A stretch of 36,637 nucleotides of DNA, from NCBI GenBank assembly GCA_030605565.1, contig JAUWIB010000125.1, forward strand, positions 1 to 36,637. Direction: 5' to 3'. Positions 1 through 36,637 of this stretch are shown in pieces. Every line of letters starts with the position of its first letter. The first letter of the stretch is position 1. The stretch is from a bacterium (GTDB lineage Bacteria; Zixibacteria; MSB-5A5; GN15; FEB-12). The translations under genes were made by a program, and so were the position numbers. The notes under the pieces were generated by a model. The model saw nothing but the letters and a program-made list of their open reading frames with translations, did no database searches and was not told the DNA's origin.

Positions 1-1744
1 GCGGTTGGCAGCATCCGGCGAATCGGAACATCATGTCGGACATGCCATGCACGCGGATGCCTTTGGAACCCCGCAGGCGATCAATTACCTTCCCTACCAG
101 CCCGGCCTTCGGCTTCTCCTTCTCCGGCTTGATCAGATTGACCAACGGCGCCCGACTCAGGGAGCCGTTGCCGATCGCGGCAAGCAGGTCCAGCACCGAC
201 TTCTTGCCCAGCTTCTCTGCGTATCCCTGCAACTCGTCATCCGGCGGCATTTTCAGCCGCAGTTCCTTGAGCTTGCGTGTGATTAACTCGCGTCCCAGCG
301 TCACCGATTGTTCGAACCCGGCCTGGTTGAGCCAGCGACGAATCTTGGCGCGCGCCGTCGAAGTCTTGACCAGTTTCAGCCAGTCGTGTGACGGGCTGCG
401 GCGGGCGTTGGTGATAATCTCGACGGTGTCGCCGGACTTAAGTGGAGTAGACAACGGTTGCAGGCGATTGTTGATCTTGGCGCCGGCGCAGTGGATACCT
501 ACCTCGGTGTGAATCTGAAAGGCGAAATCAAGAGGGGTGGATCCCTTGAGAAGATGGATCAGTTTCTGCTGCGGCGTGAAGACGAAGATATCCTCGGAGT
601 ACAAGTCAATCTTCAGGTACTCCAGGAAATCGGATGGGTTAGTCATGTCCTTCTGCCACTCGAGCACGTCGCGCAGCCAGATCATCTGCCGATCAGACTT
701 CGACATTTGCTGACGGCCTTCCTTGTACAGCCAGTGTGCGGCGATGCCGTTCTCCGCTACATGGTGCATCTGGTGTGTCCGAATCTGTATCTCCACCGGT
801 CGATTGTCCGGTCCGAACACGGTGGTGTGCAGAGATCGGTAACCGTTCGGTTTGGGGTTGGCAATGTAATCATGGAAACGGTCCGGAACCGGTTTCCACA
901 TCGAGTGCAGGATACCCATAGTGTGATAACAGTCGCGCTCAGTATCGGCGATAATCCGAATTGCAAACAGATCGTAGATTTCCTCGTACGGAACCTCCCT
1001 TATCCTGATCTTGCGGTAGACGGAATCGAGGTGTTTGGCGCGCCCATTGACTTCGGCCCGGATACCGTTGCGTGTCAGTTCTTCGGAGATAGGAGCCACC
1101 AGTTGAGCGATATAACGTTCCCGTTGTTCGCGAGTTTCCCTGATCCGTTGCTTTAGCTCGCTGTAAACGTCCGGCTCAAGGAATCTCAGCGAAAGATCCT
1201 CCAGTTCCATCTTGACCCGGTTGATACCGAAACGGTGCGCCAGAGGACAGTAGACGTCGCGCGTTTCCTGAGCGATACGCTTTCGACGTTCCGGCGAGAG
1301 AGGTTCTAGCGTGCGCATGTTGTGTAGTCGATCAGCCAGCTTGATCAGGATGACCCGAATGTCGCGGGCCATGGTCAACAGCATCTTGCGAAAATAGTCG
1401 ACCTGTTGTTCTTCGCGTGAGGAGAACTGAATTCCGGACAATTTGGTAACACCGTCGACCAGTTCCGCTACTTCATCACCGAACTCGCGACGAAGCTGTT
1501 CAATCGTCGTGTCGGTGTCCTCCACCACGTCGTGAAGCAGTCCGGCGGCCAGGGTGGTCGAGTCCATGTGTTGCTCGGCCAGGATAAACGCTACTTCGAG
1601 ACAGTGCTCGACATACGGTTCACTCGATGAGCGCGTCTGGCCGGCGTGAACGCGGTCGCTGAACTCGTAGGCCCTGCGGATCAACTCAATGTCGACGTTG
1701 GCGTTGAACGATTCGATCTGGATGATAAATTCGGCCAGATTCAT
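1..1744 (-). CDS. rel: Bifunctional (p)ppGpp synthetase/hydrolase, RelA/SpoT family (3' end cut by window edge)
   Basis: Makes and degrades the stringent-response alarmone (p)ppGpp in the cytoplasm. The first 581 codons are present. Translation from ATG at 1744 shows the HD hydrolase domain (about residues 20-180) with QTRSSSEPYVEH, the HDVVEDT metal motif and KLADRLHNM; the nucleotidyltransferase domain (about 210-350) with EEIYDLFAIRII and RFHDYIANPKPNGYRSLHT; a TGS domain (about 375-440) with VFTPQ and PLDFAFQIHTEVG; and the start of the C-terminal zinc-finger region (FRFAGCCQP) running off the edge. Residues expected for hydrolase activity look intact. The RxKD motif that marks bifunctional Rel enzymes reads RFHD here (residues 289-292), with Lys replaced by His; family knowledge says EXDD would mark synthetase-only RelA. 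Only 16 nt separate it from the upstream glycosyltransferase, so it is probably the last gene of that operon. The ribosome binding site is weak (CGGA just before ATG). Confidence 0.96.
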   Translation of the reverse strand, partial: MNLAEFIIQIESFNANVDIELIRRAYEFSDRVHAGQTRSSSEPYVEHCLEVAFILAEQHMDSTTLAAGLLHDVVEDTDTTIEQLRREFGDEVAELVDGVTKLSGIQFSSREEQQVDYFRKMLLTMARDIRVILIKLADRLHNMRTLEPLSPERRKRIAQETRDVYCPLAHRFGINRVKMELEDLSLRFLEPDVYSELKQRIRETREQRERYIAQLVAPISEELTRNGIRAEVNGRAKHLDSVYRKIRIREVPYEEIYDLFAIRIIADTERDCYHTMGILHSMWKPVPDRFHDYIANPKPNGYRSLHTTVFGPDNRPVEIQIRTHQMHHVAENGIAAHWLYKEGRQQMSKSDRQMIWLRDVLEWQKDMTNPSDFLEYLKIDLYSEDIFVFTPQQKLIHLLKGSTPLDFAFQIHTEVGIHCAGAKINNRLQPLSTPLKSGDTVEIITNARRSPSHDWLKLVKTSTARAKIRRWLNQAGFEQSVTLGRELITRKLKELRLKMPPDDELQGYAEKLGKKSVLDLLAAIGNGSLSRAPLVNLIKPEKEKPKAGLVGKVIDRLRGSKGIRVHGMSDMMFRFAGCCQP

Positions 1745-1760
1745 TCCGCTGGTTTTCTCG

Positions 1761-2798
1761 TTAGTTCGCCTGGTTAAATAGTTGTGCAACTTCCGATGCT
1801 ACCTTCTCTACTGTTATCGTCAACATACATACACACTCATTAGGCGGACACCGACATTCTTTTGAGGCCGGAACCAGCACCCGGTCGTGCCGACCCAGCG
1901 GACCCCACCGGGCCGGCGACATGACCGCCTTGCCGGGATACAATCCCACCACCTTGGTGCCTACCGCCGTTGCCAGATGCAGTGGTCCGGTGGAGTTGGC
2001 GACCACAACGTCAGCCAGCGACAACGCCGCCGCCAGGGTTCTCAGATCGGTGTCACCGGTAATATGGCGCACCTTCAGGCCAAGTTCACGAGACTGTTGA
2101 TCGATGGTCTCACCCTCTTTTTCCGAACCGGAGATCACCACCTGCATGTTACTTTGCTCCAGAGCATTGTATAGATGCAAAAAACGATCGAGCGGCCAGC
2201 GTTCGGCCGATCCTCCCGATCCGGGATGCAGCACCACGAACCGGCCCTCGACACCGGCTTCCTTCAGGATGCGGCGGGCGTGAGTGAGCTCCTTCTCTCG
2301 GGGGTAGACAATCGGTACCCGGGCGGTCTCGCCATCGTGGAAGAACTTCAGGAAATCAAGGTTGTATTCACATTCGTGCTTCTTGTTGGACTTGCGACTG
2401 TGGATCAGACGATGGTTGAAGAACACCGAATGAAACCGACCGGCTGTTCCGATGCGGTGAGGGATCTCCGCCTTGTGAAAAAGCTGACAGACGTGACGGT
2501 CAGGATAGAGAGCGATGACCACCTGGTACTTGGCTTGTTTGATCTTCTGCAGCAAGTCCTTCTTGTACAGACGGTCGATGGTTAACTGCTCGTTGAGTAC
2601 GCGCACGATACCGTCGATGCGACTGTTGTTCTCCAGGATCGGTGATGCGTACAGTGAGGCCAGGACCTCGATGTGACACTCCGGATAGCGGCACTTAAGG
2701 GTCTCGACAAACGGCAGCGCCAGAATCAGATCGCCCAGACGGTCGCTGCGACTGACGAGAATGCGATCCCCCGGTTTGAGGTCGAGCGGTTTGGTCAT
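1761..2798 (-). CDS. Family 9 glycosyltransferase, ADP-heptose:LPS heptosyltransferase-like
   Basis: Probably transfers a heptose or similar sugar to the inner core of lipopolysaccharide at the cytoplasmic face of the inner membrane. The 345-residue length is normal for WaaF/WaaC/WaaQ-type enzymes. The N-terminal half opens with ILVSRSDRLGDLILALPFV, the usual GT9 start. The nucleotide-binding half carries FVVLHPGSGGSAERWPLDRF (about residues 187-206) and VVVANSTGPLHLATAVGTK, where the common T/D-D-S/T-G-P-x-H-L-A reads NSTGPLHLA. The end has a Cys-rich CRCPPNECVCM segment, matching the C-x-x-x-x-C-M pattern of heptosyltransferases. It starts inside the stop codon of the upstream GT2 gene (ATGA overlap), so the two are translationally coupled. 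The exact sugar and acceptor cannot be read from sequence. Confidence 0.9.
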   Translation of the reverse strand: MTKPLDLKPGDRILVSRSDRLGDLILALPFVETLKCRYPECHIEVLASLYASPILENNSRIDGIVRVLNEQLTIDRLYKKDLLQKIKQAKYQVVIALYPDRHVCQLFHKAEIPHRIGTAGRFHSVFFNHRLIHSRKSNKKHECEYNLDFLKFFHDGETARVPIVYPREKELTHARRILKEAGVEGRFVVLHPGSGGSAERWPLDRFLHLYNALEQSNMQVVISGSEKEGETIDQQSRELGLKVRHITGDTDLRTLAAALSLADVVVANSTGPLHLATAVGTKVVGLYPGKAVMSPARWGPLGRHDRVLVPASKECRCPPNECVCMLTITVEKVASEVAQLFNQAN

Positions 2799-3568
2799 GT
2801 CGTGTCGGTCTTTCTCATGGTCTGCTTCCGTTGCAGATCTCTTAACTTGGCGTACTTTACCAGGACAGCAACCGCAGAAAGCACCGAGATCAAGAGACCT
2901 TCCAGGCCGTCGCGGAATCCCTGCCTTGATATGAAGTGACTAATAAACGATACCGGCGGGCGGATGACAAGATCAAACCAGCCGGCCCGTCTGCCGTTTT
3001 CAAAAGCCTGCTGAGCTCCCAAAGTGGTGTATCGATTCGACTTCGTCAGATAGTGCTCTAGCGTCGGGTAGCTATAGTGCCGCAGGTCCGACTCCAGGTG
3101 TCCGATGTCGCCGTCGAGAATAACTCGTTCGTGTACCGGCGCGTCGTTGAAGTTGCCGTATGCTTTCAAGAACATTCGAAGGACGCGGTCAGGATACCAG
3201 CCGCAATGACGGATCCATCGTCCCAGGAAATTCGTCAGGCGCGGCATGTCGAAACCGTGTCGGTTGGTTCCTATGGAAAGCACCTCCCGAATTTCCCGGG
3301 CCAATTCACCGGTGACGACTTCGTCGGCATCGACCGAGAGTATCCAGCGGCTTATGGCTCGGTCGACACCAAAGGCCTTGGCCGGTCCGAACCCGGTCCA
3401 GACCGTCTCGTACACGACGCCGCCGACTTCGGTAGCTATCTGGCGCGTATCATCTTCCGAACCACTGTCGACGACGATTATCTCATCTACCCAGTCAAGG
3501 GACTGCAGGCACCGACCGATATTGGCCTCTTCGTTCTTAGTGATTATTACCGCCGAGATCGTGTCCAT
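2795..3568 (-). CDS. Family 2 glycosyltransferase, WaaE/KdtX-like
   Basis: A GT-A fold, nucleotide-sugar-dependent glycosyltransferase likely adding a hexose to the LPS core. It begins ISAVIITKNEEANIGRCLQS, continues with IIVVDSGSEDDT, and has the metal-binding DxD as ILSVDADE near residue 98. The R-x-L-R-x-F and HERV segments after it (VLRMFLKAYGNF, APVHERVIL) and the HYSY...YLTKSNRYTT motif are typical of the WaaE/beta-1,4-glucosyltransferase group. A C-terminal hydrophobic stretch (about 190-235) suggests membrane association, also usual for this group. I chose the second of two tandem start codons (ATG at 3568 rather than GTG at 3571) because AAGG lies 5 nt before it. The gene overlaps the next GT9 by ATGA and follows the upstream GT9 by about 60 nt. 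Confidence 0.88.
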   Translation of the reverse strand: MDTISAVIITKNEEANIGRCLQSLDWVDEIIVVDSGSEDDTRQIATEVGGVVYETVWTGFGPAKAFGVDRAISRWILSVDADEVVTGELAREIREVLSIGTNRHGFDMPRLTNFLGRWIRHCGWYPDRVLRMFLKAYGNFNDAPVHERVILDGDIGHLESDLRHYSYPTLEHYLTKSNRYTTLGAQQAFENGRRAGWFDLVIRPPVSFISHFISRQGFRDGLEGLLISVLSAVAVLVKYAKLRDLQRKQTMRKTDTT

Positions 3569-3629
3569 CACAACCTTAACCTTATCGTTCTGCCTTCACT
3601 GTCCGGTCGGTCATTGCACCTGTCCTCTT

Positions 3630-4766
3630 CTAAAGCGTCGACGATGATGTCTCAGCGTCCTTCGAGCTGACGCTCGCCATGACTTCGCGGAATTCGTCGA
3701 CGACTTGCTGCGCTTCGATGTCGTGCAGATGGCCCTCGTGCGACGACACAACCGAGCCGCATTGCTGTCGGTACGGTTTCCAGGAATGGTAGTTGCGCAT
3801 GTGACCGCAGTACAGTCCGACGACCGGGATTTTCATCAGTCGTGCGATATGGATCAGCGATGTGTCGGGACTGACGAACATATCCACATGATTGATTACC
3901 GCCGCAGCGTCGAGCAGCGACAACCCCTCGGGAACCAGGAACGCTGTTCCTTCGCGACCTTGAAGGAGTTGCCGACCACGTTCACGATCTTCCCCGGTAC
4001 AGATTATGATGAAGCGCGCCATTGGCAGGTGGCGAGCGATACCGTCGAGCACTGCAGCGTATTTCGAAATCACCAGTGTACGCGTCGGACTGCCGGCAGA
4101 GATATTGAGACCCACGCAAAACTTTCCGCTCACACCAATTGACTTGACGAAAGTCGCCGCTTTAGCCTGGGACTCTTCGGGCATGTGAACGGGGGAAAAC
4201 GGGTCGATTGTCGCCGGACTCAGGCCGAACAGGTTGAAGATCAGCAGTCCGTTGTCGACATTGTGCTCCTGCCCGTCACGTTGATAAGGTTCGCAGTAGT
4301 CGTAGAACCGTCTGAGATCCTGCTTGCGGGAGGCGGCGGTGATCGAACCGTTGCCGATCAGTTTGGTCAGCAGCAGCCCGGTCACCGAGTCGAGACAGAT
4401 GGCATCAAAGACTATATCGAAACGCTTAGCCTTGAGGCGACGAACCAGCGGCAGATCATCAAGGATGTTCTTGCGATAAATATGTACAGCGTCGAAGACG
4501 GGATCGTTTTCAACCAACTGTTTGTTCAGCGGTGACGCCAGAATCTCGATCCGCAATCCGGGGAACTCCCTCTTGAGAGCGTGAGTTGCAGGAATGATCG
4601 ATATCATGTCTCCCAGCTTGTCGGGACGAAGGATCAGAATCGATCGTACCTTTTCCGCCTGCACCGGGTAGTGCGAGGGATCTCCCTTCTTGAAGAAAAG
4701 GCGAAAGAGGGGGTGCAGAAATCGCTTGAACGCCTTCTCTGTTGTTTTGACGCCACGTGAGGGCAC
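3630..4766 (-). CDS. Family 9 glycosyltransferase, heptosyltransferase-like (second copy)
   Basis: Second GT9 enzyme of the LPS-type operon, 378 residues. After a basic N-terminal segment (about residues 1-40) it has the GT9 opening SILILRPDKLGDMISIIPA, followed by IEILASPLNKQLVENDPVFD. The nucleotide-binding domain shows GLNISAGSPTRTL and then MFVSPDTSLIHIARLMKIPV, where DTSLIHIA stands for the heptosyltransferase D-x-G-P-x-H-L-A motif. It starts with GTG at 4766, overlapping the stop of the upstream exporter gene by one base (TAGTG), with GAAGG 7 nt before the start. The catalytic-region glycine and proline of the motif are replaced by Ser and Leu, so its donor sugar may differ from heptose. 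It is not closely similar to the other GT9 in this operon. Confidence 0.86.
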   Translation of the reverse strand: MPSRGVKTTEKAFKRFLHPLFRLFFKKGDPSHYPVQAEKVRSILILRPDKLGDMISIIPATHALKREFPGLRIEILASPLNKQLVENDPVFDAVHIYRKNILDDLPLVRRLKAKRFDIVFDAICLDSVTGLLLTKLIGNGSITAASRKQDLRRFYDYCEPYQRDGQEHNVDNGLLIFNLFGLSPATIDPFSPVHMPEESQAKAATFVKSIGVSGKFCVGLNISAGSPTRTLVISKYAAVLDGIARHLPMARFIIICTGEDRERGRQLLQGREGTAFLVPEGLSLLDAAAVINHVDMFVSPDTSLIHIARLMKIPVVGLYCGHMRNYHSWKPYRQQCGSVVSSHEGHLHDIEAQQVVDEFREVMASVSSKDAETSSSTL

Positions 4767-6718
4767 TAAGGTCCCTTCTTAGCTGACGTCGACACCGGCG
4801 GATCGTTTTGTTGCACAGCTTCGCCGTTCTTGAACTGCATCATGTAAAGACGATGGTACAAGCCGCCTGAGTGCAGAAGGTCCTCATGTCGACCCTCTTC
4901 TACGATGCGGCCGTCGTCGATCACCACGATTCTATCAGCATTGACAATGGTCGACAGACGGTGCGCCACCACCAGTGTGGTGCGATTCTTCATGAGGTGG
5001 CTGATCGCTTCCTGGACCAACAGTTCCGACTCGGTGTCCAGTGCCGAGGTGGCCTCATCGAAAATCAAGATCTGTGGGTCCTTCAAAAGGGCGCGTGCAA
5101 TAGCCAGCCGTTGGCGCTGGCCGCCGGACAGCATCACTCCACGGTTGCCCACCAGCGTATCGTAATCGTTCTCGAATTCACGGATGAACCGATCGGCGTT
5201 GGCCATGCGAGCGGCATGCACCACCGCTTCACGCGAAACATCATGAAGACCATAGGCGATATTGTTGTAGATGGTGTCGTTGAAGAGAAACGTTTCCTGC
5301 GTGACGATTCCCATCAAGCCGCGCAGCGAGGCCAGCGAGACAGCGGTTATGTGGATTCCATCTATTGTAATGGAACCGGCTTGCGGATCGTAGAAGCGCG
5401 GCAGCAGATCCAAAAGTGTCGACTTCCCGGCGCCTGAGGGTCCGACGATTGCCACCACTTCGCCGAAGCGTACTTTGAAGGATACATCCTTCAGGATCAT
5501 TTCACCCGAGTTGTAGCTGAAATCGACCTTGTCGTAGCGGATGCAGTCGGTGAAACGATCTAATCTTCGTGACTGGGGGGGGTCGACGATTTTCTCGTCG
5601 GCATCAAGAACCCTGAAAACGCGCTCGGCCGCTGCCAGCCCCTCCTGTAGCTTGATATGGATCTGACTGAGCGACTTGACCGGTTTGATCATCGCGAACA
5701 TGGCTACGACGAAGGTCATGAAATCGCCCGCGTCAAGCTCGCCGGTACCGGCGATAATGCGCGCCCCGGCATACAGCAGAATGACCACACCGGCAAAACT
5801 GATGAGCACGTCGTTGATGGGCGAGGAGAGGTGTCGGATACGAGTCATGCGCAGGAGGGATCGGAAGTAGTTGGTAGTGGTCTTGATAAACTTTTCGGTC
5901 TCGAACTTCTCCATCGAGAAAGCCTTGACGATCCGGGTATTATTGACTGCCTCCTCCAGGACGGAGTTGACGTCGGCCATTCGTTGCTGCGAGCGCTCCG
6001 AATGCCGCCTGAGGGTTTTGCCTATGAACCAAATAAAACCGAAGACCACCGGAAGTACAACCATAGCCAGAAGTGTCAGTTTCCAACTGAGGATAATCAG
6101 GAATGAGAAAAACGTCAGGGCCAGTATCGTGTCGGCCACCAGGTGGTTGAAGCCGAGGTCGATTGATTCATTGAGCACGACCACGTCGTTGGTGACACGC
6201 GAAATAATCTGACCGGTGCGACGGCGGTGAAAATAGTCGAGCGAGAGTCGTTGGTATTTCTCAAAGAGACGATCACGCAGCGAACGGATCACCGACTGTT
6301 GCACAAAGGCCATGAAGAACCCCTGCAAGTACATGAACAGATTCTTGCCGATGGCAATCAGCATGATCAGCCAGCAAAAGTTGATGAGCGTGTCCTGCCG
6401 GGTTTCGGCCTCGACCAGATCGTGCACCCAGTTCTTCATCGAATCGCGCACGGCGTCGATGCCGCTGCTCACTTCGGTGACCAAACCGTCGGCTGCGGAC
6501 GATTCCGTTGAGCCCGGGTTTGGTGTTGCGTGAACTGCGGTTGGCTCCGGCTCCATCGACAGAGGCGCCTCCACCTGAAACAGGGTCATCAGGAGAGGCC
6601 CCGCCATCCAGACCATCATACCGGACAGCAAGGCGTGCAAGGCCGCCGACGTTGAGGCTGTGACCAGTTGCCTGAGGTACGGCCGCAGAATCGAAAATGT
6701 CCGTCGATACAAATTCAC
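4766..6718 (-). CDS. msbA: MsbA-like ABC exporter (fused membrane and ATPase domains)
   Basis: Half-size ABC exporter, 650 residues with the chosen start, that as a homodimer would flip lipid A-core across the inner membrane. The N-terminal half has six membrane segments. The ATPase half has Walker A GPSGAGKST (about residue 425), Q-loop VTQETFLFND, signature LSGGQRQRLAIARAL (about 530), Walker B ILIFDEATSALD and H-loop VVAHRLSTI (about 588). An acidic, low-complexity insert of about 70 residues lies between membrane segments 1 and 2, much longer than in E. coli MsbA. I place the start at GTG 6718, which has GGAG 7 nt before it; an in-frame GTG at 6757 falls inside the predicted -10 box and lacks a ribosome binding site. 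Neighbouring LPS-core transferases support the lipid-flipping role; a general multidrug exporter is the alternative. Confidence 0.88.
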   Translation of the reverse strand: MNLYRRTFSILRPYLRQLVTASTSAALHALLSGMMVWMAGPLLMTLFQVEAPLSMEPEPTAVHATPNPGSTESSAADGLVTEVSSGIDAVRDSMKNWVHDLVEAETRQDTLINFCWLIMLIAIGKNLFMYLQGFFMAFVQQSVIRSLRDRLFEKYQRLSLDYFHRRRTGQIISRVTNDVVVLNESIDLGFNHLVADTILALTFFSFLIILSWKLTLLAMVVLPVVFGFIWFIGKTLRRHSERSQQRMADVNSVLEEAVNNTRIVKAFSMEKFETEKFIKTTTNYFRSLLRMTRIRHLSSPINDVLISFAGVVILLYAGARIIAGTGELDAGDFMTFVVAMFAMIKPVKSLSQIHIKLQEGLAAAERVFRVLDADEKIVDPPQSRRLDRFTDCIRYDKVDFSYNSGEMILKDVSFKVRFGEVVAIVGPSGAGKSTLLDLLPRFYDPQAGSITIDGIHITAVSLASLRGLMGIVTQETFLFNDTIYNNIAYGLHDVSREAVVHAARMANADRFIREFENDYDTLVGNRGVMLSGGQRQRLAIARALLKDPQILIFDEATSALDTESELLVQEAISHLMKNRTTLVVAHRLSTIVNADRIVVIDDGRIVEEGRHEDLLHSGGLYHRLYMMQFKNGEAVQQNDPPVSTSAKKGP

Positions 6719-6745
6719 ATCCGAACTCCAAATCAAGTACAAACT

Positions 6746-6776
6746 ATAATATGCCACATTCGCAGGGTTAAGTCAA
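6746..6776 (-). promoter_or_regulatory. Candidate sigma70-type promoter for the msbA-GT9-GT2-GT9-rel operon
   Basis: On the minus strand, TTGACT (6776-6771) is followed after 19 nt by TATTAT (6751-6746), 5 of 6 matches each to the -35 and -10 consensus. The spacing is 2 nt over the optimum. A transcript starting about 7 nt downstream would leave a leader of roughly 20 nt before the GTG at 6718. It sits in the only gap (78 nt) between the lipoprotein gene and this operon. Confidence 0.42.
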
Positions 6777-6796
6777 CTCGTATAAGTGAAGACAAG

Positions 6797-7480
6797 TCAG
6801 GGGGTTATGCGGGTCACGTCGGGTCCTGCGCCGAGGTCGAACTTTTTGCGATCAACTTTAGTCGAAGCCTTATGCGCGCGCCGCTTGGCGGTGAAGGACA
6901 CCTTCTCGCCATCCTCAAAGCGGACTTCACGCAGGCGCCAACCTGTTTTGCGGTGATCGTACTCCAACTCCAGTTGCCAGGCGCAGTCGGTCCAGGTCAG
7001 GGTAAAGTGGGGACGCTTGCGGTCGCTATCATCGCGGCGAACGATCAAACCGGTTCCGAGGTCCTGCTCTTTCGGCAGCGTTCTCAAGAGAGATGGGAAA
7101 TCCAGTTCTGTGATAGCATGAGTGCAACTCGAACTGAACAGCAGGTCGTGCACCGCTTCGTGCAGGTACTCATTACGTGTCGGGAAGTAAACCTCGATGG
7201 AGTCGGCGGTCAGAAGACCTTTCAGGGCGCCTTTGCCCAGGTATCCCCGACCACCCATGGCGACTACCGTGTCGGTCTGATACAGGTGCAGCCGGAACGA
7301 GGTCGGTTTGCCGTCACGTCGAATCCTGGCGTCGAAAAGGTACGCCTCGACCTGAACTTTCTTACCGGGTCCTGATGCTCGGTATTCATCGGCCGAAGGC
7401 TCAGCGCCAAACTTCGGACCGCAGCTGGCGATAGCAACCAACACGGCGGCAAGGGCGAGCGTGGAAGTCGATCGGTTCAT
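6797..7480 (-). CDS. Predicted lipoprotein of unknown function
   Basis: 227-residue protein with a lipoprotein signal: short basic start, hydrophobic stretch LALAAVLVAI and lipobox IASC with the acylated Cys at residue 20. The residue after Cys is Gly, so outer-membrane sorting is plausible. The mature part is rich in beta-strand-like patterns (VQVEAYLFDARIRRDGKPTS, FTLTWTDCAWQLELEYD) that recall the LolA/LolB or DUF4292-type open barrel which binds lipid, but no signature proves it. It has a basic tail (TAKRRAHKASTKVDRKK). The start overlaps the stop of the upstream M50 peptidase gene (ATGA), so the two are coupled. I do not recognise it as a named gene. Confidence 0.85.
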   Translation of the reverse strand: MNRSTSTLALAAVLVAIASCGPKFGAEPSADEYRASGPGKKVQVEAYLFDARIRRDGKPTSFRLHLYQTDTVVAMGGRGYLGKGALKGLLTADSIEVYFPTRNEYLHEAVHDLLFSSSCTHAITELDFPSLLRTLPKEQDLGTGLIVRRDDSDRKRPHFTLTWTDCAWQLELEYDHRKTGWRLREVRFEDGEKVSFTAKRRAHKASTKVDRKKFDLGAGPDVTRITP

Positions 7481-8109
7481 GAAATAGAGACGCCGCTAAA
7501 GAGATAAACAAAGAGCGACACCACCGGTCCCAGGATGTACCAAAAGACCCGTGTGATAATTAACAGCAACAGGATGAACGGCGCGATTCTCTCGAATTGT
7601 ATTATGGTCTCTTCGTATCTGGCCGGAAGGATGTTTCTCAGGATGTGCGAGCCGTCGAGCGGATACATCGGGATCAGGTTGAAGAAGGCCAGCGAGACGT
7701 TTATTATCACTGAAAGGAGGAGGAACTTTACCACCACCAGCGGTATCGGCAGGTCGAGGAACAACACCATCCTGAGGATAATGCCGAAGATCAGGGCCAG
7801 TCCCATGTTCGACAGCGGTCCGGCCGCGGATATCCAGAAGTCGGCAACACGCACGTTGCCGCGAAGATTCATCAGGTTCACCGGCACCGGTTTGGCCCAG
7901 CCAAAGCGGAATTGGGAAAGGAAGAAAACCGCAGTACCCATCAGATCAAGATGAGCTAACGGGTTCAGCGTCAGCCGTCCCATGTCGCGGGCGGTGGTGT
8001 CGCCGAATCTGAGCGCCGTCCAGGCATGAAAGAACTCATGCACGGTCAGCGCAAACAGGATAGTCGGCGCGGCCAGTATTGCTCGCTGTATGAAGTCTTC
8101 ACCAAACAT
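7477..8109 (-). CDS. Site-2 protease family (M50) membrane metallopeptidase
   Basis: Intramembrane zinc metalloprotease of the short, rhomboid-unrelated M50B/YwhC-type, 210 residues. The HExxH zinc motif reads TVHEFFHAW (about residues 23-31), inside the first membrane helix. The second conserved segment NLIPMYPLDGSHIL (about residues 142-155) supplies the Asp zinc ligand, and NPLAHLDLMGT matches the conserved loop of this subgroup. Four or more hydrophobic helices follow. Such proteins are small, lack PDZ domains and have mostly unknown substrates. Coupling to the lipoprotein gene suggests a joint envelope function, which is inference. The ribosome binding site is poor (AAGG about 13 nt before ATG). 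Confidence 0.92.
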   Translation of the reverse strand: MFGEDFIQRAILAAPTILFALTVHEFFHAWTALRFGDTTARDMGRLTLNPLAHLDLMGTAVFFLSQFRFGWAKPVPVNLMNLRGNVRVADFWISAAGPLSNMGLALIFGIILRMVLFLDLPIPLVVVKFLLLSVIINVSLAFFNLIPMYPLDGSHILRNILPARYEETIIQFERIAPFILLLLIITRVFWYILGPVVSLFVYLFSGVSIS

Positions 8110-8263
8110 GTTTTGTCGCCTTATACGTTCGTGGCAATATCTGTTTCATCTACACCGAATACAAGCGCAAAGTTGCAGGGATGTACAGAACCCACATGCC
8201 TTCACCCGTTGGTTCACACGCTCGCCTTCGGCGAACGCAGGATCCTGTAGAACATACAATTGC

Positions 8264-8448
8264 GACACAGCCTGGAAGCGACAGGTGGGTTCTTCAGCTT
8301 CGTAGGTTGGAACCCCTGCCCCGAAGGGGTCGTCCTGAGCGGAGTCGAAGGGCGAGGTTCCGACAACATGTCAAGAACTCAGGGCTCCCGACGCGGGGCT
8401 CTGTTGAGTAATTTGAGAGTCGGAACCCGCAAGGGGGTTCCGACCTAC
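8264..8448 (-). repeat. Dispersed intergenic repeat 'E', long copy
   Basis: Read on the minus strand it begins GTAGGTCGGAACCCCCTTGC and includes a 10-bp perfect hairpin GTCGGAACCC / GGGTTCCGAC (8417-8442). The middle carries the sequence CTTCGACTCCGCTCAGGACG, which is widespread as an intergenic repeat in many bacterial genomes. The same sequence, with about 65 nt missing inside, occurs at 36401-36520 on the plus strand. In both places it lies downstream of the 3' end of a secreted-protein gene and in the same orientation relative to it. Confidence 0.8.
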
Positions 8449-8450
8449 GG

Positions 8451-8507
8451 GTCTGCCCGTTTGAACGACGTATCCAAGGTAACCAAGGGGCAGACGAGGA
8501 CGTCTGC
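8451..8507. repeat. Nested inverted repeat with GACGAGGACGTC core
   Basis: GCAGACG-AGGA-CGTCTGC (8490-8507) is a perfect 7-bp palindrome. An outer pair GTCTGCCC (8451-8458) / GGGCAGAC (8488-8495) overlaps it, so two alternative hairpins compete. The core AGACGAGGACGTC recurs in the 'B' repeats at 12737, 28104 and 30263. Confidence 0.6.
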
Positions 8508-8548
8508 CGCCCACAAGCACATAGTTCTCCATAATTCTCACGGGCACA

Positions 8549-8584
8549 ATAAAAACGGCCGTCCGCAACTGGCGAACGACCGTT
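8549..8584 (-). terminator. Intrinsic terminator of the GHL-like secreted protein gene
   Basis: On the minus strand: AACGGTCGTTCGC, loop CAGTT, GCGGACGGCCGTT, then TTTATT. The stem is 13 bp with two G-U pairs and is followed directly by a T-rich run, a textbook rho-independent terminator. It lies 40 nt after the stop codon at 8624. Confidence 0.85.
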
Positions 8585-8623
8585 ATGACATAGTCGTGAA
8601 TCGGAGTCGTCCGTGCTGTAAGA

Positions 8624-11600
8624 TTATGGTTTGACGACGATCTTGCCGTTGTAGTCGCTCCCCCGCACGAACCAGGAATAGACGCCCACAGAGACATCAC
8701 TGCCGGATGCATTCCGGCCATACCAGAGCCATTCTCCAGAGATGTTCTCTTCGATCAGCACAGTCTCCCCGGATACGGTCTGGATCAGCAGATCAACCGG
8801 GTCGGCGGGCAGATGAAAAGTGACTACCTGGCCGCTGTTAAAGGAGACCGGGTTGGGTGAAGCATAGATGATGGCGTCGATAGTGAAACTGGAGACGGTC
8901 GAGTAGGCGTTGTTGTCGGCGCGCACCCGCCAGTAGTATGTCTGGTCTGATTCTAAAGGTTCGGTGACCTTCCATTCCGTGTCTTCACGTTCACCCTCGA
9001 CAATCGGTGGGGATGAGGCCACCGGGTTTACAAACACCGAATCGGTGGAAACATCGAAATGGTAGTAGTGCACGCCTGGGTCTGTGATGTTACGCGCTCG
9101 CAGTATCGGTTTGCGGGTATGCACAACCGCGCCCTGTGGGGGGCTGTCGGTCCCGGCGATATATTCGTCGGCGTCGGTGGCCAGGCTGACCCAGCGGAAG
9201 GAGGTAGGTTCCGTGAACTCGGTCCAGTTGACGCGGTCGTTGGCGCCCACACGCCACCAGTAGAACTGACCGTTGACCGGCGTGAACGGTAGCTCAGTGC
9301 TGGTCTGGCCGGGTTGCTCCGGCAGATTCCGCACCGACCCGACCAGGCCGTCCATCGACTGATAGAGGTAGATGAAGAAATCGTAGAAGAGCGAATCACC
9401 GTCGACATCGATCGAATTCTGAATCACCAGTGACACTGCCTCGCCGGTGATAGTCGCGCCGTTGGTCGGCAGTATGTGCACCGGCAGGGTCGGCGGATGG
9501 TTGACCCCTTGTCCGGATGATACAGTGAAAGTGGCCGCCGTACTCCAGGTCGAATAGCCTGAACCATCGAAACATCGCGCCCGCCAAAGGTAGGTCTGAT
9601 CGGCGGCAAGGTTGACCGACACCGCCCAACTGGTAGTCTGGGCGCCCGACGAAACGCCGTTGGCCGAGGCCAGTAGAACCGTCATTCCGGCATCGTAGAC
9701 TTCAAAACTGTATGTCAGCAGGTCGCCGTCGGGATCGGTGCCGTTTTGAACTATCAGTGTCGGGTTAGTCTGCGTGATCGTGTCACCGTCAACCGGACTT
9801 TGCGTCGTCGGTACGCTGGGCGGACTGTTGCCGGTCAGACTGATCAGAAAGGAGCGAGATTGGCACCAGGCCGAGTTCGAAATGTAATCGCCCGCCCGAG
9901 CGCGCCAATAGTAGATCACGCCGTCTTCCAGCACTACCGGCACCGACCAATTGACCTGACTGGTGTTGCGCAAGACGAGTCCGCCGGCGGTAAGTGTCGA
10001 GAAGTTGGAAAACTTGGAAATCTGAAACTCACAGACCAGTTCGGTGCCGTCGGGGTCAGGCGCCTGGTTCACGGTTAACACCGGTGCTACCGTACCCACC
10101 GTGTCTCCCTCGGCAGGAGCCACGCCGGTGGGGGCCGGCGGCGGTGTGTTGGGGGTGGAGAATGAGAACGGACCCGCCCAGGTGGAATTGAATACGCCGT
10201 TGTTGCTGCGTACGCGCCACCAGTAGAGCCTGCCCGCGTCGAGTGGGGTCAGCGACGTCCAGCAGGTTGTTGGGTTTTGTTCGACCACCGACACCGGAGC
10301 CGTCACCGGCAGGGTCAGATCCGGGTCATAGTAAACTTCGAAAGTGTATACCACCGTTTCGTCGCACCCGGACACCGGCGGTGAATTGTACACACACAAA
10401 CTCGGCTGGTAGGTCCCGGCGGCGGCGCCGTCTGAGGGAGAGGCCAGAGTCGGCGCATTGGGAGGTGAGGTGCAACTGCCCAGGATCGTCGAGCGATAAA
10501 TGCCGCCTTCGCCGTTACGCAGCGACTCAGCCGAAATCGGTGAACCCCAGTCACCGTCATGGTCCATCTTTTGCCAGGGGCCATCGAGCAGAGCAAACGA
10601 CGGTGCGTCACTACCGGCGAAAGTGGTTTGCCGATTACTCATCGGACGCGACAAAACCATGTAACGATAGCCGTCATCACCGTTCCAGCGTCGCATAAAC
10701 ACTACCCAGTTCTGCCCGGCGTTGTCCTTACCGGCGCCTTGGGTGATCATACAGTCGTCGCAGGTGACCGATGCCGCATACCAGCGCACGGTGTCCTGAT
10801 CCCAGGCCGGGTCCGCGCCGTCACGACCGACCCGTTCGCCCAGCGCATCCAGCCAGTAACAACTGTCCCCCGGCAGGCCGGTGTGAACACACCGGTCACT
10901 GGAACCGCTGCCGTCGATCCAGTTGAGCGAGCCGTTATCGGCCGGATCGTTGGCGAAGCTGAGAAAGGTGGTCCGGCTGCGCCACAGGTAGTAGAGGGCC
11001 AGGCCGTCATAGTGCCACTTGGTAAAGCCGTAGGGATCGCTGCCATGCGATGGGTTGAACCAGTGTTCCACATCGGCGCCGCTGCACGCCACCATCCCTT
11101 TGTACATGGTGCCGGGGTAGTAGTCAGCGGCCGCGGAGGCGCTGTCGATGCTGGTCGCACTATTGTTAGGACCGGGGTAGAAACAAACGGAGCCCATATA
11201 CGGGGTGCCGGCGTACTCATGTTCGCGCGAGACCGGTCCGCTTATAACGGGATCAAAATACTCCGGGCGGTAGCCATAGGAGTACTCAGCGCCCATGCCA
11301 TGACCCCAGCCGATCGAGTTGATGTTGAGCTTCAGCCCGGTTCGGGAGATCAGGCTATCAGCCAGAATCGACATGTATTTCAGGAGCACGGTGTCACGAT
11401 AGGCCGCGTGCCATGGAGACCAGTTCTCACCGCCGAACTGCGCGTTGACGCCAAGCGTGTTCTCGTACATGTATCGTCCAGGTGCACTGCTGCTCACTCC
11501 GCAGGTCTGGGGTATACCCATGTTGTCGAACCACAGGCCGGTGAGGTCGAAATTGCAGGTATCGGCGTGCTTATTACGAATACTGTCAGCATAGGCATCA

Positions 11601-12130
11601 ACAAAATGTTTGATGAAGGTCATATCAGTGTTGTTGGTCAATGGTCTGGTGCCGCCGTAGGTCCGCAGTCTCGAACCCACCTCACTGGTCGAGTAAGCAT
11701 CGTAGGGTGGGGTGGAGTCCCGCGAATGCCAGTACATGTGGGTGGAGTCGTGGCCGTCGGCTTCCATCAGGGGACCGACCACCTGGTTCACCGGCGGCAA
11801 CCCGGACGAGGCGGTGTTGACATTGGCGAAGTCGAGATAGACGTAGAATTGCATGTCGGGATCATAGCGGATCAGGTCGTTGTATTTGTCGACGTATCCC
11901 GACCCGTACGACATATCCGCCACCAACGCTTCATAGCGACCGGCGATGATGGAGTCGAGCTCGTCCGAGGTGGCTACAGCGCCGTAGTCGAAGTTGAAGT
12001 AGTTGACGCTGGGCGTCAGGTCCTGTCCCTGTCCGGTGGATACCATCCCCAGGCTGCCCAGGGCAATCACTGCCGCCAGAGCAAACCATGATGCCCGGTT
12101 GGCAGTCGGCGTATGGTGCGAATTGTTCAT
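8624..12130 (-). CDS. Secreted glycoside-hydrolase-like protein with five Fn3/Ig-like modules and a C-terminal sorting domain
   Basis: 1168 residues with the start at ATG 12130, chosen because AGAGG stands 7 nt before it and a signal peptide follows directly (ASWFALAAVIALGSLGMVST, ending near GQGQ). Residues about 30-550 resemble the hypothetical glycosyl-hydrolase-like families of TIM-barrel type (GHL15-like): NYFNFDYGAV, YEALVADMSYGSG, MQFYVYLDFANV and GLWFDNMGIP, the last being a plausible catalytic-Asp strand. I cannot assign a catalytic pair. Residues about 553-1080 hold five modules that each start near PPxxPxxxSPxDG and end YYWRVRxxD or YLWRARCFD. Residues about 1083-1168 form a sorting-type tail beginning ASPNPVSFNSGQVVTFHLP and ending GKIVVKP. 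It is a lone gene with its own terminator. Substrate unknown; surface polysaccharide is a guess. Confidence 0.85.
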   Translation of the reverse strand: MNNSHHTPTANRASWFALAAVIALGSLGMVSTGQGQDLTPSVNYFNFDYGAVATSDELDSIIAGRYEALVADMSYGSGYVDKYNDLIRYDPDMQFYVYLDFANVNTASSGLPPVNQVVGPLMEADGHDSTHMYWHSRDSTPPYDAYSTSEVGSRLRTYGGTRPLTNNTDMTFIKHFVDAYADSIRNKHADTCNFDLTGLWFDNMGIPQTCGVSSSAPGRYMYENTLGVNAQFGGENWSPWHAAYRDTVLLKYMSILADSLISRTGLKLNINSIGWGHGMGAEYSYGYRPEYFDPVISGPVSREHEYAGTPYMGSVCFYPGPNNSATSIDSASAAADYYPGTMYKGMVACSGADVEHWFNPSHGSDPYGFTKWHYDGLALYYLWRSRTTFLSFANDPADNGSLNWIDGSGSSDRCVHTGLPGDSCYWLDALGERVGRDGADPAWDQDTVRWYAASVTCDDCMITQGAGKDNAGQNWVVFMRRWNGDDGYRYMVLSRPMSNRQTTFAGSDAPSFALLDGPWQKMDHDGDWGSPISAESLRNGEGGIYRSTILGSCTSPPNAPTLASPSDGAAAGTYQPSLCVYNSPPVSGCDETVVYTFEVYYDPDLTLPVTAPVSVVEQNPTTCWTSLTPLDAGRLYWWRVRSNNGVFNSTWAGPFSFSTPNTPPPAPTGVAPAEGDTVGTVAPVLTVNQAPDPDGTELVCEFQISKFSNFSTLTAGGLVLRNTSQVNWSVPVVLEDGVIYYWRARAGDYISNSAWCQSRSFLISLTGNSPPSVPTTQSPVDGDTITQTNPTLIVQNGTDPDGDLLTYSFEVYDAGMTVLLASANGVSSGAQTTSWAVSVNLAADQTYLWRARCFDGSGYSTWSTAATFTVSSGQGVNHPPTLPVHILPTNGATITGEAVSLVIQNSIDVDGDSLFYDFFIYLYQSMDGLVGSVRNLPEQPGQTSTELPFTPVNGQFYWWRVGANDRVNWTEFTEPTSFRWVSLATDADEYIAGTDSPPQGAVVHTRKPILRARNITDPGVHYYHFDVSTDSVFVNPVASSPPIVEGEREDTEWKVTEPLESDQTYYWRVRADNNAYSTVSSFTIDAIIYASPNPVSFNSGQVVTFHLPADPVDLLIQTVSGETVLIEENISGEWLWYGRNASGSDVSVGVYSWFVRGSDYNGKIVVKP

Positions 12131-12212
12131 CAGTTTTCCTCTTTTGGGTATGGCCGCTACAGAGGTCGACCCGATTGCTTTATAGGTGCTATATATCGGC
12201 ACTCTACTTGAC

Positions 12213-12242
12213 CTTATACTACTATCTCATGTGCAAAAACAA
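12213..12242 (-). promoter_or_regulatory. Candidate promoter of the GHL-like secreted protein gene
   Basis: Minus strand TTGTTT (12242-12237), 18 nt spacer, TATAAG (12218-12213, 5 of 6 matches). The -35 is weak. The leader to the ATG at 12130 would be about 75 nt. An A/T-rich stretch follows (TATATAGCACCTATAAAG), so another start point is possible. Confidence 0.3.
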
Positions 12243-12605
12243 CAAAAACCGTTCCCACTGAACCCCCCTCTGTAAACTGCTGCTAAGAGCATGAGCCAGT
12301 CCGGGTTACAGTTTGGAGGGGGATGGCGCTTCTACTCGGTCTCTGCCTGCTGATTGTTGAGTCAGGGCGCCTCTATTCTCGGTATGCGTCTAAGTGGATG
12401 CGACACAAGCACCTCGCCAATTGTTCAAGTTCTGAACAGCGTCACGAATTGAACAGGTGGAACGATGTTGTCCCGCAAGTGCACGTCCCAGTGGTTCCTG
12501 CGACCTCCGCTCGGTAGTGGTGTCGGGCGACCCGAGGCTGTCCCACAAGTTGCTTTTTCTGTCGCGTAGCGGCGGGGCTTGTCTCCGCCGGCCACAAGTG
12601 GCGTT

Positions 12606-12638
12606 CATTGGGGCGACACAAGGCCGCCCCCTACGCGG
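12606..12638 (+). repeat. Dispersed repeat module A, copy 1
   Basis: 33 nt starting CATTGGGGCGACACAAGGCC. The reverse complement of 28184-28216 matches it at 31 of 33 positions. In both places module B follows on the same strand, after 98 nt here and after 6 nt in the other copy. Confidence 0.75.
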
Positions 12639-12736
12639 GGTTACTGGACGCCCTTGTGAAAATGTTTTCTGTCACCTTGGTGTGCGACCTTTTGGGACAG
12701 CCTCACCCCGCCCGACGCAGGCAAGCCTGTTTTTTT

Positions 12737-12788
12737 GTGCGCGGTGGACGTCCTCGTCTACTGCGCTGGCATCCAAAGGCCGGCGCAC
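12737..12788 (+). repeat. Dispersed repeat module B, diverged copy
   Basis: Begins GTGCGCGGTGGACGTCCTCG and ends GGCCGGCGCAC. The first 28 nt match the 5' part of the copy at 30263 with one change; the second half is diverged and shorter, but the terminal CGGCGCAC is kept. GTGCGC at one end and GCGCAC at the other form terminal inverted repeats. Confidence 0.65.
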
Positions 12789-12838
12789 GAGACACATTGG
12801 GAGCTTCCGGGTAGCACGGTCAAACTTGTTTGGCAACT

Positions 12839-14152
12839 TCAGCGGTCGTTGACGCCTGAGGTGATCAAGGGCAGACCGAAGTCGTTCTCGAATTCATCGT
12901 AGCACGGTCGCATCTCGGCGCAGGTTTCATCAGAGACGTAGGTCGGGTTGGGTCGCCACTGGTGCGGTAGAATGTCGGTCGTCCATTCCTCACCCAGTTT
13001 CAGGACAGCGTCGCGGATGCCCTCGTTGAGAATCTTCGTGCTGTTGACGAATGAGACACCGTTCTCCACGACCCATTGACGCGGGTGGTACTGTTCATGG
13101 TTCTCAATGAACTCTTGCAGTTGACCGGCGAGTCCGCGACGAGTGAGCAGCCGTCCGGTGTGCTCGTTGACGTATGCCTTCGATCCAACGATGGCGTCGG
13201 CAAACAGCCCGACCGGAACATCGGCGAACATCGACTCCACTACCGCTACGCAGGCCCCTTCATTGCCTGAGAAGATCAGGCTCACCTTGGCGGACTTGAT
13301 AGCTCGCACCATGTCGGCGTCCGACAAACCTTCTTTCATCGTTATCCTGTCGGAGGCGCCGAAAGCGCGCGCCTCGGTCATGATCGTCTCGGATGTGCGT
13401 CCCTCCCAACCGCGACCCAGCAGCAAGACTTTGGTCGCCGGCGGCAGGTTGCGCAGAACCGAGAACAGCAGCCAGTGCCGTTTGTAGACCGCGAAGTTGG
13501 CTAACATAACGATGTCGAATTTTTTCGCCACTGGTTCCGACCCTTCGAACACTTCCGGGTTGACCCAGTTGGAGGAGATTAACGGGATGCTCACCAGGTT
13601 ATCGGCCAGGCGCGCAAAGACCGGTTGATCGATCACGGCGCTCATGATATGAAAGAGTGTGCTCGGCCACATACGGGCTGCCAACATGAACGGCAGATCG
13701 TGCGGCGGTGACCAGGTAGGCGCCAGCACGAGGTGGTATTGTCGGTGAAGTTTCTCCAGGTCGACATAGCGCAGCAATCGAAGCCAGTGGTCCTCGAAGG
13801 CGATAAACAACACGCCCTTCTCGCGCTCCGAAACCGGCTTCTTGAGAATGACACCCTTACGGATTTCGCGCGGACGACTGTGCGGAAAGATGCTATCCCA
13901 GTCGAGGCGCGACGGATCCAGTTGCTTGATTCGCAGGCGCATCTTGCGCTCAAGCATGTCGCGCCGTGCCGGCAGCGGGCAGATACGGGCGGCCCTGGCC
14001 AGGTTGATTACCGAGTGGGCGCACTCGTCGGCATTGCGAGGTGGTGACACGACATCCCGAAACTCGATCGTACCCGCAGCTAACCATCGACAGATCGGGT
14101 TAAACCGAGCGAAGTCCTTAAGCTGAAGGTTCGTTCGTATCAGAAGGCTCAT
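12839..14152 (-). CDS. Glycosyltransferase, GT4-like (divergent)
   Basis: 437-residue GT-B type glycosyltransferase, last gene of the polysaccharide locus. The C-terminal domain shows FDIVMLANFAVYKRHWLLF, VLLLGRGWEG and the retaining-enzyme E-x7-E motif as NEGACVAVVESMFADVPV (about residues 297-305), followed by GSKAYVNEHTGRLL, where the host would bind the nucleotide sugar. The first 100 residues do not resemble a usual GT4 start; they contain RNADECAHSVINLARAARI and a basic stretch. The C-terminal 50 residues (ILPHQWRPNPTYVSDET) are likewise unusual. It starts inside the stop of the upstream glycosyltransferase gene (ATGA). Donor and acceptor sugars cannot be read. Confidence 0.8.
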   Translation of the reverse strand: MSLLIRTNLQLKDFARFNPICRWLAAGTIEFRDVVSPPRNADECAHSVINLARAARICPLPARRDMLERKMRLRIKQLDPSRLDWDSIFPHSRPREIRKGVILKKPVSEREKGVLFIAFEDHWLRLLRYVDLEKLHRQYHLVLAPTWSPPHDLPFMLAARMWPSTLFHIMSAVIDQPVFARLADNLVSIPLISSNWVNPEVFEGSEPVAKKFDIVMLANFAVYKRHWLLFSVLRNLPPATKVLLLGRGWEGRTSETIMTEARAFGASDRITMKEGLSDADMVRAIKSAKVSLIFSGNEGACVAVVESMFADVPVGLFADAIVGSKAYVNEHTGRLLTRRGLAGQLQEFIENHEQYHPRQWVVENGVSFVNSTKILNEGIRDAVLKLGEEWTTDILPHQWRPNPTYVSDETCAEMRPCYDEFENDFGLPLITSGVNDR

Positions 14153-15297
14153 GACACTTGTCCTCTTCGGTGGTCAGTTACCAAAGATTCGTACAGCGCC
14201 TCCAACTGTCCCATCACGGTGTCGAACGAAAACCGACGGCACGCTTCGGCCCGGGCCGCCTGTCCTTTCCGGCTACGCAATTCATCGTCCTCAAGCAATC
14301 TCAGGACGCAACGGTCGAATGCCGCCTCGTCGTCAGCCGGATAAACGAAGCCCAGATCGTCGCTCGATATAAGTTCGCGATTGCCCCCGACGTCAGAAGC
14401 GATGATCGCCCGTCCGGTAGCCATGTACTCCATCAACGAGTTCGACAGGCTCTCGCGATGGGAACAGAGGACGGCGATGTCGATACCGGCCAGGTCGCGA
14501 GCGACATTGTCCGACCGTCCCGGAAGCACAAACTTGTCGGTCAGATTATTCTCGTCGATCATTTTCTGTAGCTCCGCACGCTGGTCACCTTCACCCAGCG
14601 CCACGAACCCAACCTCCGGTCGTTGTTTCACAATCCGTGCGGCGGCGCGAACCAGGAACGGGAGATTCTTGACCGGTCGCAGATTGGCCACGGCACCGAT
14701 TATGGGAGTATCGTCGGTAAACCCCCAGCTTCGTTTGATTTCGGCCGCCTGTTGTGAATCGGGCAGGGGATAGGTGTCGATATCCAGACCGTTTCCAATG
14801 ACTGTGATCCGACTCGACTCGACTCCCTCCACTCTGGAAGTCTCCTCCGCGGCAGCATCGGAATTGGTAACGTAGTGCGTTGTGTAACGTTTCAAGTACC
14901 TGATGATAGCTATCTCTCGACGGTTGTGCCAGTAACCGCTGCCGATATTGCGGCGGCTGGCGATGATTACGCCGACTCGAGCTTTGTGCGCCCACAGCGT
15001 GCCGGCGAGGTTGCCGTCGCGGAAGAACGTCTGGACGATGTCGACCTTCTGCTCTCGACAAAAGCGAGCGAACCGCCGTCGGCATCTGAGAAACTCGAAC
15101 GAGAAGAACGATCCCAATTCCATAACGGTTATTTCACAATCGACGTCGCCGGTTTTCAGCCAGTCGCTATTTCGGAGGCAAACCAGGTGCGGCCGGAAGC
15201 GGGTGCGATCGAGCCGCCTAAGAATCCCTAACAATTGTTTCTCAGTTCCGGCGTACGGTGATTCGATAGTATCGATGACGAAGGCGATGTTTATCAC
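14149..15297 (-). CDS. Glycosyltransferase family 4
   Basis: 382 residues. The N-terminal domain opens INIAFVIDTIESPYAGTEKQ, where the GT4 glycine-rich acceptor-side loop is AGTEKQ. The C-terminal domain has IIGAVANLRPVKNLPFLVRA, VGFVALGEGDQRAEL, FVLPGRSDNV, and the E-x7-E motif in RESLSNSLMEYMATGRAIIA (about residues 281-289), then DVGGNRELI. It starts with GTG at 15297 overlapping the previous stop (GTGA) and its stop overlaps the next start. Predicted to add one sugar of the repeat unit in the cytoplasm from a nucleotide-sugar donor with retention of configuration. Confidence 0.92.
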   Translation of the reverse strand: MINIAFVIDTIESPYAGTEKQLLGILRRLDRTRFRPHLVCLRNSDWLKTGDVDCEITVMELGSFFSFEFLRCRRRFARFCREQKVDIVQTFFRDGNLAGTLWAHKARVGVIIASRRNIGSGYWHNRREIAIIRYLKRYTTHYVTNSDAAAEETSRVEGVESSRITVIGNGLDIDTYPLPDSQQAAEIKRSWGFTDDTPIIGAVANLRPVKNLPFLVRAAARIVKQRPEVGFVALGEGDQRAELQKMIDENNLTDKFVLPGRSDNVARDLAGIDIAVLCSHRESLSNSLMEYMATGRAIIASDVGGNRELISSDDLGFVYPADDEAAFDRCVLRLLEDDELRSRKGQAARAEACRRFSFDTVMGQLEALYESLVTDHRRGQVS

Positions 15298-16394
15298 GTC
15301 GAGACCTTTTCATAGATTCGAGTCAGCGTGTTCGCCTGTTGCGCAAACGAGAAACGGCGTCTGACCACCTCACGACCGTTGTCGGCAAGTTGTCTCCGCA
15401 AGGGCACGTCTTCAGCAAGATCGACGATCTTTTGGCTCAAGGCGGCCGCATCACCGGGATTCACCAGCAATCCGGATCGTTCGTTTTCTATCAGTTCCGG
15501 CACGCCGCCGACCGACGTGGCGATTACCGGCGTGCCGACCGCCATCGCTTCCAGGACGACATTGGGCAGACCTTCCGAGAGCGACGGGTTCACGAGTATG
15601 TCGGCCGTTTTCAAGAAACCCAACAGTCTCTTGTCGAAACCGGGGAGAATGATCCGCGAGCCGTAGGCGCTGTTTTTCACTACACGGTGCAACTCGGCCA
15701 GTTGTGGGCCATCGCCGAACAGAATAAAACAAAGTCGGCGATCTTGCTCAATACACTCTGCGGCTGCACGGATCAAGAAGCGCTGTCCCTTTTCCAGGCT
15801 GAACCGTCCGGCGGCCATGACTACCAGCGCCTCCGGCGGCAGGTCAAACGCCGACTTGAGATCGACCGGTTCGATCTCGTCCAACTCGTCGATGCTGACC
15901 GCGTTGTGCGCAACAGAGATACGCTCATCGGAGAACCTCCTCAGCGCACGGCGCTGCTGTTCAGAAACAGTTACAATGTGATCGGCGAATCCCAGAGTCA
16001 ATCGGTCCAGCCACTGATACAGGCGGACCTTCAGATCATCTTTGGTGGACCCGCGCATGAAACAAACATGTTTCACCTTTGAAAGAGCGCAGGCGAAGTG
16101 TCCGAGAAGGTGCGAGCGATAGTCGTGGGTGCACAGCAAGTCGACATTCTCCCCGCGCAACACGTTCCTCATCTTGCCGATGGCCGAGAGATCATAGGCG
16201 CTTTTCACGTCAAGCAACACGTTGTCAACATCGCCGACTTCGGCCACGTCGAGTAACTCCGGTCGTTTGCCGTTCTCACTGTAGGAACCTATGATGACTC
16301 GATAGTCTGTCGACGCCATCACGCGGGCATGATGATATAGTTGCCGTTCGGGACCGCCGTAGAAATTCGAGGCGCGCAGGTGAAGAATAGTCAT
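15294..16394 (-). CDS. Glycosyltransferase family 4
   Basis: 366 residues with all GT4 hallmarks: start ILHLRASNFYGGPERQLYHH (glycine-rich loop GGPERQ), VVMAAGRFSLEKGQRFLIRA, FILFGDGPQLAEL, IILPGFDKRLLGFLKTADI, and EGLPNVVLEAMAVGTPVIAT with E-x7-E (about residues 272-280), then VGGVPELIENERSGLLV. It is close in layout to the downstream GT4 but the two differ enough to use different substrates. It begins in the ATGA overlap with the upstream gene and ends in a GTGA overlap with the downstream gene, so the three are a translationally coupled chain. Confidence 0.93.
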   Translation of the reverse strand: MTILHLRASNFYGGPERQLYHHARVMASTDYRVIIGSYSENGKRPELLDVAEVGDVDNVLLDVKSAYDLSAIGKMRNVLRGENVDLLCTHDYRSHLLGHFACALSKVKHVCFMRGSTKDDLKVRLYQWLDRLTLGFADHIVTVSEQQRRALRRFSDERISVAHNAVSIDELDEIEPVDLKSAFDLPPEALVVMAAGRFSLEKGQRFLIRAAAECIEQDRRLCFILFGDGPQLAELHRVVKNSAYGSRIILPGFDKRLLGFLKTADILVNPSLSEGLPNVVLEAMAVGTPVIATSVGGVPELIENERSGLLVNPGDAAALSQKIVDLAEDVPLRRQLADNGREVVRRRFSFAQQANTLTRIYEKVST

Positions 16395-17596
16395 TTCGCC
16401 GCCACTAACCTGGTCATGAATTGTTCCAGTTTGGCCGCGAGCGCATCCCAGCCATACCGCTGTTCCACCAACTTGCGTCCGGCCTCGCCCAGCTTCCGAG
16501 CCTGACTCCGATCGGATAGAAGCAGGTTCACCTGCCTGGCGAACTGCTGCGGCGTGTCGGCCAGGAGCAGCTCGCGACCGTCGGTGATATCCAGGCCCTC
16601 AGCGCCGACACCGGTGCTGACCACCGGCTTCTTCATCGCCAGCGCCTCAAGTATTTTCAGTCGTGACCCGCCGCCGATGCGAAGCGGAACTATGTACACC
16701 GCTGCATCTCGAATATACGGACGGACATCATCGACCGTGCCGGTGATAGTGACGCCATCGAGTTTGCCGAGGTCGGCGATCTTAGGGGGAGGGTTGCGTC
16801 CGACAAAAACAGTCTGGACATCAGGCCGTTCGGCCTGCACCAACGGCAGGATATCGTTCACGAAGTATTCCACGCTGTCCTGGTTGGGCCGCCAATCCAT
16901 GGAGCCGGTAAACACCAAAGTCGGGGCGGCGGTGTCGGCAGGCTCAGAGTCATCGGCGAAGAACTCCAGGTCGACACCGTTGTCGACGACCTCGACATCG
17001 AGATGGGGAGCCATCGATTTGATCGTCGCGGCGTCGGCTGCGGAAACAGCGGTGGCTCCCTCAACCGAAGAGAACACTTCTTCTTCAAAACTGCGCATTC
17101 TTCTCGCCTGTAAGCCCAGATACCAACGCACCAGCAGTTGTGTTTCGTTCTCTACGTACCGTTGCCATATCTGATGTTCCACGTTGTGCGCAACAACCAT
17201 CCTGGGGATATCAGAATGTTTTCTGACAAACTGCGCATACGGCGTCCATTCGCACAGCACCAGATCGTACGACGATGTCGCCAGTTCGCTGGTCACGGCT
17301 CGTTGAAAAGCCGATGTGAAATGGCTGGCAACTGAGTACGGTTGAGAGGAGAGCAGATTGCCAAGTAACTTGAAATACAGCTTGGGACCTGTTTTTGGCA
17401 AGGGAGTCCGTGTGACGGCAAGCGGGTGCAACCCGAGATCATTCAACGCCTGGTATCCATCGGAATCACGAGTGCCGTAAGCCAGATAGGTCAGGTGATG
17501 CCCGGGGGCCAGTCGCCTTAACAGGTTAAGAGAGCGAATTCTCTTGCCGGTGTTGAGGGGCCAGGGGAACTCTTCGTCAAGAATCAGGATTTTCAT
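16391..17596 (-). CDS. Glycosyltransferase, GT4-like, EpsH1/exopolysaccharide type
   Basis: 401 residues. Start MKILILDEEFPWPLNTGKRI is typical of the group found in exosortase- or exopolysaccharide-associated loci. The C-terminal half has VEVVDNGVDLEFF, LVFTGSMDWRPNQDSVEYF, VQTVFVGRNPPPKI, and VPLRIGGGSRLKILEALAMK, where the first Glu of E-x7-E is replaced by Gly-rich IGGGSR and the second Glu is kept (about residue 313), as is usual in this subfamily. It follows the adenylate-forming enzyme gene by only 3 nt and overlaps the next gene by 4 nt. Role: one transfer step in repeat-unit assembly. Confidence 0.9.
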   Translation of the reverse strand: MKILILDEEFPWPLNTGKRIRSLNLLRRLAPGHHLTYLAYGTRDSDGYQALNDLGLHPLAVTRTPLPKTGPKLYFKLLGNLLSSQPYSVASHFTSAFQRAVTSELATSSYDLVLCEWTPYAQFVRKHSDIPRMVVAHNVEHQIWQRYVENETQLLVRWYLGLQARRMRSFEEEVFSSVEGATAVSAADAATIKSMAPHLDVEVVDNGVDLEFFADDSEPADTAAPTLVFTGSMDWRPNQDSVEYFVNDILPLVQAERPDVQTVFVGRNPPPKIADLGKLDGVTITGTVDDVRPYIRDAAVYIVPLRIGGGSRLKILEALAMKKPVVSTGVGAEGLDITDGRELLLADTPQQFARQVNLLLSDRSQARKLGEAGRKLVEQRYGWDALAAKLEQFMTRLVAAK

Positions 17597-17599
17597 CGG

Positions 17600-18946
17600 T
17601 CATCTATTCGGTTTGTCGATTTTCGAAATGGCAAACTGGTACTTCCCGCGCGCCGTCATCGGCAACGACTCAACATACTCGACATCGTAATGCATCTCAC
17701 GACCGAAGAATCTCGGGACGGTCTCGGCGAACTTCGCAAGACTCGACTCTCCGAACTGTTCGGTCTGGACGATCTTGAAATGCAGATGATCCAGCGCATC
17801 CTGGATGACCTGTACCTGCCAGACGCCGGGGATGTCGATAGCGAAATGATCCATGATCGAAATTCCGGACAGCATCCGTCCGTCCGGAGTATAGAGAAAA
17901 TCGGAGGAGCGACCGAAGAGTTTCTTCAGTCGCGGCAAACCCCGTCCGCAGGCGCAGGGGGTTGTGTAGATAGTCGCAGTGTCCTCGATCTTGTAGCGGA
18001 TAAACGGCATGGCGTCGTTGACGAGGTCGGTGATGACCAGTTCGCCCGGCTTGTCTTCGTCACCATCGATCACTTCCACATACAGCCCTTCAGCGCAAAC
18101 GTGGAGACCTTCGTGCTGCTCGCATTCGGAGGCCACCATGCTGAGTTCCTCGCAGCCGTACCGATTGAATATCTCAGCGTGGAAAATCTCTTCGATCTTC
18201 CGGCGTTCGCCCTCGGTGAGCACCTCGGCGGTGCTGATGATGCTGCGGATGCCCAGATCACCAATGTCGTGACTCTCCAAAAAGAGCGCCAGTATGTACA
18301 GTGAATGGGCATGTCCCAGCAGGTAGCGCGGGCGGTAGTGTTTGATCTTGTCCACGAAAGCCAGGCTGTTCTCCTCGTCCATCTCCAACGTGTCCAGGAG
18401 CAGTCTTCGCGTGACCAAGAAATTATACAGTCGGGCGCGCAGCGTATCGTGACCGGCATCGGCGCCCCAAAGTTGCGCCAACTTCTCACCCGGGCTGTAA
18501 CCGGACCAGGCGTCGTGACGCTGGGTAGCAGCCTGTTTGAAGGCGGTAGCTTCTCGACCCCAATAGAGATGCAACGGCACGCCGGTCGAGCCGCCGGTCT
18601 TCTTGGGGATCAACTCCCCGACGTTATACTTGTCCGATAACAACTCTTGCTGATTATCTCGGATATCGGACTTGGTCAACATGGGTAGCTTCTCAAATTC
18701 CTGAAGCGACGAAATATCCCGCGGTACAATCCCGTGCTCGTCAAACAGTCGTCGGTAGTACGGGACATGCCGGCAGGCGTCGGTGAGCAACTGTTTGATC
18801 CGGCTAAACTGATTGTCACGAATCTCCTCAGGTGAGAAAAACTGTGACGCTTCCAGTTCCCGCACGATGGCACTCGTGTTGAAGCCTTCACGCCGTCGTG
18901 ACAACGGCAGAAAGATATGTTGCGCCAACGGTCTTATCAGATCCAT
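17600..18946 (-). CDS. CapK/PaaK-like adenylate-forming enzyme
   Basis: 448 residues from ATG 18946, chosen because CGGAG lies 5 nt before it; an in-frame GTG 30 nt upstream (18976) has no ribosome binding site. It belongs to the phenylacetate-CoA ligase-like branch of the ANL superfamily: phosphate loop KKTGGSTGVPLHLYW (about residue 115), aromatic-acidic motif NRYGCEELSMVASE (about 264), and GELVITDLVNDAMPFIRYK followed by IEDTA (about 305-330), where the usual R-Y-x-x-G-D has Glu-Asp. A GRSSDFLYTPDGR hinge region follows. In polysaccharide loci these proteins are annotated CapK and probably activate a carboxylic or amino acid to decorate the glycan; the substrate is not readable. No carrier protein or acyltransferase gene is seen next to it. 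Confidence 0.88.
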   Translation of the reverse strand: MDLIRPLAQHIFLPLSRRREGFNTSAIVRELEASQFFSPEEIRDNQFSRIKQLLTDACRHVPYYRRLFDEHGIVPRDISSLQEFEKLPMLTKSDIRDNQQELLSDKYNVGELIPKKTGGSTGVPLHLYWGREATAFKQAATQRHDAWSGYSPGEKLAQLWGADAGHDTLRARLYNFLVTRRLLLDTLEMDEENSLAFVDKIKHYRPRYLLGHAHSLYILALFLESHDIGDLGIRSIISTAEVLTEGERRKIEEIFHAEIFNRYGCEELSMVASECEQHEGLHVCAEGLYVEVIDGDEDKPGELVITDLVNDAMPFIRYKIEDTATIYTTPCACGRGLPRLKKLFGRSSDFLYTPDGRMLSGISIMDHFAIDIPGVWQVQVIQDALDHLHFKIVQTEQFGESSLAKFAETVPRFFGREMHYDVEYVESLPMTARGKYQFAISKIDKPNR

Positions 18947-19096
18947 GCGGGCTCCGGGAATCTGAGGATCGGCCACAAGGCTGGGTTCGTTTCATTCGTT
19001 AGGGTCGTGATTTTCATCCTTGTATCACAATATCGTCAGCGCACCGGTTTGGTAAAGCGTAACGTGCGGAGGCGGTCAGTCCGGGTTGACCTGTTG

Positions 19097-20695
19097 CTAC
19101 GGTTCTTTAATGAGCGCCGTGTCGACGTCGGTTGTCGATGGGACAATATCCCTCCTGATGAAGAAAGCATCCAGAACGGGTTCTTCGCACATCTGGTAGT
19201 CGGCTGTGAAACCGGAATCGAGGAACAGGTACATGTCGCCGGGCCAGTCGAAGTCGTCGAGATGCACAGTCGCACGCTGCTTCAGTCTCTTATAACCGCT
19301 TCGATACATTTTGGTCTGAATGAATTCCGGTCTCTTGGACAGCACGTAGGGGGCGTCGAATTTCTCACCCACCTTGCCACCCCCTTTACGGCCAGCAATG
19401 TGCGGATCGATCAGTCCCCAGCGATCTATCGTATATAATCCCGAGTAGTAGGGGATAGCACCCGCGTCGATCACCGCTATCCGGGACTCCGGCGGGGCGA
19501 TCTTCTTGAGAGCACGACCCATCGGAATGAATTCGTGCCTGGCATCCATACCCATGATTTGAATCTGGTACTCTCGCATTTGCGGCTTGCTCGCAGTTGA
19601 AAGATAGGTTACGACCAGGTTCTGAAACACCAGCAAGCCCACAATCAGCGCCGTCATCACCGGGGCCGCCCAGCTACCCCATCCGTTACCTTTGTTCAGC
19701 TTGCCTACAGCCTCGTGCAGAATCGCCAGACCGTGCGCCATCAATAGCAACGTCACCGGCAACACTAACACAAAAAAGCGAAATGACGGGAGAGGGTCAT
19801 GTCCCTTATAGACGCTGTATGCAACCCAGGCTGCAAACGAAACCAACAATAGCCCCACTGCTTTCTTTCGCGTCGGTGAATAATGGTTCCACACCACCAA
19901 GGGAAGCAGAACCAGCATGAGCGTGATGATTCCCCCGTAACTCTTGAAATACGAGTAAGTATAGAAAAGACCCCCCATGAACTGGTAGAGTCCGCGTCCG
20001 GTCTTGGCATAGAATGTGTTGGGCAATAGATTGCCGAAGTAGACGTATTTCCACGCCAGATAAGCTATCAGCAGAACCAGGTACGGCAGCGCCCATACCG
20101 CCAACCGTCGCAGGTTGCGCTCCGGGAGGAACTTGGCGGCTGCAAAAAGTCCAAAGAACAACAACCCCTCGGGCCGTGTTAGTGTCAACAGAAAGAGCAC
20201 CGACCATGACCACTGAAAACATTTCGGCGAGGACTCTTCGCGAAGGAAAAGTCGGATGGCCAAGACCAGCAGGCAGGCGAACATCGCGGTCTCAAGGCCG
20301 GACACGGCATAGATGGCGAAAGAGGGGCTGGTCACCAACAGCAGCGCCGCGATCGAACTGAACCATGGTCGGTCGGGCAGAAGTTTGCGCGAGGTGTCCA
20401 GTACTAATAGCAAAGTGGCAAAGGCGAAGAGGATACCGAGGACTTTAGAAACCACCTCCGGATCACCGCCGAAACGAATCAGGAGTCCCAGAAGCAGAGT
20501 CCACAGGAAGTTCGTGTATCCTTCGACTCTTTCACCGACGTTAAAAACCAGACCGTCACCGGCGGCCAGGTTCGAGGCGTAGCGAAAACTGATATAAGCA
20601 TCATCCACCGTGAAGCTGTAGAAATGGTGGACGAAAACCCCCAGCACCAGCATAGCTGCAACAAAACTGAGGATAAAGATCGTGCGACTAGACAT
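19097..20695 (-). CDS. GT-C membrane glycosyltransferase, AftB-like
   Basis: 532-residue polytopic protein with about ten membrane helices and a soluble C-terminal domain. After the first helix comes FTVDDAYISFRYASNLA and GLVFNVGERVEGYTNFLWT, a combination I associate with AftB-type arabinofuranosyltransferases of mycobacteria and related bacterial GT-C enzymes. The Asp-Asp of DDAYI is the likely catalytic pair in the outer loop. These enzymes take a polyprenyl-phosphate sugar and act on the outer face of the inner membrane. The C-terminal part has RIAVIDAGAIPYYSGLYTID and WGLIDPHIAG, seen in this family. Here it would modify the glycan after flipping. Gaps on both sides (about 240 nt upstream, 150 nt downstream to the chosen start of the next gene) break the otherwise tight operon. 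Confidence 0.85.
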   Translation of the reverse strand: MSSRTIFILSFVAAMLVLGVFVHHFYSFTVDDAYISFRYASNLAAGDGLVFNVGERVEGYTNFLWTLLLGLLIRFGGDPEVVSKVLGILFAFATLLLVLDTSRKLLPDRPWFSSIAALLLVTSPSFAIYAVSGLETAMFACLLVLAIRLFLREESSPKCFQWSWSVLFLLTLTRPEGLLFFGLFAAAKFLPERNLRRLAVWALPYLVLLIAYLAWKYVYFGNLLPNTFYAKTGRGLYQFMGGLFYTYSYFKSYGGIITLMLVLLPLVVWNHYSPTRKKAVGLLLVSFAAWVAYSVYKGHDPLPSFRFFVLVLPVTLLLMAHGLAILHEAVGKLNKGNGWGSWAAPVMTALIVGLLVFQNLVVTYLSTASKPQMREYQIQIMGMDARHEFIPMGRALKKIAPPESRIAVIDAGAIPYYSGLYTIDRWGLIDPHIAGRKGGGKVGEKFDAPYVLSKRPEFIQTKMYRSGYKRLKQRATVHLDDFDWPGDMYLFLDSGFTADYQMCEEPVLDAFFIRRDIVPSTTDVDTALIKEP

Positions 20696-20740
20696 AACCC
20701 ATTACCAACCTTCCCGCCGTCGTCAGTCGAGCGCGGCTCG

Positions 20741-20767
20741 GTTGCAGGACGACATCGGACCTGCAAC
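20741..20767. repeat. Hairpin in the gap before the AftB-like gene
   Basis: GTTGCAGG (20741-20748), 11-nt loop, CCTGCAAC (20760-20767): a perfect 8-bp inverted repeat. No T run follows on either strand, so it is not an obvious intrinsic terminator. It lies in the 242-nt gap between the ligase stop and the AftB-like start, inside the presumed polysaccharide transcript, about 46 nt before the AftB-like ATG. Nothing else is recognisable in this gap. Confidence 0.4.
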
Positions 20768-20937
20768 TCCGGCACTCACCGTACCACCGACGAATGTGTC
20801 AGGACCCTGACAGGACCACCGACCGCCATGTGGAAACAGAAACTTCGCATTAGCCAGCGTCCTGCTCAATCTGCTGCCAAGGTCTTGTAGTGTGATGAAC
20901 TTGTCAAGTTTGTATGTTTGTGCGCAAGGCGCCGGCG

Positions 20938-22386
20938 CTACGATCCGGAGGACTCGGGGGCGGCCAGTGCAGGTGGCGATGGGTCAGTTTGGTCTGTCTC
21001 TTCAGCCTCTTCCGCCGCTCGAGCGATCACCGTCAGACGATGGGCTACTGCCACCAAGGCGGCGAAGAAGTACCAGTTGAAGCGATACAGGTTGTGGGTA
21101 CCCAAACCTTGCAGGAACAAAACCCACAGCGAGACCATGATACCCTCCACCAAGCCAAGCAGAAAGCGGTTATCACGGTTTTTCCTGCGGTTTCTAAGGT
21201 AGCGCCGGGATTCTCGAATAGACCAGAAGAGCGCATAGATGAAGAACACGAAAGTGCCGATTCCGATGATGCCACCGTCGGCAATCAGTTCACCCAGCAT
21301 GAAATGCGAGGAAACGTATTCACCGAACTCCATCCCTCGCGCCACTTGATAACAGCCGGCGCCGACCCCCGTGATGGGGTGCTTCAGAAATAGCAGAAAG
21401 CCGTCGCGCAACCCTTCGATGCGACCCTTGGCGGATTGGTCCGGACCCTCATCGGTTACGACTTCAGTGGCCGTCATAAAGCGATCTTTGTACTGCTCCG
21501 GCATTACCATTATCAGGGCCACTAACATTATGAGGGCCAGAAAACCGTACGCCAATCGTCGCTTTGAACGCACTACCACCACGCCGGCCAGGAACAGGGC
21601 GCCGATCATGCTGGTTCGGGAACCGGTGAGGACGATATTCCACACGCACATCAGCCCGATGAGTAGAATCAGGATTCGGTCCCATTTGCCCCTGGTTTCT
21701 TTCAGGTAGTACAACAGGAGCGGAAGGCAGTAGGCCAGGTTGGCGGCGTGCGAGTTAGGGTCGGCGTAACTGAGTCCGTGCCCCAGGGCGCGTTGGATAC
21801 CCATAGTGTACTGAAAGATCCCGTTGTAGTAGTTGACTACCGATAAAGTGGCCATGATGCCGGTCAGGATGAAGTACAAGAGCACCACGGTTTTCAGTTT
21901 TTTCGGCGTGTCACAAATCTGGACAATCAGCACGAAGACTGTCAGGTAGCGCAACATGTCCACCATAGCATTCTTGAACTCAGTGAGCCAGTAGGCGGTG
22001 AAGACTGTTAACGTCAGAGCCACGATAAAAGCCACCAGACCGTATCCGGCGCGGCCGAGATAAAAACTGGAACGTTGTTTGATGATCCACGAAACAGCCA
22101 GGCTGCCCATGACCATGAAACCGATGATGCGTTCGGTGAAGGGTGGCAGGTAGTTGAAATAGGGCGCCCACTCCTGGGGCCAGGCGAGGAAAAACACGAG
22201 GTACAGAACCAACGCCGAGATGGGACTGTAAACCATCAGGCCGACAGCGATCAAGCCGAGCACGATCGCGATGGGGTAAATGTGGGGAGGGAAAATCACA
22301 CCCACGCCACCGGCAATCGATAAGAATACCAGGGCTGTCAAGAACAGGGACCTGGCGGAGACGTACTGTCTTCCCGGCGCACTCAC
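20938..22386 (-). CDS. O-antigen ligase / polymerase family membrane protein (Wzy_C domain)
   Basis: 482-residue polytopic inner-membrane protein with about eleven or twelve helices. The Wzy_C/WaaL domain is visible in the middle: VLTGSRTSMIGALFLAGVVV, then the large periplasmic loop with RIEGLRDGFLLFLKHPITGV and YVSSHFMLGELIADGGIIGI, containing the conserved H-x-x-x-x-E pattern of this family. Sequence alone cannot separate an O-antigen polymerase (Wzy) from a ligase (WaaL). The neighbouring Wzx flippase supports a Wzy-dependent pathway, and only one such protein is seen in the window. The likely start is GTG at 22386, overlapping (GTGA) the stop of a 15-codon reading frame that itself overlaps the flippase stop. 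The C-terminus is rich in Glu and Ala. Confidence 0.88.
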   Translation of the reverse strand: MSAPGRQYVSARSLFLTALVFLSIAGGVGVIFPPHIYPIAIVLGLIAVGLMVYSPISALVLYLVFFLAWPQEWAPYFNYLPPFTERIIGFMVMGSLAVSWIIKQRSSFYLGRAGYGLVAFIVALTLTVFTAYWLTEFKNAMVDMLRYLTVFVLIVQICDTPKKLKTVVLLYFILTGIMATLSVVNYYNGIFQYTMGIQRALGHGLSYADPNSHAANLAYCLPLLLYYLKETRGKWDRILILLIGLMCVWNIVLTGSRTSMIGALFLAGVVVVRSKRRLAYGFLALIMLVALIMVMPEQYKDRFMTATEVVTDEGPDQSAKGRIEGLRDGFLLFLKHPITGVGAGCYQVARGMEFGEYVSSHFMLGELIADGGIIGIGTFVFFIYALFWSIRESRRYLRNRRKNRDNRFLLGLVEGIMVSLWVLFLQGLGTHNLYRFNWYFFAALVAVAHRLTVIARAAEEAEETDQTDPSPPALAAPESSGS

Positions 22387-22430
22387 AACCGTTGAGCCCG
22401 ATTCAGGGTTAGGTTTGTTTCCTCGTCCAT
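22383..22430 (-). other. Possible 15-codon bridging reading frame between flippase and ligase
   Basis: ATG at 22430 shares its A with the flippase stop (TAATG) and encodes MDEETNLTLNRAQRL before TGA, which overlaps the ligase GTG (GTGA). It may serve only to carry terminating ribosomes across the 43-nt gap. Alternatively it is chance. Confidence 0.25.
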
Positions 22431-23950
22431 TAGCGTCTCAGACCAAATCGTGACTTCAGAGATTCGATGATCCTGGCGCGGTCATCAGCCTGAAGAATCA
22501 CTACACTGAACCCTGCCAACATGGCCAGTGATACTAACAGGCAGCCGCCGATAAGTCGCGGCCATGTGTCCGGTGTCAGCAGGTTGGCTGCAAGGTAGGC
22601 GACGGGCAAGGTGAAAACAACGGCCCAGGTTGCCGACCTGAGAGCCGTCCGGTAGAATACCCAGACCGGCGAGGTCATGGCCCGATGAAAAACGATAGGG
22701 TAGATGAACAAATAAATAATGGCCTGCGGTATCGCCGTTCCCAGGGCGACACCAAGGATGCCGTAGGGCTCCACCAAGGCCAGTGACAAAGCAATGTTCG
22801 CCACGCCTTCGGCCGCCAGTATGTAAAACAGGATCTTGTGCTTGGAAACGCCGAACAAGACTGAGTTGGCGATCATCTGCGGCAGGTAGATCGACGCCGG
22901 TACGATCAGGACGTGGAGGACGGTGATCGATTCAGTGAACCCCTCCTTTACCCACAGCAAAATGAACGGTCCACCGAACATCAGCACACCGATGCAAATG
23001 AAAGCGGATAAGTAATACAGATACCGGGTTGACTTGAAATAGATATCCATGATTTTGGCGTCGTCTTTTTCCGCTTCGATATGGCTGATGGTAGGGATGA
23101 TGGGTATAGCGATAGCATTGATCGAGTTGCGCAACTGCGTGATGATCATGGCCGGTACCGCATATATGGCGACCGCTTCCATGGAGATGAACCGCCCGAT
23201 GACAATACTATCTGTTTGAAAGATCACGATCCAGGAGGCGACTATCAGGAGCGAAGTAGAACCGTAGCTCAGCAACTCTTTGGTCTTTTCCGAGGAAATC
23301 GCGGACATGCTGAATTTCACTTTGGGGAAGAGCCGGACTCGTATCGTATACCGCCACAGATGCGTGACGATATTAAGTCCCAGGATCAGAAGCGACATGG
23401 CCACCAGTCCATAGCCCAACTCCAGCAGGAGTATGATGATAGCGGTCTGGACCAGCAGGGTGCCGATCTCGAAGTAGTTGATGATATCGGTCCGATGAAA
23501 CGGCAATAGTGCGGCGAATGGGATCATCATGTACGTCACAGCCTGGTTGACGCCGATGACTACCAGCGTGATCTGGGCAACGCGAAGCATCTCCGCATCG
23601 ATCTGAAAATAGTGCAACAGCCCGTAGGCAATTGAGGCTGAGGCGACAACAATGGCCAGCGAAACGATCAAGTATATGCGTGCTGCCGAACTGACGACCT
23701 CGTTGAGTTGTTTCCAGTCCGAGACGGCGAAGTACTTGGAGAAAAACCTTGCAACCGCCTGATTCATGCCGACATCGGCCAGCCTCATGTATGCTACCAG
23801 CGAAAATACCAGTGACCAGATGCCGTACTGGCTTTTGCCCAATTCCGAAATCAGGTATGGTGTGAAGAAGAAGGTGACCACCAGCGCGATCACCATCACC
23901 ATCCACGAGGTGAAAACGTTCCTGATGAGTTGTCGAATTACTGATGGCAT
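22430..23950 (-). CDS. Wzx-type oligosaccharide flippase (MOP superfamily)
   Basis: 506-residue polytopic protein with about fourteen hydrophobic helices. It begins IRQLIRNVFTSWMVMVIALV and FFFTPYLISELGKSQYGIWS, the usual start of the polysaccharide-transporter family (flat hydrophobic helix followed by L-G-x-x-x-Y-G-x-W). MRLADVGMNQAVARFFSKY matches the conserved second-helix loop. It would flip undecaprenyl-diphosphate-linked repeat units to the periplasmic side. First gene of the locus on this strand. The ribosome binding site is poor (GGGAAG about 12 nt before ATG). The next reading unit starts in its stop codon (TAATG). Confidence 0.92.
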   Translation of the reverse strand: MPSVIRQLIRNVFTSWMVMVIALVVTFFFTPYLISELGKSQYGIWSLVFSLVAYMRLADVGMNQAVARFFSKYFAVSDWKQLNEVVSSAARIYLIVSLAIVVASASIAYGLLHYFQIDAEMLRVAQITLVVIGVNQAVTYMMIPFAALLPFHRTDIINYFEIGTLLVQTAIIILLLELGYGLVAMSLLILGLNIVTHLWRYTIRVRLFPKVKFSMSAISSEKTKELLSYGSTSLLIVASWIVIFQTDSIVIGRFISMEAVAIYAVPAMIITQLRNSINAIAIPIIPTISHIEAEKDDAKIMDIYFKSTRYLYYLSAFICIGVLMFGGPFILLWVKEGFTESITVLHVLIVPASIYLPQMIANSVLFGVSKHKILFYILAAEGVANIALSLALVEPYGILGVALGTAIPQAIIYLFIYPIVFHRAMTSPVWVFYRTALRSATWAVVFTLPVAYLAANLLTPDTWPRLIGGCLLVSLAMLAGFSVVILQADDRARIIESLKSRFGLRR

Positions 23951-24097
23951 AACATAGGGTCTTCCCGTCAGTCCTACAATCGGCCGGCTAATCGGTTTCG
24001 TTCAGCAAGTAAGGCGGCCTACCGTCGGCTGGCAAACTAAAGTTATATGTCGGACGCCGGTTGGATCGGTCTCTGGACACACGCAGCCAACGATACG

Positions 24098-24132
24098 AAA
24101 AAGGGCCGCCCGCAGCAACGGACAACCCTTTT
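24098..24132 (-). terminator. Intrinsic terminator of the propeller-dockerin gene
   Basis: Minus strand: AAAAGGGTTGTCCG, loop TTGCTG, CGGGCGGCCCTTTTT. The stem has about 13-14 pairs including three G-U, and ends in five T. It is 20 nt after the stop codon. Its architecture closely resembles the terminator at 8549-8584. Confidence 0.85.
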
Positions 24133-24152
24133 CTGATTATCGTTCACACTTC

Positions 24153-27100
24153 CTACGGGCAGTCGACTGGAGGTGGTCCTCCTGTGAACATATAGTCGAC
24201 CAAATGCACCAGATCGGAGATGTCGATGTCGGACGGTCCATCGGACGGCGGATTAACCGGACCACTACCGTCAATGTTGGCCTCTTCCCAGCATGTTGGC
24301 GCCGGACCACTGTTGAACATGTAGTCAACAAGATAGACCAGGTCGGAGATGTCAATATTATCACTACCATCGTAGTCGACGTTACCGCGGATCGGCAGCA
24401 TACAGCAAGTACCACAACTCGGCAGGATTTCGGCACGGAACCAGTCGTATGCCTGGGTGGCACTGTTGTAAAGGTCCGCCGAATCCCCTTCCATGATAGT
24501 GATCAAAGCAGTGTATACATGAAGAGTGTCCTGAGCGTCCAGCGTGTGGTTGGCGAAGTATGTCATTACCGCGTGCTGATCGACCGGCGTCGGATCGGCG
24601 GAGAAGCCGGCCTGCTGCATGTTTTCGTACATCTCAGCAGGCACGAAACCGCTGTTCGGCCAGACGTACACCGTGTTGTCGGCGGTGTAGGCGCCGTACG
24701 GTCCAGCGGTGTCGAAGGCGCAAGTGTCATTGTAGTGAAAACCGAGCCACGCCTGCCCGCCGTACCGGTCGGTGCAGAGTTGGCAGCCGGACTGATCTTC
24801 CTCCGTGCCCCGCAGGTAAATGAGTCGGACCAGGTCGTCATACTGATAGTTGCCGGTATTCGGGGAGCCGCCATCGGAGGGGATATCCCAGTCGATGGCT
24901 TCACCGATGGCCAGTCCGGTGTGGGTCTGGCCGTCGTATGAGTAGACGCGCAACAGTTGGATCACGAAATTGCAGGTCGGATTACCCACCGGCGCCCACC
25001 AGGTTTTCTCAAGAGCCAAAGTTGAGTCCTGGGTGACAAACGTGCCGCTCTCATAGACCTCGCAGGTCGGACCACTCTGAGTCGGCACCGGCAATCTTTG
25101 GTCGTCGACCAGGTGGTACCGATTGTCTCCAAAGATTGCCCAACCGGCCACAATTTCCTGCCCATTGTCGTAACATATCACCGGTGAACCATCGTAGACG
25201 TAGATTCCCTGCCACGGCTCGCAGTCGCCGAAGTTGGCGTAGTCAAGGTTTGCTCCCCACTGACCTTGCTTGCCAAAGTTGCCGTTGGTGCCGACGATCA
25301 GTTGCGTACACCCAGTGCTCACCGTATCCCACATCGGCACGCGATAGTCACAGGCATCGCCGACCCCGTCACCATCGCTGTCCTCCTGACCGGGGTTCCA
25401 GGTGTAGGGGCAGTTGTCGTCGGGGCAGGTGTTGCCGGCCACGCCGGGGTTGCCGAAGCCGTCACCATCGGAGTCGGTGCAGTCGTCGCAGACATCGCCG
25501 ACCAGGTCACCGTCGGCATCAGCCTGATCCGGGTTGTAATCGTCCGGACAGTTGTCGCATTCATCCATGATGCCGTCACCATCGCTGTCCGTGACGCCGG
25601 GGCAATCGATATTGGTCATAAACATCGAGCGACCATGCGTCCCGGCCACTAACTTGCGCGTCGGGATATGAAACGCCAGGTCGTGCACAGTCGAGATCGG
25701 TGCGCCGTTATCGATCGGGTACCAGTTGGCGCCGCCGTTATCGGTCGCCCAGACGCCGACGTCGGTGCCGGCATACAGCCGGTCGGCGATATGCGGGTCG
25801 ATAATCAGGTCGTTGACCGGAATGTCCGGCAGATCACCGCTTACGGACGTCCAACTCGCCCCGGTGTTGTCGGTGCGAAAGATATGCGGCATCATCTCCG
25901 ACCACTGATAGCCGGAGATAGTCACGTAGGCGATCTGGGCGTCGTACGGATCGGTCACCACTCGCGTCACCCAGCGGTCCGGGAACCCGGCGCTGACGTC
26001 GGTCCAACTGTCGCCGCCATTGGTAGTGACCTGGACGCGGGCGTCGTCGGTGCCGACCCAAACCACCTGGGGATTAGCCCGGGAGACGTCGATGGTCGTA
26101 ATCGTGCCGTGGTTGGGTTTGTCGGGGTACGGGCCACCGGTCAGTTCGCCGCTGACAACATTCCAGTTCAGAGCAGCGTCGGAGGTTTTCCACAGACGAT
26201 TCGATCCATAGTAGAGAATGTCCGGGTTGCGCGGATCCATCACGATCGGCGTGTTCCAGTTGTGACGGTCACTGCTGTAGTCGATTCCGTTCATGGCCCA
26301 GTCCCAGCCAAAGCCGCCGTCGGTCGATTTGTACATGTGTCCCCACTGATATTCACAGTAGATGACATCCGAACTGCGCGGGTCAACCAGCGTGTAGAAA
26401 CCATCGCCGCCGAAAATGTGATCCCAGTCATCCAGCGCGCCGGTGAGAGTTCGATTAGTGCCGTTGTCCTGAGTGCCGCCATAGAGGCGCTGGGGTTGCA
26501 GCGGGTCGATACTGATGGCATAGAACTGGGTGTTCGGCATGTTTTCCAGTGGCGTCCATGAATAGCCGCCGTCACTGCTGATATTCATTCCGCCATCACA
26601 GCCGGCGTAGATCATGTCCGGATCCGAAGGGTTGATCCACATAGCGTGATGGTCGACATGAGTCGCGCCGGTCACATTGCTCCAACTGGTCCCTCCGTTG
26701 AGGCTGCGGTAAAGTCGCACGCCCAGCGAAAACACGGTGTTGGGGTTGCCGGGGGACACTCGCACCTGGCCGAAATACCAGCCGAAACCGCCGAAGGTGC
26801 CTTGCAGGGCGCCGTCATTGACCCGGTACCAATTGGCGCCATAATCATCGCTGCGATACATCCCCAGCAGGTCGTAGGTGTTCAGGTTATTGTACAGGGC
26901 ATAGCTGGTGCCGGTGTTGGGCTCCATGGTCAATCCGATCCGGCCACAACTATCGATCGGATCGGGCAAGCCGTTGGCACTGGTCAGAAGCGTCCAACTA
27001 TCGCCGTGATCGGTGGAGCGGTAAATGCCGCTGGTGATGCCACCGTAGATTTTGTGGATGTCGACGTAGCGAACTTTCTGCCACATCGCCGCCAACACTA

Positions 27101-27911
27101 TTCCCGTGGTGGGGTCGTAGGCGACATCGATACAACTGGTCGAGTCGGAAACATACAACACCTGCTCCCATGTCGAGCCGCCGTTCTGCGAACGATATAG
27201 TCCCCGATCCGGGTTGGTGGCGCCGAAATGCTTGCCGGCCGCGGCCACGAACAGCGTTTCCGGCCGCAACGGATCGATCACGATCCGACCGATATGGTAA
27301 CTTGAATCGAGCCCTACGTGGGTCCAGGTTGCCCCGGAATCAGTCGACTTATAGATGCCGGCGCCCTCGTAAGTGTCAGCGGCGGCGTTGGCCTCACCGG
27401 TACCGACGTAGATGGTGCCAGCGTCCCAAGGGTGAATCGCGATAGCACCAATCGATGGCGTGCCGACGTCGTCGAAGATCGGCGTCCAACTATTACCGCC
27501 GTCATACGACTTGAATACACCCCCCGCTGCGGCGCCGGCATAGACAATGTTCGGCTGGCTGGGGTGCACGCCGATATCCGTAATGCGTCCCGGGATGTTG
27601 GTAGGGCCGGCCTCACCCCAGCTTATGGCCTTGGCGTGGTCTGCGTACTTAAGGCGAGCTGCTTGTGTCGCCTCTACCGCCGCCAGTTGTTTGCCCGGCG
27701 GGATAGTGTTGTAGGGGCGCGAACGCTGGTCGTAGAACCAGTCGTTGGGACGCTGCTTGAGTTTCGGGACCTTGCCTTTGTTCTTCCAGATGTAAGGGAT
27801 GATCTCGGTGTAGAAGGCGTTGTCCGGTTCTGTCGGACGGTCGGGCATCAGCCAGAAGGCAGCCGCAGCCACTACGATTGCACAGCCTGCATACAAGAAA
27901 AGTTTCTTCAT
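24153..27911 (-). CDS. Secreted Asp-box beta-propeller protein with TSP3 repeats and dockerin-like C-terminus
   Basis: 1252 residues from ATG 27911, chosen because GAGGA lies 5 nt before it; the in-frame ATG at 27923 has none. An N-terminal signal or anchor is present ([20 protein letters not shown]). Residues about 55-765 form a sortilin/VPS10-like propeller with many Asp boxes: [54 protein letters not shown]. Residues about 770-850 hold calcium-binding thrombospondin type 3 repeats ([38 protein letters not shown]). Residues about 855-1165 are an unrecognised domain with paired Cys and Trp-rich strands. The last 80 residues are a dockerin-like pair, each ending [13 protein letters not shown] or [13 protein letters not shown], with Asp-rich calcium loops ([15 protein letters not shown]). 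No type IX sorting tail is present, unlike the other secreted proteins here. Confidence 0.88.
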
Positions 27912-28013
27912 GGCGTTCCTCATTCACAAAAGAGTGAGCACGTCTGACCGTGCCTGTAGTTCGAGTTAGTACAACGACCTCAGAGTCGGTAAAGTGATTC
28001 CCATTATCGTTTT

Positions 28014-28041
28014 ATAATAGCTCAAGGGCCGGTAATGTCAA
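28014..28041 (-). promoter_or_regulatory. Promoter of the propeller-dockerin gene
   Basis: Minus strand: perfect TTGACA (28041-28036), 16-nt spacer, TATTAT (28019-28014), immediately followed by AAAA. The transcript leader would be about 95 nt. This is the strongest sigma70-type promoter in the window. Confidence 0.6.
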
Positions 28042-28103
28042 TTACAAAACGAGTTGGACTTTCCCCAAAAAATCTATGGGTTGAACAGTGATATTTGGTA
28101 TTT

Positions 28104-28177
28104 GTGATCGGCGTACGTCCCCGTGCGCCGACAACTTTTCGGGGTGAACGCGGTAGACGAGGACGTCCACGGCGCAC
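28104..28177 (-). repeat. Dispersed repeat module B, left inverted copy
   Basis: 74 nt. Its reverse complement matches 30263-30338 almost perfectly apart from a 7-versus-9-nt centre and two single changes. The two copies face each other across the orphan gene at 28740-30158. Terminal segments GTCGGCGTAC and GCGGTAGACGAGGACGTCC are conserved. Confidence 0.85.
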
Positions 28178-28183
28178 AAAGCA

Positions 28184-28216
28184 CCGCGCAGGGGGCGGCC
28201 TTGTGTCGTCCCAATG
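28184..28216 (-). repeat. Dispersed repeat module A, copy 2
   Basis: Reverse complement CATTGGGACGACACAAGGCC and on, 31 of 33 identical to 12606-12638. On the minus strand module B follows after 6 nt, giving an A-B composite. Confidence 0.75.
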
Positions 28217-28243
28217 GAACCCACTTCCAGTTCTCCTTCCTCT

Positions 28244-28313
28244 GTCATACTGGCGAAAGCCAGTATCCAGTCTTCGAATACAGACCTGGATGCCGGATCA
28301 AGTCCGGCATGAC
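28244..28313. repeat. Double-hairpin dispersed repeat 'D'
   Basis: GTC, then hairpin ATACTGGC-GAAA-GCCAGTAT (28247-28266), about 23 nt, then hairpin ATGCCGGA-TCAAG-TCCGGCAT (28290-28310), then GAC. ATCCAG (28265-28270) and CTGGAT (28286-28291) add an inner pair, so the whole element is an imperfect palindrome. Its reverse translation 'CHAGLDPASRS...WILAFASMTE' is the familiar repeat-derived pseudo-peptide found annotated in many genomes. Confidence 0.8.
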
Positions 28314-28739
28314 ATGTCGTTCCACTTTCTGAAAACACCAACCCCTTGATTCAATTTACATTAACAGAAATCTCCAACCATTTCTGGGGAAGGTCCTGCA
28401 AAACGGTGTGTAGACGAGCGTCGAAGCTCCGCTAACGCAACTTGGAACGTCACTGACTGGCTTGGACAATTGGTAAGTGGGTGAATTGCCGAAATGGCTT
28501 AATCTACGGCCGAAGTTGCCGATTAGAGAAAGAGAGTGGCTTCAGCAGGGTGGTGCTGATTGCCGCCCACAAGAGTGAGATGGCGGCATCATGATGAGGG
28601 GGAGGGCACGTCCGAATTGAGGTGACCGCGTAGACAGTTATAGCTGTCGTGGACGCGTCGATTGTTTGCCTACTAAATGTCAACGTGACCCCTGGGACGG
28701 ACAGTTCTGGTCCACCGGAAAGGGACAGAGATACAGCGT

Positions 28740-30158
28740 ATGGGAAATACAGCTTGCCCCCTGGCTATGAAAGACGCCGGAAAAACCGCTAACACCGGCA
28801 ACACACCGAGCAAGATACTGTTTGTAAACTGGCCAACCGACCAGCAAGCTGACCATCATTGCGATCTACTGGCCGGACATGACTTTAGCGATTATGGTAT
28901 TGTGTTTCTGGACCCGCTGGAGTTCGCTGTTGCGCACGGTCTGCGGTCCAATTGCGAACGTCTGTCTGAATCCGAGTACATTTCCTACAATGAACGCGAA
29001 TTCGGTCACTTCCTGACCGGCATCAAACGAGCGTCCGAGTCACTGCGGGAACTGCTGCATAAAGGCGGTCTGCTTGTGATCCGTTCGCAAATACCGAATT
29101 CCCATATCAAAGTCCGCAAACGGTCATCTGCCGGTAGCGGCTCCTACACCGAATCGGTTTTGTCGGCGTTTTTCTGGCTGGAGGATATTCTGGGCAAGTA
29201 TACATTCAATAGTTGCCGAGTGAAAGCCATCCGATTCGTGGCGCCGGGCGATCCCCTTAGTAAGCCGTTTGCGCGGGCCGGTGTCGACTGCGTGCAGACG
29301 CAGGACTTCATTGAAAAGGGTCAGCGTGAGGTGGTTGCGGCGGGTGGAGCGTATTTCAAAGATCCGGTGGTCTCCCGCATCGTCTGCGATGACTGGCGTG
29401 GGCTTGTCTATGTCATTCCGAAATTCCGCGTCCTGCACGAGGAACGTATGCTGGTTGAGGCGTTTCAACAGATCGTCGGTTGCCACAAACGTCAGTCCCG
29501 TCGGCCCACGTGGATAACCCGCTACAATACCGAGCTGGATGAATTGAGCCCATTCAAAAGCGATATCGATCTGGCTAAGGCACAGTTGGAGGCGATCCAT
29601 ATACAACTTACCAAGCTCCAACGCAAACAAGATGACCTCCGGCGGGTGACGAGTATCTTGTACCAGTGCCGCGAAGAACTGACCTCGGCGGTTTCGATCG
29701 CCCTTGCATTGCTGGAGTATGATGTCCGGGTACTCGACGCCTGTGAAAACGGCCAAGTGTTGGAAGCAGTGGAAAAGGGGACTAAAGGTGCGCGTGTGAT
29801 TTTCATGGCGGCGGCCTGCGATGAGGGACCACTGCCGTCATCGAACCTGGTCCAACTCATAGATATCGTCGATAAGCAACAATCCAACGTCCGGGTCAAG
29901 GGCGTCCTGATCGGCAACGCTGATCGTAGCAAGCCGCCCGAGGAGCGTACCGCCTGGTTTGACCAGGATTGCCTCGAGTTGGCCCGGCAGTCCGATCTCT
30001 GTCTGCTGCCGACACTCGAACTCTTCACCATCGTCAGCCATCTTTTGAGACGGTCCGACTCTTCAAACCTCAAGAGCATCAAGGCCTCTATCCGTCGCGA
30101 CATCTTCGCGTGTGATTCTCATTTCGAGCTAAATCGCAAGAAATACGGTCTGGTGTAG
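28740..30158 (+). CDS. Orphan protein with coiled coil and degenerate restriction-endonuclease-like C-terminal domain
   Basis: 472 residues, not a gene I can name. Residues about 26-250 look like a cytoplasmic alpha/beta domain (ILFVNWPTDQQADHHCDLLA, YGIVFLDPLEFAVAHGL, ELLHKGGLLVIRSQIPNSHI). Residues about 268-305 are a heptad-like coiled coil (AKAQLEAIHIQLTKLQRKQD). Residues about 306-472 resemble the small PD-(D/E)xK-like domain that ends KGVLIGN...PPEER...F and LCLLPTLELF; these family traits are kept. The place where active members have E-V-K reads VIFMAAACDEGPLPSS, so catalytic Glu and Lys seem lost. No signal peptide or membrane helix. The start is uncertain: no good ribosome binding site precedes ATG 28740. 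It stands alone between inverted repeat copies. Confidence 0.75.
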   Translation: MGNTACPLAMKDAGKTANTGNTPSKILFVNWPTDQQADHHCDLLAGHDFSDYGIVFLDPLEFAVAHGLRSNCERLSESEYISYNEREFGHFLTGIKRASESLRELLHKGGLLVIRSQIPNSHIKVRKRSSAGSGSYTESVLSAFFWLEDILGKYTFNSCRVKAIRFVAPGDPLSKPFARAGVDCVQTQDFIEKGQREVVAAGGAYFKDPVVSRIVCDDWRGLVYVIPKFRVLHEERMLVEAFQQIVGCHKRQSRRPTWITRYNTELDELSPFKSDIDLAKAQLEAIHIQLTKLQRKQDDLRRVTSILYQCREELTSAVSIALALLEYDVRVLDACENGQVLEAVEKGTKGARVIFMAAACDEGPLPSSNLVQLIDIVDKQQSNVRVKGVLIGNADRSKPPEERTAWFDQDCLELARQSDLCLLPTLELFTIVSHLLRRSDSSNLKSIKASIRRDIFACDSHFELNRKKYGLV

Positions 30159-30168
30159 TTGCTCCATT

Positions 30169-30191
30169 GCCCAGGCCGGACGAGCCTGGGC
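30169..30191 (+). terminator. GC-rich hairpin after the orphan gene (possible terminator)
   Basis: GCCCAGGC, loop CGGACGA, GCCTGGGC: perfect 8-bp stem starting 11 nt after the stop codon. No T run follows, so termination is not certain. Confidence 0.4.
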
Positions 30192-30262
30192 ACGGCGGCC
30201 ACCTGTAGGCGGCTGTGTTTGTGGTGTCCTGCCATTCTACGAAACAAACCAACAGCGATTTA

Positions 30263-30338
30263 GTGCGCGGTGGACGTCCTCGTCTACCGCGTTCACCCCG
30301 CGATACATAGTCGGCGCACGGGGACGTACGCCGACCAC
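30263..30338 (+). repeat. Dispersed repeat module B, right inverted copy
   Basis: 76 nt starting GTGCGCGGTGGACGTCCTCG and ending GGACGTACGCCGACCAC. Inverted relative to 28104-28177. The rest of the 30159-30526 gap holds the hairpin above and the promoter of the protease gene. Confidence 0.85.
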
Positions 30339-30391
30339 GAGATTAGCTTGTGTCCTGAGGACGTAGTCACGCGGCGGCAACGCTTATTGCC

Positions 30392-30419
30392 TTGACAACT
30401 ATTTGGTTGACGGTATCTT
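30392..30419 (+). promoter_or_regulatory. Candidate promoter of the protease-propeller operon
   Basis: Perfect TTGACA (30392-30397), 16-nt spacer, TATCTT (30414-30419, 4 of 6). The leader would be about 100 nt to ATG 30527. Confidence 0.4.
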
Positions 30420-30526
30420 GGAAGAGATGAGACTTCAGCTAAACAGGACCGCTAACCGGTTCGTCTCATACGTGGAAACCCCAGAGTCGGCCCCTCACGG
30501 CGTACTACTTATAGGATATGTATAGT

Positions 30527-33500
30527 ATGACGACAAAACCTGTTCGAGCGTTTGCTGCCGTGATGGTCATGGTGCTACTCATGGTAGCATCAGGCGAAGC
30601 CGTGTACCGTGACAACGGACCGATCGGTCCGGTGCCGGGGAAGTTCATTGTGAAGCTTAAGCCACAGGCCCGTATGGAGACATTGAACCAGTCCCTCGGC
30701 CGTGGAAATCGTCTCGAGAGGTTCTCGAACCTGCAACTGAGGGAAGACCTCATCGGTTCAGAAGGTTTCTCTCGCGTACACATTTTTCGCACCGAATTCA
30801 AATCGCTGGCCGCGGCCGATGTGGCGGCATTACTCGGCGAAGATAACGTGGAATATGTGGAGCCGGATTATTACATTCAGTTTTTCGCCATGCCGGCCGA
30901 CTCGCTTTTCGTTAACCAATGGTACCTCTATAATGAAGGCCAGTCTTATTACGGTATTCTCCGTAATGATGGTTACTACAACGATGTCCTGGTTACGAAG
31001 ACGGGCACCATCGAAAAGGACATGCGGCTCTGGCCGCTGTACTATTTCTCACCCGCCGAGACGACCAAAGTGGTAGTGGCGATAGTCGACACCGGGGTCG
31101 ACCTGTTGCATCCGGAACTTCAGGGTCGCTTCTGGCGAAACGACGACGAGATCCCGAATAACGACATCGATGATGACCATAACGGGTTTGTAGACGATAC
31201 TCTGGGGTACGACGTGTCGGGCGATGTCCAAACACTGTTCGACCCGATCGGGGATAACGACCCGACCGACGAAGTTGGTCACGGCACACATATCGCCGGG
31301 ATCGTGGCGGCCAATTCGAACGCTCCAGGGGTCGCGGGAATCGTGCCGTTTGCCGAAATAATGCCGGTTAAGATTCGTCCCAACGCCACTACGGCCGTCG
31401 GTGTGGCGGGTATCATTTACGCTGTCAATGCCGGCGCCCAGGTGATCAATATCAGTTGGGGGACACCGTTCTTGTCGGGTCTGTTGGAGGAAGCGATGGA
31501 GTTCGCGCGAGCCAACGGCGTGTTCGTAGCCGTAGCGCCCGGTAACACCGGCAGCAATGACCGCTTCTTCCCGGCTGCATACGACTCGACTTTTGCCGTC
31601 GCAGCCGGTAACTCCGACGGCAATATGACCGATTTCTCCACCTGGGGTGCTCACATTGACATCGTGGCGCCCGGTCTCGATATCCTTTCGCTGAGAGCCG
31701 ACGGTACTGACATGTACGCTAAGGGCGGCGAACCCGACGTGCGGATCATCGACAGCCTGTATTATCTGGCCGACGGAACATCTATGGCAGCACCGATGGT
31801 GGCCGGTGCGGCGGCGCTCCTGAAGGCGTTCAGGCCGGACCTGGCGCTGGACGAACTGGAAGAGATACTCAGAATGGGCGCTGACGATCTGATCGATCCC
31901 CTCGACAACGGAGACAGCCTTGTCGGTCCCGATACTGTTTGTGGTTACGGCTACATGAATGTGGCCGCATCGTACGACCTTCTGTGGCATGGAGGCATCC
32001 ACATAGTGGAACCTCAACGGCGGCACAGATACACTAGTGACTTCGTAGTTCGTATTGCCCCGGTCGCATCATACGAGGGAAGCTGGCAACTGGACTACTC
32101 CGTTAGTCCCGGGTCCGAGGATTGGCAATACCTGGCATCTGGGACATCACTGCCGGGCGATTCAGTGGCTTACTTATTTGACGATCAGTCGCAGGAAGGG
32201 TACCTTAATTTCCGGCTGACCGATCAATACGGCAATCGGTCGTATACCAACTGTGTGCACATCCGGCGCCAGAAACTCGAGTTGACGGCGCCAATCGACG
32301 GATCGGAAGTGAAATACCATATTCCGGTCTTTGGCAGCGCTTACGGTCCGGAGTTTGACTCCATGCTCGTTGCCTATCGCAAACAACTGGGCCCCCTGGT
32401 GCGTCTGGATGGTTCCACCGGCGAGTACTTCGATTCACTGCTGTTTGACTGGTCGGTGTCCGGCGTGGACACGGGGATATTTCATGTTTATCTCTATGGT
32501 TACTTCGGTTCCGGTTTGGTCATCGATTCAGCTACTGTGAATGTGGTGTCGGCTTTTGCGACCGGTTGGCCTCAAAGCATAGCTGGTCGACCGGGTCTGA
32601 CCGCCTCCTGCGCTGATCTCGATCGCGACGGCACCCGCGAGATCATTATCCCGACCAGTGGTGGGGTCTATATGTTCCATGCCACCGGAGTTCTGGCCGA
32701 CGGTTTTCCGGTTCTCCCCGACATCAACTTCCGAAGTGTGCCGGCGATATATGACGTCGATCGCGACGGTCAGGATGAGATTATCTGTACCAGCCGCGAC
32801 AGTCTGCACGTCTTCAACTTTGACGGTAGCAATGTCGACGGTTGGCCGGTGGCGATGTTCACCGGCCAGATTCCCTTCGGGTACGGCTTTCCTAATGTTA
32901 CGGTAGCGCAATTGGGGCAGGGCGAAGATTCGGCGATTGTCCTTATCAACAAGATCGGGCAGATTCTCGCCTACGAGTTCAATGGTGATCCGTACTTCTA
33001 CTCTCTGGATGGGTTGTTTGCATCGTTTGACCCACGGATATCCGATTCCTACGGTTATGGCGGGCCGACCTCACCGTTTGTTACTTCCACCGATCTGGAC
33101 GGCGATGGTTTGAACGAGGTGATTGCCTCCTACAGTTCGCCCGAACCAACCAGCGGTCTGGGCCTGTTCGACGCTCGCACCGGACTGCCCGCCTATGGTA
33201 TGGACGCGCCTATCATAGAGAGCATACCGAGAGTGTACGGCACCGTTCTGGCCGACCTGACCGACGATGGTCTTCCCGAAATCATTACCTTGGGCCGCGA
33301 CAACGCTGGGGTCATGACGATTTGGGTCAAGACCAACGGTGTCGATGATCTGCCGGGCTGGCCGGTAGCGATACCGAGTGTCGAACTGTGGATCGGCTCC
33401 TATCCGATTGCAGCCGATCTCGACCTTGATCGCATCCCTGAAATACTCTGCACCTTCTTCGAGTATGACATTGCTTCGTTGTACATCTTTCGTGCCGACG

Positions 33501-34219
33501 GCACGCCGTATGTCGATCGCGACGGGTGGGCCAGCGGCGAAGCCTTCACGGAGCCGGTAACCTTTGGCACACCTACCGTGGCTAACCTCACGGGCGATGA
33601 TTATCCGGAGATTATCATCCGTTCCGGCCACATTCTACCGGGCACCGGCACTGAGCAAGTCTATATCCTCGACTATCAGGCGCAGCCGCTGCCCGGCTGG
33701 CCGGTGGCAACACCCACTCGGCCCTCTCAGGTGTTCTCCTCCCGATACCCACCCCTGGTTGAGGATTTGGACAATGACGGTCTGGTCGAGTTGATTCTGG
33801 TGACTGACGGACTTGAAATCCTGGTGTGGGATTTTGATGCTTCCTCTGATAACGACCGCAATCGTGGTCGCTTCCTGATGGACAATATCAACAGCGGCAT
33901 TCTGCCTCCCTCGCTGTTGCCGACGGCCGTTGAGGACGACCCAACCACCTTGCCTCAGACCACTCACCTGGCACAGAACTATCCCAATCCGTTCAATCCA
34001 ATTACAACTATCGAGTTGAGCCTGCCGCGTCTTACCCACGTTGAGTTGTCTGTTTTCAATATTCTCGGCCGCAAGGTAGCTGTTCTTGTCGATGGCGTTA
34101 TGAAAATGGGGCGTCATCGCATTCAATTCGACGGCACTGATCTGGCCAGTGGGGTCTACTTGTACCGCATGAAAACATCCGACCAGACGACTACCAGAAA
34201 AATGGTGCTTATGAAATGA
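30527..34219 (+). CDS. Secreted subtilisin-like serine protease (S8) with FG-GAP/VCBS-like repeats and sorting domain
   Basis: 1230 residues. I take ATG 30527 over ATG 30518: AGGA is 10 nt before the former but only 1 nt before the latter. A signal peptide (AAVMVMVLLMVASGEA) is followed by an inhibitor-I9-like propeptide (PGKFIVKLKPQARMETLNQ ... VEYVEPDYYIQ). The S8 catalytic triad is intact: Asp188 in VAIVDTGVD, His252 in EVGHGTHIAG, Ser419 in DGTSMAAPMVAGAAALLK, with oxyanion Asn340 in APGNTGSND. Residues about 680-1125 contain FG-GAP/VCBS-type Asp-rich repeats (DLDRDGTREIII, DVDRDGQDEIIC, DLDGDGLNEVIA, DLDNDGLVELIL), a likely calcium-stabilised propeller. The last 85 residues are a FlgD-like sorting domain (NYPNPFNPITTIELSL, VFNILGRKVAVLVDG, GVYLYRMK). 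It overlaps the next gene by ATGA. Confidence 0.95.
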   Translation: MTTKPVRAFAAVMVMVLLMVASGEAVYRDNGPIGPVPGKFIVKLKPQARMETLNQSLGRGNRLERFSNLQLREDLIGSEGFSRVHIFRTEFKSLAAADVAALLGEDNVEYVEPDYYIQFFAMPADSLFVNQWYLYNEGQSYYGILRNDGYYNDVLVTKTGTIEKDMRLWPLYYFSPAETTKVVVAIVDTGVDLLHPELQGRFWRNDDEIPNNDIDDDHNGFVDDTLGYDVSGDVQTLFDPIGDNDPTDEVGHGTHIAGIVAANSNAPGVAGIVPFAEIMPVKIRPNATTAVGVAGIIYAVNAGAQVINISWGTPFLSGLLEEAMEFARANGVFVAVAPGNTGSNDRFFPAAYDSTFAVAAGNSDGNMTDFSTWGAHIDIVAPGLDILSLRADGTDMYAKGGEPDVRIIDSLYYLADGTSMAAPMVAGAAALLKAFRPDLALDELEEILRMGADDLIDPLDNGDSLVGPDTVCGYGYMNVAASYDLLWHGGIHIVEPQRRHRYTSDFVVRIAPVASYEGSWQLDYSVSPGSEDWQYLASGTSLPGDSVAYLFDDQSQEGYLNFRLTDQYGNRSYTNCVHIRRQKLELTAPIDGSEVKYHIPVFGSAYGPEFDSMLVAYRKQLGPLVRLDGSTGEYFDSLLFDWSVSGVDTGIFHVYLYGYFGSGLVIDSATVNVVSAFATGWPQSIAGRPGLTASCADLDRDGTREIIIPTSGGVYMFHATGVLADGFPVLPDINFRSVPAIYDVDRDGQDEIICTSRDSLHVFNFDGSNVDGWPVAMFTGQIPFGYGFPNVTVAQLGQGEDSAIVLINKIGQILAYEFNGDPYFYSLDGLFASFDPRISDSYGYGGPTSPFVTSTDLDGDGLNEVIASYSSPEPTSGLGLFDARTGLPAYGMDAPIIESIPRVYGTVLADLTDDGLPEIITLGRDNAGVMTIWVKTNGVDDLPGWPVAIPSVELWIGSYPIAADLDLDRIPEILCTFFEYDIASLYIFRADGTPYVDRDGWASGEAFTEPVTFGTPTVANLTGDDYPEIIIRSGHILPGTGTEQVYILDYQAQPLPGWPVATPTRPSQVFSSRYPPLVEDLDNDGLVELILVTDGLEILVWDFDASSDNDRNRGRFLMDNINSGILPPSLLPTAVEDDPTTLPQTTHLAQNYPNPFNPITTIELSLPRLTHVELSVFNILGRKVAVLVDGVMKMGRHRIQFDGTDLASGVYLYRMKTSDQTTTRKMVLMK

Positions 34220-36366
34220 AGCTAGTCCTTCTCTGCCTCACCTTCACAGCCTGCCTTCTATTGACTGGATCGGTCCAGGCCGGAGGTATCGACCGGCTGC
34301 CCGATCAGACTATGCTGTGGAATCGCTTCCACGCGGTGACGGTGGTTGATAGTTTCGCCGTGGCTTTGGCGCCGGACGGCATCGTCGTTTGTCGCTTTGA
34401 TCGGATCGATTCGAGTTTCGTGCAGATCAACCAACTCTTCCTTGATGACGAACCGGTCCGAATGAAATCTCACGGAGACATGTTAGTGGTTTACACGATG
34501 GGGGACAGTTTGCTTTTGATCGATATCGGACAGCTTCCGAGTATCGATTACAGGGCTGGTATCGATGTCGGTTTGCCTTTGTCGGATTTCGCCCTGCATG
34601 GAGATGATCTCTATGTGTCGGCCTGGTTTGCCGGTATTCTCAGATTCACGGTTGACGACGACGATCAGATTCAGTTCTCCGACTCCAGCATGAAGCCGAT
34701 TCTGGTGACGCAGGTGGAGGTCTCAAACGATACTCTCTACGGGCTGGACGAGTACAACGGCATTATCCGCTACGACATCTCGGGTGACGGTTTCGGACAA
34801 TTCATAGATTACCTTTACGTGCCTCAACGCGCTGCATCGTTCTACAAGAACGGCAGCGAGTTCGTAATCGCCGCCATCAACGACGGCGTTTTGTTCGGCC
34901 GGTTCGGCCAGGCCGGTTCCGGCATCTATGGCGCCATTGACGGCATGGCGCCGATTTACAAAACGCTCGTGACCGACAGTCTGTTTGTTTTCGTGGGTGA
35001 TCGCTTTGTAGAATTGATCGACCGCAGCGATTACCAGCAGCGCAGCACTATAGCTATCGGCGATGACCTGCCTGACGGAGATCTGTTCTATATCGATGGC
35101 AGGCCTTTTTTGTTATTGCCGGGGCAATTCGGCGGGCTGGTGCTCTACCGTCTGGATGAGTCAGGACAATCCTGGGTCGCCTTCTGTCGCCCGGGACCAA
35201 TCACGGGACTTGTTTTGTGTGACGGCAGGCTGTACACCGGGGGGAAATCAAATCCGGTTGATGTCTACCGGCTGGACCAGTGGCGAACGGCGCCGAGGTT
35301 TGACTTCACGATTTACCCGACCTGGCAGGACGTGGCATCGATCGATCGCAATGGCGACAGCTTGATAGTATTATACAACAGCCCGAATAAGATCGCGTTC
35401 ATATCCTCAATTGCTGACCCTGATAAGTATTACGTGGAGAGTTCTATCCGTGTCGATCCCCAGGGCGCCTTTGGCCTCGAGTTTGCGCCGGACTGGTCGA
35501 CCGATCGATCGGCCATCCTGGTGTATGCCGCGTCGTCGATTAGTATCTTCCCTATCAACGACTCCAACGTGGTCGAATACGGCGCTACCTGGCCGATTAT
35601 CGGTAAGGTCCTGGGCGCGACTTTTGCCGATTCGCTGTTGTTTGTTTCGACGGGCAAGAATTCGATTTGGATCTACCGAGTAGCTTCCGACTACTCCCTG
35701 CGGATGCTGTCCAGTATCAGTCTGGTTCTCCCGGTCTTCGAGTTGGAGTTCATGAACGACCGTTTGATTTACTTCACCTATGACGACATGACCTACGTCG
35801 ATTGTTCCGACCCGCGCCATCCGCGAGTGGAAGCGGTGGCGCCGATGGCTCTGCCGGTTACTGACGGCGTGGTGTACGAGGACCGTCTCTACACAGTAGG
35901 CGCGTGCGGGATAGCGGTTTATGACCTTGACACTTCGCCGCCCAGGGTAATCGACTATGGCGGTCGGGCCGGCTCCTTTTTGGCTACCGATGGTGAGGTT
36001 GTCGCTACTTCCAACGGCGAGTCGATCCACCTTTACTACCTTCACGAGGACCGGCTGTTTCATGTCGAGTCGGGCCCACCGGTACCGAATCGTTTCGAGC
36101 TTTCGCAGAACTACCCCAATCCGTTCAATCCGATTACGTTTATAGATTTCAGCCTGCCGCAACCGGCCCGCGTCAGAGTGGAGGTCTTCAATGTCCTCGG
36201 CCAGTCGGTAACGACATTGGTCGACACGCACAAACCCGCCGGTCATCACACTGTCTCGTGGAATGGTACAGATGTCAGCGGCGACCATGTTTCCAGCGGC
36301 GTTTACTTCTATCGCATCAGCGCCGACGACTTCCACGCTTCCAACAAGATGATGCTGATCCGGTAG
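34216..36366 (+). CDS. Secreted beta-propeller-like protein with C-terminal sorting domain
   Basis: 716 residues. Signal peptide LVLLCLTFTACLLLTGSVQA ends at residue 22-23. Residues about 25-610 consist of repeated beta-strand units of the LVIVD/YVTN type: DSLLLIDIGQLPSIDYRAGI, DDLYVSAWFAGILRFTVDD, DTLYGLDEYNGIIRYDISG, RLIYFTYDDMTYVDCSD, DRLYTVGACGIAVYDLD. I see no catalytic motif. Residues about 624-716 are a FlgD-like sorting domain (ELSQNYPNPFNPITFIDFSL, RVEVFNVLGQSVTTLVDT, SGVYFYRISADD). The start is in the stop codon of the protease gene, and both proteins end in the same type of domain, so they are probably made together and delivered to the same surface. It may be a binding partner or substrate-presenting companion of the protease; this is inference. 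Confidence 0.88.
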   Translation: MKLVLLCLTFTACLLLTGSVQAGGIDRLPDQTMLWNRFHAVTVVDSFAVALAPDGIVVCRFDRIDSSFVQINQLFLDDEPVRMKSHGDMLVVYTMGDSLLLIDIGQLPSIDYRAGIDVGLPLSDFALHGDDLYVSAWFAGILRFTVDDDDQIQFSDSSMKPILVTQVEVSNDTLYGLDEYNGIIRYDISGDGFGQFIDYLYVPQRAASFYKNGSEFVIAAINDGVLFGRFGQAGSGIYGAIDGMAPIYKTLVTDSLFVFVGDRFVELIDRSDYQQRSTIAIGDDLPDGDLFYIDGRPFLLLPGQFGGLVLYRLDESGQSWVAFCRPGPITGLVLCDGRLYTGGKSNPVDVYRLDQWRTAPRFDFTIYPTWQDVASIDRNGDSLIVLYNSPNKIAFISSIADPDKYYVESSIRVDPQGAFGLEFAPDWSTDRSAILVYAASSISIFPINDSNVVEYGATWPIIGKVLGATFADSLLFVSTGKNSIWIYRVASDYSLRMLSSISLVLPVFELEFMNDRLIYFTYDDMTYVDCSDPRHPRVEAVAPMALPVTDGVVYEDRLYTVGACGIAVYDLDTSPPRVIDYGGRAGSFLATDGEVVATSNGESIHLYYLHEDRLFHVESGPPVPNRFELSQNYPNPFNPITFIDFSLPQPARVRVEVFNVLGQSVTTLVDTHKPAGHHTVSWNGTDVSGDHVSSGVYFYRISADDFHASNKMMLIR

Positions 36367-36400
36367 CGGCGCGTTATGGTACGGTGACCCGCGAGTCGTA

Positions 36401-36520
36401 GTAGGTCGGAACCCCCTTGCGGGTTCCGACTCTCAAATTACTCACCAGAGTCCCGTGTCGGGAGCCCTGAGTTCTTGACATGTTGTCGGAACCGCGCCCT
36501 TCGACTCCCAGGCTGTGTCA
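36401..36520 (+). repeat. Dispersed intergenic repeat 'E', internally deleted copy
   Basis: Starts GTAGGTCGGAACCCCCTTGC, contains the 10-bp hairpin GTCGGAACCC / GGGTTCCGAC (36405-36430), and runs to CCAGGCTGTGTCA. The first about 105 nt match the reverse complement of 8342-8448 with only a few changes; then about 65 nt present in the 8264-8448 copy are missing and the last 12 nt match again. Confidence 0.85.
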
Positions 36521-36637
36521 TAATCTACATTGCCGTCGTACAGAGTTGTGGTATCGTAGGGCGTTTTCGTTAGTAACGTTTTTTTCCGTTCAAATCGTCG
36601 TCTGATCGGTCAATATGTCCATGATCTTACAAATATC
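36521..36637. other. Terminal intergenic stretch
   Basis: No gene seen. CGTT-AGT-AACG followed by seven T (about 36568-36585) is a short, weak terminator-like hairpin on the plus strand. Confidence 0.3.

Follow-up and report, generated by a model that had tools for sequence, protein, structure and literature searches.

Two separate insertions, a solo REPIN and a MITE-like element carrying a REPIN, flank a resident gene in a Zixibacteria genome

Two unrelated insertions, a solo REPIN on the right and a MITE-like element with a nested REPIN on the left, very probably explain the inverted repeats that flank the gene at 28740-30158 (+ strand) in the window, and their reading as independent insertions of known element kinds is well supported. 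The window is the whole stretch of DNA analysed, 36,637 nt long, which forms contig C13 of a genome of 3.39 Mb assembled into 152 contigs (G000). The initial annotation had described nearly identical inverted copies of a repeat, repeat B, around a single gene, and these are real, lying at 28104-28180 (+) and 30260-30338 (-). They differ at two bases and in the spacer within a GTG...CAC core, and there is no transposase ORF between them, both as first reported. The lengths and distances needed small corrections: the copies measure 77 nt (left) and 79 nt (right) instead of 74-76 nt, and they stand 559 and 101 nt from the gene where about 560 and 105 nt had been given.

The gene is an old resident of this locus, and the two repeats arrived later, each on its own. 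In the comparison with related genomes that the initial annotation had set beforehand as its refuter, G005 (L045; ~92% DNA identity) and G003 (L047, L048) carry the gene in the same position and strand with neither repeat. Alignments to these two genomes skip from window position 28056 to 28399 and from 30259 to 30342, and at base level the left insertion amounts to ~343 bp and the right to ~79 bp net. Protein-level synteny also places the gene beside both of its neighbours (24153-27923 and 30518-34219) in G001 (L046), where its product is only 54% identical, and beside the left neighbour in G002. All relatives compared show the gene segment in one orientation.

The left element and its position beside promoter-like sequences

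The left element is MITE-like, as seen in its terminal inverted repeats (TIRs), multiple copies, target duplications and empty sites. It occupies 343 bp (28054-28396, +), from a promoter-facing end, TTGGACTTTCCCCAAAA, to a distal end, TTTCTGGGGAAGGTCC, and is absent at the orthologous sites of G005 and G003. The left boundary first drawn at 28104 is therefore misplaced, since the repeat B copy that starts there is just the middle of this longer insert, which also holds other hairpins. Imperfect copies of a target duplication adjoin the element at 28042-28053 on the promoter side (TTACAAAACGAG) and at 28397-28408 on the distal side (TGCAAAACGGTG). The TIRs are TTGGACTTTCCCCA/GGACCTTCCCCA (pattern GGAC[CT]TTCCCC). 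Full forms of the family are non-coding, ~340-450 bp long and present in several copies. Elements related to that of the window span ~335-450 bp, and 127-bp remnants made up of the promoter-facing end and repeat B are numerous. Target duplications are perfect at L052 (12 bp, CGCAATTAACAT) and L138 (10 bp, GCGAATACCC), ~10 bp long at L167, matched at 9/10 positions at L159, and imperfect, at ~10-12 bp, in the window. Empty orthologous sites were found for the left element of the window (against L045 and L047) and for the L057 and L056 sites. A form of the MITE without repeat B exists in G005 (L217), and the REPIN is therefore cargo.

The element is presumably mobilised by a DDE-type transposase supplied in trans. 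Searches of the loci examined for an autonomous partner, using the TIR pattern, ORFs lying between facing TIRs and a 140-bp element end from G005, yielded no transposase, and a scan of IMG/VR with the MITE end gave no match. The 140-bp end is common to several G005 contigs, and the one complete copy examined proved to be another short MITE form; contigs C78, C80, C185 and C204 of G005 all stop ~140 bp inside a near-identical MITE end, probably as assembly breaks at a multi-copy element. Elsewhere in G005, a 333-bp MITE-like insertion (L045, 3986-4319; equivalent to window position 20926) with the TIR CTGTTGAAAAA carries another REPIN family and is missing from the window. REPINs seem often to be nested in unrelated MITEs here.

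The GGAC end of the MITE faces a sigma70-like promoter that reads away from the element; it is always this end, in most cases 13-17 bp upstream of a promoter-like sequence of the form TTGACA-N16..18-TATnnT. In the window, the MITE with its REPIN cargo would have inserted immediately upstream of the -35-like box of a divergent gene, producing the imperfect duplication of ~10-12 bp. This gene, the left neighbour (24153-27923, -), encodes a sortilin/BNR-repeat secreted protein and is served by the predicted promoter that adjoins the MITE, with a -35-like box TTGACA at 28036-28041 (-), 14 bp from the GGAC end, and a -10-like box TATTAT at 28014-28019 (-) at 16-bp spacing.

The same arrangement recurs across the family. 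Sites were compiled from G000, G003, G005 and G006 with orthologous duplicates removed, giving 39 independent sites (that of the window and 38 others), those of the relatives having been gathered after the pattern was seen in the window's own genome. A match to TTGACA of at least 5/6 at 12-18 bp from the element was found at 29 of these 39 sites, with 25 of the 29 at 13-15 bp, as against 2/38 flanks of solo repeat B copies, 1/20 distal MITE ends and 4.0% of random positions. A combined score of at least 9/12, with a -10 at 16-18 bp spacing, was reached at 25/39 MITE sites, compared with 0/38, 0/20 and 0.7% in the respective controls. Promoter-like sequence is present in relatives without the element at the window site, where the TGTCAA/TTGACA motif already stands in the empty sites, and at L056, L025, L057, L059 and L060. 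For L059, L060 and L025 the other flank is rearranged or diverged in the relatives and only the promoter side is informative; the search of relatives with site flanks left out those of L040 and L042 and covered the right flank of L025 only in part. A separate observation concerns L056/L069 (G000:C93), where a 127-bp insert containing repeat B is flanked by a ~60-bp direct duplication that includes a promoter-like sequence. G003, G005 and G006 lack the insert and hold this ~60-bp sequence only once.

These promoters are predicted from consensus matches, and the placement beside them is strongly patterned in a way that points to promoter-directed insertion of the MITE family. It can be proposed tentatively, with close to an even chance of being right, that the transposition machinery of this family selects sigma70-type promoters, inserting in one orientation and with the duplication immediately upstream of the -35 box. 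Target choice may then depend on the -35 region itself or on a protein bound to it. The main alternative, which is unlikely but deserves weight, is that the left element has at its GGACTTTCCCC end a mainly regulatory (activator/UP-like) site, that elements survive only where this site stands at a suitable distance from a -35 box, and that the positioning thus reflects selection instead of target choice. Fixed distance and orientation agree with such a role, as does the presence of some elements at orthologous sites shared between species (e.g. L058/L157 and L054/L164). However, the target duplications fall exactly between element and -35 box, the promoter sequences pre-exist in empty sites, and the MITE form without a REPIN is positioned alike at most of its sites; moreover, neutral intergenic insertions elsewhere should persist too, and few are seen. 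Target choice is favoured over selective retention because the promoter pre-exists in relatives and the duplications, as at L052 and L138, lie between the element and the -35 box, though the precise spacing could come partly from selective retention.

Repeat B and the RAYT genes

Repeat B has the architecture of a REPIN (PMC3116915). It consists of two inverted hairpins with well conserved arms (mean column identity 90% over the whole alignment) around a spacer that varies in length and sequence, with the consensus TTT-GTGGTCGGCGTACGTCCCCGTGCGCCGAC-AACTTTTCGGGGTGAA-CGCGGTAGACGAGGACGTCCACCGCGCAC-WAA. The heads point outward, being GTGG on the left in nearly all copies and GTGC on the right, and sister REPs in the genus have GTGG. 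The two arms have diverged from each other (19/29 identical), and a single strand folds into both hairpins (z = -4.4 versus shuffles). The nested copy of the window, a REP doublet (28104-28180, +), comprises a hairpin GTGATCGGCGTACG-TCCC-CGTGCGCCGAC, a spacer and a hairpin CGCGGTAGACG-AGGA-CGTCCACGGCGCAC, and the solo copy (30260-30338, -) is free of target duplication and absent in G005 and G003. Two further REP arms of the same superfamily were located in the window by arm-pattern match, at 8498-8514 (-) and 12737-12753 (+).

The 3.39-Mb genome holds 40 matches to the repeat B query, ~37 of them near full length; 33 of these 37 are intergenic and the other four lie within spurious-looking ORFs. 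A single arm occurs in 270 places at no more than one mismatch, against three for a reversed-pattern control. Full copies were also found in G003, G005 and G006, and single arms in order-level relatives, some of them near RAYT genes; a scan of IMG/VR with the B arm gave no match. At L064 (G000:C89, 962-1033), half of the right hairpin (ACGAGGACGTCCACCGCGCACGAA) is repeated in tandem 24-bp copies, resembling local slippage at a hairpin end.

Many copies of repeat B sit within MITE remnants, as would be expected if B were a left-behind internal part of the MITE and not a RAYT substrate. This explanation is improbable. Roughly half of the copies stand alone, ending in TTT-GTGG...GCAC-WAA and lacking any MITE sequence, and the existence of a MITE without B and the single arms of order-level relatives, some near RAYT genes, also speak against it. 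Furthermore, two solo insertions have empty sites and lack a target duplication (the right copy of the window, and L035, which is empty in G005 and G006), as expected for an HUH/Y1 mechanism.

Mobilisation of repeat B is probably due to RAYT proteins, of which the genome encodes several candidates. RAYT-type Y1 genes number five in the window's own genome, with matches in 35/37 genomes searched. The RAYT gene on C93 is flanked by five GTGS-headed hairpins related but not identical to B, and a B copy lies ~0.2 kb away. Those of G005:C310 and G027:C1 have inverted hairpins of the same superfamily on both sides; these REPs are close to the right arm of B, which matches the G027 hairpin at 25/28 positions. 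The arms flanking the G005 RAYT gene match both arms of the other REPIN family, that of the insertion in L045, at 28/28 and 26/27 positions. Set beside each other, the RAYT gene and arms of L127 (G005:C310, 1265-1895) and the abundant REPIN at L045 (~4090-4170) show that the REPIN resembles the RAYT unit minus its gene. A RAYT gene with exactly the two arms of B was not found in the window's own genome. Judging from these sequence relationships, a RAYT-type HUH/Y1 transposase is the most likely agent of repeat B mobility, and the assignment of B to a particular RAYT is presumptive. For the right copy of the window, a solo REPIN that lacks a target duplication, such a transposase would have worked on single-stranded hairpins.

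The bracketed gene

The resident gene encodes a 472-aa cytoplasmic protein and is kept in place across the genus. Although initially called an orphan, it has homologues in 5/6 congeneric genomes and in several order-level relatives, with tandem copies of the family in G016 and G039 and a single occurrence in its own genome. It had also been said to differ in strand from its neighbours, which holds for the left neighbour (24153-27923, on the minus strand) but not for the right (30518-34219, on the same strand as the gene). Sequence searches of Pfam, NCBIfam, PADLOC and PDB gave no reliable family for it. An AlphaFold model built from 11 homologues (mean pLDDT 82.7) found weak partial matches only in a fold search (TM normalised to the query no higher than 0.28). 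The N-terminal domain weakly matches class-I glutamine-amidotransferase-like folds (GMP synthase subunit A-like proteins and GH42 enzymes), the middle is a long helical, coiled-coil-like stretch, and the C-terminal domain has a faint restriction-endonuclease likeness (MspJI, E = 0.006). The model suggests an amidotransferase-like domain, a coiled coil and a possible nuclease-like domain, an assignment to be read as a lead only given the low TM values.

The bracketing itself needs no explanation, because an inverted pair this close is expected by random placement. In a genome-wide simulation with 40 randomly placed copies, the mean number of inverted neighbour pairs within 2.2 kb was 0.49 and the probability of at least one was 0.39. 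Copies sit close together elsewhere too, such as the two on C95 (L032) separated by 300 bp. Of the three options first offered, the supported one is that a common repeat inserted by chance on each side of the gene. An inverted repeat pair of a different family also occurs in the window (8341-8448 and 36401-36508; 108 nt, 96%), its members lying 28 kb apart.

The other two options, that the gene is a mobile or an invertible unit, were rejected, as the gene is in place without the repeats and in one orientation in relatives. That homologous or site-specific recombination makes 28104-30338 an invertible switch is very improbable: inverted repeats of ~77 bp that are nearly identical could on rare occasions recombine, but no relative shows the inverted arrangement, with G005 and G003 agreeing in place and strand, none of the neighbouring proteins scanned is a recombinase, and the repeat belongs to a genome-wide family of dozens of copies. 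A scan of the window against Rfam gave no matches. A non-autonomous mobile cassette or composite transposon, made up of the gene and its inverted repeats, has next to no chance of being correct: near-identical inverted repeats do lie on both sides with no other gene between them, but the repeat-free gene in G005 and G003 and the gene order conserved in G001 refute it for this genus, the two repeats belong to distinct insertions whose boundaries differ, a single copy of the gene was found in its own genome, and copies of B elsewhere in that genome flank unrelated genes. A false lead is thereby removed, in that bracketing inverted repeats alone do not mark mobile genes in REP-rich genomes.

Relation to known systems

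Repeat B resembles the described REPINs (PMC3116915) in its two inverted REP hairpins, conserved ends, variable spacer and length (~76 bp here, 71 bp between ends in the GI type), and in being extragenic, present in dozens of copies and accompanied by RAYT genes in the same genome. It differs in its diverged arms (19/29), in a right head of GTGC and not GTAG or GTGG, in the location of some copies inside a MITE with TIRs, and in that an exactly matching RAYT was not found in its own genome. In the GTAG- and CGTC-tagged REPs, including REPtrons (PMC3733652) and the substrates of TnpA-REP cleavage (PMC8266576), headed palindromes likewise flank Y1 transposase genes in inverted orientation, whereas the heads here are GTGG and GTGC.

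The left element shares with the bacterial MITEs Correia/NEMIS, MITEAba12 and BrickBuilt (PMC10969869) its short, non-coding form, TIRs, target duplications and intergenic location. Some bacterial MITEs adjoin promoters or carry outward promoters (PMC10969869); in contrast, this one supplies no -35 or -10 box and sits upstream of pre-existing promoter sequence at a constant spacing and in a single orientation. IS5 of Escherichia coli also inserts upstream of promoters, and the abstracts of that work describe stress-linked upstream insertions at individual operons and do not mention genome-wide fixed spacing to -35 boxes (PMC5493358, PMC11894529). Tn7 at attTn7 (PMC2918618) is similar in one respect, namely insertion in a set orientation and at a constant distance from the sequence that is recognised; the target here is instead a generic promoter-like sequence, the duplication is ~10-12 bp and no Tns genes were seen, so membership is not claimed.

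Searches of open-access literature on promoter-targeted bacterial transposition gave nothing equivalent, and the MITE pattern suggests a mode of target selection absent from the papers searched, one that would link transposition to promoter recognition. This pattern matters more than the verdict on the bracketed gene and is directly testable. A MITE that selects promoters would, if the proposal is true, spread its REPIN cargo to gene control regions, and its logic would parallel, in bacteria, that of the retrotransposons that insert beside promoters via the transcription machinery.
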